A stretch of DNA of 64,000 nucleotides. Origin: Janibacter sp. DB-40 (GTDB lineage Bacteria > Actinomycetota > Actinomycetes > Actinomycetales > Dermatophilaceae). How positions within the stretch are numbered: position 1 is the first letter of the stretch; each line of letters opens with the position of its first letter. Below the pieces are notes generated by a model that was not told the DNA's origin, did no database searches, and saw nothing but the letters and a program-made list of their open reading frames with translations. The position numbers and the translations under genes were made by a program. The stretch covers positions 2,356,001-2,420,000 of the forward strand of contig NZ_CP120360.1 of assembly GCF_029510815.1 (NCBI RefSeq), written 5' to 3'. This document shows positions 1-64,000 of this stretch, piece after piece.

Positions 1-482
1 TTGGCGCCGTTGATGACCCACTCGTCACCGTCGCGCTTGGCGGTCGTCCGGGTGCCACCCGCGTCGGAGCCGGCGTCGGGCTCGGTCAGGCCGAAGCCGG
101 CGAGCGTGCGACCGGCGACGAGGTCCGGCACCCACTCGTCCCGCTGGTCGTCGTTGCCGAAGGACAGGATCGGGTTGATCCCCAGGCCCACCCCAGCGGA
201 GAGGGTGATGCCGATGGACTGGTCGACGCGGCCCAGCTCCTCGATCGCCACGCACAGGGCCGTGAAGTCGGACTGGACGACGCCGTCGACCGTCTCCGCG
301 GAGCCGCCCCAGCGCTCGGGGACGACGAGGCCGAAGAAGCCCATCTCGCCCATCTTCCGCACGACCTCCAGCGGGAGGTGGTGGTCCTTGTCCCACTGCG
401 CGACGTGCGGCTCGACCTCGCCCTCGGCGAAGTCGCGCACTGCGGCGCGGAAGTCCTCGTGGTCCTGCGAGAGCTCGAACAT
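1..482 (-). CDS. Acyl-CoA dehydrogenase, N-terminal part (cut by window edge)
   Basis: This is the first 160 residues of an FAD-dependent acyl-CoA dehydrogenase; the C-terminal half lies left of the window. The start at 482 gives MFELSQDHEDFRAAVRDFAE, the helical N-terminal domain of the family. Further on come GFFGLVVPERWGG and the beta-domain signature GFGLTEPDAGSDAGGTRT, which contacts flavin and substrate. By family the enzyme makes the alpha,beta double bond of an acyl-CoA in fatty-acid or branched-chain amino-acid breakdown; chain-length preference cannot be read here. It diverges from a MerR-type regulator across a perfect palindrome, which suggests that regulator controls it. Confidence 0.9.
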   Translation of the reverse strand, partial: MFELSQDHEDFRAAVRDFAEGEVEPHVAQWDKDHHLPLEVVRKMGEMGFFGLVVPERWGGSAETVDGVVQSDFTALCVAIEELGRVDQSIGITLSAGVGLGINPILSFGNDDQRDEWVPDLVAGRTLAGFGLTEPDAGSDAGGTRTTAKRDGDEWVINGA

Positions 483-530
483 GCCCGACCTTTCCCGGCG
501 CCCCGACATCCTCGCCGGCGTCGCCACTGC

Positions 531-561
531 TTGACGTTGACGTCAACGTAAAGCATGCTAC
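531..561 (+). promoter_or_regulatory. MerR-type operator/promoter between divergent genes
   Basis: A perfect 16-bp palindrome, ACGTTGACGTCAACGT, lies at 534-549. On the plus strand a TTGACG -35 (531-536) overlaps its left edge, and a weak -10 (TGCTAC, 556-561) follows after 19 bp, the long spacer typical of MerR-controlled promoters. The site sits between the acyl-CoA dehydrogenase and the MerR gene and resembles the ACGT-rich sites of LiuR-type regulators of branched-chain acyl-CoA breakdown. Assignment to the neighbouring regulator is inference. Confidence 0.6.
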
Positions 562-566
562 GGCTC

Positions 567-1016
567 ATGACAAGTCCGACGAAGGGGGCAGGGCGTCGGG
601 GGACGAGCGGGTCCCCCGACGGGAGCGACGCCGTCGACCCTGCGGACCGGACGTGGACCATCCGGGAGATCGCCGATGAGTTCGGCATCACCACCCGCAC
701 GGTGCGCCACTACGAGGACATCGGCCTGCTCTCCCCCGAGCGCGTTGGCACGACGCGCATCTTCCACCGCCGTGAGCGCACCCGGCTGTCGCTGATCATG
801 CGCGGGCGGCGACTCGGCTTCCCGCTCGACGAGATCGCCACCATCGTCAACCTCTACGACGTCCCGCGCGGCAAGCGGAGCCAGCTGGAGTACGTCCTGG
901 GGCAGATCGACGAGCGCCGGGAGGACCTCGAGCAGCGACGGCGTGACATCGAGTACGCGCTGACCGAGCTGGGCACCTTCGAGCAGCGCTGCCGCGACGA
1001 GCTCGACGCCCTCTGA
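567..1016 (+). CDS. MerR-family transcriptional regulator (LiuR-like)
   Basis: A 149-residue regulator with one N-terminal winged HTH: TIREIADEFGITTRTVRHYE is the MerR DNA-recognition region. RRRLGFPLDEIATIV follows, then a long coiled dimerisation helix rich in Arg and Glu. No effector domain or metal-binding cysteine pair is visible, as in LiuR-type regulators that sit beside acyl-CoA dehydrogenase genes. ATG 567 is preferred over ATG 555 because 555 lies within the palindrome-bearing promoter and 567 coincides with the predicted transcription start, implying a leaderless message. It probably represses itself and the divergent dehydrogenase gene. Confidence 0.85.
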   Translation: MTSPTKGAGRRGTSGSPDGSDAVDPADRTWTIREIADEFGITTRTVRHYEDIGLLSPERVGTTRIFHRRERTRLSLIMRGRRLGFPLDEIATIVNLYDVPRGKRSQLEYVLGQIDERREDLEQRRRDIEYALTELGTFEQRCRDELDAL

Positions 1017-1047
1017 CGGAGGCGCACCGTGGTCACGCGCGGGTACG

Positions 1048-1881
1048 TCACCGGCGGGCGGCTTTCGCCTGCTTCTTGAGCATCTTTGTCTGCACCCGGC
1101 GCCCTTGGGCTGTCACCATCGGCACCACAGCCAGGCCGACCCGCGGGAAGACATCGCCGACGCGCGACACAACCCCACGCCAGCCCGGGATCGCGGTGAC
1201 CAGGCGCGGCCTGTCCAGGACATCGCCCACGACCTCGACGACCTCCTCGGGCCGGAGCAGCTTGCCGGAGAAGGACAGCGCCGACCCCGGGTCGTCGAGC
1301 TTGTCGTGCAGCATCGGGGTCCAGATGCCATCAGGACAGATGCAGCTGATGTCGATGTCCTCGACCCCGGCGGAGCGCAGGTCGGCGATCGTGCTCAGGC
1401 TGAAGCCCATGACCGCATGCTTGGACGCGGCATAGACCGTCTCCCCGGGCACCGCCGTGATGCCGGCGAGCGAGGCGATGTTGACGATGTGGCCACCACC
1501 GGCGCCCTTCATGGCGTGGATCGCGGCGACCGTACCGTTGATCGTCCCGAGCGCGTTGACCTCGAGCATCAGCCGACGGGTGGCGTCGTCCTGCTCCCAG
1601 GCCGGACCGGTGAGCAGGACACCGGCGTTGTTGACCCACACGTCCAGGCCAGCGGCGATCTCGACGATGCGGTCACGGGCCGCGACCACCTGCGTCTCGT
1701 CGCGCACGTCCACAGCCATGGCAGTGGCCGACTCCCCCAGGGCGGCGGCAGCCCCCTTCGCCGCCGTCTCGTCGACATCGGTGACGAGCACCCGGTACCC
1801 GCGCTCGACGAGCAGTCCGGCGATCTGGCGACCGAGACCGCGACCGGCGCCGGTGACGACCGCTCCCCCGCAAGGGCTCAT
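1048..1881 (-). CDS. Short-chain dehydrogenase/reductase (SDR)
   Basis: A 277-residue classical SDR. The nucleotide-binding motif TGAGRGLG is near residue 11, followed by NNAG, a catalytic Ser in NIASLAG and the YAASK active site, all in family order. A basic C-terminal tail (KKQAKAARR) extends beyond the usual 250 residues. By family it is an NAD(P)(H)-dependent oxidoreductase; the substrate is unknown. Its ATG overlaps the stop of the upstream metallo-beta-lactamase-fold gene (ATGA), so the two are probably co-translated and may act on the same compound. The same frame stays open far upstream, but that is the shadow of the neighbouring gene. Confidence 0.88.
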   Translation of the reverse strand: MSPCGGAVVTGAGRGLGRQIAGLLVERGYRVLVTDVDETAAKGAAAALGESATAMAVDVRDETQVVAARDRIVEIAAGLDVWVNNAGVLLTGPAWEQDDATRRLMLEVNALGTINGTVAAIHAMKGAGGGHIVNIASLAGITAVPGETVYAASKHAVMGFSLSTIADLRSAGVEDIDISCICPDGIWTPMLHDKLDDPGSALSFSGKLLRPEEVVEVVGDVLDRPRLVTAIPGWRGVVSRVGDVFPRVGLAVVPMVTAQGRRVQTKMLKKQAKAARR

Positions 1882-3020
1882 CGCCGACCCGCAACGATCC
1901 GGCCGTAGTCGATCCCGCCGTGGTGGTAGGTCGGCACGATCGGCCAGAAGCGCTTCCACGGGGCCAGCTCGCTCGAGGGCAGGATCTGCAGCCAGCGCGG
2001 GTCCTTCGTGGACGGGTCCGCGAGCGTCTTCTCCTTGACCATCGAGTCGTACTGGTCGAGCGAGTCCTCGAGGGTGTTGCCGTTGGGGCAGATCTCGCGT
2101 CCGTACTGCTTGTGGTAGATCTTCACCCCCGGGATCTTCGACTGCTCGGGCTGCCAGTTGTCCAGGGCGATGCCGTTCTCCGACGAGACCCACACGCCGT
2201 CGGGGGTGTTGACGACGAGCGAGTGGTTGCCGTCGGTGTGGCCGGGAGTCCACAGCAGCGCGATGCCGGGTCCGAGCTCGATGTCGCCCTCGAAGGTGGC
2301 GAACTTGTCCATGTCGACGCCCTCGAGGCTGCCCTCGACGTACCAGGCCCACTGCATCGGGTGCAGCGACTGGAGGGTGGCCAGCTCGCGGGTGTTCACG
2401 AGCATCTTCGCGTCGCCGAAGATCGGCTGCCGCGGAGCGCTCTCGCCGGGGATGATCGCGGACGAGCCGAGGATCATCCGCGGATCCTGCACGTGCAGGT
2501 GGTCGAAGGCGCAGAAGTCGATGTCGTCCGCGGTCAGGCCCAGGGTGGCGAGGACGTCGTCGGGCTCGTTGTAGTAGTTGACGATGAACTTCTCGGCGCG
2601 GTTGGCGCCCGGGATCTTGTTGGTCAGCTTCTGCAGCTTGCTGAAGAAGGGCGCCTGGGCCGAGCCCTCGGGCACGGTCGGCTCGAAGGCCAGGGTGCGC
2701 GGACGGCCGTCCCAGTCGTCGTACTGCACGACGACCATGCGGTTGATGATCGGGATGAGCGGCATGTGGGGCGCCGCGACAGCCGTGTTGAAGCCGTACT
2801 TCACGGGATACGGAGCGGAGGCGATGTCGACGGACTTGACCGCGGTGACCTGCCCCTGGCTCTTGAAGCGCGCCTTGTACTTCTCGGCTGCCTCGCGCAC
2901 CGCCCGGAGCCGGTCGCCGCGCGGCCACACCTCGTGGACACCGTCGAACTCCGGGATCGAGCGGGCGCCGATCGCGGCGAGCTCGGCCTCCAGCGACTGG
3001 TCCTGCGGCTGGGTCGTCAT
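1878..3020 (-). CDS. Metallo-beta-lactamase-fold hydrolase
   Basis: A 380-residue protein with metallo-beta-lactamase-fold features: FCAFDHLHVQDPR near residue 173 corresponds to the first metal-ligand loop, and TPGHTDGNHS near residue 258 carries the usual GH ligand. The first loop reads DHLH rather than the classical HxHxDH, so metal binding may be altered. Start 3020 follows an AGGAGG ribosome site eight bases upstream; an in-frame start 39 bases earlier has none. The gene runs into the SDR gene by an ATGA overlap and is preceded, on the same strand, by an AraC-type regulator. Two TGACTC direct repeats (3071-3076 and 3086-3091) in the leader could be that regulator's site. The substrate is unknown. 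Confidence 0.75.
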   Translation of the reverse strand: MTTQPQDQSLEAELAAIGARSIPEFDGVHEVWPRGDRLRAVREAAEKYKARFKSQGQVTAVKSVDIASAPYPVKYGFNTAVAAPHMPLIPIINRMVVVQYDDWDGRPRTLAFEPTVPEGSAQAPFFSKLQKLTNKIPGANRAEKFIVNYYNEPDDVLATLGLTADDIDFCAFDHLHVQDPRMILGSSAIIPGESAPRQPIFGDAKMLVNTRELATLQSLHPMQWAWYVEGSLEGVDMDKFATFEGDIELGPGIALLWTPGHTDGNHSLVVNTPDGVWVSSENGIALDNWQPEQSKIPGVKIYHKQYGREICPNGNTLEDSLDQYDSMVKEKTLADPSTKDPRWLQILPSSELAPWKRFWPIVPTYHHGGIDYGRIVAGRR

Positions 3021-3089
3021 GGTGTGGTCCTCCTGTGGTGCGGGCACGGTTGCCACCACTGTCTACGAAGTGACTCCCCAGTACTTGAC

Positions 3090-4157
3090 TCAGCGCGACA
3101 GGTTGTCGACATCGGGGTGGGCTCCGTCACGTCGCAACCGGCGCGCGCTGACGCCGTACCACCGGCGCACCGCCCGGGTGAGCGCGCTCTGCTCGCTGAA
3201 GCCCAGCAGTGGTGCCACTCGGGCGAAGGGCATAGTGGTCCCCGCGATGTAGCGCGCGGCCGCGACCCGACGCACGTCGTCGAGGACGAGCCCGAAGCTC
3301 GTCCCCTCCCCGGCCAGTCGCCGCTGCAGGGTCCTCGGGTGCACCGCCAGCAGGCGGGCCACCTGCGTGAGCGAAGCAGGGACTGTCCCCAGCCTTTCGG
3401 TGAGGGCTCCGCGAACCTGCACCGCAGCGAGGCCTTCGGGGTTGGTGTGGTTGGCCGCGAGGTGGGCAAGCGCGACGGTGCGGATGGCCTCGTCGGCGTT
3501 GGCGAAACGAGCATCGAGAACCTGCTGGTCCAGGCGGAGCGCGGCCACCGGCGCATGGAATCGTGTTGTCACGCCGAAGACCCCGGTGTACCGCTGGATC
3601 GACGAGAGGGGCGCGTGCGGCAGCTCCACCGACCTCAGGCCCTCGATCCCACCGAGCATTGCGGCTGAGATCCGCAGGAGCAGCGCAACCCCCAGCTCCA
3701 TCGCCTGGGGCGAGTAGGGCGACTCCCGCAGGTCCTTGCGGTAGGTCACGGCAACGACCCCGGTAGCGCCCTGCGGGTCGTCCTCGACCCCGATGCGCAG
3801 CGCCGGGCTGTGCACGAACATGAAGCGGGTGACGCACTCCAGCGCCTCGGCCACGGTCGATGAGGACTCGATCGCCACGGCGAGCGGTCCGAGGATGCCC
3901 AGGCCCTGTCGCTCGGCCAGGCGCAGGCCGAAATCGGGACAGCCGAGCTCATCGGCGGCCGCATCGAGCATCAGGTCGTGGGCGGTGATCGAGATCAGAC
4001 CGTCGTCGCCCTCGAGGACGGATGGCGGGATGCGGAAGCGCCGGAACAGGTCCACGGGGTCGCCACCCTGCTCCTCGACCAGCGACCCGAACCCGCGCAG
4101 GCTGGCGGCACGGATCAGCGCCGTGTTGCCGGTGACGCCTGTCGTGGCAGGGTGCAT
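3090..4157 (-). CDS. AraC-family transcriptional regulator
   Basis: About 355 residues. The N-terminal two thirds resembles the ligand-binding domain of OruR/ArgR-like AraC proteins (RFRIPPSVL, AADELGCPDFGLRLAERQ). The C-terminal third is the double-HTH AraC domain, with LAVHPRTLQRRLAGEGTSF and LGFSEQSALTRAVRRWYGVS as its two helix-turn-helix units. ATG 4157 is chosen; a start at 4232 would add 25 poorly coding residues and reach into the divergent promoter. The gene lies between the MBL/SDR pair, which it probably regulates, and the divergent vWA genes. The ligand is unknown. Confidence 0.85.
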   Translation of the reverse strand: MHPATTGVTGNTALIRAASLRGFGSLVEEQGGDPVDLFRRFRIPPSVLEGDDGLISITAHDLMLDAAADELGCPDFGLRLAERQGLGILGPLAVAIESSSTVAEALECVTRFMFVHSPALRIGVEDDPQGATGVVAVTYRKDLRESPYSPQAMELGVALLLRISAAMLGGIEGLRSVELPHAPLSSIQRYTGVFGVTTRFHAPVAALRLDQQVLDARFANADEAIRTVALAHLAANHTNPEGLAAVQVRGALTERLGTVPASLTQVARLLAVHPRTLQRRLAGEGTSFGLVLDDVRRVAAARYIAGTTMPFARVAPLLGFSEQSALTRAVRRWYGVSARRLRRDGAHPDVDNLSR

Positions 4158-4225
4158 GGCGTCAGTCTGCCCCTTGGCGCAGGAGCGAGGGCCGCAGTCC
4201 TGACCTAGGATCATCGCGACACCGG

Positions 4226-4267
4226 TTGACATTTGCTAAAGCAAACATCTATGTTTGCATTAGCAAA
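4226..4267 (+). promoter_or_regulatory. Sigma70-type promoter overlapped by a double dyad operator
   Basis: TTGACA (4226-4231) and TATGTT (4250-4255) are separated by 18 bp. Two palindromes of form TTTGC-N4-GCAAA lie on it: TTTGCTAAAGCAAA (4232-4245), filling the spacer, and TTTGCATTAGCAAA (4254-4267), just downstream of the -10. Their centres are 22 bp apart, about two helical turns. Together they form a 36-bp inverted repeat with one mismatch per 17-base arm. The layout suits a repressor binding as two stacked dimers. The half-site recalls the TTTGCAAA-type boxes of RamB/PrpR regulators, but no such gene is in view. Confidence 0.75.
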
Positions 4268-4296
4268 CGCCGCACCGTCCTCAGGGGAAAGACACG

Positions 4297-6288
4297 ATGC
4301 ACACCTCCACCGCTCCCGTCCGAGCGCTCCTGGGCGCTGGCCTGGCCGGCGTCGTCGCGTTCACCGGCGCCGTGACCACAGCGACCACGGCCACGGCCGA
4401 CACGCAGACCGGGACCACCGCCACGAGCGCCACCGAGAAGCCGGGTGAGCTGCTGCTCATGCTCGACGCGTCCGGGTCGATGAAGGAGTCCGACCCTGCC
4501 GGCGGGACCAAGATGCAGGCAGCGAAGAAGGCCCTCACCGGCGTCGTCGACTCCCTCCCCAGCGATGCCCACGTCGGGCTGCGCGTCTACGGAGCCACCG
4601 AGCCCGGCGGCAAACCCACCAAGGCCGCCTGCAACGACACCCAGCTCGCCGTCCCGATCGGCCCCCTGGACAAGCCCGCCCTGACGAAGGCGATCAAGGG
4701 ATTCGAGGCCAAGGGCGAGACCCCCATCGCCCACTCCCTGACCAAGGCCATGGACGACCTCGGCGACACCGGCAAGCGCAACATCGTCCTCGTCTCCGAC
4801 GGCGAAGAGTCCTGCGTGCCAGACCCCTGCCCCGTCGTGAAAGACCTCGTCCAGGACGGCGTCGACCTGCGCATCGACACCGTCGGCTTCGGCGTCAAGG
4901 ACCCCGCCCGCAAGCAACTCCAGTGCATCGCCGAGACCGGCGGCGGCACCTACTACGACGCCGCCAACGCCGACGAGCTCGCCACCAGCCTCAACAAGAT
5001 CTCCACCCGCGCCGTGCGCGACTTCGCCTTCACCGGCCAACCCGTCACCGGCACCGACCTCGCCGAGGGCCAGCAGCCCCCCGCTGACCTGCCCACGCTT
5101 ACGCCGGGGCTGTGGCGCGACGAGCTGACCGCCAACGCGGACTCCTGGCGCGCCTACACCGTCGAGCGCACCCAGAAGAACTCCACCCTCCATGTCTCCG
5201 CCACCACGAAACCGAGCACGTACGACCACGAGGGGGGCCACGAAGACCTGAGCGGAGTCGAGGAACTCACCCTGAAGATCCTCGCCCCTGACGGGACGGA
5301 GTGTGTCCGAACCTACGACAACGCGGGCGAGAACAGCCAGAAGCTGAGCCCCATCGCCACCGTGACAGGGCGGCTGCTGGGGCAGACGCTCGAGAATGAC
5401 GAGCGATACGCGTCGTGCCGAGCCGAGGGAGCCTTCACCGTCCTCGTCAACCGCAGAGGCCCGACGAGGACGACGCCCGCCGAGATCCAGGTCATCGAGG
5501 AACCACGCGTGACCAACCTGGACGAGCTGCCGGAAGCCGTCGAGGAGCACCCGGAGGAGGTCGAGCTGACGACGGGGAAGGAGCAGCCGGTCACCGGAGG
5601 GCTCTCCTTCTCCGACGCCCCCGAGATCACCGAGGGAACGTGGGTCGACACCCTCGTCCCCGGCGAGACCCTGCTCTACCGGGTCAAGGTCGAGGACGGC
5701 CAGATCGCCCGCTTCACCGCCAACGGTCCCACCGGCGGATTCCGGTTCCCCGAGGACTCGGGCAATCTCTGGGTTGACGGCAGCGCGTTCGGCCCGGACC
5801 GTCAGCAGGTTGGCGACAGCATCTGGATCGCGGGCCATTTCAGCGATACCTACGGCAACAACCCGAAGTCGGTGACGACCGCTCCCGTCCGGTACAAGAA
5901 CCGGTACTCGTCGGCCGACGACATCGGTGCGTCGAGCATGAGCGGCTGGTACTACTACGCCGTCGGCATCGGCAAGGGCGACCTCGGGCAGGACCTCGCC
6001 GGCCAGCCGATCAAGATCGCCTTCACCGTCGACATCGAGGGCAAGCCCTCCAACGCCGTCGAGTACGCCACCGAGGAGGACTGGGACGCCGCCGCCACCG
6101 GTGAGAAGAACGACGCCTCCGGTGACACGGAGGGCGACTCCGGCACGAGCGACGACACCGCCGCAACCGGGAGCGAGGGCGAAGGGGACTCCCCCCTTCC
6201 GTGGATCGGTGGCGGCCTGCTCGCCGCGATCGTCCTCGGCGCCGGCGCCTGGTTCGGGATCCGTCGCCTGGGCAAGGAAGGCAACTGA
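4297..6288 (+). CDS. Secreted, membrane-anchored vWA-domain protein (copy 1)
   Basis: 663 residues. An N-terminal signal peptide (about 1-36, ending TATADTQ) precedes a von Willebrand A domain with the MIDAS metal site DASGSMKE near residue 57 and LVSDGEESC further on. The middle is a beta-rich region with no recognised domain, followed by an acidic Gly/Ser/Asp linker. One C-terminal helix (PWIGGGLLAAIVLGAGAWF) with basic residues after it predicts an anchored protein with its bulk outside the cell. The ribosome site AGGGGAAAG precedes ATG 4297. The TGATG junction couples it to a paralogue. By family the domain mediates metal-dependent protein binding; the partner is unknown. Confidence 0.85.
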   Translation: MHTSTAPVRALLGAGLAGVVAFTGAVTTATTATADTQTGTTATSATEKPGELLLMLDASGSMKESDPAGGTKMQAAKKALTGVVDSLPSDAHVGLRVYGATEPGGKPTKAACNDTQLAVPIGPLDKPALTKAIKGFEAKGETPIAHSLTKAMDDLGDTGKRNIVLVSDGEESCVPDPCPVVKDLVQDGVDLRIDTVGFGVKDPARKQLQCIAETGGGTYYDAANADELATSLNKISTRAVRDFAFTGQPVTGTDLAEGQQPPADLPTLTPGLWRDELTANADSWRAYTVERTQKNSTLHVSATTKPSTYDHEGGHEDLSGVEELTLKILAPDGTECVRTYDNAGENSQKLSPIATVTGRLLGQTLENDERYASCRAEGAFTVLVNRRGPTRTTPAEIQVIEEPRVTNLDELPEAVEEHPEEVELTTGKEQPVTGGLSFSDAPEITEGTWVDTLVPGETLLYRVKVEDGQIARFTANGPTGGFRFPEDSGNLWVDGSAFGPDRQQVGDSIWIAGHFSDTYGNNPKSVTTAPVRYKNRYSSADDIGASSMSGWYYYAVGIGKGDLGQDLAGQPIKIAFTVDIEGKPSNAVEYATEEDWDAAATGEKNDASGDTEGDSGTSDDTAATGSEGEGDSPLPWIGGGLLAAIVLGAGAWFGIRRLGKEGN

Positions 6289-8245
6289 TGAGGACCACCG
6301 CCATCACCCGTGCCCTGCTCGGTGCCGGCCTGGCCGGAGCGCTGGCCCTGACCAGCGTCGGCACCTCGAGCGCCAGCCCGAGCACCACGACCCACGCGTC
6401 CGCACCAGCGGACCAGACCGCCGAGGAGCCGGGCGAGCTGCTGCTGATGCTCGACGCCTCCGGATCGATGAAGGAGCCCGACCCCGCCGGCGGGACCAAG
6501 ATGGAGGCGGCGAAGAAGGCCCTGACCGGCGTGGTCGACTCCCTCCCTGCCGACACCCACGTCGGCCTGCGCGTCTACGGCGCCACCGAGCCCGGCGGCA
6601 AGCCCACCAAGGCCGCCTGCAACGACACCCAGCTCGCCGTCCCGATCGGCCCCCTGGACAAGCCCGCCCTCACGGACGCGATCAAGGGGTTCCGGGCCAA
6701 GGGCGAGACCCCCATCGCCCACTCCCTCACCAAGGCCATGGACGACCTCGGCGACACCGGCAAGCGCAACATCATCCTCGTCTCCGACGGCGAGGAGTCC
6801 TGCGTGCCCGACCCCTGCCCCGTCGTAAAGGACCTCGTCCAGGACGGCGTCGACCTGCGCATCGACACCGTCGGCTTCGGCGTCGAGGACACCGCCCGTG
6901 AGCAGCTGCAGTGCATCGCCGAGACCGGCGGCGGCACCTACTACGACGCCGCCGACGCCGACGAGCTCGCCACCAGCCTGAACAAGATCTCCACCCGCGC
7001 CGTGCGCGACTTCGGCTTCACCGGTCAGCCCGTCACCGGCATCGACCTCGCCGAGAACGAACAGGCCCCCGCCGACCTGCCCACCCTCACCCCGGGCCTG
7101 TGGACCGACGAGCTGACCGCCAGTGAGGACTCCTGGCGCGCCTACTCCATCGAGCGCACCCAGAAGCAGTCCACCCTCCATGTCTCCGTCACCACGAAAC
7201 CGAAGACGTACTACAACCGCGAGGAGGACGACGCCGACCTCGAGAACCTCTACCTGACGATCCTCGCCCCCGACGGCACGGAGTGTGCTGACGCGTTCGG
7301 AGTCGTCGGAGACTTCCACGGGTTCAAGCGGCTCGTCACCGTCACCGGACGCGTGCTCGGCCAGTCTCCTGAGGAGGAACCCGCCAGCGAGTCCTGCCGG
7401 GCGATGGGCACCTTCACCGCCTTGGTCCACCGAGAGGGAGCGCAGCAGACCACACCGGCGGAGATCCAGGTCATCGAGGAGCCTCGGGTCACGAACCTGG
7501 ACGAGCTGCCGGACGCCGCCGGCGACCTGCCGGAAGCGAAGGACCTGACGGCGGGTGACGCGCAGCCGATCGCCGGTGGTCTCTCCTTCTCCGACGCCCC
7601 CGAGATCACCGAAGGCACCTGGGTCGACACCCTCGTCCCGGGCGAGACCCTCGTCTACCGGGTCAAGGTCGACTACGGCCAGACCGCCCGCTTCACCACC
7701 CACGGGCCCACCGGCGGATTCCGCTTCCCTGCGGACGTCGCCCGCGTCAACTATCTGCTCATCGATGGGGAAGCCTTCTCCCCGGACCGGCAGAAGGTGG
7801 ACGAGAGTGTGCGCGCTCCGGGTCAATTCAATCCTGCGTACTCGTCCCCTGGGTCGGTGCGAACCGCGAACGTCCGGTACAAGAACCGCTACGCGGACAC
7901 CCCGGCACTCGACGCCACCCCCGCGGCCAGCATGAGCGGGTGGTACTACTACGCGCTCGGGGTCAGCACCAAGGAGGTCGGCGAGGACCTGGCGGGTCAG
8001 CCGATCAAGGTCGCCTTCACCGTCGACGTCGAGGGTGAGCCCACCGACGCCGTCGAGTACGCCAACGGCAAGGGGGGCGAGACCACGGCCACGGGCGAGG
8101 ACGGCAGCGGCGACACCGGTGCGACCGCGAGCACGAGTGAGGACGAAGGGGGCTCCCCCCTGCCGTGGATCGGTGGAGGCGTGCTCGCCGCGATCATCCT
8201 CGGCGCCGGCGCAGGGTTCGGCTTGCGCCGCAAGGATGCCGGCGC

Positions 8246-8273
<28 letters not shown>
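6288..8273 (+). CDS. Secreted, membrane-anchored vWA-domain protein (copy 2)
   Basis: 661 residues with the same plan as the upstream gene: signal peptide (about 1-36), MIDAS DASGSMKE, beta-rich middle, acidic linker and C-terminal helix (PWIGGGVLAAIILGAGAGF). The vWA half is almost identical to copy 1 at DNA level; for example 4615-4682 recurs unchanged 1988 bases later. The middle region has diverged. ATG 6288 overlaps the preceding stop (TGATG), so both proteins are made from one message and may form a hetero-oligomer. The 3' end overlaps the convergent kinase gene by 28 bases. Confidence 0.85.
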
Positions 8274-9518
<1,245 letters not shown>

Positions 9519-9526
<8 letters not shown>

Positions 9527-9983
9527 GCGCGCCCTCGGCGGCCTTGCGCAGCAGGGAGGACAGTCGCGGGTGGTGCGCCGCGAGCAGGTCGGCGGCACCG
9601 CGCAGGTCGGCGGGATCGGCCGCCTCCCGCAGCCCCGCGAGCGCGGCCTCCTCGCTGTCGCTCGTCGTCCGGGTGGTCGCATACGTGCCCTGCACCTCGT
9701 GCACCGCCTCGATCCGGGCGGCGAGCTCCTGGGCGGTCAGCCCCGGAGCCTCGTCCACCAGCTCCAGCAGGGCGTACAGGCGCTGGACGACGGCGGGGTT
9801 GCCGATCTTCGTCCGGCGGCCGGAGAGCAGCTGGGAGAGCATCGGTGCCGAGAGCCCCAGCGTCTGGGCCAGTCGGCCCTGCGTCAGGCCCAACGCACCC
9901 ATGACGCGGTCCGCGAGGTCGCGCAGCGGCTCGCCGTACAGCTCGCGCTGCTGGGCCAGGTTCGCAGTGATGTCACCGGACAC
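9519..9983 (-). CDS. XRE-family HTH DNA-binding protein
   Basis: About 154 residues. The HTH is LTQGRLAQTLGLSAPMLSQL, followed by LSGRRTKIGNPAVVQRLYAL, a Cro/C1-type fold in the N-terminal third. The remainder is helical and Ala-rich without a known domain. GTG 9983 is chosen because AAGGGAG lies seven bases upstream; ATG 10007 is possible but has no ribosome site. The stop overlaps the kinase start, so the regulator and kinase are made together, and the regulator is a plausible kinase substrate or kinase-operon regulator. Confidence 0.82.
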
Positions 9984-10028
9984 GGACGCTCCCTTCGTCC
10001 TCGGCATCCTAGGAGGTCTACCGCAGGC

Positions 10029-10211
10029 TCACCGGCGCAGGACCCATGCCACGACTTCGGCGCGGTTCGTGAGACCGAGCTTGCCCAGCACATTGCGCAC
10101 GTGCGACTCGACGGTCCGCTCCGACAGGTACAACCGACCGGCGATCTCCTTGTTGGTCAGCCCCCGGGCCACCAGATGTGCTACTTCGGTCTCCCGTGCG
10201 GTCAACGGTCC
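10029..10211 (-). pseudogene. LuxR-type HTH fragment, out of frame with its ATPase gene
   Basis: The segment encodes PLTARETEVAHLVARGLTNK and then EIAGRLYLSERTVESHVRNV, a complete GerE/LuxR DNA-binding domain ending in LGKLGLTNRAEVVAWVLRR and a stop at 10029. It has no start of its own. It directly continues the MalT-like gene that stops at 10202, in the reading frame one base away. One extra base near 10215-10225 would join the two into a normal regulator of about 935 residues. The HTH sequence itself is undamaged, which points to a very recent indel, a sequencing error in a G run, or a frameshift event. Confidence 0.8.
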
Positions 10212-12835
10212 CGCGGCCTGACCGATGTCGCGAGTGCATCAGCCGCCTCGAGCGGGCCCGGCATGGCGAGCCGGCGGAACTCCCCCGCCGTTCGCTCGAG
10301 CAGTGTCGACACCGTTTCGTCCTCGTCGGTCCGGTGATCAGGTCCGAGGAGGGTGAGGGTGCGGGCAAGACCGAGGCGACTGAGTGCCGTGAACGGCCGT
10401 GCCCCGATCCGGACATTCATGGCGATGGCCTCGCGATAGTGCCCCAGCGCCTGCTCGGGCCGACCGGCGACGATGGCGTAGTCGGCCAGGGACCGCGCGA
10501 CGGCGCCATCGCTGAAGACCCCACCGGAGCCGTCTCCGCTGTACGCGTGCGCGAAGGGAAGGAACAACTCGTAGGCCGTCGCGCACACGTCCACGTCACC
10601 CAGCAGGACCGCGACGGCTGCGATCTGGCGGACGGTGCCGGCCCACCGGACGCCGACGGCGAGGGAGCGCGGCACGTGACGGAACTCCTCGAACTCCGCA
10701 CGCGCCCTGTCGAGGTCGCCGGCCAGCGCCGAGACCATGGGCAGCTGCACCCGCACCAGTGGCAGCGGCGGAGCGCGACGGATGACGTCGCGCCAACCAT
10801 CGGGCTCGTCGTCGAAGAGACCCCGCAGACGCATCATCTCGAACCGGAACGCATGGTCCATGGCGATCATGGACAGATCACCCATGCGTACAGCGATCTC
10901 ACGGGCGGCGTCGTTGCAAGCACCTGCCGCGGCGAAGTCGCCGTGCAGCGCCTCGCGAACAGCCAGGAAACGTAGATGATGCCACCGCGCCAGGACCGAG
11001 CCGCGCTCCCGAGCCACTCGATCGAGGTCACTCAGGCCCTCGTCGACCGCGCCCATGTCGCCGAGCTGGACGGCAGCATCGATGCGCCACAGATGCCCCC
11101 ACAGGGCGGCGATCGGCTGACCGGCAGCCGAGCCCAGCTGGGTCGCCCGCCGGCCCAGCTCGAGTCGTTCCCGCACCGTCTGCGGGATCGAGATCGTCAG
11201 GTGCCACGCCGCGATACACTCCAGGAGGGCGGCCGGGTCCCCGGACACCTCCGCCTCGGCCAGCGCGGCGGCAGCGAGAACGGCCGCCTCGGGCCCATCG
11301 CCGGTCTCTGCGGCCCCGATGGCGATCTGGGCGCGGAGGCGAGCGCGCGTCGCGTGGTCGCCGGGATCGACCAAGCTCAGCGCGCGGGCTGCGAGCCGCG
11401 GGATGATGCGGTTCGCGTCCGGGTCGCCCAGTCCGTGGACCACGAGTGCCGCCTGGGCCACGAGGTCTGCGCGGTGGCACCGCTCGGCCAGATCGGCAGC
11501 GTGCACACAGCAGTCGAGGCTCTCGCGCACGCGACTTGCGAGGTACAGGGCCTCGGCGCGACGAATCACCAGCCGGGCCCGCTCCTCGGCGTCGACTCCG
11601 CACGCCTCAGCAGCGGCCACGGCCAGGGCGGCGAAACCGGCCGCGTCGTCGAACGCAAGCACGGCACGTGCGTCATCATCGGCACGCTGGGCCCACCGCA
11701 TGGATCCGCGGGCCCCCTCCGACCCTCCGGCACGGTGCCAGTGGTGGGCGATGGAGCCAGCGGCGCTCTCAGGGCGATACTGCTCCAACACCTCGGCGGC
11801 AGGGCGGTGCAGGTCCCTGCGGCGACCAGCGGGGACTTCGCCGTACACCGCATCGCGGATCAACGCGTGCTGGAACCTCAGCTCGCCCGTGTCGTTCTCC
11901 TCGATCAGCAGTCGAGTGGCGACGGCATCGTCCAGTAGCGCCCGCACCGGGCCCACCGAGGCGGTGACCATGGCGGCCAACACATCCGGGGACACTCGTT
12001 CACCCAGGACCGCGGCGGCCTCGACGAGCTCGCGAGCATCCGGACCCAGCGGCGCGACCTTCGTTGCGACGATGCGCCGCAGATGGGGTCGTTCGCTCAT
12101 GAGTTGACCGAGGACTTCCCCACCACCACGCGACGTGTCCCGGCCAGCCAGCTCCTCGACGAGGAGGCGGATCAGCAGGGGATTGCCATTCGTGGCGTGC
12201 TCCAGCATCTTCGCGAGCTCCACCAGTCCGACATCGCCTCCCGACAGGTGGGCCAGCCACCTGACGATCTCATCGGTGGCCAAGCCGGCCAGCACGATCG
12301 ACGATGCCGAGTCGCCGCGCGCGAGATCCGGCCCGGCGTCGGCGAAGGGACCGTGAACCCCGTCGCGACCGGTCACCACGACCATGATCCGGCTCTGGTG
12401 GAGCTCCGCGCACAGGTGCCGCAGCAACAGCAGCGACGTCCGATCGGCCCAGTGCATGTCCTCGAGAACCACCAGCAACCCGCCGTCGTCCGCGCGAGCG
12501 CGCAGCAGGTCACAGATCGCGACGAAGAGCCGAAACCGTGCGGCACTCTCGGGTTCGCTGCCGTCAGAGGATGGCAGGGACCTCGTCTCGGGCCACTCCC
12601 GCATCGCTCGCAACCACGGCCACAGCGGAGGCGCGCCGGGATCATCGATGGCGTAGCCGGTCGCTACGCCCATGCGGGCGCCACGGGCCGATTCCACCGC
12701 GGCATCGGCCAGCCGCGTCTTGCCGATGCCCGCCGGCCCGGTCACCAGCAGGAGTCGGCCACGACCCGCTCGGGCCTCCACGAGCGCACGCTCGACCTTC
12801 GCGAGCTCGGCGGTCCGTCCCACGACACCGGTCAC
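10202..12835 (-). CDS. MalT/LAL-like ATP-dependent regulator lacking its in-frame HTH
   Basis: 877 residues. The N-terminal AAA/NACHT-like domain has Walker A TGPAGIGKTRL near residue 33 and Walker B LLVVLEDMHWAD near 120. About 500 Ala-rich helical residues follow, in the pattern of the TPR-like sensor domain of large LuxR regulators. The protein ends at 10202, exactly where the family's C-terminal LuxR HTH should begin; that HTH is intact just beyond, in another frame. GTG 12835 follows a GATACT element by six bases, suggesting a leaderless message. As read, the protein would bind ATP but not DNA. It diverges from a YceI gene. Confidence 0.85.
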   Translation of the reverse strand: MTGVVGRTAELAKVERALVEARAGRGRLLLVTGPAGIGKTRLADAAVESARGARMGVATGYAIDDPGAPPLWPWLRAMREWPETRSLPSSDGSEPESAARFRLFVAICDLLRARADDGGLLVVLEDMHWADRTSLLLLRHLCAELHQSRIMVVVTGRDGVHGPFADAGPDLARGDSASSIVLAGLATDEIVRWLAHLSGGDVGLVELAKMLEHATNGNPLLIRLLVEELAGRDTSRGGGEVLGQLMSERPHLRRIVATKVAPLGPDARELVEAAAVLGERVSPDVLAAMVTASVGPVRALLDDAVATRLLIEENDTGELRFQHALIRDAVYGEVPAGRRRDLHRPAAEVLEQYRPESAAGSIAHHWHRAGGSEGARGSMRWAQRADDDARAVLAFDDAAGFAALAVAAAEACGVDAEERARLVIRRAEALYLASRVRESLDCCVHAADLAERCHRADLVAQAALVVHGLGDPDANRIIPRLAARALSLVDPGDHATRARLRAQIAIGAAETGDGPEAAVLAAAALAEAEVSGDPAALLECIAAWHLTISIPQTVRERLELGRRATQLGSAAGQPIAALWGHLWRIDAAVQLGDMGAVDEGLSDLDRVARERGSVLARWHHLRFLAVREALHGDFAAAGACNDAAREIAVRMGDLSMIAMDHAFRFEMMRLRGLFDDEPDGWRDVIRRAPPLPLVRVQLPMVSALAGDLDRARAEFEEFRHVPRSLAVGVRWAGTVRQIAAVAVLLGDVDVCATAYELFLPFAHAYSGDGSGGVFSDGAVARSLADYAIVAGRPEQALGHYREAIAMNVRIGARPFTALSRLGLARTLTLLGPDHRTDEDETVSTLLERTAGEFRRLAMPGPLEAADALATSVRPRDR

Positions 12836-12841
12836 TCCCTC

Positions 12842-12847
12842 AGTATC
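12842..12847 (-). promoter_or_regulatory. -10 element of the MalT-like gene
   Basis: GATACT on the minus strand ends six bases before GTG 12835. The GAGGGA between them is too close to the start to serve as a ribosome site. A leaderless transcript is predicted. Confidence 0.4.
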
Positions 12848-12946
12848 CGCCCGACGGGGTCAGTGCCGGAATCAGTGGACGCACTGATGCGCTTCGCCCC
12901 GAGGCCCCCGAGTCTGGAGGGACACCTCATCCCCCGGGAGCACACC

Positions 12947-13510
12947 ATGGACGCGAACACCATCACCCTCGCCGCCGGCCGGTGGCACCTCCTCAGCTCC
13001 TTGACCAGCGTCGGTTTCGCCGTGCGCAACTTCGGGTTCAGGACCGTGCTCGGCCAGTTCCCCCTGCGCGAGGCCTGGTTCGAGGTCGAGGCCGACGGTC
13101 GGCCGGCACGGGTCCACGCCACACTCGACGTCGCCGGCGTCGACACCGGCAACGAGCGCCGCGATCTGGACCTTCGACAGCCGCGCCTGCTGGACGCCGC
13201 GGCGCACCCCGCCCTGACATTCCACGGCGGACCGGCTCACCCCATCGGCGCCAACCGGTGGGACGTTCCGGGACGCCTGCACGGACACGGCACCACCACC
13301 GACCTGGTCATCAACGTGGAGTCGCTGCGCACCGCAGCGGACCACATCACGGTGCTCGCGAGCGCGCAGCTCGATCGTCGGGCACTGGGCGTCAGAGCCC
13401 CCCGCCTGCTGATCGGCCACCGGGTCACGGTGAGCATCCACGCGGCCTTCGCGGTCCCCGTCACGTCCTGGCTCGACGGCGTGCGCACGCTCGAGCACGG
13501 ACGGTGGTGA
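12947..13510 (+). CDS. YceI-family lipocalin-like protein
   Basis: 187 residues with the YceI pattern: an opening GRWHLLSSLTSVGFAVRNFG (the family's W.....S.v.F.vkh.g), then DLDLRQPRLLDAAAHPALTF matching the usual R..hLrs.dFfD...fP.itF segment. The protein should form a hydrophobic barrel that in characterised members binds polyisoprenoids. No signal peptide is seen, so it is probably cytoplasmic. ATG 12947 is chosen for its GGGAG ribosome site; the open frame extending upstream is antisense to the regulator gene. It may be the regulator's target, as the two diverge, but no operator is obvious. Confidence 0.82.
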   Translation: MDANTITLAAGRWHLLSSLTSVGFAVRNFGFRTVLGQFPLREAWFEVEADGRPARVHATLDVAGVDTGNERRDLDLRQPRLLDAAAHPALTFHGGPAHPIGANRWDVPGRLHGHGTTTDLVINVESLRTAADHITVLASAQLDRRALGVRAPRLLIGHRVTVSIHAAFAVPVTSWLDGVRTLEHGRW

Positions 13511-13565
13511 CACCACGGGGAGGGTGCGCTCGGGGCGCTGCACGAGGGTCCGGCAGACTGTCGCC

Positions 13566-14474
13566 ATGACCCACACCCCTCGCTTCGCCTCCGTCGACGA
13601 CGTCCGTGAGCGCCTGGCCGCCCACGGTTACCTCGCCTCGGACGCGATCGCGACGACGGTCTTCCTCGCCGACCAATTGGGCAAGCCGCTGCTCGTCGAG
13701 GGGCCCGCTGGTGTCGGCAAGACCGCCCTGTCGGCTGCGGTCGCCGCCGCCACTCAGGGTCAGCTCGTGCGTCTGCAGTGCTACGAGGGCGTCGACGAGG
13801 CCAGGGCGCTGTACGAGTGGAACCACGCGAAGCAGCTGCTGAGGATCACGGCCGCGGGTGCGCACCACGACGCGAAGGGTGCGGACGAGGCCGACTGGTC
13901 CTCGGTCAAGGAGGACATCTTCACCGACGAGTTCCTCCTCTCCCGACCCCTGCTCACCGCCATCCGCAACGAGCACCCGACCGTGCTGCTCATCGACGAG
14001 CTGGACAAGGCCGACGTCGAGATCGAGGGGCTGCTGCTCGAGGTGCTCTCCGACTTCCAGGTGACCGTGCCCGAGCTCGGGACGATCCGGGCGCGGCAGA
14101 CCCCCTTCGTCGTCCTGACCTCCAACGCCACCCGGGAGCTGTCCGAGGCCCTGCGGCGTCGCTGCCTGTACCTGCACATCGACTACCCGGAGGCCGAGCT
14201 CGAGCGGCGGATCGTCGCACTGACCGTGCCGGACCTCGACGCGACACTCGGTGACTCGATCGTCCGGCTCGTCGGTGCCCTCCGGGAGATGCGGTTGCGC
14301 AAGTCCCCCTCCGTCGCAGAGACCATCGACTGGGCGCGCACCCTGCTCAGCCTCGGGGCCTCCGGCGATCTCGACCCGGAGCTCGTGCGCTCGACCCTGG
14401 GCGTCGTGCTCAAGCACCAGGAGGACATCGAGCTCGCCGCGCACACGCTGGACCTGGACCGTGCCCTCGCCTGA
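13566..14474 (+). CDS. MoxR-type AAA+ ATPase
   Basis: 302 residues. Walker A GPAGVGKTAL lies near residue 40, Walker B VLLIDELDKAD near 142 and sensor 1 VLTSNATRELSE near 183, then an Arg-finger-like LRRRCLYLHIDYP. This is the MoxR branch, whose members remodel or insert cofactors into partner enzymes together with a vWA protein. That partner is encoded directly downstream with a 14-base overlap. ATG 13566 follows a CAGACT element by six bases with no ribosome site. No carbon-monoxide dehydrogenase or other target enzyme is in view, so its client is unknown. Confidence 0.9.
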   Translation: MTHTPRFASVDDVRERLAAHGYLASDAIATTVFLADQLGKPLLVEGPAGVGKTALSAAVAAATQGQLVRLQCYEGVDEARALYEWNHAKQLLRITAAGAHHDAKGADEADWSSVKEDIFTDEFLLSRPLLTAIRNEHPTVLLIDELDKADVEIEGLLLEVLSDFQVTVPELGTIRARQTPFVVLTSNATRELSEALRRRCLYLHIDYPEAELERRIVALTVPDLDATLGDSIVRLVGALREMRLRKSPSVAETIDWARTLLSLGASGDLDPELVRSTLGVVLKHQEDIELAAHTLDLDRALA

Positions 14475-15939
14475 TCCCCTGGGCACGCGCCTCGTCGACC
14501 TCGGCCGGGCGTTGCGCCGGCACGGGGTCAAGGTGGGCACCTCCGAGATCACCGACGCCGCGGCCGCGGCGCGGGTGCTCGGCGTGGACGACCGCGAGCG
14601 CCTGCGTGCCGGGACGGCGGCGGCGATGATGCGCCGCTCCTCCGACCGGGAGCTCTTCGACCAGCTCTTCGACATCCACTTCCCTGCCGCCGTCGGGCAG
14701 CGCACCGGCGAGGACGACGCCCCCGCCCCCACCGACTCCGCGGGCGCGCGCGAGCGGGCCGCGGCGATCCGCGACGAGCTGGTCGAGGCCCTCGCGCACG
14801 CCGACGACGCCGCGCTCGACCGGCTCGCCGCACGCGCACTGGCCGAGCTCGGCCGCCTGTCCAACGAGGCGAGCACCGGCGGGTGGTCGGCGCACCAGGC
14901 GATCGAGCGCCTCGCACCCCAGACCGCGATCGCAGCGGCGTTGCAGCGAGCACGCGACGCCGGGGACGTCACCGGCGGTTCCGGTGAGGGCTCAGGGGGA
15001 TCAGGGTCGGGATCCGGCGGGGCGTCCGGTGGGGGCGGCGCCGGCGAAGGGAGCCCCACCCGCTTCAGCGACCGGTTCGACCGGGACGAGATCCGCTCCC
15101 GCGTCGGCCACTTCCGCCGTCGCGTCGAGACCGAGGCCGCCCGGCGCAACGCCGAGGTCCGCGGTCGCGATCGCATCTCGCGCTACGGGGTCCGGAACCC
15201 GTTGGAGCGCAAGGACTTCCTGCTCACCGGCACCACGGAGGCGGCAGAGCTGCAGGCCGCGATCGGTCCGCTCTCGCGCAAGCTCGCGGCCAAGCTCGCC
15301 GCCCGGCAACGGCGGCACGCCCGCGGAGCGATCGACATCCGTCGCACCCTGCGCGCAGCGATGTCAACTGGTGGTGTCCCCATCCGTCCCACGCACCGTC
15401 GTCGGCACCGCAGCCGGGCCGACATCGTCCTGCTGTGCGACATGTCCGGCTCCGTCGCGGGGTTCTCCCGGTTCACGATGATGCTGCTGCAGTCCCTGGC
15501 CGGTGTCTTCCGCCGGGTGCGGTTCATCGGCTTCGTCAACGTGTGCGACGACATCACCGAGCTGGTCCGGGACAGCCGGGTGGGCGAGGACATCCGCGAG
15601 CGCGTCTCGCGCGAGGCGACGATGACCCGGTGGCACGGGTCGAGCGACTACGGCGCCGCCTTCGAGGACGCCGTCGAGCACCACATCGACGCCATCGGGC
15701 CGCGCTCGACCCTGCTCGTGCTCGGCGATGCCCGTACCAACGGCACCGACCCGAAGGTCGACGCCCTGCGTGAGCTCGTCACCCGCGCGAAGCACGCCGT
15801 CTGGCTCAACCCCGAGCCCGCCGGCCAGTGGGACACCGGCGACTCCGTGGCCGGGAGGTACGCCGAGGTCATCGACATGCACGAGGTGCGCAACATCGAC
15901 CAGTTGCGGCAGTTCGTCTCCCGGCTGCCGGTGAGCTGA
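14461..15939 (+). CDS. CoxE-like vWA protein, partner of the MoxR ATPase
   Basis: 492 residues from GTG 14461, which overlaps the MoxR gene by 14 bases. A helical N-terminal half contains RLVDLGRALRRHGVKVGTSE, the usual CoxE opening. A very flexible Gly/Ser run (about 178-200) follows, then a basic stretch and a C-terminal vWA domain with MIDAS DMSGSVAGFS and the later LVLGDARTNG. The MoxR-CoxE pairing is well established as a chaperone-like module; the protein is cytoplasmic. Its neighbours do not reveal the client. Confidence 0.88.
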   Translation: MPSPDPLGTRLVDLGRALRRHGVKVGTSEITDAAAAARVLGVDDRERLRAGTAAAMMRRSSDRELFDQLFDIHFPAAVGQRTGEDDAPAPTDSAGARERAAAIRDELVEALAHADDAALDRLAARALAELGRLSNEASTGGWSAHQAIERLAPQTAIAAALQRARDAGDVTGGSGEGSGGSGSGSGGASGGGGAGEGSPTRFSDRFDRDEIRSRVGHFRRRVETEAARRNAEVRGRDRISRYGVRNPLERKDFLLTGTTEAAELQAAIGPLSRKLAAKLAARQRRHARGAIDIRRTLRAAMSTGGVPIRPTHRRRHRSRADIVLLCDMSGSVAGFSRFTMMLLQSLAGVFRRVRFIGFVNVCDDITELVRDSRVGEDIRERVSREATMTRWHGSSDYGAAFEDAVEHHIDAIGPRSTLLVLGDARTNGTDPKVDALRELVTRAKHAVWLNPEPAGQWDTGDSVAGRYAEVIDMHEVRNIDQLRQFVSRLPVS

Positions 15940-15972
15940 CGCCCCCTTCGTCCCTCCGCCACACGACCGGAT

Positions 15973-15990
15973 CTCCAGAGGAACTCCAGA
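15973..15990 (+). promoter_or_regulatory. 11-bp-spaced direct repeats upstream of the response-regulator gene
   Basis: CTCCAGA occurs at 15973-15979 and again at 15984-15990, exactly one helical turn (11 bp) apart. Tandem repeats with this period are how OmpR/PhoB-family regulators bind. The site ends about 33 bases upstream of the -10 TAGCCT of the response-regulator gene, a position suited to autoregulation. Confidence 0.5.
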
Positions 15991-16022
15991 CGTCGTCCCG
16001 CCGATCCCCCGGTCGACCTCCA

Positions 16023-16028
16023 TAGCCT
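16023..16028 (+). promoter_or_regulatory. -10 element, leaderless start of the response-regulator gene
   Basis: TAGCCT ends six bases before ATG 16035 and no ribosome site lies between, so transcription probably begins at the start codon. Confidence 0.5.
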
Positions 16029-16034
16029 GAGTGC

Positions 16035-16739
16035 ATGACCGGCACCGCACCCCCACGCCTGCTCGTCGTCGAGGACGACCCGACGATCAACGAGGCGCTC
16101 ACCGACCGCTTCGAGGCGGAGGGTTTCGCGGTGGTGCGGGCGTACGACGGCCCGGGAGCGGTCGCCGCGTACGAGGAGCACTCCCCCGACCTCGTCGTCC
16201 TCGACCTGATGCTGCCGGGATTCGACGGGCTCGAGGTCTGCCGACGCATCCAGGCCGACCGCCCGGTGCCCGTCCTCATGCTCACCGCACGCGACGAGGA
16301 GAGCGACATCATCGTCGGTCTCGGGGTCGGGGCCGACGACTACCTGACCAAGCCCTTCCGGATGCGCGAGGTCGTCGCCCGGGTCCGGGCGCTGCTGCGT
16401 CGGGTCGAGCGCGCCGCCGAGCTGCAGCGCGAGGGCGAGGGCCTCGAGCAGACCCTCCGGCACCACGGTCTCGTCCTGGACGCCCGCACCCGCAGGTGCA
16501 CCGTCGACGGGGATCCGGTGCACCTGACGCCGACCGAGTTCGACGTCCTCGTGCTGCTCGCCCGCGAGCCCGGGGCGGTGCTGCACCGCGAGCACATCGC
16601 CACCGAGCTGTGGGGGTGGGACGACTCCAGCCGCACGCTCGACACCCACGTGAAGTCCCTGCGCGCCAAGGTCGGGCACACCCGCATCCGCACGGTGCAC
16701 GGCATCGGCTACGCCCTCGACGACGGGGTGGCGCAGTGA
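16035..16739 (+). CDS. OmpR-family response regulator
   Basis: 234 residues. The receiver domain (about 8-120) has the acidic pair ED, phospho-acceptor Asp in VVLDLMLPGFDG (about residue 56), switch Thr in MLTARDEES and Lys in DDYLTKPF. A winged-helix domain (about 140-232) has LTPTEFDVLVLLAREPGAVL and RTLDTHVKSLRAKVG. The gene overlaps the sensor kinase gene (GTGA) and is preceded by 11-bp-spaced direct repeats that it may bind. The signal is unknown; the DUF4173-type membrane protein in the same operon may be part of the pathway. Confidence 0.93.
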   Translation: MTGTAPPRLLVVEDDPTINEALTDRFEAEGFAVVRAYDGPGAVAAYEEHSPDLVVLDLMLPGFDGLEVCRRIQADRPVPVLMLTARDEESDIIVGLGVGADDYLTKPFRMREVVARVRALLRRVERAAELQREGEGLEQTLRHHGLVLDARTRRCTVDGDPVHLTPTEFDVLVLLAREPGAVLHREHIATELWGWDDSSRTLDTHVKSLRAKVGHTRIRTVHGIGYALDDGVAQ

Positions 16740-17821
16740 GCGGCACCGAGCCCCTCGTCGGCCTGGCCTCGATCCGCGCCCGGCTGGCCGTCCTCGTCGG
16801 CGCGAGCGTCCTCGTCGCCGCGGTGGTCGGGGCCGTCGGCACGGATGCGGGCGTCCCCCTCTGGCTCGCCCTGCCCGCGACGATCGCCCTCGCGCTCGTG
16901 GTCACCCAGTGGCTCGCGAGGGGGATGACGACGCCCCTGCGCCAGATGACCGAGGCGGCCGAGCGGATGGCCCGCGGTGACTACGGCGCCCGGATCACGA
17001 CGACGGGCAGCGACGAGGTCGCCACCCTCGCACGAGCCTTCGCGACGATGGCCCGCGACCTGGAGCAGGCGGAGGAGCACCGGCGCAGGCTCGTCGCCAC
17101 CGTCGCGCACGAGCTGCGCACCCCCCTGAGCGCCCAGCGGGCCCTCCTGGAGAACCTCGTCGACGGGGTCACCGCACCGAGCGACGCCTCGCTCGGCAAG
17201 GCACTCACCCAGTCCGAGCGGCTCAGCTCCCTCGTCGCCGACCTGCTGGACCTCTCCCGACCCGACGGCGGCGTCCCCCTCTCCCCCAGCCGGGTCGTCG
17301 TCGCCGACCTCGTCGAGTCCGCCGTGGGCGAGGCGTCCCTCCAGAGCCGCGAGGTCACCCTCGTCACCGACGTGCAGCCGGCCGACCTCACCGTCACCGG
17401 CGACCGCGCCCGCCTGGCCCAGGTCACCGCCAACCTCCTCGACAACGCCGTGCGCCACAGCCCGCCGGGCGGCACCGTCTCGGTCATTGCCCGCCGCGAC
17501 GACGACCAGTGGTCGCTCACCGTCACCGACGAGGGGCCGGGGTTGTCACCGCAGCGGGCCGCCCGCCTCTTCCACCGCTTCGGTCCCGGCGGGGACGAAG
17601 GGGGTGGCACCGGCCTCGGTCTGGCCATCGCCGCGTGGGTCGCCGACATGCACGGCGGCGCGATCCGCGCCCTCACCTCGGGCGACCCCGGGGCACGGCT
17701 GCGCATGACGCTGCCCCTCGAGCCGCACGGACCGAACGACTCCTCGTGGCCGATGGCCACCTCCCCGCACCAGCAGCCCCTCCCCCATCGCCCACCCCGA
17801 CCCACCCGGAGCCCACCATGA
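16736..17821 (+). CDS. Sensor histidine kinase
   Basis: 361 residues from GTG 16736. Two closely spaced membrane helices (about 15-60) with almost no external loop suggest an intramembrane or cytoplasmic signal. A HAMP domain follows ([20 protein letters not shown]), then the dimerisation His in [10 protein letters not shown] (about H124). The ATPase domain has N-box [15 protein letters not shown]1 DEGPGL and G2 GTGLGLAI. The last 25 residues are Pro/His-rich and probably disordered. Both ends overlap neighbours by four bases (GTGA and ATGA), so regulator, kinase and the following membrane protein form one operon. Confidence 0.93.
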
Positions 17822-19305
17822 CCACGCCAACGGCGCCCACCACCACCGCTGCGGAGACGCCCCCTTCGTCCCTGATCGCACGGTGGTGGCCCGAGCGGGT
17901 CACGGCTGCCCGGCCGGACCTGCTCCTGGCCGCCCTCGGCGTCGGGGTCGTTGCAGCGATCCTGCTGCCGGACAACGCGATCGGACTCGGGCTCCTCATC
18001 GTGCTCACCTGCGGCGGCCTCGCGATCTGGCTTGCCTCGCCCCGCCGCACTGCGCCGTGGTCGTGGGTCGCGGCAGGGCTGTCCCTGCCGCTCGCCGCGA
18101 CGACGGTGCTCCGCGACAACCCGGGTTTCACCTTCATCGCCGTCGCAGTCGCCGGCGCCCTCGGCGCGACCTCGTGCACCGGCGCCCGCACCCTCCCGGG
18201 GATCGTGGCCGCGGTCGCGGCCTGGCCGTTCTCGGCGCTGCGGGGCCTCCCCCTGCTCGACCGGACCATCAAGGCCATGGCCCGGCAGGGCAGGACCTGG
18301 TCGGTGCTGCGGACCGCCGCCGTGAGTCTCGTGCTGCTCCTCGTCTTCGGGGGTCTGCTCGCCTCGGCCGACGCCGTCCTCGGGTCGTGGGCGTCGAGGC
18401 TCGTACCCGAGCTGAGCGACATGGTCGTCTTCCGGACCTTCACCCTCGTCTTCTTCACCGGCATCACCCTCACCGGGCTCTACCTGGCCATCAATCCGCC
18501 CCACGTCGACCGCATCCGTGGTGGCTCGCCGCGGATCCCGATGTGGGAGTGGGCGGTCCCCCTGGGCGTCGTCATCGCGATCTTCGTCGCCTTCATCGCA
18601 GCGCAGGCAGCCGCCATGTTCGGCGGGCACGACTACGTCCTGCGCACCACCGGAGTCACCTACGCGGAGTCCGCCAGGGAGGGCTTCGGCCAGCTGACGG
18701 TCGCCACTGCCCTGGTCCTGCTCCTGGTCGCCGGGGTGCGTGCCCGGGGCCGGGCCGACAGCGACCGGGAGCGCCGGGTGATGACGGTGATGAACGCCGC
18801 CCTGTGCCTCCTCACCCTCGTCGTCGTCGCCTCGGCCCTGCGACGCATGGCCCTGTACCAGGAGGCCTTCGGCTACACGGTCCTGCGCGTGAGCGTCGAC
18901 CTCTTCGAGATCTGGCTCGGCGTCGTCGTGCTCGCCGTCCTCGTCTCCCTGTTCACCCCGACCCGGCGCTGGCTCGGCCGCACCGTGCTCGTCAGCGCGG
19001 CACTCGTGACGATCATCTGGTCCGTGGGCAACACGAGCGCCTGGGTCGCCGAGCGCAACATCGACCGGTGGGAGGCGACCGGGTCGCTCGACGAGCGCTA
19101 CCTGGCGCGGCTCCCGGCCGATGCGGCGCCGGCCATCCACGAGAGCGCGCTGCCGAGGGAGGTCAAGGCGTGCATCCTCCGTGCCTCCCCCTCCCCGGAC
19201 GCGTCCGACGACGGGCTGCCGGGGTGGAACCTCGCCCGGGAGCGCGCCGCGGACATCCGGGCGCAATACCCGGCGCCGAGGACCTGCACCCTCTCGACCG
19301 ACTGA
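17818..19305 (+). CDS. DUF4173/DUF4153-type polytopic membrane protein
   Basis: 495 residues with about ten hydrophobic helices from residue 30 to 400 and a soluble C-terminal tail. Motifs such as [15 protein letters not shown] and the paired Arg segment [20 protein letters not shown] resemble the DUF4173/DUF4153 family, whose function is not established. ATG 17818 overlaps the kinase stop (ATGA). Its place as third gene of a two-component operon suggests it is a signalling partner or the regulated output. Confidence 0.75.
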
Positions 19306-19390
19306 GTCGGCAGCACTTCGTATCGGGGGAACTGGCCACGGAGGCGGGGATCACGATGCGGGCCGTGCCTCGCCTCGTCCGGGCACGCAG

Positions 19391-19396
19391 TAGTCT
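19391..19396 (+). promoter_or_regulatory. -10 element, leaderless start of the biotin carboxylase gene
   Basis: TAGTCT ends seven bases before ATG 19404, with only GCGCCCC between and no ribosome site; a leaderless transcript is predicted. Confidence 0.5.
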
Positions 19397-19403
19397 GCGC
19401 CCC

Positions 19404-21167
19404 ATGGCCATCAGCAAAGTCCTCATCGCGAACCGCGGCGAGATCGCCGTCCGCATCGCCCGTGCCTGCGCCGACGCCGGCGTCGGCTCCGTCGCCGTCT
19501 ACGCCGAGCCCGATCGTGACGCCCTGCACGTCAAGGTCGCCGACGAGGCGTACGCGCTCGGAGGCACGACGCCCGGCGACAGCTACCTGCTGCAGGACAA
19601 GCTCCTGCAGGTCGCCAAGGACGCGGGCGCCGATGCCGTCCACCCCGGGTACGGCTTCCTCGCCGAGAACGCCGAGTTCGCCCAGGCCGTCATGGACGCC
19701 GGACTGATCTGGATCGGGCCGGGACCGCAGGCCATCGACGCCCTCGGCGACAAGGCCAAGGCCAAGCACATCGCCGTCAAGGCGGACGCCCCGCTGGCTC
19801 CCGGCACCAAGGACCCCGTCAAGGACGCCGACGAGGTCGTCGCGCTCGCCGAGGAGTTCGGCCTGCCCATCGCCATCAAGGCGGTCTACGGCGGTGGCGG
19901 CCGCGGACTCAAGGTCGCCCGCACGATGGAGGAGATCCCCGAGCTCTTCGACTCCGCCGTCCGTGAGGCCGTCTCGGCCTTCGGCCGCGGCGAGTGCCTC
20001 GTCGAGAAGTTCCTCGACAAGCCGCGCCACGTCGAGACCCAGTGCCTCGCCGACCAGCACGGCAACGTCGTCGTCGTCTCGACGCGCGACTGCTCGCTGC
20101 AGCGCCGCAACCAGAAGCTCGTCGAGGAGGCCCCGGCCCCCTTCCTCACCGAGGAGCAGAACGCCGAGCTCGTCCGCGCCTCCAAGGCGATCCTCAAGGA
20201 GGCCGGCTACGTCGGCGCCGGCACCTGCGAGTACCTCGTGGCCCAGGACGGCACGATCTCCTTCCTCGAGGTCAACACCCGCCTGCAGGTCGAGCACCCG
20301 GTGACCGAGGAGGTCACCGGCATCGACCTCGTGCGCGAGATGCTGCGCATCGCCGACGGCGAGGAGCTCGGATACGACGACCCGGTCGCCCGTGGCCACT
20401 CCTTCGAGTTCCGCATCAACGGCGAGGACGCGGGCCGCAACTTCATGCCGGCCCCCGGCACGGTCACGAGGATGCGGGTGCCCCACGGCCCGGGTGTGCG
20501 TTGGGACGCCGGCATCGAGGAGGGCGACACCATCGCCGGCGCCTTCGACTCGATGATCGCCAAGCTCATCGTCACCGGGGCCAGCCGCGAGCAGGCGCTC
20601 GAGCGTTCCCGTCGCGCCCTGGCCGAGCTCGTGGTCGAGGGCATGCCGACCGTCATCCCCTTCCACCAGACCATCGTCTCCGATCATGCCTTCGCGCCCG
20701 AGGACGGCGAGGCCTTCGCCGTGCACACCCGCTGGATCGAGACCGAGTTCGACAACCAGATCCCGCCCTACGGTGGCGAGGTCGGCGAGTCCGAGGACGA
20801 GGGCGAGCGCCAGAAGATCACCGTCGAGGTCGGCGGCAAGCGCCTGGAGGTCGTTCTTCCGGGCGACCTCGCCCTCGGTGGTGGCGGTGGCGCCAAGAAG
20901 AAGAAGGCACCGAAGCGTTCCGGCAGCGGCGGCGGCGCCGTCGCGGCCTCCGGCGACAGCCTCGCGGCCCCGATGCAGGGCACGGTCGTCAAGATCGCCG
21001 TCGAGGAGGGCCAGGAGGTCGCCGAGGGTGACCTCGTCGTCGTCATCGAGGCGATGAAGATGGAGCAGCCGATCAACGCCCACAAGGCCGGCACGATCAC
21101 CGGGCTGAAGGCCGCGGTCGGCGAGACCGTCAACAACGGCGCAGTCATCGCCGACATCAAGGACTGA
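19404..21167 (+). CDS. accA: Acyl-CoA carboxylase alpha chain (biotin carboxylase + BCCP)
   Basis: 587 residues. An N-terminal biotin carboxylase (about 1-450) opens with [18 protein letters not shown] and carries the ATP-grasp loop [14 protein letters not shown] and the catalytic segment [16 protein letters not shown] Gly/Lys linker joins it to a biotinyl carrier domain whose EAMKMEQP holds the lysine that takes biotin. Length and order match AccA3-type subunits of actinobacterial acetyl/propionyl-CoA carboxylases, which supply malonyl- and methylmalonyl-CoA with a separate beta subunit not seen here. A strong terminator-like hairpin follows, so it is probably transcribed alone. Confidence 0.95.
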
Positions 21168-21196
21168 TCCCCTCGAACGGCGAGCGCACCAGCGAC

Positions 21197-21235
21197 GCCG
21201 CCCCCGGTACGCCTGCACGGCGTGCCGGGGGCGGC
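21197..21235 (+). terminator. Hairpin after the biotin carboxylase gene
   Basis: Two 17-base arms (21197-21213 and 21219-21235), with one mismatch, close a 5-base loop. No T run follows, common for actinobacterial terminators. It lies between the carboxylase stop and the MFS start, only 12 bases before the latter, so it may also affect expression of the transporter. Confidence 0.7.
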
Positions 21236-21247
21236 GTCGTCATCGCC

Positions 21248-23191
21248 GTGCTCGCCCTCTGCGGGACCGTCGTCTCGCTGCAGCAGACGATGGTGCTGCC
21301 GCTGCTGCCCGAGCTGCCGGTCCTCATCGGCACGAGCACCAGCAATGCCTCGTGGATCATCACGGCGACCCTGATCGCCGGTGCCGTGGCCACCCCGGTG
21401 ATCTCGCGCATGGCCGACATGTACGGCAAGCGGCGGATGATCCTGCTGACCCTGGCGATCGTCGCGGTCGGCGCGCTGCTGGGCGGTACCTCCACCGCGC
21501 TGGCCCTGCTGATCCTCGCGCGGGTCCTCCAGGGCATCGGCATGGCACTCGTCCCCGTCGGCATCGCGACGATGCGGGACGAGCTGGAGCCGGAGAAGGT
21601 CCCGCTCGCGGTCGCGCTGATGAGCGCGACGCTCGCCATCGGCGCGGGTGTCGGCCTCCCCCTCGGCGGCTACCTCGCCCAGGCCGTCGACTGGCACGCC
21701 GTCCTCTGGCTGCCCGGCGTGCTCGCCGTCGTCATGCTCCTCCTCGTCCTGCTGACGGTCTCCGAGTCGCCGGTCCGCACGGCCGGTGCCTTCGACGTGC
21801 GCGGGGCGGTCCTGCTCAGCCTCGCCCTCGTCCTGCTGCTCGTCGCCGTCTCGAAGGGGGCCGCCTGGGGCTGGACCGACGCCCGCACCCTCGGTGCCTT
21901 CGGGGCCGGCCTTGTCCTGCTCGCGATCTTCGTGCCCGTCGAGCTGCGCATCCCAAACCCGCTCGTCGACATCCGCACCGCCGCCCAGCCGATCGTGATG
22001 TCGGCCAACGCGATCTCCGTCTTCATGGGCTTCGGCATGTTCGTCAACATGCTCGTGTCCACCCAGCTGCTCCAGACCCCCGGGGAGACCGGCTACGGAC
22101 TCGGGCTCGACGCCCTCCACGCCGGCCTGTGGATGGCACCGTCGGCCGTGGCGTTCGGGGTGCTCGCCCCGGTGTCCGGGTGGGTCACCCGACGCTTCGG
22201 CCCCGAGCTGGCCATCGGGCTCGGTGGCGCCATCATGACCGTCTCCTACCTCGCGCGCATCCCGCTCAGCGGCTCGGTCGCGCTCGTGGTCGCGGGCACC
22301 ATCGTCGTCACCGTCGGCACGGCCCTGGCCTACTCCGCGTTGCCCACGCTGATCATGCGGTCCGTGCCCGTCACCGAGACGGCCGCGGCGAACGGCCTGA
22401 ACACCCTGCTGCGATCAGTCGGCACGTCGAGCGCCAGTGCGGTCACCGCCGCGGTGTTCGCGGCGAGCATCACCGCGGCCACGGGCGGCTACCCGTCCTC
22501 CGGCGCGCTGGTCCTGATGTTCGTCCTCGCCGCCGTGGCCTCGGGCATCAGCACCGTCCTCATCCTGCCCTTCCTGCGCCGTCGGGCCGCCGAGGGCGAT
22601 GACCAACCCAGCGAACGGCTCACCGTGGACCACGTGGTCCGCGGCCGGGTCGTCGACGTGCACGAGGACGCGGTCTCGGGCGCGATCGTCACCGTCATGG
22701 GAGGCCGTGGCAGCCACGTCGACTGGGCACGCACGGACTCTGCGGGTGACTTCAGCGTGGCCACTGCCGGACCGATGCGCCACCTCTTCGTCGTCTCGGC
22801 GGAGGGGTGGTCACCGGTGTCGGTCTACGCCGACCTCACCGACGACCGGACGCTGGCCCCCTTCGTCCTGGCGGACCGGCTGACCGTCCGGGGCCTGATC
22901 ACCGACCCGCAGGGCCGACCCGCCCCCGACGTCTCGGTCGTCATCACCAAACGGACCGGGGGCTCGGTCTCGTGGGTGCGCACTCACGACGACGGCCGAT
23001 ACACGCTCCCGCTGCCCCGCGAGGGTGCCTACGACCTCACCGCCGTCGACCGCGGGACGCGGGCCACGCGCAGCCGCATCCTCACCATCGGCGGCCGATC
23101 CGTCGAGATGGACTTGCAGCTGCAGGAGCAGCCGCTCAGTCCGGTCGCGACGGGTGCAGCCGACGGGCCGCCTCGGCCAGGGTCCCGGTGA
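21248..23191 (+). CDS. MFS transporter with two C-terminal CarboxypepD_reg-like domains
   Basis: 647 residues from GTG 21248. Residues 1-455 are a drug:H+ antiporter-type MFS with about 13-14 helices; RMADMYGKRRMILL is the loop 2-3 signature and VGIATMRDELEP lies before helix 5. Residues about 470-640 are soluble, with two repeats of a beta-sandwich: VRGRVVDVHEDAVSGAIVTV, then VRGLITDPQGRPAPDVSVVI, each followed by a D-G-xY/F turn. These look like carboxypeptidase-regulatory-like domains. The frame is open upstream through the hairpin without an ATG or GTG, so the true start is uncertain. The 3' end overlaps the convergent lpdA-like gene by 56 bases. Substrate unknown. Confidence 0.85.
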   Translation: MLALCGTVVSLQQTMVLPLLPELPVLIGTSTSNASWIITATLIAGAVATPVISRMADMYGKRRMILLTLAIVAVGALLGGTSTALALLILARVLQGIGMALVPVGIATMRDELEPEKVPLAVALMSATLAIGAGVGLPLGGYLAQAVDWHAVLWLPGVLAVVMLLLVLLTVSESPVRTAGAFDVRGAVLLSLALVLLLVAVSKGAAWGWTDARTLGAFGAGLVLLAIFVPVELRIPNPLVDIRTAAQPIVMSANAISVFMGFGMFVNMLVSTQLLQTPGETGYGLGLDALHAGLWMAPSAVAFGVLAPVSGWVTRRFGPELAIGLGGAIMTVSYLARIPLSGSVALVVAGTIVVTVGTALAYSALPTLIMRSVPVTETAAANGLNTLLRSVGTSSASAVTAAVFAASITAATGGYPSSGALVLMFVLAAVASGISTVLILPFLRRRAAEGDDQPSERLTVDHVVRGRVVDVHEDAVSGAIVTVMGGRGSHVDWARTDSAGDFSVATAGPMRHLFVVSAEGWSPVSVYADLTDDRTLAPFVLADRLTVRGLITDPQGRPAPDVSVVITKRTGGSVSWVRTHDDGRYTLPLPREGAYDLTAVDRGTRATRSRILTIGGRSVEMDLQLQEQPLSPVATGAADGPPRPGSR

Positions 23192-24539
23192 GCGAGGGGT
23201 AGACGGAGGAGGTCGACGCGACCTGGTCGACGGACAGGCGGTTCTGCACCGCGAGCGCGACCGGGAAGATCAGCTCCGACGCGCGGGGCGCGACCACCAC
23301 ACCGCCGAGCACCGTGCCGGTCCCCCGGTAGGCGAAGAGCTTGACGAAGCCCTCCCGGATCCCGAGCATCTTCGCCCGCGGGTTGCGCGAGAGCGGCATC
23401 ATGACGCTCTCGACGTCGGGGTTGTCCTCGGCGTCGGCGGCGCTGACACCCACGGTCGCGATCTCCGGGTCGGTGAAGACGTTGCTCGCGACGGCCGACA
23501 TGCGAAGGGGGGTCACCGCGTCGCCGAGCGCGTGGGCCATGGCCGTGCGGCCCTGCACCGCCGCGACGGAGGCCAGCGCGAAGACACCGGTGCAGTCACC
23601 GGCCGCGTAGATGCCCCGGACCGACGTGCGAGAGACGCGGTCGGTGACGATGTGCCCGGAGTCGCTCAGCTCGACGCCGACCTCCTCCAGACCCAGGTCG
23701 GCAGTCTGCGGGACGGCACCGACGGCGATGAGCACGTGGCTGCCCTCGACCCGGCGACCGTCCTCGAGGGTGACGACGACGCCGTCGCCCTCGCGGCGGG
23801 CACTGGCCATCCGGGAGCGGTTGAGGATGGTCATCCCCCGCCGGCGGAAGACGTCCTCGATGACCGCGGCCGCGTCCTGGTCCTCCTGGGGCAGCACGAG
23901 GTCTCGTGAGGAGACCAGCGTGACGTCGCTGCCGAGGCCCAGGTAGGCCTGCGCGAGCTCGGCACCGGTGACGCCGGAGCCGACGACGATGAGCTTCTCG
24001 GGCAGCTCCGGCAGGGCGTAGATCTGCTGCCAAGTGAGGATCCGCTCCCCGTCCGGCCGGGCGGACTCGAGCACCCGCGGGGTCGCGCCCGTGCTGACGA
24101 GGACGACGTCGGCGTCGATCGTCTCGGCGTCGCCGTCGCTCTCGACGACGACCCGACCGGGAGCCTCCAGCCTCCCGTGCCCGGTGACGACCCGCACGCC
24201 GACCTCGGTCAGCCGGGTCACGATGTCGCCGGACTGCGCCGCGGCCAGCCCGAGGACGCGCTGGTTGATCGTGCTGAGCTCGGCGACCGTCTCGGTCGCC
24301 CGGTCACCCTCCTCGTCCCGCAGGCGGACACCCAGCTCGGAGGCGATCTCGATGCCCCCGAGGTAGTCGGCGGTCGCAATGAGGGTCTTGCTCGGGACGC
24401 AGTCGGTGAGCACCGCGGCACCGCCGATGCCGTCCCGGTCGACGACGGTGACGGTGGCGCCGAGCTGGGCGGCCACCAGGGCCGCCTCATAGCCTCCGGG
24501 ACCACCGCCGAGGATCACTACAGAGCTGGTTCGTGTCAC
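23136..24539 (-). CDS. lpdA: LpdA-like NAD(P)H:quinone reductase-type flavoprotein
   Basis: 467 residues of the pyridine nucleotide-disulphide oxidoreductase fold: FAD motif GGGPGGYEA near residue 10, NAD(P) motif [24 protein letters not shown], and a C-terminal dimerisation domain. The redox CxxxxC is missing: [20 protein letters not shown] keeps only one cysteine. This is the arrangement of M. tuberculosis LpdA (Rv3303c), which acts as a quinone reductase, not a lipoamide dehydrogenase. GTG 24539 starts directly at [16 protein letters not shown]. It diverges from the purine nucleoside phosphorylase gene, much as lpdA lies near deoD in mycobacteria. Confidence 0.9.
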
Positions 24540-24560
24540 ACAGCCATCCAACCACCCTTG

Positions 24561-24566
24561 TACATT
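24561..24566 (+). promoter_or_regulatory. -10 element of the purine nucleoside phosphorylase gene
   Basis: TACATT ends six bases before GTG 24573. The GCGGAG between is too near the start to be a ribosome site, so a leaderless start is likely. Confidence 0.5.
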
Positions 24567-24572
24567 GCGGAG

Positions 24573-25421
24573 GTGATCGATGCGACCTCTGCCGCCCACG
24601 CCAGCACGAACGACCCGGACAGCACCGACCCCTTCGCCCTCGCCCGGGACGCCGCGGCGACCATCGCCGAGCGCTCCGGCGTCGACACGCACGACGTCGC
24701 GCTCGTCCTGGGCTCCGGGTGGGGCCAGGCCGCCGACCTCGTCGGGGAGACCCGGGCCGTCTTCGACCAGGCCGACGTGCCCGGCTTCGCCGCGGCCGCG
24801 GTCGCCGGACACTCCGGGCAGGTGCGGTCGGTCGAGATCGCCGGTACCGGGCGTCGCGCACTCGTCTTCGGCACCCGGACCCACTTCTACGAGGGGCGTG
24901 GCGTGCGGGCCGTCGTCCACGCCGTGCGCACCGCCGCCGCCGCCGGCTGCCGGGCGATCGTGCTGACCAACGGGTGCGGCGGCCTGCGGCCCGAGTGGGC
25001 GCCGGGCACCCCGGTGCTCATCAGCGACCACCTCAACCTCACCGCGACGTCACCGATCGAGGGGGCGAACTTCGTCGACCTCACCGACCTCTACAGCCCC
25101 CGGCTGCGCGACCTCGCCCGCGAGGTCGACCCCTTGCTCGGTGAGGGCGTGTACGCGCAGTTCCGGGGCCCGCACTACGAGACGCCGGCCGAGGTGCGCA
25201 TGGCCGGGGTCCTCGGCGCCGACCTCGTCGGCATGAGCACCACCCTCGAGGCCATCGCTGCACGCGAGGTGGGGCTCGAGGTCCTGGGTGTCTCGCTGGT
25301 GACCAACCAGGCCGCCGGCATCAGCGGCTCCCCGCTGGCCCACGACGAGGTGGTCGCCACCGGCCAGGCGTCCGCCGACCGGTGCGGACGCCTGCTCGCG
25401 GACATCGTCGGCCGGATCTGA
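24573..25421 (+). CDS. Purine nucleoside phosphorylase (trimeric type)
   Basis: 282 residues from GTG 24573. Family motifs in order: [17 protein letters not shown] (phosphate loop), [33 protein letters not shown], and the purine-pocket region [20 protein letters not shown] with VTNQAAG. It splits purine (deoxy)nucleosides to base and (deoxy)ribose-1-phosphate. The next gene is a sugar mutase of the type that could convert that product to the 5-phosphate. It is the first gene of the plus-strand nucleoside salvage run, and the homologous mycobacterial gene (deoD/punA) is likewise followed by pmmB. Confidence 0.93.
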
Positions 25422-25429
25422 GGGGCGTC

Positions 25430-27173
25430 GTGCAGGAGACCGGACGCCACGGGACGGCCCTCGCCGACGACCTCGTCGAGGCCGCGCGCGAGTGGGCGGC
25501 GGACGACCCCGACCCCGAGACCCGGGCCGAGCTGGAGGCGCTCGTCACCGCCGTCGAAGGCGGTGTCCTGAGGTGCGACGGAGCGGGTCCCACGTTCCGC
25601 GTGGGCGCCTCGAAGGGGTGACCCCGCCGCCCGCGCCGACCTCACCGAGCGCTTCGGTGGGCTGCTGCAGTTCGGCACCGCCGGCCTGCGCGGCGCCCTC
25701 GGCGCCGGTCCGCACCGGATGAACCGCGCTGTGGTCATCCGGGCGGCCGCGGGGCTGGTGGCCCACCTCAAGGAGGCGACCGACACCCCCTTCGTCGTCA
25801 TCGGACGGGACGCGCGGTACAAGTCCGAGGCCTTCGCCACGGACACGGCTGCCGTCGTCACCGCCGGCGGTGGACGGGCGGTCCTGCTGCCGGAGCCGCT
25901 GCCGACCCCGGTGCTCGCCTTCGCCGTCCGCCACCTCGGTGCGGACGCCGGCGTCATGGTCACGGCCAGCCACAACCCGCCGCAGGACAACGGCTACAAG
26001 GTTTATCTCGGCGACGGCAGCCAGATCGTGCCACCGGTCGACGGGCAGATCGCCGCGCAGATCGAGCGCGTCGCGTCCGTCGCCTCGGTGCCGCGCGCCG
26101 AGTCGGGGTGGGCGGAGCTCGGCGAGGAGGTCGTCGAGGCCTACCTCGAGGCGATCAGCGCCGTCGTCGCCCCCGACACGCCCCGTGACGTGACGATCCT
26201 CCACACCGCCCTCCACGGTGTCGGCGACTCGACCGTGCAGCGGGCCTTCGCTCGCGCCGGTTTCCCCGAGCCGCAGCGGGTGGCCAGCCAGGCCGACCCG
26301 GACCCCGACTTCCCCACGGTCAGCTTCCCCAACCCGGAGGAGGACGGCGCCCTCGACCTCGCCCTCGCGCAGGCAGCGGAGACCTCACCGGATCTCGTCA
26401 TCGCCAACGACCCCGACGCCGACCGGTGTGCCGTGGCCGTCCCGGACGCCGGCGGCTGGCGCCTGCTGCGCGGCGACGAGCTCGGCGTCCTGCTCGCCTC
26501 GCACCTGATCATGCGCGGCGTCCCCGACGGACGTCGGATGGCGAACTCGATCGTCTCCTCCCGCCTGCTCGCCGCCATGTGCGCGCAGTCCGGGGTGGCG
26601 CACGAGGAGACGCTCACCGGGTTCAAGTGGATCGCCCGCGTCCCGGGCCTCTACTACGGCTACGAGGAGGCGCTGGGCTACTGCGTCGCGCCGGACCTCG
26701 TCCGCGACAAGGACGGGATCTCCGCGGCTCTGCTCATCGCGGAGCTCGCCGCGATCCTCAAGGCCGAGGGGAGGAGCCTGCTGTCGGTCCTCGACGACCT
26801 GCACACCCAGCTCGGGGTGCACGCCACCGATGCCTTCTCGGTCCGGGTCACCGACCTCGCCGACCTGGGCGTGCTCATGACCCGCCTGCGGGAGGACCCA
26901 CCTGCGCAGCTCGCCGGCTCACCGGTCACCCGGGCGGACGATCTCTCGCTCGGCGACGGCCAGCTGCCACCCACGGACGGGTTGCGCTACCTCCTCGCCG
27001 ACGCGACGCGGATCATCGTGCGCCCGTCCGGCACCGAGCCGAAGCTCAAGGTCTACCTCGAGGCGATCGAGCCCGTCGCGGAGCCTGCCGACCTGGCACC
27101 CGCCCGTGAGCGGGCTGCCGAGCGACTGGGGCGGGTGCGCGCGGCCATGGCGGAGATCACCGCCCTGCGCTGA
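25430..27173 (+). pseudogene. Phospho-sugar mutase (PmmB-like), split by a 55-bp insertion
   Basis: GTG 25430 opens VQETGRHGTALADDLVEAAR and runs to TAVEGG, then is diverted and stops at 25619-25621. The normal continuation, DPAARADLTERFGGLLQF then GTAGLRGALG, resumes in another frame from about 25620 and reads to 27173. Removing 25566-25620 restores one frame, VEGGDPAARADL, with the expected family spacing. The catalytic core is intact: VTASHNPP (phosphoserine loop), NDPDADRCAV (metal site) and PSGTEPKLKVYLE. An internal ATG at 25719 could give a 484-residue product, but without the N-terminal QFGTAGLRG motif. Enzymes of this family interconvert hexose, and sometimes pentose, 1- and 5/6-phosphates, fitting the salvage context. 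Confidence 0.8.
25566..25620. repeat. 55-bp insertion in the phospho-sugar mutase gene
   Basis: The inserted segment is bounded by an imperfect direct repeat: TCGAAGGCGGTG (25554-25565) before it and TCGAAGGGGTG (25610-25620) at its right end. Inside, CCCACG and CGTGGG pair across five bases, and an outer GAGGTGC can pair with GCGCCTC, so the insert can fold into one hairpin. It shifts the frame by +1. No other copy was seen in the window. Its origin (small palindromic element or replication slippage) is unknown. Confidence 0.65.
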
Positions 27174-27235
27174 GGTCTCGAGGCTCGACCGCAGTGCGGA
27201 CTCGCACCTCGACCAGCGCGTCATCGAGGGGTCGT

Positions 27236-27241
27236 TAGACT
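27236..27241 (+). promoter_or_regulatory. -10 element of the uridine-kinase-like gene
   Basis: TAGACT ends eight bases before GTG 27250 with a C-rich gap and no ribosome site, suggesting a leaderless transcript. Confidence 0.45.
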
Positions 27242-27249
27242 CACCCCCC

Positions 27250-27867
27250 GTGACCGCGCCCGACCAGACCGCAGGCCCCGGACGCGTCGTCGTCCTGGCA
27301 GGGCCGAGCGGCTCCGGCAAGTCGCGCCTCGCCGACCGCCTGCACCGGCGGTACGGCTGGCCGGTGGTTCGCCTCGACGACTTCTACCGCGACCACGACG
27401 ACCCGGGACTCCCCCGCAGCGAAGAGCTGGGGATGGTCGACTGGGACCACCCCGACAGCTGGAACCAGGAGGCTGCAGTCGCCTCGCTGGCACGACTCCT
27501 GGAGGTCGGCCGGGAGTCGATGCCCCTCTACGACATCGCCACCTCCCGGGTGACGGCTGAGCACACCGTGACCGCCCGGCCGGACGACCTCGTCGTCGCG
27601 GAGGGCATCTTCGCCGCGGAGGCGGTCCCGGCGCTCCGCGAGGCCGGGCTGCTGCACTCCGCCTGGTGCATCCGCCACCGTCGGTGGCACACGTTCTTCC
27701 TGCGCCTGGCCCGCGACCTCGCCGAGCGGCGCAAGCCACCGTTGACGCTGCTCCGTCGTGGCCTGGTGCTCACGCGTGACGAGCCCCGGGTGGTCGCGCG
27801 CCACCTCGCCCTTGGCGCCCGTGAGGCGTCGCCCGCGCAGGCCGAGCAGATGCTCGCCGGGGCCTGA
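27250..27867 (+). CDS. Uridine kinase-like P-loop kinase
   Basis: 205 residues. Walker A is GPSGSGKSRLADRL near residue 18; RLDDFYRDHDDPGLPR resembles the substrate loop DDFY of uridine kinases, and DWDHPDSW the D.DHP motif. VVAEGIFAAEAVP carries the Walker B-like strand. The family phosphorylates uridine/cytidine; some actinobacterial members are uncharacterised, so substrate is inferred from the surrounding salvage genes. GTG 27250 is chosen over ATG starts upstream, which lie inside the mutase gene. Nine bases separate it from the IMPACT-family gene. Confidence 0.85.
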   Translation: MTAPDQTAGPGRVVVLAGPSGSGKSRLADRLHRRYGWPVVRLDDFYRDHDDPGLPRSEELGMVDWDHPDSWNQEAAVASLARLLEVGRESMPLYDIATSRVTAEHTVTARPDDLVVAEGIFAAEAVPALREAGLLHSAWCIRHRRWHTFFLRLARDLAERRKPPLTLLRRGLVLTRDEPRVVARHLALGAREASPAQAEQMLAGA

Positions 27868-27876
27868 GGTCGTCCG

Positions 27877-28512
27877 GTGTCGCAGACGAGGTACCTCACG
27901 ATCGCCCGCGACGGCGAGGCGGAGATCGAGGTGAAGCGCTCACGCTTCCGCTGCACGCTCGTGCGGGTGGAGACCGAGGAGGCGGCACGCGCGGTCGTCG
28001 AACGGCTGCGCAAGGAGCACTGGCAGGCACGTCACCACTGCTCGGCGTTCGTGATCGGCCCCGGTGGCGGGCTCCACCGGTCGTCCGACGACGGCGAGCC
28101 CGCAGGGACCGCCGGCGCGCCGATGGTCGAGGTGCTGCGCGGGCACGACGTCAGCGACGTCGTCGCAGTCGTCACCCGGTGGTTCGGCGGGGTTCTCCTG
28201 GGCGCGGGCGGGCTCGTGCGGGCCTATGGTGACGCCGTTCGGGCCGGGCTGGACTCCGTGGGTACCCTGCCGCGATCGTTGGTCCTCGAGCACGAGCTGG
28301 TCGTCTCCCACGCCGAGGCCGGCCGCATCGAGAACGAGCTGCGCTCCCGCGGGGTCCTCCTCCTCGAGACGACCTACGCCACCGACGTGACCCTCCGGCT
28401 CGGCGTCCCTGCAGAGCAGGCAGTCGGACTCGCGCCCGCGGTGTCGGAGCTCACCGCCGGCACCGGTCGTCTGGTCGACGTGGGTTCACGCTGGGTCGAT
28501 GAGTGTCCCTGA
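27877..28512 (+). CDS. IMPACT/YigZ-family protein
   Basis: 211 residues from GTG 27877. IEVKRSRFRCTLVRVETEEA is the family opening, followed by HHCSAFVIGPGG, SSDDGEPAGTAGAPM and VVTRWFGGVLLGAGGLVRAY, the hallmark of the UPF0029 domain. The C-terminal part (about 140-208) is the DUF1949-type domain. The function is not settled; the eukaryotic relative IMPACT modulates GCN2, and bacterial YigZ has been linked to ribosome or RNA binding. It is likely co-transcribed with the preceding kinase. Confidence 0.9.
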   Translation: MSQTRYLTIARDGEAEIEVKRSRFRCTLVRVETEEAARAVVERLRKEHWQARHHCSAFVIGPGGGLHRSSDDGEPAGTAGAPMVEVLRGHDVSDVVAVVTRWFGGVLLGAGGLVRAYGDAVRAGLDSVGTLPRSLVLEHELVVSHAEAGRIENELRSRGVLLLETTYATDVTLRLGVPAEQAVGLAPAVSELTAGTGRLVDVGSRWVDECP

Positions 28513-28518
28513 CGACCG

Positions 28519-28524
28519 TAGGGT
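28519..28524 (+). promoter_or_regulatory. -10 element, leaderless start of deoC
   Basis: TAGGGT ends six bases before ATG 28531. The TTGACGT between them has no ribosome-binding character. Confidence 0.5.
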
Positions 28525-28530
28525 TGACGT

Positions 28531-29304
28531 ATGACGCGTCCCCCCTTCGCCCCCGGCAGCACCCTGACCGTCCAGGACGTCGCCGACCTCATCGACCACG
28601 CCCTGCTCAAGCCCGAGCTGACGCCGGACGAGGTGGCTGCCTCGGTCCGCGAGCTGGCAGCCCACCGTATCTGGAGCGTGTGCGTCCGGCCGAGCGACGT
28701 GGCCCTGGCCGGGGCCACGATCGCGGAGGTCGACGGCAGTCCCACCCGGGTGTGCACCGTCATCGGATTCCCCCACGGGACCACCTCCACGGCCGCCAAG
28801 GTCGCCGAGTCGCGTCAGGCCCTCGCCGACGGCGCGACCGAGCTGGACATGGTGCTGAACATCGGGCGGCTGCGCGGTGGGGACGTCACGGCGGTGCGCG
28901 ACGACATCGCCGCGGTCGTCGAGGTCGGGCACGAGGCCGGCGCGCTCGTCAAGGTCATCCTCGAGACGGCGCTGCTCGACGACGAGGCCAAGGTCGAGGC
29001 CTGCCGGGCCAGCGCGGAGGCGGGCGCGGACTTCACCAAGACGTCCACGGGCTTCGCCCGTGGTGGTGCCACCCTCGCCGACGTCGCCCTCATGCGGTCA
29101 CACACACCGGAGCGCATGGAGGTCAAGGCCTCCGGCGGGGTCCGGGACATCCCGACCCTGCTGGCGATGCTCGCGGAGGGCGTCACGCGGATCGGCACCT
29201 CGAGCACGGTGAAGCTGCTCGCGGAGGCAGGCGATCTCGGGTCCTCGGCCATGGTCGTCCCCGAGCCGGGATGGGTGGGGGACGTAGCCGCTGAGGGCTA
29301 CTGA
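28531..29304 (+). CDS. deoC: Deoxyribose-phosphate aldolase
   Basis: 257 residues, full length. DLIDHALLKPELTPDEV is the family opening, VCTVIGFPHGTTST the phosphate region and GATELDMVLNIG the substrate loop. The Schiff-base lysine lies in DFTKTSTGFARGGA (about K170), with a second conserved lysine in MEVKASGGVR. It cleaves 2-deoxyribose-5-phosphate to glyceraldehyde-3-phosphate and acetaldehyde, the last step of deoxynucleoside breakdown. Thymidine phosphorylase and the phosphorylase that supply deoxyribose-1-phosphate are encoded nearby; the connecting mutase is the broken gene upstream. Confidence 0.95.
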   Translation: MTRPPFAPGSTLTVQDVADLIDHALLKPELTPDEVAASVRELAAHRIWSVCVRPSDVALAGATIAEVDGSPTRVCTVIGFPHGTTSTAAKVAESRQALADGATELDMVLNIGRLRGGDVTAVRDDIAAVVEVGHEAGALVKVILETALLDDEAKVEACRASAEAGADFTKTSTGFARGGATLADVALMRSHTPERMEVKASGGVRDIPTLLAMLAEGVTRIGTSSTVKLLAEAGDLGSSAMVVPEPGWVGDVAAEGY

Positions 29305-29319
29305 CGCCATCGCGACCTC

Positions 29320-29377
29320 ACGTCGATCTTCACGCTTGGACCACGGTATGCCGTAGGCCAAGTGCAGACATCGACGT
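29320..29377. repeat. Large imperfect stem-loop between convergent deoC and add
   Basis: Outer arms ACGTCGAT (29320-29327) and ATCGACGT (29370-29377) pair perfectly; inner arms CTTGG (29335-29339) and CCAAG (29358-29362) add a second stem. It lies in the 144-base gap between the convergent ends of deoC and add, the natural place for a two-way terminator. The interrupted form and long loop are unusual for one, so a small mobile or structured element is also possible. The rest of the gap shows nothing recognisable. Confidence 0.45.
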
Positions 29378-29448
29378 CACCCCTGGCGCGAGACCGCGGT
29401 TGAAGGTGAACGTGCGGATGATTCGTCGGCGCGTTCGCCTCCACTCCG

Positions 29449-30597
29449 TCAGCTGGTGGCGCCAGCCGCCGCGTAGGCGGGCTTGATCGTCCCCTCGATC
29501 AGCTCGAGACGCTCGTCGAAGGGGAGGAAGGCCGACTTCATCGCATTCGTCGTGACCCACCGCAGGTCGTCGAGCGTCCAGCCGGCCTCGGTGACGAGCG
29601 CGAGCATCTCCTTCGTCATCGACGTGTCCGACATCAGTCGGTTGTCGGTGTTGAGCGTCACCCGGTAGCGCAACCTCGTCAGGAGCGTGACCGGGTGCGC
29701 GGCGATGGACGGGGCGGCACCCGTCTGCACGTTGCTGTGCGGGCACATCTCGAGCGGCACGCGCGTGTCCCGGACGAACGCCGCCAGCCGCCCCAGCCGC
29801 AGCACGGACGGGTCCTCGCCGGCGGCCCGGTTCGCCGCGAGCGGGTCGTCGGTGACCGTGCCGTCGCCGAAGCCGATGTCGTCGACGATCCGCACCCCGT
29901 GCCCGAGCCGGTCGGCTCCACACCACTGCAGCGCCTCCCAGATGCTCGGCAGACCGAAGGCCTCACCGGCGTGGATCGTGAAGTGGGCGTTCTCCCGTCG
30001 GAGGTACTCGAAGGCATCCAGGTGCCGGCTCGGCGGGTGTCCTGCCTCGGCGCCGGCGATGTCGAAGCCGGCGACGCCGAGGTCCCGGTACCGCACCGCG
30101 AGCTCGGCGATCTCCCGGGACTTGGCCGCGTGCCGCATCGCCGTCAGCAGGCTCCGCACGACGATCGGGTGACCTTCGGCGGCCGCCTGCTCCTCGCCCT
30201 CGCGGAAGCCGGCCGCCACCTCCTCGACGACCTGCTCCAGGCTCAGACCCTCTTCGAGGTGCTGCTCCGGGGCGTAGCGCGACTCGGCGTAGACGACCCC
30301 GTCACGCGCCAGGTCGAGCACGGACTCCCGCGCCACCCGGCGCAGGGCCGACGCGGTCTGCATGACGCCCACGGTGTGGGCGAAGGTCTCCAGGTAGCGC
30401 TCGAGGGAGCCGGAGTCGGCGGACTCGCGGAACCACCGGGCCAGTCCCCCGGCGGTGCGATCCGCGCCGCTCACCGGCAGCTCGTGCCCCACCTCGTCGG
30501 CGATCTCGAGGACGGTGGCGGGCCGGACGCCCCCGTCCAGGTGGTCGTGGAGGACGACCTTGGGAAGGGCCCTGATCGTCCGCTCGTCGAGGCTCAT
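29449..30597 (-). CDS. add: Adenosine deaminase
   Basis: 382 residues. Zinc ligands and active-site motifs appear in order: [14 protein letters not shown] (HxH), [10 protein letters not shown] (His and catalytic Glu-type region), [12 protein letters not shown] and [11 protein letters not shown] (Asp pair region in the variant seen in actinobacteria). It converts adenosine and deoxyadenosine to inosine forms that the phosphorylase can split. ATG 30597 overlaps the upstream cupin stop (ATGA). It is the last gene of the minus-strand nucleoside operon; mycobacterial add, deoA and cdd have the same order. Confidence 0.95.
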
Positions 30598-30953
30598 CCC
30601 TCCTCCTCCCGGTGGACCGTGTCCGGGGCGAAGGCCGGCGTGCAGATCGCGACGTACTCGGCGCCGTCGGCGCCGGTGGAGTACCGCACCCGCTCCCCCG
30701 CCCTGGTGACGATGCTCTGTCCCGCCGCGACGGTGGTCGTGCCACCGTCGTGCTCGACGAGGACCGTCCCGGCGACGACGAGCGTGACCTCGTCGAACTC
30801 CGGACGCTGGGCCGGCTCGGACCAGCCCGCTGGTGCGGTCATGTGGGCGACCGACATCGCATCGGTACCCGTGGCCACCCGGCCGACGTGCTCGGCGATG
30901 ACCTTGCCACCCGGTACGTCGATGATCGAGGGGGTGGAATTGAGCTGGGGCAC
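30594..30953 (-). CDS. Small cupin-domain protein
   Basis: 119 residues from GTG 30953. The sequence [20 protein letters not shown] and [17 protein letters not shown] form the two beta-strand motifs of a single cupin barrel. One conserved metal His of the first motif appears to be missing ([12 protein letters not shown] lacks the usual HxH). It lies between deoA and add, with an ATGA overlap to add, so it is co-expressed with nucleoside breakdown. It may bind a nucleoside or sugar phosphate, but nothing in the sequence shows the ligand. Confidence 0.75.
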
Positions 30954-30959
30954 GAGTAA

Positions 30960-32270
30960 TCAGTCCTTCGTCGCAGTGATCCGGTCGAGCACGACCGACC
31001 GTGGGGGCGGGGCCACGTCGCTGATCCGCCACGTCCCCTCCACGGCCTCGCGGGCCCGGGCGAAGCGCTGCGGGGTGTCGGTGTGCAGGGTCATCAGCGG
31101 GTCACCGCGACGGACTCGGTCCCCGGGTCGCGCATGGAGCTCGACGCCGGCGGCGGCCTGCACCGGGTCCTCCTTGCGGGCGCGGCCGGCTCCGAGGCGC
31201 CAGGCAGCGAGCCCGACGGCGAAGGCGTCGACGTGATCGAGGTGGCCGTCGGCGTCCGCGGTGATCGTCTCGGTCTCCGCGGCGGTCGGCAGGGGTGCGT
31301 CGGGGTCCCCGCCCTGGGCCGAGATCATCCGTCGCCAGACGTCCATCGCGCGACCGTCGGAGAGCGCGGCCCGCAGCTCGTCGGCCCCCACCTCGCGACC
31401 GGCCGCCCGGGTCATCTCGTCGGCGATGGCCACGGTCAGCTCGACCACGTCCTGCGGTCCCCCTCCGGAGAGCACCTCCAGGGCCTCGCGGACCTCGAGG
31501 CCGTTGCCCGCGGTCAGCCCGAGCGGGACGGACATGTCGGTGATCAGGGCGACGGTGTTCACCCCTGCATCGGTGCCGAGGTCGACCATGGTGCTGGCCA
31601 GCTCGGTGGCGTCCTCGCGCGTCTTCATGAACGCACCCGATCCGACCTTGACGTCGAGGACGAGCGAGCCGGTGCCCTCGGCGATCTTCTTGCTCATGAT
31701 GGAGCTCGCGATGAGCGGGATGGCTTCGACCGTCCCGGTGACGTCCCGGAGTGCGTAGAGCTTCTTGTCGGCCGGGGCGAGCCCCGCACCGGCGGCGCAG
31801 ATGACGGCTCCGACGTCCTCGAGCTGGGCAAGCATCGCCTCGTTGGACAGGTCCGCGCGCCAGCCGGGGATCGCCTCGAGCTTGTCGAGGGTGCCTCCCG
31901 TGTGACCGAGCCCCCGCCCGGAGAGCTGGGGCACCGCGACATCGAAGACGGCGACCAGCGGCGCGAGCGGAAGGGTGATCTTGTCCCCCACCCCACCCGT
32001 GGAGTGCTTGTCGGCGGTCGGGCGGCTCAGCGAGGTGAAGTCCATCCGCTCGCCGCTGTCGATCATCGCCGCGGTCCAGCGCGCGATCTCCACGCGCGTC
32101 ATGCCGTTGAGCAGGATGGCCATGGCGAGCGAGGACATCTGCTCGTCGGCGACCACGCCGCGGGTGTAGGCATCGACCACCCAGTCGATCTGCGCGTCGC
32201 TCAGCTCACCCCGGTCACGCTTGGTACGGATGACGTCGACGACGTCGTGCTGCTCCACCGGATCGCTCAC
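30960..32270 (-). CDS. deoA: Thymidine (pyrimidine) phosphorylase
   Basis: 436 residues from GTG 32270. The phosphate-binding signature [10 protein letters not shown] and [20 protein letters not shown] are diagnostic, with [20 protein letters not shown] further on. It splits thymidine and deoxyuridine (and in some members uridine) to base and deoxyribose-1-phosphate. The start overlaps the cytidine deaminase stop (GTGA), so deamination and phosphorolysis enzymes are made together. A six-base gap separates it from the cupin gene. Confidence 0.95.
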
Positions 32271-32680
32271 GGCGCTCCCTTCGTCAGATCGTCGGGCCCG
32301 AAGGCCTGCGGCAGGATCTCGGCGAGGGAGAGGTCCCCCTCCGGGGTGCGGATGAGGCACCCGGCTCCCCCGTGCTCCCACAGCAGCTGGCGACACCGCC
32401 CGCACGGCATGAGCGTCTCACCCCGCGCATCGACGCACCAGACGGCGACGAGCCGGCCACCGCCGGAACGGACCAGGTCACTGACCAGGCCGCACTCGGC
32501 ACACAGGCCCACGGCGTACGACGCGTTCTCGACGTTGCAGGCGCTGAGCAGCCGGCCGTCCGCGGCCAGGCCGGCGACCCCGACCGGGAAGCCGGAGTAC
32601 GGGGCGTACGCGCGCTCCATGGCCTCGACTGCCGCCGCGTGCAGCTGCTGCCACCGGTCCTCGGTCGGGGACGCCACCAC
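32267..32680 (-). CDS. cdd: Cytidine deaminase
   Basis: 137 residues from GTG 32680, one base after the permease stop. Substrate motif NVENASYAVGLCAECG contains the zinc Cys and catalytic Glu (CAE), and PCGRCRQLL supplies the two further zinc cysteines. It converts cytidine and deoxycytidine to uridine forms. It sits between the transporter genes and deoA, so imported pyrimidine nucleosides can be deaminated then split. Confidence 0.95.
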   Translation of the reverse strand: MVASPTEDRWQQLHAAAVEAMERAYAPYSGFPVGVAGLAADGRLLSACNVENASYAVGLCAECGLVSDLVRSGGGRLVAVWCVDARGETLMPCGRCRQLLWEHGGAGCLIRTPEGDLSLAEILPQAFGPDDLTKGAP

Positions 32681-32681
32681 G

Positions 32682-33947
32682 TCAGTGTCCTTCGCCTCGC
32701 CGGTAGACGCGACCGTTGGCCGCAGGCATCCGTAGTCGTTGGCTGGCGAAGGCCAGGACGAGCAGGGTCGTCAGGTGCGGGGCGAACCGGGTGAAGTCTC
32801 CGGGGATGGTGTCGGTGACCACCCACAGGAGCACCACGCCGATGCCCACCAGGACGGCCACGCTGCCCTGGACGAGTCGCTGACGGCGCGTGATCTGCCA
32901 GATGCCGATGGCGAGCAGCAGCACGCCGACGAGGAGCAGCAGGGCGTGGATGGACTCCCCGCCACCGCGCAGCTGCAGGGCGTCGATGTAGCCGAAGAGC
33001 CCGGAGCCCATGAGGACGCCTCCGGGGCGCCAGTTGCCGAAGATCATGGCCGCGAGGCCGATGTAGCCACGGCCCCCGGTCTGGTCCTCGCGGTAGGCGC
33101 TCGAGGCGACCATCGCCAGGAAGCCACCACCGAGACCGGCGAGGCCACCGGAGGCGGTGACGGCGATGTACTTGTACAGGTAGACGTTGACACCGAGGGT
33201 CTCCGCGGACGCCGGGGACTCACCGCAGCTGCGCACCCGCAGGCCGAAGGGGGTGTGCCACAGCACCCACCAGGTGCCCAGGAAGAGCAGCAGCGCGATC
33301 ACGGTGAGCACGGAGAGATCGGTGGTCAGCCCGCGCACCAGCGCGGCGACGTCGGAGACGAAGAACCACCCGTGCTCCTCGATCGCACCGAGCGTCCCCG
33401 AGAGTCCGGGAATGCTCATCTCCGGCAGCTCCGGCAGCGGCGGGGACTGCACGTCGCTGCCGCCCTCGAGCTCGCCGAAGAAGCGGGCCGCGAGGAAGCT
33501 GGCCGCCCCGAGCGCCACGATGTTCAGCGCGACACCGGAGACGATGTGGTCCACGCCGAAGGTGACGGTGGCCAGCGCGTGCACGAGACCACCGAGTGCT
33601 CCGCACACCATGGCACCGACGACACCCATCCAGGGTCCGCCGTGGATGGCGCCGAAGGCCGCGCCCCACGTCCCGAGGATCATCATGCCCTCGAGACCGA
33701 TGTTGATGACGCCCGCCCGCTCGGACCACAGGCCACCCAGACCGGCGAGAGCGAGCGGCATGGCCCAGGCCAGGGCTGCGCCGATCGTCCCCGCGGAGAA
33801 GATGTCGTCCTTGCCGGTGATCTCGCGCACCATCGCGATGACCACGATCGCCGCTGACAGGGCCAGCGGCCAGGCCCAGAAGGGGACGCGTCGTCCCCGC
33901 GCGACGGGGGCCGTCCCCGGCTTCGGTGCGCGCACGATCGTGCTCAT
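32682..33947 (-). CDS. Nucleoside ABC transporter permease 2
   Basis: 421 residues with about ten membrane helices. The family motif GLGGLWSERAGVINIGLEG (residues about 65-85) matches the BMP-associated permeases of the NupQ/YufQ/Rv-type nucleoside importers. SCGESPASAETLGVNVYLYK is the cytoplasmic loop that contacts the ATPase. Residues after about 370 include extra helices beyond the core. ATG 33947 overlaps the first permease stop (ATGA) and follows an AAGGAG ribosome site. A longer upstream reading is the shadow of permease 1. Confidence 0.9.
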   Translation of the reverse strand: MSTIVRAPKPGTAPVARGRRVPFWAWPLALSAAIVVIAMVREITGKDDIFSAGTIGAALAWAMPLALAGLGGLWSERAGVINIGLEGMMILGTWGAAFGAIHGGPWMGVVGAMVCGALGGLVHALATVTFGVDHIVSGVALNIVALGAASFLAARFFGELEGGSDVQSPPLPELPEMSIPGLSGTLGAIEEHGWFFVSDVAALVRGLTTDLSVLTVIALLLFLGTWWVLWHTPFGLRVRSCGESPASAETLGVNVYLYKYIAVTASGGLAGLGGGFLAMVASSAYREDQTGGRGYIGLAAMIFGNWRPGGVLMGSGLFGYIDALQLRGGGESIHALLLLVGVLLLAIGIWQITRRQRLVQGSVAVLVGIGVVLLWVVTDTIPGDFTRFAPHLTTLLVLAFASQRLRMPAANGRVYRRGEGH

Positions 33948-35047
33948 GACGAGGCTCCTTCCGCCGTGACGACCGCATCGAGCTGGCGGGTGACCTGCTT
34001 CTGCTCCAGCCGCTGCTCGAACCGGTGGACGACCTCGTAGGCGATGACGACCGCCAGCAGGATCACGCCCTGGATGATGTAGACGAGCGCCGGCGAGACC
34101 CCCGCCATGAGCTGCAGACCGTCGGATGCCTTCTCCAACCATGCCCAGAGCAGGGCCGCGAAGGCCATGCCCACCGCGTGGTTGCGCCCGAGCAGTGCGA
34201 CACCGATGCCGATGAAGCCGACCCCCTCCTGGAAGTTCATCCCGTAGCTGTGGTCAGCACCGAAGAACGCCGGCATCCCGATGAGCCCGGCCACGGCACC
34301 CGAGCCGATCATCGCGAAGAGCACCATGCGCGGGACCTTCACACCGCTCGCGACCGCTGCCGTCTCGGACTCACCGGTGGCGCGCACGTCGAAACCGAGG
34401 CGGGTGCGGTTGACGACGAACCAGTAGACGATGCCGACGATCACGGCGAGGACCAACAGGGTGTACACGAGGTTGGGTGCATCCGGGACGAGCGGTAGCC
34501 CCTCGAGCTGGCTCGACTCCGGGATCGTCCTCGTGTTGCGGGTGTTGCTGCCCTCGGCGCGAAGACCCCAGGTGCGCAGGCCCCAGCCGACGAGGCCCGC
34601 CGAGATCATGTTGAGCATGATCGTCGAGATCACCTCGGAGACACCGCGCGTGACCTTCAGCCATCCGGCGATCCCGGCCCAGAGGCCGCCCACGGCCATC
34701 GCGACGAGCATCGCCATGACGATGTTCAGCGGGCCCGGCAGGAAGGCCTGGCCGGCGAAGATCGCCGCCGCGAAGGTGGCGAGGCGGTACTGGCCGTCGA
34801 CACCGATGTTGAACAGCTTCATCTTGAAGCCGATGGCGACTGCGACGGCCGCGATGTAGTACGTGATGGCGCTGTTGAAGGTGTTGACGAGGGTGCGCGG
34901 CCTCGGCTCGGACAGCAGCGTCTGCCACACGAGCCCGACGGGGTCACCGACGGCGACGAGCACGATCGACGTGACGACGAAGGCCACGACCACCGCGAGC
35001 AGTGGTGCCGAGAGGTTGAGCGCCAGACGGCGCGCGGAGAGCTTCAC
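33944..35047 (-). CDS. Nucleoside ABC transporter permease 1
   Basis: 367 residues from GTG 35047, which overlaps the ATPase stop (GTGA). About eight to nine hydrophobic helices are visible, with KMKLFNIGVDGQYRLATFAA corresponding to the F-NIG-EGQ motif of BMP-type permeases. DVRATGESETAAVASGVKVP is the cytoplasmic coupling loop. With permease 2 it should form the heteromeric channel for nucleosides delivered by the lipoprotein encoded upstream. Confidence 0.92.
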   Translation of the reverse strand: MKLSARRLALNLSAPLLAVVVAFVVTSIVLVAVGDPVGLVWQTLLSEPRPRTLVNTFNSAITYYIAAVAVAIGFKMKLFNIGVDGQYRLATFAAAIFAGQAFLPGPLNIVMAMLVAMAVGGLWAGIAGWLKVTRGVSEVISTIMLNMISAGLVGWGLRTWGLRAEGSNTRNTRTIPESSQLEGLPLVPDAPNLVYTLLVLAVIVGIVYWFVVNRTRLGFDVRATGESETAAVASGVKVPRMVLFAMIGSGAVAGLIGMPAFFGADHSYGMNFQEGVGFIGIGVALLGRNHAVGMAFAALLWAWLEKASDGLQLMAGVSPALVYIIQGVILLAVVIAYEVVHRFEQRLEQKQVTRQLDAVVTAEGASS

Positions 35048-36597
35048 GATGCGTCCTTCCCGGCTCCGGTCATCGCGCTGCCCAGCTGCTGGCTGGTGAC
35101 GGCGTCCGGGTCGAAGTCAGCGGTGAGCCGTCCGCGCAGGATGACCCGGATCGTGTCCGAGAGCCCGATGAGCTCCTCCAGGTCGGCGCTGATGAGCAGC
35201 ACGGCGAGTCCCTCCCTGCGCGCCTCGCGGATGAGGTCCCAGATCGCCGCCTGGGCGCCGACGTCGACGCCACGGGTCGGGTGGCTGGCGATGAGGACCT
35301 TTGGGCGGTGGCTCATCTCGCGACCGATGATGAGCTTCTGCTGGTTGCCCCCGGAGAGCGACCCGGCCGTGACGTGGATGCTCGGGGTGCGCACGTCGTA
35401 CTCCGACACGATGCGCTCGGTGTCCGTCCGCGCGGCCTTGGGCGTGAGGATCCCGCGTGCGGAGGAGGGTGCCTCGGTCTGGTGACCCAGCATCCGGTTC
35501 TCCCACAGCGGGGCGTCCAGGAGGAGGCCCTGGCGGTGCCGGTCCTCGGGGATGTAGCCGACGCCGGCCTCGCGGATGCGGCGGACGTCCCAGTCGGAGA
35601 TGTCGGTGCCCTCCAGGGTGATCCGGCCGGCGGAGGGGTCACGCATGCCCATGAGCACCTCGACCAGCTCCGCCTGCCCGTTGCCCTCCACCCCGGCGAT
35701 ACCGAGGACCTCGCCGGCCCGGATGCGCAGGGTCACGTCCTCCAGGAGGGTGCGCCCCTGACCGGGAAGGGTGACCCCCTCGGCCTCGAGGACGACCCGG
35801 TCGGTGACCGTCGAGGCCTCGCTCTCGGGCGTCGGCAGCTCGCTACCGACCATCAGCTCGGCCAGCCGGCGGGCGGTCACGTCGCCGGGAAGCACGGTGT
35901 CGACCGTGGTCCCGCGACGGACCACGGTGATCCGGTCGGCGACGGAGAGCACCTCGTCCAGCTTGTGCGAGATGAACAGCACCGTGATGCCCTCGCGCTT
36001 CAGCTCACGCAGGTTGCCGAAGAGCTCATCGACCTCCTGCGGGACGAGCACCGCGGTCGGCTCGTCGAGGATGATGGTGCGGGCGCCGCGGTAGAGGACC
36101 TTGAGGATCTCCACGCGCTGGCGCGCGCCGACCCCCAGGTCCGCGACGAGGGCGGTGGAGTCGATGCCGAGGCCGTACTCACGGGAGATGCGTTCGATCT
36201 CGGCACGGGCCGCCGCACCGATCCCGTGCAGCTTCTCCGCCCCCAGGACGACGTTCTCGGTGACGGTGAGGTTGTCCGCGAGCATGAAGTGCTGGAAGAC
36301 CATGCCGACGCCGTGCTTGATCGCATCGGCCGGGCTGTGCAGCGAGACCTTCTCGCCGCTGATCCGGATGGTGCCCTCGTCGGGGCGCTGCACCCCGTAG
36401 AGGATCTTCATCAGGGTCGACTTGCCCGCCCCGTTCTCGCCGACGATCGCGTGCACCGTCCCCCGTGCCACGGCGAAGGAGACGTCGTGGTTGGCGACCA
36501 CGCCGGGGAACCGCTTGGTGATGCCGTCGACCTCGACGGCCGGCTCCCCGCCGGGTACGTCGGTGGACGAAGGGGGGTCCGGGACGGTCGTGCTCAT
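35044..36597 (-). CDS. Nucleoside ABC transporter ATPase (two nucleotide-binding domains)
   Basis: 517 residues containing two ABC domains in tandem. Domain 1 (about 20-255) has Walker A VGENGAGKSTLMKILYG and Walker B TIILDEPTAVL; domain 2 (about 275-510) has the degenerate Walker A GVEGNGQAELVEVLMG and signature LSGGNQQKLIIGRE. This is the sugar/nucleoside importer layout (RbsA/YufO type) with a weakened second site. ATG 36597 follows a GGAGG ribosome site. A hairpin separates it from the upstream lipoprotein gene, and GTGA couples it to permease 1. Confidence 0.93.
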   Translation of the reverse strand: MSTTVPDPPSSTDVPGGEPAVEVDGITKRFPGVVANHDVSFAVARGTVHAIVGENGAGKSTLMKILYGVQRPDEGTIRISGEKVSLHSPADAIKHGVGMVFQHFMLADNLTVTENVVLGAEKLHGIGAAARAEIERISREYGLGIDSTALVADLGVGARQRVEILKVLYRGARTIILDEPTAVLVPQEVDELFGNLRELKREGITVLFISHKLDEVLSVADRITVVRRGTTVDTVLPGDVTARRLAELMVGSELPTPESEASTVTDRVVLEAEGVTLPGQGRTLLEDVTLRIRAGEVLGIAGVEGNGQAELVEVLMGMRDPSAGRITLEGTDISDWDVRRIREAGVGYIPEDRHRQGLLLDAPLWENRMLGHQTEAPSSARGILTPKAARTDTERIVSEYDVRTPSIHVTAGSLSGGNQQKLIIGREMSHRPKVLIASHPTRGVDVGAQAAIWDLIREARREGLAVLLISADLEELIGLSDTIRVILRGRLTADFDPDAVTSQQLGSAMTGAGKDAS

Positions 36598-36659
36598 GGT
36601 GCCTCCGTGGTGCGTCTGCGACGTCCTGTCGCAGGCGAAGGGTAGCTGCCGACATGCCG

Positions 36660-36696
36660 CGGGTCCGGTCACGCGCCGTGCACGTGACCGGACCCG
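36660..36696 (-). terminator. Hairpin between the lipoprotein and ATPase genes
   Basis: Arms CGGGTCCGGTCACG (36660-36673) and CGTGACCGGACCCG (36683-36696) pair perfectly over 14 bp with a 9-base loop. Located just after the lipoprotein stop, it could partly terminate or protect the 3' end, giving more binding protein than transporter, a common arrangement in ABC import operons. Confidence 0.7.
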
Positions 36697-36713
36697 GGGT
36701 CAGTCGATCTGCG

Positions 36714-37760
36714 TCACTTGGACGGGACGGTGATCTCCCCGTCGATGATCTGCTGCTTGTACTTGTCCAGCTGGTCGGTGATGTCGTCGATCTTGCCACC
36801 GGTGGTGGAGTACGAGACGCCACCGTCCTTCAGGTTGAACTCGACCAGGCCGGAGGTGTCCTCGCCCTCGGTGGCCGCCTTCAGGTAGTCGAAGACCGCG
36901 ACGTTCACGTTCTTGACCATGGAGGTGATGATGACGTCCTGGACGTCCTCCTCGGCCGTCATGGCCTGGTCGGAGTCGACGCCGATGGCCATCTTCTTGT
37001 TCTCCTTGGCGGCCTCGAAGAGACCGGCCCCGGAGCCACCCGCCGCGTGGTAGATCACGTCGGCGCCCTTGTCGTACATGCCCTCCGCGGCCGTCTTGCC
37101 CGCGGCGGGGTCGGCGAAGCCGGAGCCGTCCTCGGCGAGGTACGTCGTCTGGATGTCGATGTCCTCGTCGACCTCCTTGGCGCCCGCCTTGAAGCCCGCC
37201 TCGAACTTGTTGATCAGCGGCACGTCGGTGCCACCGATGAAGCCGACCTTTCCGCTCTTGGACTTCAGCGCAGCGGCGGCACCGACGAGGAAGGACCCCT
37301 CGTGCTCGGCGAAGACCAGCTGCGCGATGTTGTCGCCCTTGGAGGCATCGGAGGCGTCGTCGATGATCGCGAAGTTGACGTCCGGGTTGTCCTTGGCCGC
37401 ATTGCCGATGGCCGTGGCGTAGATGTAGCCGACACCGATGATGTTGGTGCAGCCGACGTCGACCAGCTGGTTGAGGCGGTCCTCACGAGCGGCGTCGTTC
37501 TCACCCTGGCTCGCCTCGACCTCCTCGGTCTCGATGCCCAGCTCGTCCTTGGCCTGGTCCAGGCCCTTGGCGGCAGAGTCGTTGAACGACTGGTCGCCGC
37601 GCCCGCCGACGTCGTAGGCCAGGCAGGCCTTGACGTCCGAGCCGGACTCCGACGCCGACGTCTCCTCCTGGGAGCTGCTGCCACCGCAGGCAGTGAGGGC
37701 CACGGCGGCCACGGACATGATCGATGCAGCCTTCACGGTGTGACGCAAGGCGCTCTCCAT
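36714..37760 (-). CDS. BMP-family nucleoside-binding lipoprotein
   Basis: 348 residues. The signal peptide ends in the lipobox LTAC with Cys near residue 25, then a Ser/Glu-rich tether. The BMP-fold motifs follow: CLAYDVGGRGDQSFNDSAAK, IIGVGYIYATAIGNAA, KVGFIGGTDVPLINKFEAGF and VDSDQAMTAEEDVQDVIITS. Members bind purine or other nucleosides and hand them to ABC importers such as the one encoded next. It should be anchored on the outer face of the membrane. Confidence 0.94.
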   Translation of the reverse strand: MESALRHTVKAASIMSVAAVALTACGGSSSQEETSASESGSDVKACLAYDVGGRGDQSFNDSAAKGLDQAKDELGIETEEVEASQGENDAAREDRLNQLVDVGCTNIIGVGYIYATAIGNAAKDNPDVNFAIIDDASDASKGDNIAQLVFAEHEGSFLVGAAAALKSKSGKVGFIGGTDVPLINKFEAGFKAGAKEVDEDIDIQTTYLAEDGSGFADPAAGKTAAEGMYDKGADVIYHAAGGSGAGLFEAAKENKKMAIGVDSDQAMTAEEDVQDVIITSMVKNVNVAVFDYLKAATEGEDTSGLVEFNLKDGGVSYSTTGGKIDDITDQLDKYKQQIIDGEITVPSK

Positions 37761-37800
37761 TCTTCACAGGGGTACTCGGGCACGCACGTGCCACCCGGGG

Positions 37801-37819
37801 ATGCTACGTCCACGTGGAC
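37801..37819 (-). promoter_or_regulatory. Putative promoter and palindromic operator of the nucleoside transport operon
   Basis: A perfect 12-bp palindrome, GTCCACGTGGAC (37808-37819), lies directly upstream of a TAGCAT -10 (37801-37806, minus strand) ahead of the lipoprotein gene. Within the promoter spacer it suits a repressor. No -35 consensus is clear. Confidence 0.45.
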
Positions 37820-37876
37820 CGCGGGCCCGCACCAGATGGCCCTCATCCACCCAACTGTTATGAGACCGCGATGCGA

Positions 37877-37891
37877 CCAGGAGGCTCCTGG
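37877..37891 (-). terminator. Short hairpin after the M20 amidohydrolase gene
   Basis: CCAGGA and TCCTGG pair around a 3-base loop just downstream of the amidohydrolase stop at 37896. The stem is short, so termination is only likely. The rest of the 135-base gap holds the lipoprotein promoter. Confidence 0.35.
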
Positions 37892-37895
37892 GTGC

Positions 37896-39095
37896 TCAGT
37901 CGTCCCGCTCGACGCGCGTCCACTCCCCCGCGGCGGCGAGGGTGAGCAGGGCGGTCCCGTTGCGGACCGCTCGCTCGTCGACGACGAGGTCGCCCTGGTG
38001 CAGGTCGAAGACCCGTCCACCCGGGGCCCGCGTGCCCAGTCGCGCCAGTGCCCCCTCCGAGTCGTGAAGCATCCATGCGAAGTCCTCACCACCGAGGCTG
38101 TGGGGCGTGGGCACCGGACGCAGGCCCGCAGCCATCGTGGCGCGTCCCAGGGCCGCCACGGCCGAGGTGTCGTTGACGACCGGCGGGACCCCCCGCACGT
38201 GCTCCACGGTGGCGTCGACCCCGTAGGGCGCGACGACCCCGTCGATGACCTCGTGCAGCAGCGGACCGATCTCCTCCCACAGACCGACGTCGAGCATGCG
38301 CACGGTGCCCTGGACGACGCCGGTGGAGGGGATGACGTTGATCGCCTCACCGGAGGTGACCCGCCCCCAGACGACGACCAGTCCGGCACGGGGGTCGACC
38401 CGCCGGCTGAGCACGGCGGGGACATCGGTGATGACCTTGGCCAGCGCGTAGGTGAGGTCCTCGGTGAGGAAGGGGCGGGAGGTGTGCCCGCCCCGGCCTC
38501 GGAGTGTGACGGTCAGCTGGTCGGCGGCCGCCGTGAGGGCACCTTCGCGCAGCCCGATCTCCCCGACGTCCAGTGCGGGATCGCAGTGCACCGCGTAGAC
38601 CGTGTCGACGCCGGACATCACCCCTGCCCGCACGTATGCCAGGGCACCGCCCGGCATGACCTCCTCCGCCGGCTGGAAGACCAGGCGGACCGCGACGCGC
38701 CGGGCGGCCAGCTCGTCGGCGACCTCCGCGAGCGCCAGGCCGGCGCCGAGCAGGGCAGTCGTGTGGACGTCGTGGCCGCAGGCGTGGCAGACGCCGTCAC
38801 GGGTGGAGCTCCAGTCCAGTCCGGTGCGCTCACGCACCGGGAGAGCGTCGATGTCACCGCGCAGCGCCACCCGCCGACGTGGATCCCTGGCGCCCATGTC
38901 CACGACCAGACCGGTCTCCCCGATCCCGCGTGGCTCCAGACCGGCCTGCTCGAGTCGCTCGCGCAAGCGCGCCGTCGTGCGGTGCTCCTGCCAGGACAGC
39001 TCGGGGTGGGCGTGCAGGTCCCGCCGGAAGTCGATCAGCTCGGGCAGGAGCCTGTCGATGGCGCCGAGGAGCGTCGGGGCGAGGGGTGCAGTCAT
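37896..39095 (-). CDS. M20-family amidohydrolase (AmiA/AmiB-like)
   Basis: 399 residues. FRRDLHAHPELSWQEH opens the family; CHACGHDVHT supplies metal ligands, FQPAEEVMPGGA the Glu-Glu pair and SLGGEDFAWML the C-terminal His-region equivalent. The inserted dimerisation domain lies at about 185-300. Members hydrolyse N-acyl amino acids or peptides; the substrate here is unknown. M. tuberculosis has similar amiA1/amiB1 genes between lpdA and deoD, so the association with this neighbourhood is conserved though the order differs. Confidence 0.9.
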   Translation of the reverse strand: MTAPLAPTLLGAIDRLLPELIDFRRDLHAHPELSWQEHRTTARLRERLEQAGLEPRGIGETGLVVDMGARDPRRRVALRGDIDALPVRERTGLDWSSTRDGVCHACGHDVHTTALLGAGLALAEVADELAARRVAVRLVFQPAEEVMPGGALAYVRAGVMSGVDTVYAVHCDPALDVGEIGLREGALTAAADQLTVTLRGRGGHTSRPFLTEDLTYALAKVITDVPAVLSRRVDPRAGLVVVWGRVTSGEAINVIPSTGVVQGTVRMLDVGLWEEIGPLLHEVIDGVVAPYGVDATVEHVRGVPPVVNDTSAVAALGRATMAAGLRPVPTPHSLGGEDFAWMLHDSEGALARLGTRAPGGRVFDLHQGDLVVDERAVRNGTALLTLAAAGEWTRVERDD

Positions 39096-39116
39096 GGCGA
39101 GAAGGACTCTACTGCG

Positions 39117-40208
39117 TCACACCAGATCGGCCCGGCCCTCCTCCCTGAGTGCCTGGACGACCAGCCGGACGTCCTGCGCGCGTGCCCGGCTCGTGACGAG
39201 CAGTGCGTCGTCGGTCTCGACGACGACGACGTCCTCGAGACCCACGACGGCAACCATCCGACCGGACTCGGTGACGACCAGCCCCCCGGAGTCGATGGCG
39301 CGGACGTTGTCGGCGTCCCCGACGACCGTCATGGACTCGTCCTCGTGCGCCAGCAACCCGGACAGCGCCTTGAAATCGCCGATGTCGTCCCAGTCGAAGG
39401 TGCCCGGCACCATGACCACGAGCCCCTCGTCGGCAGCGGGCTCGGCGACGGCGTGGTCGATGGCCATCTTCTCCAGTCCCCCCCAGAGCTCCTCGAGCCG
39501 CTCGGGCTCGGCCGCGATCTGCCGCAGCCCGGCGGCGAGCTCCGGGTGCCAGCGATCCAGCAGGTCGAGCAGGACCGCGGCCCGGACCACGAACATGCCG
39601 GCGTTCCAGCGGAACTCTCCCGTGGCCAGGTAGGAGGCGGCGCGGCGGGCATCGGGCTTCTCGACGAACTGGCGCACCCGGGAGGCGGTCGGGAAGCCCT
39701 CCAGGGGCGGACCCTGCTGGATGTAGCCGAAGCCCGTCGAGGGACGGGTCGGCTCGATGCCGATGGTGACCAGCCGCTCACCCCGCGCGGCGACCGCGAC
39801 CGCCTCGGCGACCGCGTCGGCGAAGGCGGTCAGGTCGGTGATCGCGTGGTCTGCGGCGAAGGACCCGATGATCGCCTCCGGGTCGCGACGCTCGAGCACG
39901 GCGGCCGCGAGACCGATCGCGGCCATGGAGTCACGGGGTGAGGGCTCGGCGAGGAGCTGGTCCTCGGCCAGGTCGGGCACCTGCTCACGCACCGCGTCGA
40001 CGTGGGCGCCACCGGTGACGACGAGCACCCGGTCACCGGCCAGCCCCCGCAGGCGGTCGACGGTCTGCTGGATCAGGGTGCGTCCGGTGCCCGTGAGGTC
40101 GTGCAGGAACTTCGGCGAGCTCGCACGGGACATCGGCCACAGTCGGGTCCCGGCTCCTCCCGCCGGGACCACGGCCCAGAACCGCTCCAGCTCCTCGCTC
40201 GACGTCAT
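39117..40208 (-). CDS. manC: Mannose-1-phosphate guanylyltransferase
   Basis: 363 residues. The nucleotidyltransferase signature VVPAGGAGTRLWPMSR is at the N-terminus; FVEKPDARRAASYL and NAGMFVVRAAVLLDLL are family motifs. There is no C-terminal isomerase domain, so it makes only GDP-mannose from mannose-1-phosphate and GTP. ATG 40208 follows TAGCGT by six bases, suggesting a leaderless message. It diverges from a mannosyltransferase gene that should use its product. Confidence 0.9.
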   Translation of the reverse strand: MTSSEELERFWAVVPAGGAGTRLWPMSRASSPKFLHDLTGTGRTLIQQTVDRLRGLAGDRVLVVTGGAHVDAVREQVPDLAEDQLLAEPSPRDSMAAIGLAAAVLERRDPEAIIGSFAADHAITDLTAFADAVAEAVAVAARGERLVTIGIEPTRPSTGFGYIQQGPPLEGFPTASRVRQFVEKPDARRAASYLATGEFRWNAGMFVVRAAVLLDLLDRWHPELAAGLRQIAAEPERLEELWGGLEKMAIDHAVAEPAADEGLVVMVPGTFDWDDIGDFKALSGLLAHEDESMTVVGDADNVRAIDSGGLVVTESGRMVAVVGLEDVVVVETDDALLVTSRARAQDVRLVVQALREEGRADLV

Positions 40209-40214
40209 GGCCGC

Positions 40215-40220
40215 ACGCTA
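40215..40220 (-). promoter_or_regulatory. -10 element of manC
   Basis: TAGCGT (minus strand) ends six bases before ATG 40208, with no ribosome site between. Confidence 0.45.
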
Positions 40221-40322
40221 CCCGCAGGTCGGCGAGGCGCCGTGCGAAGTCGTCACCCGCCGCTCACCCGGGGCCCACCCGGGCGTCATCCCCAGAACTC
40301 CTGGGCCCGTCACGGTGGAGGC

Positions 40323-41480
40323 GTGAGAGTGGCCATCACGACCGAGTCCTTCCTGCCGAGCCTCAACGGCGTCACGACGAGCGTCTGCCGGGTGGCCGAG
40401 TCCCTCCGGGAGCAGGGGCACACCGCCCGGATCATCGCTCCCGGGCCGGCGCCGAGCACCTTCGCCGGGCACGCGGTCACCGCACTGCCCGGGGTGCCCG
40501 TCCGCGGCTTCCGGGCCGGGCTCCCGACCGCGGGCGTGCGGCGAGCACTGCGGGACTTCCGCCCCGACGTGGTGCACGTGGCCTCCCCCTTCCTCGTGGG
40601 TGCGCGCGGACTGCACGACGCCGAGCGGCTCGCCGTGCCGAGCGTGGCGATCTACCAGACGGACATGCCGAACTACGTCCAGCAGCACGGCGGCCCCGGC
40701 GCCCTCGGCCGCGGTGCCTCGTCGGTGACCTGGGAGTGGATACGACGCCTGCACTCCCGGGCCGACCTCACCCTCGCGCCCAGTCGACCCGCGCTCGAGG
40801 AGCTGCGGGCACACCGGGTCCCCAGGGTGGACCTGTGGGGCCGCGGTGTCGACACCCGCCTCTTCCGCCCCGAGTGGAAGGAGGAACCGGGGGCGATGGC
40901 CCTCAAGCGCGCGCTGGCACCGAACGGCGAGGTCGTCCTGGGCTACGTCGGCCGGCTCGCCCCGGAGAAGGAGCTCCACCGGCTCGTCGAGGTCGCCACG
41001 CTGCCGGGGACACGCCTGGTCCTCGTCGGCGAGGGTCCGAGCCGCAACGAGCTCGGTGCCCGCCTGACCGAGGCGGTCGCGCGGGCTCCCGGGCGCCCGA
41101 ATCCTCCACCGGCCTTCCTCGGGCCCCTCACCGGGGACGACCTCGCCCGTGCCTATGCCGCCTTCGACGTCTTCGTCCACACCGGGACGAAGGAGACCTT
41201 CGGCCAGACCCTCCAGGAGAGCGCTGCGATCGGCCTGCCGGTCGTCGCACCGGCGGCCGGTGGTCCCCTCGACCTCGTCGACCACGGCCGCAGCGGGTAC
41301 CTCTTCGACCCGGACGCCCACGGTGACCTGGCCCGGTGGGTCGGCGAGCTCGTCGAGTCACCCGGCCTGCGCGAGGAGATGGGCGCGGCCGGGCCGCACC
41401 AGGTCGCCCATCGCTCGTGGGACTCCCTGACGACCCAGCTCGTCGGTCACTACGAGCGCGCGATCGCCACCGCCGCCTGA
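40323..41480 (+). CDS. GT4 mannosyltransferase (MgtA/PimB-like)
   Basis: 385 residues from GTG 40323. VAITTESFLPSLNGVTTSV is the typical start of GDP-mannose-dependent alpha-mannosyltransferases of actinobacteria; IYQTDMPNYVQQHG, LWGRGVDTRLFRP and KETFGQTLQESAAIGLPVVA (the E-x7-E sugar-nucleotide motif) follow. Such enzymes mannosylate membrane glycolipids (phosphatidylinositol mannosides, glucuronosyl diacylglycerol). It acts at the inner face of the membrane and pairs with manC by position. Confidence 0.9.
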   Translation: MRVAITTESFLPSLNGVTTSVCRVAESLREQGHTARIIAPGPAPSTFAGHAVTALPGVPVRGFRAGLPTAGVRRALRDFRPDVVHVASPFLVGARGLHDAERLAVPSVAIYQTDMPNYVQQHGGPGALGRGASSVTWEWIRRLHSRADLTLAPSRPALEELRAHRVPRVDLWGRGVDTRLFRPEWKEEPGAMALKRALAPNGEVVLGYVGRLAPEKELHRLVEVATLPGTRLVLVGEGPSRNELGARLTEAVARAPGRPNPPPAFLGPLTGDDLARAYAAFDVFVHTGTKETFGQTLQESAAIGLPVVAPAAGGPLDLVDHGRSGYLFDPDAHGDLARWVGELVESPGLREEMGAAGPHQVAHRSWDSLTTQLVGHYERAIATAA

Positions 41481-41543
41481 GGACGAAGGGGGGCTGCCCG
41501 CGGATCTCGCACCCACGGCCGCCACTCTGGGAGACTCCGCCTC

Positions 41544-42035
41544 ATGGAACCCCGGTGGCTCGACGACGCGGAGATGGTGACCTGGCTGCGCCTCATCGGG
41601 CTCGCCGAGGTCCTACCGGCACGACTGGACGCGCAGTCACGGCGGGATGCCGGGCTCACCCACTTCGAGTACCAGGTGCTCGCGATGCTCTCCGAGGCGC
41701 CCGAACGCACCCTGCGCATGTCGTGGTTGGCGCGTCGCACCAACGCGACGCTGCCGCGGCTGTCCCACGTGGTCAAGCGACTCGAGGACCGGGGCCTCGT
41801 CGCCAGGACGCGCAGCGCCACGGACGCCCGGGCCACGGATGCCGTGCTCACCGATGACGGGTGGACCACGATCCGGTCGGCTGCCCCGGGCCACGTGGCC
41901 TTCGTCCGGGAGCGGATCCTCGACCAGCTCACGCCGGAGCAGGTCGATCAGCTCGGCGAGATCGCCGGCTCGCTGCTCAGCAGCCTGGACCCCGAGGGCG
42001 ACATCACGATGCGGGCTGAAGACGCTCGCCCGTGA
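41544..42035 (+). CDS. MarR-family transcriptional regulator
   Basis: 163 residues. LTHFEYQVLAMLSEAPERTL and RMSWLARRTNATLPRLSHVV form the MarR winged HTH, followed by KRLEDRGLVARTRSATDARA (the wing with DxR) and LTDDGWTTI. The ligand is unknown. ATG 41544 follows GAGACT by seven bases and has no ribosome site. The 3' end overlaps the convergent RNA-ligase-like gene by 32 bases. One GACGAAGGGGG copy lies in its upstream gap. Confidence 0.9.
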   Translation: MEPRWLDDAEMVTWLRLIGLAEVLPARLDAQSRRDAGLTHFEYQVLAMLSEAPERTLRMSWLARRTNATLPRLSHVVKRLEDRGLVARTRSATDARATDAVLTDDGWTTIRSAAPGHVAFVRERILDQLTPEQVDQLGEIAGSLLSSLDPEGDITMRAEDARP

Positions 42036-42537
42036 GGTCGAAGTCGACCATCGGCCGCCAGACGCCGTCCGAGCCGTGGTCGTAGAGGTGGAAGCGACTG
42101 ACCTCGAAGGTCGCCTCGAAGCCGGCAAGGTCGTCGAAGGCCCGGTCGAGCCCCGACTCGTCGATGTCGTGGGCGATCGTCACGTGCGGGTGGTAGGGGA
42201 ACTCCAGGTCCCGTGAGACGGGGCCACGGCGCACGGCCTGCTCCAGCCGCTCGCACATCGGGATGCCCTCGGAGACCTGGACGAAGACCACGCGGCTGAC
42301 CGGCCGGAAGCTCCCGGTGCCGCGCAGGTGGATCGTGAAGGGTCCGTGCTGAGCGGCAACCATCTCGAGATGGTGCACGAACCGGTCCATCTCCTGCGGG
42401 ACGATCTCCGTCGGCGGCATCAGCGTGATGTGCGGCGGGATCGCCTGGGCCATCGGGTCACCGACGTCCTCACGCTGCCTCTGCAGCTGCCCGCCCCATG
42501 GCTCCGGGACCGCGATCGACACTCCGTGCACCGCCAC
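42004..42537 (-). CDS. 2'-5' RNA ligase / cyclic phosphodiesterase-like protein
   Basis: 177 residues from GTG 42537. Two H-x-T/S-hydrophobic motifs, PPHITLMPP (about residue 36) and HPHVTIAHD (about 118), form the 2H phosphoesterase active site. The length fits the LigT/ThpR-type family, though substrates vary (tRNA halves, cyclic nucleotides). It starts two bases after the trpS stop, so it is probably translated from the trpS message; an RNA-related role would suit that pairing. Confidence 0.85.
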   Translation of the reverse strand: MAVHGVSIAVPEPWGGQLQRQREDVGDPMAQAIPPHITLMPPTEIVPQEMDRFVHHLEMVAAQHGPFTIHLRGTGSFRPVSRVVFVQVSEGIPMCERLEQAVRRGPVSRDLEFPYHPHVTIAHDIDESGLDRAFDDLAGFEATFEVSRFHLYDHGSDGVWRPMVDFDLTGERLQPAS

Positions 42538-42539
42538 GG

Positions 42540-43616
<1,077 letters not shown>

Positions 43617-43662
43617 TCACTGTCACCCACCGGCCCGGCCGCAACCCGTCGTCAGGCCGCGC

Positions 43663-45936
43663 TCACCTGCACCGCGGCTGCCCGGCGAGCTGCCCCACGG
43701 CCGCGTGCAGGTGCTCGACGAAGCGCTCCGGGGAGAAGGCGTCCACGTGGGCGAGGATCGCCGCCTCGTCCCATTCCCGTCCGCGGTTGTCGCGGACCGC
43801 CTCGCGGATCGCAGCGGCGTCCGGCTCGTCGAAGAAGGCACCGTTGACCCCCTCCGCGATGGTGTCGAGGAAACCACCGGCACGAAGGGCGAGTGTCGGC
43901 TTGCCGAAGGCGCCCGCCTCGAGCGGGGTCAGGCCGAAGTCCTCGTGGCTGGCGGCCACGAGCGCGCAGCTGTTGGCGTACACCCAGCGCATCTCGGCGT
44001 CGGTGAGCCGGGTGACCACCGCGACGTTGGGCGGAGCCGAGGCACGCAGCTCCGCCAGCATGGGGCCGGCACCGACGACGACGAGTCGCTCCGGCAGGTC
44101 CGCGAAGGCCTCGATGATGCGGTGCACGTTCTTGTACGGCAGCAACCGGGAGACGACGAGGTGGAAGTCCTCCCAGCCGCTCACCTCCGGCACCGGGTCG
44201 CGGTCTCCCTCCGCGTCCACCGCGAAGGGGGGCGCCAGCACCTCCGCATCGATGCCGTAGGCCTCGTGGATGCGTTCCCTCACGACGTGGGAGTTGGCGA
44301 GATACACCTCTCCGGTGGCCGCGGCCCGTCGGTCCCACGCCTTGAGAGGGGCACGCAGCGCCAGGAGCGCGAGGCCGATCGGTGACCGCTCCGGGTCCCG
44401 GCCCAGGTACCTCGCCGTCTGGTACAGCCAGCGTGCGGGCGCGTGGCAGTAGACCAGCTTGCGTCCGGTGGTGGGGAAACCGTGTGCCCAACCACTGCTG
44501 CTCGCCACGACGACGTCCGCGTCGATGCTCAGTCGGCTCGAGGCGAGCGGGAGGAAGGGCAATGCCATCCGGTGGTTCCGCCGCAACACCCCGACCCTGT
44601 TGAGCGGGCTCACGCGGATGTCGGCGTCCCGGAACTCCGGGAAGGTCCCATCCGGGTCGTAGAGGGTCGTGTGGATCGTCGCGTCCGGGAAGGCGCGGTG
44701 CATGGCCAGCACCACCCGTTCCGCTCCCCCACGTTGCGTCAGGTAGTCGTGGGCGATGGCCACCCGTGGTCGCTCGCGCCCGGTCACCTCGCCCCAGACG
44801 CCGACGATCCGGTCGGTACTGGGACCGATGCCCAAGTGGTCGCGCGCACGCTCCCACCCCGCGTCACCGCGGCGTTCCGACTCCTCGGGGTCCGACAACG
44901 CAGCGTCCATGGCAGCAGCGAGCTCATCGACATCACCGGGCTCGACGAGCCAGCCGACCGACTCGGGTCCTCCTTCGGTGATCTCCGGGACGCCTCCGGC
45001 GTTCGTGGCGATGACCGGAACCCCCCGGGCCATCGCCTCGGCGACGGCCTGGCCGTAGGGCTCGGGCGTCGGCGACGCGTGCACGGCCACACTCATCGAG
45101 TCGAACTCGGCCGCCGGGTCGTCACTGAAGCCGGGCAGCTCGACCCGATCGGTCAGACCCAACCGCGTGATCTCGCGACGGACCTCCCCTTCGTGCTGCT
45201 CCTGACCGAACATCGGCGAACCGATGATGCGGAAGGCCGCCGTCGGGAACCGGTCCGCGATACGGCCGGCAGCACGCACGAACTCCAGCTGACCCTTGGT
45301 CGGAGAGATCCGCCCGACCATGCCGACGACCGGCGTCCGCGGTAGCGGACGAGGCGCCGGCGCGATCTGCTCGGGGGACAGACCGGGGTGGGCCACGACG
45401 AGGCCGCGGGCTCCGGGGAGGGTGTCGGCGGTGGCGCGGGAGTTCGTGATGACCCGCTCCGGACCCCACGTCGAGACCCCACGCACCAGGCGCACCACGC
45501 GCGGTGGCAGGTAGTCAGGAGCGATGCGGTCCCGGACGTGCCAGACGAGTGGCCGTCGCGCGAGACGAGCTGCCGGCACACCGAGCAGGTGCGCCTTGAG
45601 GGTGGTGCTGTGCACCACGTCGACATCGAGCTCCCGCAGACGCCGCGCCAACCGCAGGACGAAGGGGGCCGCCGCCGCCGCGTTCCTCGCGGCCGTGCGC
45701 GGGAGGGCTGCTTCGTGCCGGGTGGTCCCGCCCACGCCCTCGTCCAGCGGCAGGACCTCGACCGCATGACCGCGCCCGCGCAGCCGCTGCACGAGCGGTC
45801 CGTGTGCGAAGAGGACGACCCGTGCATCCACGTCATCCCGGGTCGCGAGTGCATCCATGAACCGGACCAGAGCGAGCTCGACCCCACCGAGCTGCGCCGT
45901 GTGGTCGAGGATGGCCACCCGTACCGGTCCGCGCAT
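43663..45936 (-). CDS. Double-domain GT4 glycosyltransferase
   Basis: 757 residues with two complete GT-B glycosyltransferases in tandem. Domain 1 (about 1-370) has LGGVELALVRFMDAL, VGMVGRISPTKGQLEFVRAA and TPEPYGQAVAEAMARGVPVI. Domain 2 (about 385-755) has AHDYLTQRGGAERVVLAMH, VVSRLLPYKNVHRIIEAFAD and HEDFGLTPLEAGAFGKPTLA. Both E-x7-E motifs are intact, so it could add two successive sugars. ATG 45936 is chosen for GGGAG upstream and lies just inside a 9-bp inverted repeat; a longer upstream reading runs through the divergent acyltransferase gene. It begins the polysaccharide locus. Confidence 0.9.
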   Translation of the reverse strand: MRGPVRVAILDHTAQLGGVELALVRFMDALATRDDVDARVVLFAHGPLVQRLRGRGHAVEVLPLDEGVGGTTRHEAALPRTAARNAAAAAPFVLRLARRLRELDVDVVHSTTLKAHLLGVPAARLARRPLVWHVRDRIAPDYLPPRVVRLVRGVSTWGPERVITNSRATADTLPGARGLVVAHPGLSPEQIAPAPRPLPRTPVVGMVGRISPTKGQLEFVRAAGRIADRFPTAAFRIIGSPMFGQEQHEGEVRREITRLGLTDRVELPGFSDDPAAEFDSMSVAVHASPTPEPYGQAVAEAMARGVPVIATNAGGVPEITEGGPESVGWLVEPGDVDELAAAMDAALSDPEESERRGDAGWERARDHLGIGPSTDRIVGVWGEVTGRERPRVAIAHDYLTQRGGAERVVLAMHRAFPDATIHTTLYDPDGTFPEFRDADIRVSPLNRVGVLRRNHRMALPFLPLASSRLSIDADVVVASSSGWAHGFPTTGRKLVYCHAPARWLYQTARYLGRDPERSPIGLALLALRAPLKAWDRRAAATGEVYLANSHVVRERIHEAYGIDAEVLAPPFAVDAEGDRDPVPEVSGWEDFHLVVSRLLPYKNVHRIIEAFADLPERLVVVGAGPMLAELRASAPPNVAVVTRLTDAEMRWVYANSCALVAASHEDFGLTPLEAGAFGKPTLALRAGGFLDTIAEGVNGAFFDEPDAAAIREAVRDNRGREWDEAAILAHVDAFSPERFVEHLHAAVGQLAGQPRCR

Positions 45937-45980
45937 GTCACTCCCATGGTCGACTAGTGCGCAGCCTAGACGGGAGTGAC
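45937..45980. promoter_or_regulatory. Inverted repeat in the divergent GT/acyltransferase promoter
   Basis: GTCACTCCC (45937-45945) and GGGAGTGAC (45972-45980) are perfect inverted copies 26 bases apart, between divergent start codons. The left copy abuts ATG 45936. The pair could bind a regulator by looping or form a hairpin in the leader. Confidence 0.4.
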
Positions 45981-46008
45981 TATCAGGTAGGTGAACTGTC
46001 CACGTCGG

Positions 46009-46014
46009 TATGCT
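46009..46014 (+). promoter_or_regulatory. -10 element of the acyltransferase gene
   Basis: TATGCT ends seven bases before GTG 46022. The in-frame ATG at 46010 lies within this element and so is unlikely to be the start. Confidence 0.5.
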
Positions 46015-46021
46015 TCGCGTC

Positions 46022-47107
46022 GTGACGGCGGGGGTGACGGCACGGAGCCACTGGCCCGGCCTGGACGGCCTGAGGGGGATCGCGGCACTCGCGGTCCTGC
46101 TCTTCCATGCCCAGCTCGGACTCGCCGTCAACGGCTACGTCGGGGTGGATGTTTTCTTCGCCCTCTCTGGTTTCCTCATCACCTCCATCCTCCTCGGCGA
46201 GCTGCACCGTCACGGCCGCCTCCGACTCATCCGTTTCTACGGCCGCCGCGTGCTGCGCCTGTACCCGGCACTCCTCGTCACCTGTGTCCTCGTGGTCGTC
46301 GCCGGACTGATCACCGGGAACCTCACAGAAGTCGGACCAGGGGCTGCGGCGGCCTTGGTCTATCTCGGGAACTGGTGGATGTACACCGGGCACCCCGCAG
46401 TCTTCCTCGAGCACACGTGGACGCTGGCGATCGAAGAGCACTTCTATGCCGTGTGGCCGCTGCTCCTTGTCGTCCTCTTCTCATCCCGCCGATGGGTGCG
46501 AGCTCTCGGGGTGAGTGCCTGTCTCGTCCTCATAGCAGTGCTGTTCAGCCCGTGGCCCGAGTCGATCGAGCCGGTCCGCGGCACCTACCTTCGAGGATTC
46601 CCCATCGTCTGGGGATCGCTGCTGGCATGGCTCGCACAACGGGGACCGTTCGCGCATCAACGACAACTCGGCGTTGCCGCGAACATCGCACTCGCCGCGC
46701 TCCTGGTGGTGCTGCTCGCGGGTCGACCCCTCCCAGAGCGGTGGTTGACCGGCCCCGACAGCATCACGGCGGTGCTGACCGTCATCGTCCTCGCGGGGGT
46801 CGTGCTGGCTCCGTCCTCATGGACGGGGGCTGCCCTCGCCAAGGGACCCCTGCGCTGGGCAGGAACCCGCTCGTACGGGATGTACCTCTACCACTTTCCG
46901 TTACTGCAGCTGCTCCGTCACCAGGTCGACGTCGGACCTGTATGGGTCCGGATGCTCTTGGGCATCGTCGTCACATTGCTCGTCACCGAGGCCTCGTTCA
47001 GATGGATCGAGACGCCGTTCCTCCGACTCAAGGACCGTCTGGACGACCGCGCTGCCGCACGGACTGAGATCGCCCAGCCGGCTCCGGCCGGTGAAGCACC
47101 GGTGTGA
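46022..47107 (+). CDS. Membrane acyltransferase 3 (OafA-like)
   Basis: 361 residues with about ten membrane helices. GLDGLRGIAALAVLLFHAQL holds the catalytic-type His; VGVDVFFALSGFLIT and the RFYGRRVLRLYPALL segment are hallmarks of acyltransferase family 3. LEHTWTLAIEEHFY and GMYLYHFPLLQLL follow. Members move acetyl or other acyl groups onto exported sugars. Base composition is somewhat lower in G+C than the flanking genes. It should modify the polysaccharide made by this locus. Confidence 0.92.
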   Translation: MTAGVTARSHWPGLDGLRGIAALAVLLFHAQLGLAVNGYVGVDVFFALSGFLITSILLGELHRHGRLRLIRFYGRRVLRLYPALLVTCVLVVVAGLITGNLTEVGPGAAAALVYLGNWWMYTGHPAVFLEHTWTLAIEEHFYAVWPLLLVVLFSSRRWVRALGVSACLVLIAVLFSPWPESIEPVRGTYLRGFPIVWGSLLAWLAQRGPFAHQRQLGVAANIALAALLVVLLAGRPLPERWLTGPDSITAVLTVIVLAGVVLAPSSWTGAALAKGPLRWAGTRSYGMYLYHFPLLQLLRHQVDVGPVWVRMLLGIVVTLLVTEASFRWIETPFLRLKDRLDDRAAARTEIAQPAPAGEAPV

Positions 47108-47120
47108 TGCTGCGCTCGGC

Positions 47121-47126
47121 TAGGGT
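47121..47126 (+). promoter_or_regulatory. -10 element of the glycosyltransferase operon
   Basis: TAGGGT ends seven bases before ATG 47134 with no ribosome site. It would start the run of overlapping genes 47134-53236. Confidence 0.5.
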
Positions 47127-47133
47127 GACGCGC

Positions 47134-48213
47134 ATGGAGGGGGAGAGCCGGGGACGTGCCGGCGACGCCATCGGGGACGTGTCACGGCGAGTGCACTGGC
47201 TCAGCCTGTACACCACCGTGCCCATGGGTCAACAGACCTATGAGGCCAGCATCCAGGAGGCAATCGCCGCCCTCGCCGAGCCCAGGTGGGACTTCCGCGT
47301 CTCGAGCGTCGGCAGTGGCCACAGTGCCGCTACCTTCCGTGTCCCCCAGCGGATCCTGAACCATCGTCGTGGGGCTCGGGTGGTGGGTGCGCTGACCGGC
47401 CTCCGGTTCGACCTCGTGCACCGGTTCGACCTGCGGGTTCCTCGCCCCCCCGGGCCGCACGTGCTGACCCTGCACGACCTGCCGCCGATGCGCTTCCCGG
47501 ACGAGGGGCGCCTTCCCGCGTGGTGCAGCGACCCGATCCCCGACGTCCAAGTCATCTGCCCCTCGGAGTTCGCCGCGGCCGAAGCGACCGACCTCCTCGG
47601 CGCGCAGCACGTGACCGTCATCCCCTACGGAGTACGCCCAAGCTTCCAGCAACCCCAGCCTCTGGATACTGCTGCGCTCGGGGCACTGGGCGTCACCCGC
47701 CCCTTCTTCGTCCATGCCGCGGGAGTGACCCGACGCAAGAACCTCGAGGGTCTGGCCGACGCCTGGGGTCGGGTGGCCCCTGAGCTGCCCGATCACGAGC
47801 TCGTGCTGCTCGGTCCCCCCTCCGACCGTCGGGAGGAGCTCTTCGGCCATCTCCCGCGCGTAGTGCTCCCCGGCAAGGTGGACCTCGACGTCGTCGGCCG
47901 GGTGATGGCAGCAGCAGAGGCCGTGGTCGTCCCCAGCATCTACGAGGGCTTCGGATTGCCGTCGCTGGAGGGCATGGCGGTGGGGACACCGGTCATCGCC
48001 GTCGACCGCGGTGCGCTCCCGGAGGTGTGCGAGGGCAGTGCGCTCATGACCCAGCCCGACGGCGCCTCCATCGCCGAGGCGATACGCGCCGTGGGCCGCG
48101 AGGAGATCGACCGCGAGGACCTCGTGCGCCGCGGCCTCGACCGCGCCACGACCTTCTCGTGGGAGAAGGCTGCCCACGCCCATCTCGATGTGTACCGGAA
48201 GGTCCTGGGGTGA
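47134..48213 (+). CDS. GT4 glycosyltransferase
   Basis: 359 residues. VHRFDLRVPRPPGPHVLTLH and VICPSEFAAAEATDLLGAQH belong to the N-terminal half; FFVHAAGVTRRKNLEGLADA and PSIYEGFGLPSLEGMAVGTP (E-x7-E) belong to the C-terminal half of a GT-B enzyme resembling mannosyl/rhamnosyltransferases of O-antigen clusters. It is first of five overlapping genes; GTGA couples it to the next. Donor and acceptor sugars are unknown. Confidence 0.88.
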   Translation: MEGESRGRAGDAIGDVSRRVHWLSLYTTVPMGQQTYEASIQEAIAALAEPRWDFRVSSVGSGHSAATFRVPQRILNHRRGARVVGALTGLRFDLVHRFDLRVPRPPGPHVLTLHDLPPMRFPDEGRLPAWCSDPIPDVQVICPSEFAAAEATDLLGAQHVTVIPYGVRPSFQQPQPLDTAALGALGVTRPFFVHAAGVTRRKNLEGLADAWGRVAPELPDHELVLLGPPSDRREELFGHLPRVVLPGKVDLDVVGRVMAAAEAVVVPSIYEGFGLPSLEGMAVGTPVIAVDRGALPEVCEGSALMTQPDGASIAEAIRAVGREEIDREDLVRRGLDRATTFSWEKAAHAHLDVYRKVLG

Positions 48214-49346
48214 GCGGGAGGTCCGGGCCACGGCGCATCTGGCTCGCTCCGAGCGCATTCCACCCCTCGCGCGGCGGGGTGGAGGAGCTCACCCTGCAGC
48301 TCGCTCACGAGTACCGGCGAAGGGGCCACGACGTCACCGTGATCGTGCACCGGCATCCACGTCACCTCCCCACTGAGGACACCGTCGAGGGCGTGCCGGT
48401 CCGACGCATCGACCTCGACCTTCCCGGGGGTGACCCGAGGCGGCTGCTCCGGTACCCGCTCGCGTTGCGACGACAGGTCGGCGCACTCGACGACGTCGGT
48501 CCCCGACCCGACATCGTCCACGTCCAGTGCGCCGCCAACCAGGTCCTGCCCCTGACGCTCTGGGCGGCGCGCCGACGGGTTCCCATGGTCCTGACCACCC
48601 AGGGCGAAGTGACGATGGACGCGGGACGGATCTACCAGAAGAGCGCGCAGATGCGAGCAGTGCTGCGTCTGGGGAGCCGCCGCGCTGCTGCCCTCACGGC
48701 GTGCTCGCGACGTGCCGGTGACGACGCCGCCACCGTCGCGTCGCGTTTCGAGCACGCTGAGGTGGTGCCCAACGGCGTTGATCCGACGCAGTGGCAGGTC
48801 ACTCCCCTGCCGAGCGCACCGGTCTTCGCTGCGTGGGGGCGGCATGTCCCGCAGAAGGGTTTCGACCTGCTCATCCGGGCCTTTGCCACGGTCAGGGAGC
48901 AGGAACCGGACGCGGTGCTGCGCATCGGTGGCGACGGACCTGAGCGCGAGCACCTGCGCGCGCTCGCTGGAGACGGTGTGGAGTTCCTCGGCCCGCTGGA
49001 CCGCTCGGGGGTACGGTCCCTGCTGGAGGGCTGCCGCGTCGCCGTCGTCCCCAGTCGTCTGGAGCCGTTCGGGATCGTCGCGGTCGAGGCGATGGCTGCC
49101 GGTCGCGGAGTCGTGTGGAGCACGAACGGTGGGCTGGCCGATGCGACCGGGGACGCGGGGTGGGGTGTGGACCCCACCGACACCGCGGCCCTGTCCGAGG
49201 CCATGGTCCGCGCCCACCGCGATCCGCTCGCCCCCTCCGACGCCCGGGCGCACGCCGAGTCGCTCGGGTGGGACCGGATCGGCGGCCGGTACCTCGACCT
49301 CTACGAGACGGCACTGGGGTCGCGGTCGGCGGGCGCGTCCTCATGA
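48210..49346 (+). CDS. GT4 glycosyltransferase
   Basis: 378 residues from GTG 48210, overlapping the previous stop (GTGA). RIWLAPSAFHPSRGGVEELT is the Gly-rich acceptor loop of GT4 enzymes, with VPNGVDPTQW, AAWGRHVPQKGFDLLIRAFA and SRLEPFGIVAVEAMAAGRGV (E-x7-E) further on. It probably acts in the cytoplasm on a lipid-linked sugar. Sugar specificity cannot be read. Confidence 0.9.
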   Translation: MSGRSGPRRIWLAPSAFHPSRGGVEELTLQLAHEYRRRGHDVTVIVHRHPRHLPTEDTVEGVPVRRIDLDLPGGDPRRLLRYPLALRRQVGALDDVGPRPDIVHVQCAANQVLPLTLWAARRRVPMVLTTQGEVTMDAGRIYQKSAQMRAVLRLGSRRAAALTACSRRAGDDAATVASRFEHAEVVPNGVDPTQWQVTPLPSAPVFAAWGRHVPQKGFDLLIRAFATVREQEPDAVLRIGGDGPEREHLRALAGDGVEFLGPLDRSGVRSLLEGCRVAVVPSRLEPFGIVAVEAMAAGRGVVWSTNGGLADATGDAGWGVDPTDTAALSEAMVRAHRDPLAPSDARAHAESLGWDRIGGRYLDLYETALGSRSAGASS

Positions 49347-50416
49347 GGGTGTTGATGTGGCTCAGTCGCGGCGCGGAGATCCCCGGAGGTCACCGTGTGC
49401 AGATGGAGCACACCGCGCGGGCGCTACGCGGGCTCGGGGTGGAGGTCGAGGAGCACCTCGGGCCCCGGCTTCCCGAGGGGTCCTGGGACGTGGTGCACGG
49501 CTTCCAGCTCGGCGCGCAGGAGGTGGCCGGGGCCCGACGACGGGGCGTGCCCGTGGTGATGTCGACCATCTACTGGGGACTGGCGTACACCACCTCCGGC
49601 GGCGCGGGACGAGGTTCCACCGCTCGGGACGCGTTGGGGCGTGGCCGTCGCGGGATCCGGTACCTCACCGCAAGCCTGAAGGGCCGGGAGCACCTCAGCC
49701 GTTTGGCGTTGCGGGAGATGGCCGCCGAGCTGGACCAGGTCAGGGCCTGGTCCACGGCAGACCTCCTGCTGCCCAATGCCGACGGGGAGGCGCAGCACAT
49801 CCGGGAGGACCTGGGCGTGCTGACCGAGACCGTCGTGGTGCCCAACGCCATCGACGCCGACCTCTTCACCCCGGGCTTCGACCGACCGCGCGACGCCGGA
49901 ACCGTCCTGTGCGTCGGGAGGATCGAGCCGCACAAGAACCAGCTGGGCACGATCACGGCCCTGCGCGGTCTGCCGGGCACGTCCCTGATCGTCGTGGGTC
50001 CACCACACCCGCACCACGCGGCCTACTACGAGCAGTGCCGACGGGCTGCCACTGGCAATGTGACCCTGCTGCCAGGCGTGGACCACGCGGACCTGCCCGC
50101 CCTGTACGCGCGGCATCGCACGCACGTGCTCGCCAGCTGGTACGAGACGACCGGACTGGTCTCCCTCGAGGCGGCAGCGTCCGGGTGCACCGTCGTCACC
50201 ACCGACCGCGGTCACGCCCGTGAGTACTTCGGTGACGACGCCCACTACTGCGACCCGGCTGCACCCGCCTCCATCCGTGCCGCCGTCACGTCCGCCCTCG
50301 CTGACGAGCCGTCCCGGCGACTGCTGGACAGGATCACGACGCGGTACACGTGGGCCGATACCGCGCGGAGGACCCTCGACGCCTACGTGAGTGCGTTGGA
50401 CCGCCGACATGCGTGA
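49343..50416 (+). CDS. GT4 glycosyltransferase
   Basis: 357 residues from ATG 49343 (ATGA overlap). RVLMWLSRGAEIPGGHRVQM is the N-terminal loop; VPNAIDADLFTPGFDRP, VLCVGRIEPHKNQLGTITAL and WYETTGLVSLEAAASGCTVV form the donor-binding half. It overlaps the flippase-like gene by eight bases, so export and assembly are coupled in translation. Confidence 0.88.
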   Translation: MRVLMWLSRGAEIPGGHRVQMEHTARALRGLGVEVEEHLGPRLPEGSWDVVHGFQLGAQEVAGARRRGVPVVMSTIYWGLAYTTSGGAGRGSTARDALGRGRRGIRYLTASLKGREHLSRLALREMAAELDQVRAWSTADLLLPNADGEAQHIREDLGVLTETVVVPNAIDADLFTPGFDRPRDAGTVLCVGRIEPHKNQLGTITALRGLPGTSLIVVGPPHPHHAAYYEQCRRAATGNVTLLPGVDHADLPALYARHRTHVLASWYETTGLVSLEAAASGCTVVTTDRGHAREYFGDDAHYCDPAAPASIRAAVTSALADEPSRRLLDRITTRYTWADTARRTLDAYVSALDRRHA

Positions 50417-52193
50417 ATTCATTGGTCATGTCCGGCGCGTCTTGGACCGGAGGACGAAGACCAAGCTGATGCTGGGCTCCTTGGGCCTGATCACCCTCGC
50501 GCTCCTCGATATGGTGGCTGTCGCGCTGGTCTACCCCATGGTGTCCCTCGCCTCAGGAGTCACCCCTGATTCCCGCATCCTGGACCCCATCCGCCAGTTG
50601 TCTACGGGCAACGACACGCACAGCCTGCTCGTCACGACGGCGGTCATGGTCGTAGCGCTGTTCATCGCGAAGTCCGCAGCCTCCATCGCCTTCAATTGGT
50701 GGCTAGCTGGTCTGACGAACCGAAGTCGCGCCGCGGTCTCGACCCACCTCCTCCGGGTCTACCTCACGACTCCGTATGGTCAGATTTCCCAACGGACAAC
50801 GGCGGATCTGCTCAAGGTGCAGCAGGACGCTGTGAATCAGTTCATGCTCGCCGGGGTCTACGCATTGGTGAACGGAGTGGCCAACATGGCGACCATCGTC
50901 GGCCTCGGTGCCGTGCTCTTCTACACAGCACCCCTTCAGACGACGGTGTTGGTCGGGTACTTCCTGCTCACCGCAGTTCTATACCTGCGCGTCGTCAGGC
51001 CAGCCACCGAGCGCGCCGGTCGCGAAACGATTTCGTCAGCCGGGCTCACTTGGCGTTCTGCGATGACAGCCCTCGGCGCGGTGAAGGAGATCCAACTGCG
51101 CTCTGCGGAACTGCCTTTCGTCCATCAGTACGACAACGCCGTGCAACGCGCAGCCCAAGCTCACCGTGTTTCCGGCTTCATCGCAGGTCTCCCCAGATAC
51201 ATCCTCGAAGTGCTCTTTATCCTGGCCGTCGGACTTGCCATTGTCCTCAGCTCAGACACTGAGGGCGGCGCAACTCTTGGGTTGCTGGGCGTCTTCGTGG
51301 CTGCGGGATTCCGGCTACTGCCAGCCGTGACTGGGCTGCTCGGCAACATCTCGACATTGACAGTGTCCGAGGAGTCGGCTCGGTACGTTGCCCGTGACTG
51401 GAAGACTTTCGACGACGCGACCCGCGAGGCGTCGGCCATGCCGCTACCCATGGAGCGCGAACTTGTCCTGAGCGAGGTCTGCTTCCAGTACCAGGACGCA
51501 GCCGACCCCGTACTCGACCACGTGAGCCTGCGCGTCCCGAAGGGGTCATCCGTGGCGCTCGTTGGTCCCAGCGGCTCGGGCAAGACGACCCTCGTCGACC
51601 TCGTTCTCGGCTTTTACGAACCGACATCCGGGTTGATCACGGCCGACGGAATCGATGTCTTCTCCGACATCAGCGCGTGGCGGGCGAACATCGCATATGT
51701 CCCACAGGACGTCTTCCTCATCGAGGGGACGATCGAGGACAACATCGCTTTCGAGGCTGACCGCGCTGACGAGTCTGCACACGCCGCTTTACTATCGCAG
51801 GCAATCATGCAGGCCGATCTGGAGGGTCTCATCGCGGGCTTGCCGGACGGCGTCCGAACGCAAGTTGGAGAACGCGGGTCCCGGCTCTCGGGTGGGCAGA
51901 AGCAGCGGATCGGCATGGCGCGTGCTCTGTACAGGAGACCACGTCTCCTCATCCTCGACGAGGCCACCTCCGCGCTCGACAACGCGACGGAGCAGCGGGT
52001 CTCAGGGGTGATCCACGGTCTCGGAGAGGACGTCACGACGATCGTCGTCGCACACCGTCTCTCGACGGTCAGGGAGGCCGATGCCATCGTGCTTCTCGAG
52101 GAGGGGCACGTCAGTGCCATCGGCACCTTCGAAGAATTGCGGGCCTCCAGCTCCTCGTTCGCCGACCTGGTTCGATTGGGAGACCTCACATGA
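50409..52193 (+). CDS. ABC exporter, probable lipid-linked oligosaccharide flippase (PglK-like)
   Basis: 594 residues. An N-terminal six-helix exporter domain (about 20-310) is fused to an ATPase domain with Walker A GPSGSGKTTLVDLVLG, signature SRLSGGQKQRIG and Walker B LLILDEATSALDNAT, then the switch His in VAHRLS. All catalytic residues are present. Its place among glycosyltransferases suggests it flips a lipid-linked glycan, as PglK does. G+C is visibly lower than in surrounding genes, as for the next gene, hinting at separate acquisition. Confidence 0.88.
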   Translation: MREFIGHVRRVLDRRTKTKLMLGSLGLITLALLDMVAVALVYPMVSLASGVTPDSRILDPIRQLSTGNDTHSLLVTTAVMVVALFIAKSAASIAFNWWLAGLTNRSRAAVSTHLLRVYLTTPYGQISQRTTADLLKVQQDAVNQFMLAGVYALVNGVANMATIVGLGAVLFYTAPLQTTVLVGYFLLTAVLYLRVVRPATERAGRETISSAGLTWRSAMTALGAVKEIQLRSAELPFVHQYDNAVQRAAQAHRVSGFIAGLPRYILEVLFILAVGLAIVLSSDTEGGATLGLLGVFVAAGFRLLPAVTGLLGNISTLTVSEESARYVARDWKTFDDATREASAMPLPMERELVLSEVCFQYQDAADPVLDHVSLRVPKGSSVALVGPSGSGKTTLVDLVLGFYEPTSGLITADGIDVFSDISAWRANIAYVPQDVFLIEGTIEDNIAFEADRADESAHAALLSQAIMQADLEGLIAGLPDGVRTQVGERGSRLSGGQKQRIGMARALYRRPRLLILDEATSALDNATEQRVSGVIHGLGEDVTTIVVAHRLSTVREADAIVLLEEGHVSAIGTFEELRASSSSFADLVRLGDLT

Positions 52194-53236
52194 CCGAGCC
52201 GCGCGAGGCGACCTCCATCTGGGTCGTTCTGCCCACGTACAACGGCGGGGTCCACCTCCGCGAGCAGCTGCAGTCAATCGCTCGACAGGAACGCCCACCT
52301 GACGGTCTCGTCGCCAGCGACGACGGATCGAGTGACGATTCAGTCAGCATCCTCGAGGCCTTCGCGAGGTCCGCCCCCTTCCCGGTGACCGTGCTTCGTC
52401 AGCCCCACAATGTGGGCCTGCTCAGCAACTTGGAGACGGCGTTGGCGACGGCGCTGACCACAGCCGACGTGATCGCCTTCGCGGATCAGGACGATCTGTG
52501 GCACCCAGCGAAGCTCGCGAGAATCGAGCAGGCGTTCGCCGATCCTTGTGTCCTCATGTGGTTCAGTGATGCCGAGTTCATCGACGCCGGCGGCCGCCCG
52601 TACGGCGTGAGCCTCTGGCAGGCCCTCAGCCTCAGTGCCGGGATGGACCTGAATGCGCCGCAACATCTTCTACGGTTCATCACTGGACAGACCATCATTG
52701 GTACGGCGATGGCGGCGCGAAGCTCCTTGGTGCGTGCGGGTGTCCCGTTCCCACGAACGGCTGAGCTGGACAGCACACACCACTTCCTCCACGACGGATG
52801 GCTCGGCCTTCTCGCGCACCTGCGCGGCGGCGTACTCCTAGAACCTCAGGCCATGACCCAGTACCGACAGCACGACCAGCAGTTCACGGGAATGTCCCTG
52901 TTGCGTTCCGCCGTCGAAGTCGCGGAACGCCACCGATCCCTGAACGCCACCGTTGTGCTCGAGGAAGAGCTGCGGCTGAGCGCCATCGAGCAGCACCTCC
53001 GGCGGCCCCACTCCATGTCCTTCCTCGGAGGCGCTGTGCCAGCGGTGCTGCTGGACCGGATCGAGTACACGTCAACCAGAGCCTCCGTGGTCACCGGGCA
53101 CCAGAACCCACTGCGACTGTTGACGTTGCGACATCACTACGACGCCTACGCCGACGGGTGGAAGACCCTGCTGGTTGATATTTTCCGATACATGAGAGGA
53201 AGAGTCCGGCGCGGACTGAACAAGCCGACCCGATAG
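52190..53236 (+). CDS. GT2 glycosyltransferase
   Basis: 348 residues with a GT-A fold: WVVLPTYNGGVHLREQLQSI, ASDDGSSDDSVSIL and DVIAFADQDDLWHPAKL (the DxD-type metal site), resembling rhamnosyltransferases of the RfbN/WsaF-like group. The C-terminal 120 residues are less conserved. ATG 52190 overlaps the ABC gene (ATGA). The 3' end faces the UXS gene across seven bases. Composition is lower in G+C than the cluster average. Confidence 0.88.
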   Translation: MTEPREATSIWVVLPTYNGGVHLREQLQSIARQERPPDGLVASDDGSSDDSVSILEAFARSAPFPVTVLRQPHNVGLLSNLETALATALTTADVIAFADQDDLWHPAKLARIEQAFADPCVLMWFSDAEFIDAGGRPYGVSLWQALSLSAGMDLNAPQHLLRFITGQTIIGTAMAARSSLVRAGVPFPRTAELDSTHHFLHDGWLGLLAHLRGGVLLEPQAMTQYRQHDQQFTGMSLLRSAVEVAERHRSLNATVVLEEELRLSAIEQHLRRPHSMSFLGGAVPAVLLDRIEYTSTRASVVTGHQNPLRLLTLRHHYDAYADGWKTLLVDIFRYMRGRVRRGLNKPTR

Positions 53237-53243
53237 GCGCTAC

Positions 53244-54188
53244 TCACGACGTAGGCAGCGCGGCGAAGTACTCGATCGTGCGCTGCAACCCGTCGCGCAG
53301 TTGGGCCTGCGGCCCCCACCCGAGCACGTTGACAGCCCGGGTGATGTCGGGCCGGCGGCGGGTCGGATCGTCCTGGGGCAGCGAGCGGTGCTCGATCCGC
53401 GACGTGCTGCCGGTCAGCTCCCGCACGAGCTCGGCCAGCTCGAGCATCGTGAACTCGACCGGGTTCCCGATGTTGATCGGGCCGGTCACCTCGTGCGGCG
53501 TGGCCATGAGCGCCATCAGGCCCTCGACCATGTCGTCGACGAAGCAGAACGAGCGGGTCTGGCTCCCGTCGCCGTAGATCGTCAACGGCTCACCCGCCAG
53601 TGCCTGCACGATGAAGTTGGACACGACCCGCCCGTCGTCGGGCTGCATCCGCGGACCGTAGGTGTTGAAGATCCGAGCGACCTTGATGTCGAGGTCGTGC
53701 TGCCGGCGGTAGTCGAAGAAGAGGGTCTCCGCACACCGCTTGCCCTCGTCGTAGCACGAGCGGATACCGATCGGGTTGACGTTGCCCCAGTAGTCCTCCG
53801 TCTGTGGGTGCACCTGGGGGTCGCCGTACACCTCCGACGTCGAGGAGAGCAGGATCTTCGCCTTCGTCCGCTTCGCCAGCCCCAGCATGTTGATCGACCC
53901 GTGCACGCTGGTCTTGGTCGTCTGCACCGGATCCCGCTGGTAGAAGATCGGGCTCGCCGGGCACGCGAGGTGGTAGATCTCGTCGACCTCGACATAGAGC
54001 GGGAAGGTCACGTCGTGCCGCATGAGCTCGAAGTTGGGATGGTCCAGCAGGTGGGTGAGGTTGCGGCGGGTGCTCGAGTAGAAGTTGTCGACCACCAGCA
54101 CCTCGTGGCCCTGCTCCAGCAGCCGCTCCGTGATGTGCGACCCGATGAAGCCGGCCCCGCCGGTCACCATGACCCGGCGCGGCGTCAC
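53244..54188 (-). CDS. UDP-glucuronate decarboxylase (UDP-xylose synthase)
   Basis: 314 residues. The Rossmann motif [11 protein letters not shown] is at the N-terminus, [15 protein letters not shown] holds the catalytic Ser/Thr and [14 protein letters not shown] the YxxxK pair; [19 protein letters not shown] is typical of UXS. It turns UDP-glucuronate into UDP-xylose, so xylose or a derivative is probably in the polymer. GTG 54188 gives [11 protein letters not shown] with a nearby GGGCGAGG; longer starts add uncharacteristic residues. Confidence 0.92.
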
Positions 54189-54281
54189 GGCCTCGCCCGG
54201 TCCCTGCCCTGTGCCCACGATGCAACCACCTTCCCCCACGACTGTCGGACCACCTGCAGCACACCACTGCACGTGGAGACG

Positions 54282-54905
54282 TCAGGGTAGCGGGTCACGC
54301 CCGCCGCGGACCCGGACTCGCGCACAGGCCGCCGTCGCCGCCGCGGCCACCATGGCGACCAGCAGCACCGAGGCGACGACGTCACTGGGCCGGTGGGCGT
54401 ATCCGACGACATTCCCTGCGCACGCCAGTCCGACGACCGCCCACAGGAGCGGCGCCAACCACCCCGGTCGACGGGTCGGCCACACCACCACGATGGCCAC
54501 CGCCGCAGCGACGACAAGTGTCACGTGCGTGGACGGCAGGGTGTTCTCGACGTAGGAGTAACCGTGCTCGGGCCGGGGCAGCCACTCCCTCAGCAGCCGG
54601 GACACGGGTACCGACACCAGGACAAGGGCTGCTGCTGCTCCCACGGCGGCCCACTGCCGTCGGAGCACGGCCAGCCCTGCGACCACGAGCAGTGCGACCA
54701 CGAGGACCCCGGGCAGCACTGTGCGCGCCAGAAAGGGCAGCCACTCCCCCACCGGTCCGACCCCGACCTTCTGCACGAGCCCGAAGACCTCGTCGTCCAG
54801 CCACTGCCCGGGGGCTGTGAGCACGGCGATCGTGTACACCAGGGCCAGCGCCACGGCCGCACGGACCGCGTCCGCCGCACCCCGCGATGACGAGGAGAGG
54901 GTCAT
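54282..54905 (-). CDS. PAP2-family membrane phosphatase
   Basis: 207 residues with about six helices. The three PAP2 motifs are present in part: RLLREWLPRP (K/R-x6-RP), LPSTHV (PSGH with Thr for Gly) and VVGYAHRPSDVVAS (His and Asp of the third motif). The Arg normally six residues before that His is Asn (N-V-V-G-Y-A-H). Family members hydrolyse undecaprenyl-pyrophosphate or phosphatidate at the outer membrane face; here a carrier-recycling role fits, though the missing Arg leaves activity uncertain. Confidence 0.82.
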   Translation of the reverse strand: MTLSSSSRGAADAVRAAVALALVYTIAVLTAPGQWLDDEVFGLVQKVGVGPVGEWLPFLARTVLPGVLVVALLVVAGLAVLRRQWAAVGAAAALVLVSVPVSRLLREWLPRPEHGYSYVENTLPSTHVTLVVAAAVAIVVVWPTRRPGWLAPLLWAVVGLACAGNVVGYAHRPSDVVASVLLVAMVAAAATAACARVRVRGGRDPLP

Positions 54906-54976
54906 CCGGGCAGCCCCCTGCCGTGGTTGTCCGCTGTGGCCGATCGCCGTGCCGCATTCAGCAGAAGGTCAAGATA

Positions 54977-55006
54977 TTGCCATGGAGGGTCCGGTGTCAG
55001 TAAGGT
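54977..55006 (+). promoter_or_regulatory. Promoter of the Tat-exported protein gene
   Basis: TTGCCA (54977-54982) and TAAGGT (55001-55006) are 18 bp apart. The transcript would have a leader of about 48 bases with AGGGGAAG before ATG 55061, unlike the leaderless genes around it. Confidence 0.5.
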
Positions 55007-55060
55007 CTGGGTAATCGTGCGGGGGGAAATGGGGCCTGCACCGCACATCGAGGGGAAGTC

Positions 55061-55555
55061 ATGAGCGAAGGAACCACCACACCAGTCTCCCGCCGGACGG
55101 TGGCCAAGGGTGCTGCCTGGGCGGCACCGGTCATCCTCGGCAGCGCCGCGGCACCCGCGTACGCCTCCAGTCCGCCGCCTGTGGCGCCTGAACTCGATCC
55201 TCAGGCGTTCTGCAAGCACCCCGGTGAGCCCAAGCGCTATCACGTGGGCGTGATCTGGCAGAACACCCTGCCGTGCGAAACCACGGTCACGATCACAGCC
55301 ATCCAGCTCACACCCAATGCTTCGGGGGAACCCCCCGTCACCTTTCCCGGCTCCACCACCTTTTCGGTCAGCGCCAACTCCACGACGACCCAGGTGTACG
55401 ACTCGAACCTGACGGAGGCCAGCTCCAACGGAACGGTGACGGTGCAGTACACGTACACCGACTGCAGCGGCACCGTGGTTACCGAGACCGCGAGCCTCTC
55501 GGCTGCATCTCTGCCCCCGTGCCAGCAACTACGCATTAGCGACTACCCCCACTGA
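55061..55555 (+). CDS. Small Tat-exported protein of unknown function
   Basis: 164 residues, not recognised. The N-terminus (SRRTVAKGAAWAAPVILGSA, cut likely after AYA) is a twin-arginine signal peptide, so a folded protein would be exported. The mature part of about 125 residues is rich in Thr/Ser/Val with repeated beta-strand patterns and four cysteines (FCK, PCE, DCS, PCQ), suggesting a small disulphide-bonded beta-sandwich. It has its own promoter and a strong terminator, and lies inside the polysaccharide locus between a phosphatase and the Wzc-like gene. Confidence 0.8.
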   Translation: MSEGTTTPVSRRTVAKGAAWAAPVILGSAAAPAYASSPPPVAPELDPQAFCKHPGEPKRYHVGVIWQNTLPCETTVTITAIQLTPNASGEPPVTFPGSTTFSVSANSTTTQVYDSNLTEASSNGTVTVQYTYTDCSGTVVTETASLSAASLPPCQQLRISDYPH

Positions 55556-55566
55556 CCGTCGCCAGT

Positions 55567-55610
55567 GACGAAGGGCGCCACACGAGACCTCTCGTGCGGC
55601 GCCCTTCGTC
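55567..55610. terminator. Strong bidirectional terminator
   Basis: Two 20-base arms (55567-55586 and 55591-55610) with one mismatch enclose the loop ACCT. It lies between the convergent stops of the Tat-exported protein and the Wzc-like kinase. The arms begin and end with GACGAAGGG/CCCTTCGTC, most of the recurrent 11-mer of this window. Confidence 0.9.
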
Positions 55611-55633
55611 TTGCTCGACTCAGTGGCGTGGCA

Positions 55634-57040
55634 TCACTGCCCGCGGCCGCCGCTCGTGGCTTCGGCACGCCTGCGGCCCCTCCGGGTCTCGCTGGCCGCC
55701 TCCTGCTCGTAGGTGTGGTAGCCGTACCGGTACTCACCGCTGCTCTTGCCGGAGACGAAGTTGCGGGCGAAGCCCGAGACGCGGGCACCGACCGTGTCGA
55801 GCTGCTTCAGGGCCGCGACCAGATCCTTCTTCCGCGTCCGGTCCACGCCGACGACCATGACCAAACCGCCCGTCAGCCGCTCGATGACGACTGCGTCGAT
55901 GACCGGGACCACCGGCGGCGAGTCGATGAGCACGAAGTCGTACTCCTGCACCAAGGTCGTCAGCAGTGCCTCCATCGGTGCCGATCCGAGCAGCTCACTC
56001 GGGTTCGGCGGGATCTGGCCGGCGGGCAGCACGTCCATCCCGACGCTCCCCCACGGCTGGATGACGTCGTGCACCTCGGCGTCGCCGAGCAGCACCGTGG
56101 TCAGGCCGACGCTGCCCTCCATCCCGAGCGTGCGGGCCACGGACGGCTTGCGCAGGTCCGCGTCCACCAGGAGCGTGCGGCGACCGGAGTCGGCCATCGC
56201 GAGCGCGAGGTTGACCGCAGTGGTCGTCTTGCCCTCCCCGGGCATGGCCGAGGTCACGACGAAGGAGTGTCGCCCGGTGGTCACGTCGACGAACATCAGG
56301 TTGGTGCGCAGCCGTCGGATGGCTTCGGCATGTCGACCGTGGGGCTGCTCCTCGACACTCACCAACCCCTTGGACGAGGTGGACTCCAGCGGGAGACCCG
56401 CGAGCATGGGTGCATCCGAGTGGGCGCGGATGTCCTCCTCCCCTCGGACCTTGGTGTCCAGCGCGTGCCGGAGGAAGGCGAGACCGATCCCGAGCACGAG
56501 GCCGGCAAGCAGACCGAGCCCGATGTTGCGGACCGGGTCCGGTGACGTGGGGCTCGACGGCGGCGACGCCGGCTCGATGGGCGTGGAGATGACCTTCTGC
56601 CCGGAGGAGGCCAGCAGGGTGGAGAACTCACCGGCAACCGCCCCCAGCTGGGGGCCGACCTCGTTGGCCACCCGGGCCGCCTCTTGCGGGTCGGCCGCCG
56701 TGGCGGTGATGTTGAGGATCGACGTGGACCCGGTGACGTCGGCGGAGACGTGGACCGGGTGCCCCGGCTCCATCCCCAGCTCCTCGCGCAGCGGCTCGAG
56801 CACCGCCGGCGTGTTGAGGATCGACACGTAGGTCTCCAGGTCGTCGCTGGTCAGCGCAAAAACACCGCCCTGCGGGGTGTCCTGGACGCGCTCGGTGCTG
56901 AGATAGATCCGAGCACGCGCTTCGTAGACCGGAGTCGTCAGCAGCGTCACTGCCAGGGCCGCCAGCACGGCCAGCACGACGCACGTCGCGACCAACGTCC
57001 ATCGCGCCCGCAGGACACCAAAGAACTCGCTCAGCTGCAC
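55634..57040 (-). CDS. Polysaccharide co-polymerase / tyrosine autokinase (Wzc-like)
   Basis: 468 residues from GTG 57040 (AGGGG eight bases upstream). Two helices (about 16-36 and 170-190) flank an external Wzz domain. The cytoplasmic part is a BY-kinase with Walker A SAMPGEGKTTTAVNLALAM, Walker A' LLVDADLRKPSVART and Walker B FVLIDSPPVVP. The tail has a tyrosine cluster (YRYGYHTYE) followed by basic residues, the usual autophosphorylation site. It should set chain length and export of the polymer with the Wzy-like protein. No cognate phosphatase (Wzb) was found in the window. Confidence 0.93.
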   Translation of the reverse strand: MQLSEFFGVLRARWTLVATCVVLAVLAALAVTLLTTPVYEARARIYLSTERVQDTPQGGVFALTSDDLETYVSILNTPAVLEPLREELGMEPGHPVHVSADVTGSTSILNITATAADPQEAARVANEVGPQLGAVAGEFSTLLASSGQKVISTPIEPASPPSSPTSPDPVRNIGLGLLAGLVLGIGLAFLRHALDTKVRGEEDIRAHSDAPMLAGLPLESTSSKGLVSVEEQPHGRHAEAIRRLRTNLMFVDVTTGRHSFVVTSAMPGEGKTTTAVNLALAMADSGRRTLLVDADLRKPSVARTLGMEGSVGLTTVLLGDAEVHDVIQPWGSVGMDVLPAGQIPPNPSELLGSAPMEALLTTLVQEYDFVLIDSPPVVPVIDAVVIERLTGGLVMVVGVDRTRKKDLVAALKQLDTVGARVSGFARNFVSGKSSGEYRYGYHTYEQEAASETRRGRRRAEATSGGRGQ

Positions 57041-57134
57041 TGTCGACCCCTCCCCCGATCCGGACGACACCGCGCTCGGTGCCCCGACGGTAAGGTCAGT
57101 ATGACGTTTCTCACCGCTACGAGGAGTGTATAAG

Positions 57135-59096
57135 GTGCGGATACTGCGGATCTCGCACAGCGGTGTGGTGGATGCCTGGCGGGAGCGTGAGCGGGTCGTC
57201 CGCCGCCACGGCCACGAGGTCACCTCGGTGACCGCCCGGGTGTGGGACGAAGGGGGCCGCGACGTCCTCCTCCAGGCCCGGCCCGGTGAGGACGTCATCG
57301 GCGTGCGCACCCTGGGGAGGCATCCCGCCCTCTTTGTCTACGACCCCCGTCCGCTCTGGTCACTCCTGGGTCAGCAGTGGGACGCTCTCGACCTGCACGA
57401 GGAGCCCTTCGCCCTCGCCACGGCCGAGATCCTGCTCCTGCGAGCCCTGCGCCGCTCCCGCACCCCCTTCTGCCTCTACTCGGCCCAGAACATCGACAAG
57501 CGCTACCCACCCCCCTTCCGCTGGGTCGAGCGGTGGGCGCTGCGGCACGCCGTGGCCGTCAGCGTGTGCAACGCGCAGGCGGGGCAGATCGTCACCCGCA
57601 AGGGCCTGACGGGGCGGGCGGTCCTCATCGGGCTGGGCATCGACAGGACGCGGTTCACCCACGGACCGGCGCGGCCCGACCGCGGGCCGGCCGTGCAGGT
57701 CGGGTACGTCGGCCGGCTGGCGTCGCACAAGGGCGTCGACGTCCTCCTCGAGGCGGTGGCAGCGGACCCGCACCTGCACCTGACGATCGCGGGCGCCGGC
57801 CCGGAGGAGGAGCAGCTGCGGGCACGGGCGGCAGCTCCCGACCTCGCCGGACGCGTGGAGTTCCTCGGGTCGGTGGCCACGGACGACCTGCCCGATGTCT
57901 ACCGGAGCGTGCACGTCCTCGCGGTTCCCTCCCGCACGACACCCGGGTGGCAGGAGCAGTTCGGTCGGGTCGCGGTCGAGGCGATGGCCTGCGGCACCCC
58001 CGTGGTGGCCAGTGACAGCGGTGCCCTGCCCGACGTCGTGCACGGAGCCGGCCTGCTGGTTCCACCCGACGACGCCACCTCGTTGGCTGCGGCACTGCGC
58101 CGTGCTGGCGCCGACCCCGATCTCTCGGGGAGAATGCGCCGCGAGGGGATCGTGCGCGCGAGTGCGTACGACTGGGAGTTCATCGGGGGGCAGTACGTGA
58201 CGCTGTACGAGGACATGGCGAAGGGCGGTGACCGGGTCGTCGGCGACGGCCTCGAGATCATCGTCGTCGCCTTCCACTCGGCGCGGCTGCTGCACGACAC
58301 CCTCGCCCCCATCGCGCACCTGCCGGTCACCGTGGTCGACAACTCCAGCGACCCCGCAGTGCTGCAGGTCTGCGACGAGCTGGGCGTGCGGTACCTGGAC
58401 CCCGGCCGCAACGGGGGCTTCGCCTTCGGCGTCAACCACGGACTCGCCCGCCGGCTGCGACCCGGCGCCGACGTGCTGCTGCTCAACCCCGACGCGGTCG
58501 TGGACGAGATCGGCGTCCGTGCGCTGCACGCTGCCCTCCACGAGGCCCCGGACCTGGCCAGCGTCGCCCCGGCACAGGTCGACGGGGCCGGGCGACCCGC
58601 ACGGGTGGCCTGGCCGTTGCCGACACCTTGGGGTGCGGCCCTCGAGGCGGTGGGACTCGGTCGACGTCGACGGGATGACTACGTCATCGGATCCGTGCTG
58701 CTGCTGCGCGCCCGGGCCCTGGAGCAGGTGGGTGGCCTTGACGAGTCCTTCTTCCTCTACGCCGAGGAGACCGACTGGGCCAAGCGGGCCGTCGACCTCG
58801 GCTGGCGCCACCGTCTCGTGCCGGAGGTGACGGCCCTCCACCTCGGCGCGGCGACGAGCTCGGACACCCGCCGCCGGGATGCCCACTTCCACGCCTCCCA
58901 GGAGCGGTACCACCGCAAGCACTTCGGGACCGTCGGCTGGCAGGCCACCCGGGCGGCCGTCGTCATCGGTTCCGCAGCACGGGCGGTGCTCCTCGACGGC
59001 GAGCGTGCGGCCGCCGCCCGGGAGCGGGCCCGCCGGTACCTGCGCGGACCGCTCGCCGTCGAGGCCGAGCTCCCCGGCGTCGGGGCCGCACCGTGA
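57135..59096 (+). CDS. GT4-GT2 fusion glycosyltransferase
   Basis: 653 residues. The N-terminal half (about 1-360) is GT4: RILRISHSGVVDAWRERERV, VGYVGRLASHKGVDVLLEAV, and EQFGRVAVEAMACGTPVVAS with E-x7-E. The C-terminal half (about 370-640) is GT2 of the rhamnosyl/galactofuranosyl type: LEIIVVAFHSARLLHDTLAP, NGGFAFGVNHGLAR, DVLLLNPDAV and YAEETDWAKRAV. Two sugars could be added by one protein. GTG 57135 is preferred to GTG 57126 because GAGGAG lies eight bases before it. GTGA couples it to the polymerase gene. Confidence 0.9.
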   Translation: MRILRISHSGVVDAWRERERVVRRHGHEVTSVTARVWDEGGRDVLLQARPGEDVIGVRTLGRHPALFVYDPRPLWSLLGQQWDALDLHEEPFALATAEILLLRALRRSRTPFCLYSAQNIDKRYPPPFRWVERWALRHAVAVSVCNAQAGQIVTRKGLTGRAVLIGLGIDRTRFTHGPARPDRGPAVQVGYVGRLASHKGVDVLLEAVAADPHLHLTIAGAGPEEEQLRARAAAPDLAGRVEFLGSVATDDLPDVYRSVHVLAVPSRTTPGWQEQFGRVAVEAMACGTPVVASDSGALPDVVHGAGLLVPPDDATSLAAALRRAGADPDLSGRMRREGIVRASAYDWEFIGGQYVTLYEDMAKGGDRVVGDGLEIIVVAFHSARLLHDTLAPIAHLPVTVVDNSSDPAVLQVCDELGVRYLDPGRNGGFAFGVNHGLARRLRPGADVLLLNPDAVVDEIGVRALHAALHEAPDLASVAPAQVDGAGRPARVAWPLPTPWGAALEAVGLGRRRRDDYVIGSVLLLRARALEQVGGLDESFFLYAEETDWAKRAVDLGWRHRLVPEVTALHLGAATSSDTRRRDAHFHASQERYHRKHFGTVGWQATRAAVVIGSAARAVLLDGERAAAARERARRYLRGPLAVEAELPGVGAAP

Positions 59097-60421
59097 GATC
59101 GTCCGGAGGGGCAGGGGTCGTCACCGTCACCGGCCTCGTCGCAGCAGGGGCCGGCGCCGCCGCCCTCGGCTGGATCGCCCCGCAGCAGCCGGCAGCGGCC
59201 CTCGCACTGGCGATCACGGTCCTCCTGCTCGGGATCTCGGCGGTGCGCCCCGTCACCGTCCCGCTGGTCGTCCTGCCCCTGCTCTACGTCGCAGCCAGGA
59301 CGGTCTACGGCGGGACCGATGTCTCCGTCTCGGACATCGCCCTGGCGGTCGGCACGCTCGCGGCACTCCTCTTCGGCCGACGGCCGTTCAGCCGCCCCCT
59401 GCGCAACCTGCTGTGGCTCACGGTCGTCTACCAGGTGGCCACTCTCTTCACGGTCGTGGCCAACCCCTACCCCGCCAACGCCCTGGACTGGCTCCACTCC
59501 TGGGTCCTCGTCGCCGGCGGGCTGCTCGTCGGCTGGAGCGTCGGGCGCGAGGGCGCGGGTCCTCTCGGTCTGAAGCTCATGCTGGCCGCAGCCGTCGTCC
59601 TGGCCACGTGGGTCACCGGGATCGGTGTGCTCCAGGCACTGGAGGGGAACCTCGAGCCGGTGTACCTCCCTCACGGGATGCACAAGAACTTCCTCGGGAC
59701 GATGCTGGGCACCACGGCCCTCATCGCCTACATCCGACCGATCTGGCTGAATCTGGGTCGACGGGCAGGGATGACCGTCTTCTGGTGGCTGGTGGTCGGG
59801 ATGGGGTTCACCCAGTCCCGCCAGGCCATCGTCGCCCTCGGTGTCGTCCTCGTCATCCTGGTCCTGCGCACGCACACCGACCGCCGTCGCTCCCGGGTGG
59901 TCCTCCTGGCCATCGTGCCCGCGCTCCTGGTCGTCCTCACCCTCGTGCGTGACCAGATCGCCAGCGGCAACGTGCACAACTCGTTCTTCACGCGCGTCGA
60001 GTCCTTCGCGGATGCCCTGTCGATCTGGCAGACCCAGCCGCTCGTCGGTGTCGGGCTGCGGTGGTGGTACACGGACCGCTTCTCCGCCGGCATCCAGCCA
60101 CCCAACGCCGAGATGGAGGTCCTCACCGCAGCGGGCCTCATCGGCCTCATCGGCTTCCTCGCCCTCATGGTCGGCAGCGTGGCGGTCCTGTGGCGGATGC
60201 CCCCGACGTACGGGATGCTCGCGGTCATGGTCGTCCTCGGACGATTCGTCCAGGGGCAGATGGACCTGTTCTGGGTGGCCGCCCAGACCTCCGTCCCGTT
60301 CGTCATCGCGGGGGTGTGCCTCGGCGCGTGCGCCCGTCACGAGCAGGGGGATGACGGTCCTGGCGAGCCGGCGACCGCCCGCGAGGACGCCCAGACGGCC
60401 GTGGGGGTCGGCCGCCCGTGA
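59093..60421 (+). CDS. O-antigen polymerase/ligase-like membrane protein (Wzy/WaaL type)
   Basis: 442 residues from GTG 59093 with about eleven helices. The large loop has MGFTQSRQAIVALGVVLVIL (the R-x-A motif region) and TQPLVGVGLRWWYTDRFSAG, resembling the P-x-x-G-x-G-x-x motif of the Wzy_C domain. Such proteins join repeat units or ligate chains at the outer face of the membrane. The C-terminal 30 residues are hydrophilic. GTGA couples it to the triple-fusion gene. Confidence 0.85.
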   Translation: MRSSGGAGVVTVTGLVAAGAGAAALGWIAPQQPAAALALAITVLLLGISAVRPVTVPLVVLPLLYVAARTVYGGTDVSVSDIALAVGTLAALLFGRRPFSRPLRNLLWLTVVYQVATLFTVVANPYPANALDWLHSWVLVAGGLLVGWSVGREGAGPLGLKLMLAAAVVLATWVTGIGVLQALEGNLEPVYLPHGMHKNFLGTMLGTTALIAYIRPIWLNLGRRAGMTVFWWLVVGMGFTQSRQAIVALGVVLVILVLRTHTDRRRSRVVLLAIVPALLVVLTLVRDQIASGNVHNSFFTRVESFADALSIWQTQPLVGVGLRWWYTDRFSAGIQPPNAEMEVLTAAGLIGLIGFLALMVGSVAVLWRMPPTYGMLAVMVVLGRFVQGQMDLFWVAAQTSVPFVIAGVCLGACARHEQGDDGPGEPATAREDAQTAVGVGRP

Positions 60422-63400
60422 GGATCACCCATCTCGTCCGCACCCCCAGCTTCGCCGGCGTGGAGCGGCACATCGCGGTCCTGGCCGCTGCGCAGCACGA
60501 TCGCGGGCACGAGGTGACCGTGCTCGGTGGCGACCAGAGACACATGCGCGCGGCCATCGACCGTGCAGGCGTCCGGCTGCTGCCGGCGACCGACCTGACG
60601 ACGACCCTGCGCCATCTCGCGGGCCCCGCGGGACGTGGCGCCGACGTCGTGGCGACGCACATGACCTCCGCCGACCTGACGGCGCTGGCCAGCCCGGCCC
60701 TCGCGCAGACCCCCATCGTGAGCACCCGTCACTTCGCCGCACGGCGCGGCTCGACCCGGGCCGTCCGCGCCGTGGCCGAGCGGGTGCAGCCCCGACTGGC
60801 TGCCGAGATCGCGGTGAGCGAGTACATCGCCGGCGCCCTGGACGTCGACGCGACCGTCATCCTCCCGGGGATCCCGGACCGGCCCGACGGGCCGGCGCCG
60901 TCCCGGCGGGACCGGACCGTGCTCGTCGCCCAACGTCTCGAGGCGGAGAAGTCGACCGACTCGGCCATCTCCGCCTTCGCCGAGTCCCGCCTGGCCGAGC
61001 ACGGGTGGCGGTTGGTCATCGCGGGGGACGGGTCCCAACGGGCCGAGCTGGAGGCGCTCGCGGCCCGGCTCGGCATCCGGGACGCCACGGACTTCGCGGG
61101 GCACCGCCGTGACGTCGACCGGCTCATGGCCGGCGCCGGCGTCCTCCTGGCCCCGTGCGCGACCGAGGGGATGGGCCTGACCGTCATCGAGGCGATGGCC
61201 TCGGGAACCCCCGTCGTGGCTGCGGCGGCCGGCGGGCACCTCGAGAGCGTCGGCGGTGTCACCGACGCGGCACTCTTCACCCCCGGGGATGCCGTGGACG
61301 CGGGCCGACTGCTCGCCGACCTGGCGAGCGATCCCGAGCGTCGTGACCGCTACGGACGAGCGCTCCGGGAGCGCCAGCGGCAGGTGTTCTCCGTCGCGGC
61401 GCAGGCGGAGGCCACGGACTCCCTCTTCCGACACCTCCTGGCCGGGAGCGACCTGCCCACCGCGCGCACTCAGCCGGGGCGGGACCTCGTCGTCATCTCC
61501 CTCGAGCCGTGGGACCGGGTCTGGCGCCGCAACCAGCACCTGCTGGCGGGGCTGCTGCGCGAGGACGCCTCCCTCCGGGTCCTCGTCGTCGAGCCCGCCC
61601 GTGATCCGCTGCACAGCCTGCGGACCGGGCACCCACCGAGGACTGGCCGTGATCTGCGCCGTGGACCCCACCTCCCCGGCGTCGGCCCGGACGCCCTGTG
61701 GCTCCTCGAACCGACCAAGGCGCTGCCCCGCCGCGTCGATGCGCACCAGGACGAGCGCTGGGCCGACGGCGTCCTCGCGGCCGCGAGCCGGCTCGGCCTC
61801 ACCCGACCTGTGCTCTGGGTCAACGACCCCCGCGGCGCCCTCGTCATGGAGCGCGCCGGGTGGCCGACGCTGTACGACATCACCGACGACTGGCTGGAGG
61901 CCGACCGCGATCCGGGTGCCCTGGCCAGGTTGACGGCCCACGAGGCCGCCCTGATGCGCCGTGCCGTCGAGGTCGTCGTCTGCTCGCGGACCCTCGTGGC
62001 GACCAAGTCGTCCCGCCGCCCGGTGACGTTGGTCCACAACGCCGTCGACCTCGGCGCGGTGGTACGGCCGACGACTCGTCCCGGCGACCTGCCCCCGGGG
62101 CCGGTCGCGACCTACGTCGGCACGCTCCACTCGGACCGACTGGACGTCGGGCTGTGCGAGGCGACGGCACGTGCGCTGTCGGGCCGGGGGACGCTCGTCC
62201 TCGTCGGTCCCGATGCACTGACCCGTGCCGAGCAGGACCGGCTCGACGGCGCAGGGGTCGTGCGACTGGGCGCGAAGGACCACCGGGTCGTCCCGGCCTA
62301 TCTCCAGCACGCCGACGCGCTGCTCGTGCCGCACGTCGTCGACGACTTCACCGACAGCCTCGACCCGATCAAGCTCTACGAGTACCGGGCAGTGGGCCGA
62401 CCGGTCATCACCACCCCGGTCGCCGGCTTCCGCGAGGCTGCCGACGACCGCCTCCGGGTCGTGGCGCCTGTCGACTTCCCCGATGCCGTCGCTGCTGCTC
62501 TCCCAGCCACGGACCGGTATCCGACCGGGGCGGAGCCCGAGGTGCCCGACTGGAGCGACCGGGTCCACGAGATGCGGGCCGTCATCGACCGCGTCGACTC
62601 CCACCGTGAGACCCCTGACGCCGACCCCGCCGGTGCGGACATCCCGGTCGAGGTGCGGGTACGCCTCGGGCACGCAGCCGCCCAGGTCCTCGCCCGACGG
62701 CACGGCCTGGACCTGCTGCACATCAAGGGCGACGCCCTCGACGAGCGGCTCGTGCACGCGGGTCGACGGGCCAGCGACGCCGACGTCCTCGTGCGTCCCG
62801 CCCACCTCGACCGGTTCCTCGCCGCGTGCGCGGAGGTCGGGTACCGCACGGTGAGCCGATTCGCCACCGGATCGCCCTTCGAGCACTCGACGACGTTGTG
62901 GCACGACGCGTGGGGGTACCTCGACGTTCACCGCCACTACCCCGGCATCGGGCTCCCCCCGGCGACTGCCTTCGACCGCCTCTGGTCCACCCGCACCTCA
63001 CGGACGGTGGCCGGGGTCGACGTCCCGACGCCGTCGCTGCCGGCCCAGGTGGGCATGCTCGTCCTGCACGCGGGTCGCACCACGCCGGGAGGCCAGGCCA
63101 GCGCCGACGTGCAGCACGCGTGGCACGGGGCGGACGCGGCCCGACGCGAGGCCGTGCGTCACTGGGTGCGGGAGTTCCTCGCGGAGGTCGCCTTCGCCGC
63201 AGGCACCGGGGAGCTGGGTTCCCTCCCCCCTTCGGCCGAGAAGGAGCTGTGGCTGGCGGTCACCCGGGAGGGACGACTGCAGGAGTGGCGTGCCCGGATC
63301 GCCGCTGCCCCGAACCTGCGCTCACGCGTTCTCCTCATGGCCCGGGCACCGCTGGTCAACATCGACCACCTCGCCCAGGAGCTCGGCCACCGGCCCTCGC

Positions 63401-63480
63401 GCCGCGAGATGGCCGTGGCCTTCCTCGACCGGGCCCGGCGGGCGGTTCGGGAGATCGCCCGACGAGGAGGTCGACGATGA
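60418..63480 (+). CDS. Triple fusion: GT4 + GT4 (TuaH-like) + NTP_transf_5-type nucleotidyltransferase
   Basis: 1020 residues in three parts. About 1-345 is GT4 (THLVRTPSFAGVERHIAVLA, VLVAQRLEAEKSTDSAISAF, TEGMGLTVIEAMASGTPVVA). About 355-720 is a second GT-B enzyme resembling TuaH-type transferases (LVVISLEPWDRVWRRNQHLL, TLYDITDDWLEADRD, KLYEYRAVGRPVITTPVAGF). About 745-1020 matches the uncharacterised nucleotidyltransferase family PF14907: LLHIKGDALDERL then RRASDADVLVRP, with the conserved Lys-Gly and D-x-D, and HDAWGYLDVHRHYPG. GTG 60418 overlaps the polymerase gene, and the end overlaps a PqqD-like gene. The target of the third domain is unknown. Confidence 0.85.
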   Translation: MRITHLVRTPSFAGVERHIAVLAAAQHDRGHEVTVLGGDQRHMRAAIDRAGVRLLPATDLTTTLRHLAGPAGRGADVVATHMTSADLTALASPALAQTPIVSTRHFAARRGSTRAVRAVAERVQPRLAAEIAVSEYIAGALDVDATVILPGIPDRPDGPAPSRRDRTVLVAQRLEAEKSTDSAISAFAESRLAEHGWRLVIAGDGSQRAELEALAARLGIRDATDFAGHRRDVDRLMAGAGVLLAPCATEGMGLTVIEAMASGTPVVAAAAGGHLESVGGVTDAALFTPGDAVDAGRLLADLASDPERRDRYGRALRERQRQVFSVAAQAEATDSLFRHLLAGSDLPTARTQPGRDLVVISLEPWDRVWRRNQHLLAGLLREDASLRVLVVEPARDPLHSLRTGHPPRTGRDLRRGPHLPGVGPDALWLLEPTKALPRRVDAHQDERWADGVLAAASRLGLTRPVLWVNDPRGALVMERAGWPTLYDITDDWLEADRDPGALARLTAHEAALMRRAVEVVVCSRTLVATKSSRRPVTLVHNAVDLGAVVRPTTRPGDLPPGPVATYVGTLHSDRLDVGLCEATARALSGRGTLVLVGPDALTRAEQDRLDGAGVVRLGAKDHRVVPAYLQHADALLVPHVVDDFTDSLDPIKLYEYRAVGRPVITTPVAGFREAADDRLRVVAPVDFPDAVAAALPATDRYPTGAEPEVPDWSDRVHEMRAVIDRVDSHRETPDADPAGADIPVEVRVRLGHAAAQVLARRHGLDLLHIKGDALDERLVHAGRRASDADVLVRPAHLDRFLAACAEVGYRTVSRFATGSPFEHSTTLWHDAWGYLDVHRHYPGIGLPPATAFDRLWSTRTSRTVAGVDVPTPSLPAQVGMLVLHAGRTTPGGQASADVQHAWHGADAARREAVRHWVREFLAEVAFAAGTGELGSLPPSAEKELWLAVTREGRLQEWRARIAAAPNLRSRVLLMARAPLVNIDHLAQELGHRPSRREMAVAFLDRARRAVREIARRGGRR

Positions 63481-63761
63481 GCGCGCTGGCGCCGTTCGTC
63501 GTCCCGCCGGACGTGGGGTGGACGTGCACCGTGGACGAAGGGGGTGCCCCCCGCGTCTTCGTCGCGCCGCTCCCGAGCGGTCCGGTGGACGTGCTCCCCG
63601 ATGAGTCGGCGATCATCTGGCTGGCCGCGGTCGAGGGCACCGGCCCCGTGGTCGACGAGGTCGCCCGCACCACCGGGCACCCACCCGAGGTGATCCGTGA
63701 GGACGTGGAGGCCTTCGTGGGCGAGCTCCTCGCACGCGGTTTCCTGGCCCGACCGGGGTGA
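63477..63761 (+). CDS. PqqD-like small protein (RRE-type)
   Basis: 94 residues, ATG overlapping the preceding stop (ATGA). The pattern VDVLPDESAIIWLAAVEGTG, then VVDEVARTTGHPPEVIREDV and a final FVGELLARGFL, is that of PqqD-family winged-helix proteins: a strand pair, L-x-x-x-a-x-x-I-W, and a C-terminal helix with the LxxxGF end. PqqD proteins bind peptides in RiPP pathways, but they also occur with PF14907 nucleotidyltransferases in polysaccharide loci, as here. A GACGAAGGGGG copy lies in its 5' part. No precursor peptide is seen in the window. Confidence 0.75.
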   Translation: MSALAPFVVPPDVGWTCTVDEGGAPRVFVAPLPSGPVDVLPDESAIIWLAAVEGTGPVVDEVARTTGHPPEVIREDVEAFVGELLARGFLARPG

Positions 63762-63777
63762 CCTCGCGCGGGGCTCC

Positions 63778-64000
63778 TCAGTCGGCGAGGTGCCAGGTGT
63801 ACTCGGGCTCGGGCCCGTGGGGGTGATGGCGTCGGACCCCGCCGGAGACGCGGTGCACGATCTCGCAGATGTCCGGCAGCACGTCGAGGGGGATGGCCGT
63901 GATGAGGTGGTCGTCGATCCCGGCCACGTCGAACTTCAGCAGGTCGATGTGGTCCTCGAGACGCAGCACGCCCCGGAGGGCATCGCCGATCCCCTCGGTC
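63778..64000 (-). CDS. 3' end of an unrecognised gene (cut by window edge)
   Basis: About 73 residues at the C-terminus of a protein that enters from the right: ALRGVLRLEDHIDLLKFDVA, then DVLPDICEIVHRVSGGVRRH and the end EPEYTWHLAD. No family is recognised from this fragment. It converges on the PqqD-like gene across 16 bases. Confidence 0.5.
   Translation of the reverse strand, partial: TEGIGDALRGVLRLEDHIDLLKFDVAGIDDHLITAIPLDVLPDICEIVHRVSGGVRRHHPHGPEPEYTWHLAD

Follow-up and report, generated by a model that had tools for sequence, protein, structure and literature searches.

A glycosyltransferase-nucleotidyltransferase fusion and its PqqD-like partner in Janibacter as candidate parts of a module for modifying exported proteins

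Cassettes of HprK-related kinase A (TIGR04352) include PqqD and are located in exosortase/polysaccharide loci, and in PEP-CTERM/exosortase sorting one tag is found on many unlike exported proteins and co-occurs with one processing set. In the linear polyphosphorylated peptides (LPPs; LppA/B/K/S/D/N) of Popov et al. (2026), whose systems include a SipW/SpI-like leader peptidase and an MsbA-like transporter and are restricted to Bacillota according to that paper, LppK phosphorylates S3 of LppA, 15 residues past the motif proline, and does not phosphorylate the S3T form, while LppN had no effect alone and its deletion was without visible effect, the authors guessing at an outside partner (PMC13381572). 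For the lasso peptide pseudomycoidin, the accessible parts of two reviews report that a phosphoserine forms first and a hexose is added next (PMC8498205, PMC9266682), and those of the second that PsmN is required for the hexose on the phosphoserine, which could stem from the E. coli host (PMC9266682). Among the ruminal lasso genomes studied in a further paper, its accessible text gives HPr kinase in 58%, PqqD in 46% and a nucleotidyltransferase in 30% (PMC7533575). Open-licence PubMed Central text returned lasso papers for PqqD together with HPr kinase, what is by title a Pseudomonas genome paper for PqqD with nucleotidyltransferase and exopolysaccharide, and nothing for PF14907, the HPr-rel-A names, PqqD with exosortase, or PqqD-like with nucleotidyltransferase and kinase.

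We analyzed a stretch of 64,000 nucleotides from Janibacter sp. DB-40 (the window; Table 1). The open reading frame at 60418-63480 (+ strand, GTG start) encodes 1020 residues in the order GT4-GT4-PF14907, based on the ORF listing and Pfam. An earlier note on this DNA had described a GT-GT-nucleotidyltransferase fusion of this length, its stop overlapping a 94-residue PqqD-like gene, and both descriptions hold: Pfam domains fall on all three pieces, the fusion stop TGA overlaps the start ATG of the small gene in an ATGA, with GAGGAGG a short way 5' of that ATG, PF05402 exceeds its cut-off, and structural models confirmed a nucleotidyltransferase (NTase) fold for residues 745-1020 and a PqqD fold for the small protein. 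PF14907 scored 32.8 bits on the cut-out residues 745-1020 against a cut-off of 31.2, and 30.2 bits, slightly below it, on the uncut 1020-aa protein. Residues 508-668 of GTb hold a TuaH-like stretch (E 5.7e-9, although its 35.3 bits are below the cut-off, 550), and a sequence search of GTb against solved structures found none at E 0.01.

Table 1. Positions of the features in the window
Feature	Position	Strand	Basis or residues
Tagged exported protein, 164 aa	55061..55555	+	R11-R12 (55091), W20 (55118), P23 (55127), S37 (55169)
Wzz chain-length determinant fused to BY-type tyrosine kinase	55634..57040	-	PF02706 45.0 bits; TIGR01007 154.5 bits, cut-off 108
GT4-GT2 fusion glycosyltransferase	57126..59096	+	PF00534 122.8 bits; PF13641 25.0, below cut-off 27
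Wzy-like polymerase / O-antigen ligase family	59093..60421	+	PF04932 34.3 bits, cut-off 31.7
GTa, family-4 glycosyltransferase domain, residues 1-350	60418..61467	+	PF00534 108.9 bits, PF13692 90.1 bits
GTb, second GT4-like domain, residues 351-744	61468..62649	+	PF13692 44.9 bits, cut-off 27
NTase, PF14907 domain, residues 745-1020, stop included	62650..63480	+	Pfam
PqqD-like RiPP recognition element (RRE), 94 aa	63477..63761	+	PF05402 25.0 bits, cut-off 23.4

The model of the NTase domain (pLDDT 94.3) has a predicted nucleotidyltransferase fold, with nucleotidyltransferases as its closest folds and MenT toxins as neighbors by fold alone. Within the domain K770, G771, D787, D789, D836 and H838 are invariant, and D787, D789 and D836, taken as the catalytic Asp triad of the family, are kept in 33/33 NTase sequences. 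These folds and this triad would fit an enzyme that nucleotidylates (e.g., AMPylates or CMPylates) a phosphorylated tag (see below) or partner as the end product, with the fused glycosyltransferases (GTs) acting separately; we regard this as highly improbable, given that it leaves the GT fusion unexplained and that the PsmN products reported in the accessible text are hexosylated, not nucleotidylated. A domain of this fold might also transfer a phospho-alditol or similar group from a CDP-activated donor to a glycan, in LicD/FKRP-like chemistry, which we consider very unlikely here. None of the four proteins compared with PADLOC gave a match at E 0.01, and a defence role was set aside. Against NCBIfam, the stand-alone NTase of locus L044 had no match at E 10.

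In a search that scored the best 7993 of its candidates, at least 40 protein clusters, query included, match the NTase part at fusion length (664 aa in one, 1004-1029 aa in the other 39); without the query they show 52-78% identity, and the seven besides the query that carry an organism name are all Janibacter. This recurrence, which answers the earlier note's idea of surveying genomes for the same fusion, rules out an accidental ORF or a frame artefact. Outside this genus, five loci encode these domains in separate adjoining genes.

Open reading frames also overlap by 4 bases at 59093/59096 and 60418/60421, and from these overlaps we read 57126-63761 as a four-gene run of GT4-GT2, Wzy_C, GT-GT-NTase and RRE. 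The run, with its Wzy-like gene, and the GT fusion bear out the suggested link to polysaccharide synthesis. By eye, an ABC exporter-like ORF, a putative counterpart of the MsbA-like transporter of the LPPs, was also seen at 50391-52193. Many of the NTase loci examined sit among polysaccharide genes, and in several, the neighbors of stand-alone NTases include Wzz, GT4-GT2, Wzy, GTa and GTb. The gene finder used for the fetched loci did not call the tag gene of the window, and in L046 and L047 it overlooked the NTase. This setting, together with the fusion to two GTs and the coupling to a Wzy-like gene, is what would be expected if the NTase modified the polysaccharide, or its lipid carrier, with a phosphoryl or nucleotidyl group, with the RRE as an adaptor of the machinery and the tagged proteins as co-made matrix proteins. 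We consider this explanation rather unlikely, in view of four observations detailed below that it leaves unexplained: the RRE-binding motif of the tag, the rarity of the tag in Wzz-bearing genomes that lack the NTase, the kinase-RRE fusions, and the one-strand row of locus L040.

The 94-aa protein is confidently modelled (pLDDT 93.6) with the PqqD/RRE winged-helix fold, and its top match in the PDB is the lasso-peptide RRE TbiB1 with leader peptide (TM 0.74/0.78). Profile matches were obtained to TbiB1 (1e-8), PbaB1 (6e-5) and LppB (1e-4). By alignment, F80 would correspond to the pocket phenylalanine F83 of PbaB1, the position being F in 21/30 rows and Y in 3/30. In 32/36 fetched loci with a called NTase, an RRE either neighbors the NTase on its strand or is fused to it; this set leaves out L046, L047, L054, L070 and L071, where none was called; NTase-RRE fusions were found in L069 (9574-10929) and P0190.

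The genome carries one HprK-like kinase (G000:C1:142808-143914), far from the window and unlinked, and one tagged exported protein, that of Table 1, left of the fusion. The kinase anticipated to the right of the window thus exists, but elsewhere in the genome, and the tagged protein, a candidate for the precursor, lies on the other side; with single copies mapping elsewhere, neither kinase nor tag gene is right of the window (ORFs past position 64000 were taken from L002 alone). Likeness of the kinases to TIGR04352 spans the P-loop region, with scores (23.4, 25.5 and 34.3 bits) that stay far short of its cut-off, 200. A C-terminal RRE-like part is fused to the kinase in L122 (1e-9), L159 (4e-7), L054 (9e-5) and L039 (8e-4), and is weaker in L050, L056 and L040. 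RRE and kinase adjoin in L154, L155, L156, L157 (distant family) and L158; in L154, L156 and L157 Pfam assigns the gene that follows to GT2, and the L155 copy looks alike. Locus L040 has tag, kinase, NTase and RRE one after another on a single strand, and none of the neighbors shown match the polysaccharide genes of the window.

The exported proteins share an N-terminal tag, RR-x7-W-x2-P-x13-[S/T]. In the window, GAGGGGAAGTC precedes the ATG of the tag gene (55061-55555). Four sets of tags were compared: 21 near NTase loci, 27 regex matches in 19 fetched stretches, 61 proteins from a tag search at E 0.001 (the best being the 55061-55555 protein or a near twin), and 5 distant tags chosen by eye from loci L154-L163. 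The RRE-binding motif [WY]xxPx[LVIAFY] occurs in 20/21, 27/27, 61/61 and 5/5, and S/T at P+14 in 21/21, 27/27, 60/61 and 5/5, respectively; some tags have Thr there. The regex filter required nine residues after the proline without charged or certain polar residues, and loses one further true-looking tag in L113, also with Ser at P+14. This fixed-distance S/T adjoins the predicted signal-peptidase site; in a signal-peptide control, which was crude and takes in membrane proteins, S/T was found in 6/49. As many as 16 tag matches were found in one genome (E 1e-4). The canonical Tat model TIGR01409 returned no tag among the matches listed in 11 genomes, and we therefore only infer Tat export of the tagged proteins; this control returns mostly spurious frames, and its few true Tat signals had no W-x-x-P. 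Against NCBIfam, the window tag had no match at E 10. A search of open-licence PubMed Central for twin-arginine with RiPP recognition element gave a hot-spring paper by title alone, the motif itself not being text-searchable.

We then compared presence across 197 relatives (family f1 taken as G000-G117 from their numbering), with counts given as both, first only, second only and neither. They were 66, 1, 7 and 123 for NTase and tag (tag in 66/67 NTase genomes and 7/130 others), 66, 1, 10 and 120 for NTase and kinase, and 70, 6, 3 and 118 for kinase and tag (tag in 70/76 kinase genomes and 3/121 others), the last pair giving 13, 0, 0 and 3 inside the genus. Exceptions were seven tag genomes without NTase, three without kinase, and six kinase genomes without tag. 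Tags were scored at E 1e-4 and Wzz at E 1e-20; NTase genomes were reduced from 69 to 67 by leaving out the weak G128 (2.4e-4) and G158 (6.3e-4), and kinase genomes from 101 to 76 by leaving out 25 with a best E between 1e-5 and 1e-3. G180, scored as having a tag without kinase, has a kinase match at 1.6e-4. Some of these 197 genomes supplied the 21 tags near NTase loci from which the tag profile was built, and so match it by construction; with the window protein as sole query, a test free of this bias, NTase and tag gave 59, 8, 4 and 126. With this query, Wzz-bearing genomes gave 59, 7, 2 and 64, and those without NTase had the tag in 2/66. A survey across the class (296 genomes; kinases scored at E 1e-8) gave 18, 24, 6 and 248 for NTase and tag, 28, 14, 7 and 247 for NTase and kinase, and 18, 17, 6 and 255 for kinase and tag. 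In that survey a distant kinase (2e-14) of G140, one of the left-out kinase genomes, adjoins a weak tag (2e-4). Fisher p-values overstate the significance because the genomes are related. Within 15 kb of an NTase match lie 34/119 tag matches, against about 1.3 expected; the other 85/119 are not near any NTase locus.

These results provide good support for the NTase/RRE pair being part of a larger module that also comprises an HprK-like kinase and tagged exported proteins. The presence of the module is patchy among the 197 relatives, which, with the many NTase loci among polysaccharide genes, would suit linkage without a shared reaction, in which all four parts accompany polysaccharide loci for ecological reasons. 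We think this unlikely: the kinase of this genome is unlinked but co-occurring, parts are joined in protein fusions, and the tag carries an RRE motif. The results also give no support to a glycan or carrier as the NTase target, as proposed in the earlier note, whose overall interpretation is partly supported. Its proposal of an adaptor role for the PqqD-like protein agrees with the RRE fold and the RRE-binding motif of the tag, binding being predicted from sequence and model; since the pair co-occurs strongly with the kinase and with exported proteins bearing that motif, the substrate presented by the adaptor is most likely a protein.

Based on the data presented above, we infer a chemistry of recognition, phosphorylation and glycan attachment for a protein-modification module that resembles LPP and paeninodin systems and acts on exported proteins. 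The RRE would bind W-x-x-P-x-[V/I/A] of the twin-arginine-type signal, which would serve as leader, before export, and the HprK-like kinase would then phosphorylate the S/T 14 residues past the proline. The NTase would act on this phosphate and in the most likely case add a hexose to it, in line with the report on PsmN, or alternatively a nucleotidyl or phosphosugar primer; the two GTs fused to it in Janibacter may extend the glycan or hand it over. The protein would be exported and cut after A-x-A, placing the decorated residue at position 2 of the mature protein. For this mechanism as a whole, we judge the chances to be evenly balanced. Its broadest form, in which Actinobacteria use a twin-arginine signal as a RiPP leader for a genome-wide set of exported proteins, with W-x-x-P/RRE recognition, cytoplasmic phosphorylation and a PF14907- and GT-built glycan on the phosphate, is possible but doubtful.

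If true, this would be a new route of phosphate-linked protein glycosylation and sorting, would connect recognition of the RiPP type with the export of proteins and the attachment of glycans, and would identify the partner that orphan NTases in lasso and LPP clusters lack. Nucleotidyltransferases are recurrent in these clusters and in polysaccharide loci; the GT fusion suggests a partner class for them and offers a single polypeptide for assay, the tag makes hypothetical exported proteins testable substrates, and kinase/RRE/NTase sets in actinobacterial polysaccharide loci gain a proposed function.

Compared to PEP-CTERM, the tag described here is N-terminal and its partners are a kinase, RRE and NTase instead of a protease. 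DUF2063-associated RREs resemble the module in that their DUF2282 precursors start with an export signal (Sec), but the accessible text reports that no specific RRE motif was seen and mentions neither a kinase nor a nucleotidyltransferase (mSystems 2025, PMC12710340). The paeninodin and pseudomycoidin lasso peptides (PadeK, PsmK, PsmN) share an HprK-like kinase, a nucleotidyltransferase and a B1-type RRE, as far as the accessible parts of the papers go (PMC8498205, PMC9266682); according to these, the kinase targets a C-terminal Ser of the precursor, whereas in the exported proteins here the candidate residue lies close to the N-terminus. Unlike the LPPs, the module described here is actinobacterial, has exported proteins as candidate substrates, a putative twin-arginine-type leader with an A-x-A site, and, in Janibacter, an NTase fused to GTs; and in place of the LPP motif YxxPxVLxHQxIxFETxxS, the tag has W-x-x-P-x-[V/I/A] and a distant S/T, with no HQxIxFET. 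Like the LPPs, it combines a discrete RRE, an HprK-like kinase and an uncharacterised NTP transferase (putative counterparts of LppK and LppN) in a polysaccharide-locus setting, and its candidate substrates share an N-terminal [Y/W]xxPx[hydrophobic], a Ser 14-15 residues past the proline and variable C-terminal parts.

The window spans G000:C1:2356001-2420000 in a genome of 3.35 Mb on one contig, and the locus treated here is a polysaccharide locus. The last four genes in the table are consecutive ORFs, and each of their junctions is a 4-base overlap. To the right of the window, the opposite strand carries a gene for a sugar transferase of the bacterial type (PF02397, 224.6 bits) and an ORF that matched no Pfam family at E 0.1. 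An ABC exporter-like ORF with transmembrane and ATPase parts, assigned by eye, was also noted in this locus (50391-52193); an MsbA-like exporter occurs in LPP clusters as well.

Genes of the window locus, with positions in the window and basis of assignment
Feature	Position	Strand	Basis
Wzz/BY-kinase gene	55634-57040	divergent to four-gene run	
GT4-GT2	57126-59096	+	ORF; Pfam
Wzy_C	59093-60421	+	ORF; Pfam
GT4-GT4-PF14907 fusion (GTa, GTb and NTase)	60418-63480	+	ORF; Pfam on whole and cut pieces
PqqD-like (RRE)	63477-63761	+	ORF; Pfam

Fusion-length proteins matching the NTase part fell into at least 40 clusters, the query among them, and Janibacter was the organism in all 7 other fusion clusters with an organism name. 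The NTase domain is present in 69 of 197 related genomes (E 0.001), and fused genes among the fetched loci occur within the genus (own genome, G005, G012, G008, G010 and G006) and in genome G113, whose fusion (L039:5439-9629, 1396 aa) carries one extra GT domain. Outside the genus and G113, the called NTase gene in the fetched loci is mostly 240-310 aa long, and in five loci (L042, L043, L044, L050 and L053) a stand-alone NTase is accompanied by individual genes for GTa, GTb, Wzy, GT4-GT2 and Wzz. An NTase was called in 36 loci, and in 32 of them its immediate neighbor on that strand is an RRE, or the two are fused (RRE upstream in L043, L064 and L072; fused in L069). No adjacent or fused RRE was detected in L057, L058, L066 and L068.

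The model of the RRE (pLDDT 93.6) comprises three strands and three helices, and its sole Foldseek match below E 0.001 was TbiB1 with leader peptide (TM 0.74/0.78). Against PDB chains, a profile of 30 RRE relatives matched TbiB1 (1e-8), PbaB1 (9x90, 6e-5), TfuB1 (8e-5), LppB (9x8z, 1e-4) and PqqD (7e-4). Counting positions along the profile alignments, F80 of the window RRE aligns with PbaB1 F83, which splits the leader pocket (PMC13381572), and D76 aligns with LppB D70. Of the 30 rows, 21 have F and 3 have Y in the F80 column, and 20 have D in the D76 column.

The tag, an N-terminal motif (RR-x7-W-x2-P-x13-[S/T]) of putatively exported proteins, was detected by HMM in 18 of the 36 loci with a called NTase, not counting the window's own copy (55061-55555), to which the likeness of the other tag proteins is mostly confined to the N-terminus. 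The motif is ungapped in 21/21 aligned tags and is found in 60 of 61 proteins retrieved with the window protein as query, the exception having His. The P+2 residue belongs to the set LVIAFY in 20/21 aligned tags, 61/61 window-query proteins, 27/27 tags from three genomes (G271, G284 and G353) and 5/5 tags from distant loci, and P+14 is S/T in 21/21, 60/61, 27/27 and 5/5 of these sets, the 27 tags being not wholly independent because the profile that found them includes the P+2 and P+14 columns. The RR-to-W part is variable in the five distant-locus tags. The S/T of the tag lies two residues past a typical A-x-A site. By tag profile, the most matches (16) were in G027. G271 (L104-L111) and G284 (L112-L121) have 14 each; the proteins that bear them are unlike one another apart from the tag, and their genes are partly dispersed and partly in short tandem arrays. 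Two tagged proteins of distant families (L154:7852-8397 and L158:10485-10844) terminate, by eye, in an LPDTG/LAYTG-like sortase anchor preceded by a Pro-rich stretch. A second, distant NTase was also seen in Janibacter relatives (L057:9045-11179 and L058), next to a small unlabelled ORF of PqqD-like appearance; in L057 this NTase also neighbors a tag protein, which is divergent, and a further Wzz.

An HprK-like kinase was detected by HMM in 16 of the 36 loci with a called NTase (the L044 copy is an edge fragment and the L060 copy is shortened), and the own-genome kinase (G000:C1:142808-143914) is unlinked to the window locus. The P-loop is invariant across 14 aligned copies, and the kinase has weak similarity to TIGR04352. 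RRE-like C-terminal parts were matched in the kinases of L122 (1e-9), L159 (4e-7), the own-genome L054 (9e-5) and L039 (8e-4), and more weakly in those of L050, L056 and L040. Tag, kinase, NTase and RRE stand in a row on a single strand in L040. In L154, L155, L156 and L157, the row consists of an RRE, a kinase and a GT; Pfam identifies this GT as GT2 in three loci, and in the fourth it is assigned by resemblance. A divergent tag gene with an LPDTG-like end lies beside the row in L154 and L157. The L060 frame (10959-11366, 135 aa), next to an NTase-RRE pair, matches two kinase parts, and its genome has a longer kinase at another site. Low-molecular-weight phosphatase-like genes recur near NTase or kinase (L163:13853-14467, PF01451; cluster c8, 8 genes, by eye).

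Co-occurrence is given as genome counts for both, first only, second only and neither, with the NTase counted in 67 genomes after removal of two weak ones (G128 and G158). Queries from the own genome only, run on 197 related genomes, gave 59, 8, 4 and 126 for NTase and tag, and 66, 1, 10 and 120 for NTase and kinase. The control gene Wzz was present in 66/67 NTase genomes, yet also in 66/130 others, and within the 132 Wzz genomes the NTase and tag counts were 59, 7, 2 and 64. With the tag profile, the 197 genomes gave 66, 1, 7 and 123 for NTase and tag and 70, 6, 3 and 118 for kinase and tag (13, 0, 0 and 3 in the genus; 7, 0, 3 and 69 outside the family), part of the gain being by construction because the profile's 21 rows were drawn from some of the same genomes. 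The exceptions were G129, G180 and G190 (tag without kinase, likewise without NTase at the thresholds used; G180 has a weak kinase match, 1.6e-4), G032, G086, G088, G090, G102 and G111 (kinase without tag), and G106 (NTase with neither of the other two). In 296 genomes drawn from across the class, the counts were 18, 24, 6 and 248 for NTase and tag and 18, 17, 6 and 255 for kinase and tag, and 13/13 genomes of this draw with a kinase below 1e-60 also carry NTase and tag at the tool's thresholds. Since related genomes are non-independent, p-values of 1e-12 to 1e-43 should not be read literally. For 34 of 119 tag matches, the nearest NTase match is no more than 15 kb away, compared to ~1.3 expected from even placement over 3.5 Mb; the other 85 have none in that range.

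Given that the grammar of the tag matches the LPP/lasso motif, and given the gene rows of L154-L157, the tagged protein is the most likely substrate for the kinase and RRE. The NTase would act on the phosphorylated tagged protein, and its partners would be the polysaccharide GTs, which in Janibacter form a single polypeptide with it. Alongside the observed architecture, folds, conserved active site, co-occurrence and motif, we infer the binding, phosphorylation, donor and product of the module; the tagged proteins are probably exported by Tat.

In the LPP system (Popov et al. 2026), the RRE recognises a YxxP motif, and discrete lasso RREs bind [Y/W]xxPx[L/V/I/F/A] (PMC13381572). LppK phosphorylates S3, 15 residues past the motif Pro, and S3T is not phosphorylated; deletion of lppN caused no change, the authors proposing an outside partner, and LPPs and paeninodins are stated to be restricted to Bacillota (PMC13381572). 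For pseudomycoidin, reviews report that one or two hexoses on phospho-Ser require PsmN, a host enzyme being possible (PMC9266682, PMC8498205). The NTase described here may be the counterpart of PsmN and LppN. Because the full LPP precursor motif is absent here, the module is not classed as LPP, but it appears to work similarly. Compared with the LPP/lasso motif, the tag described here has the same grammar, but within an export signal.
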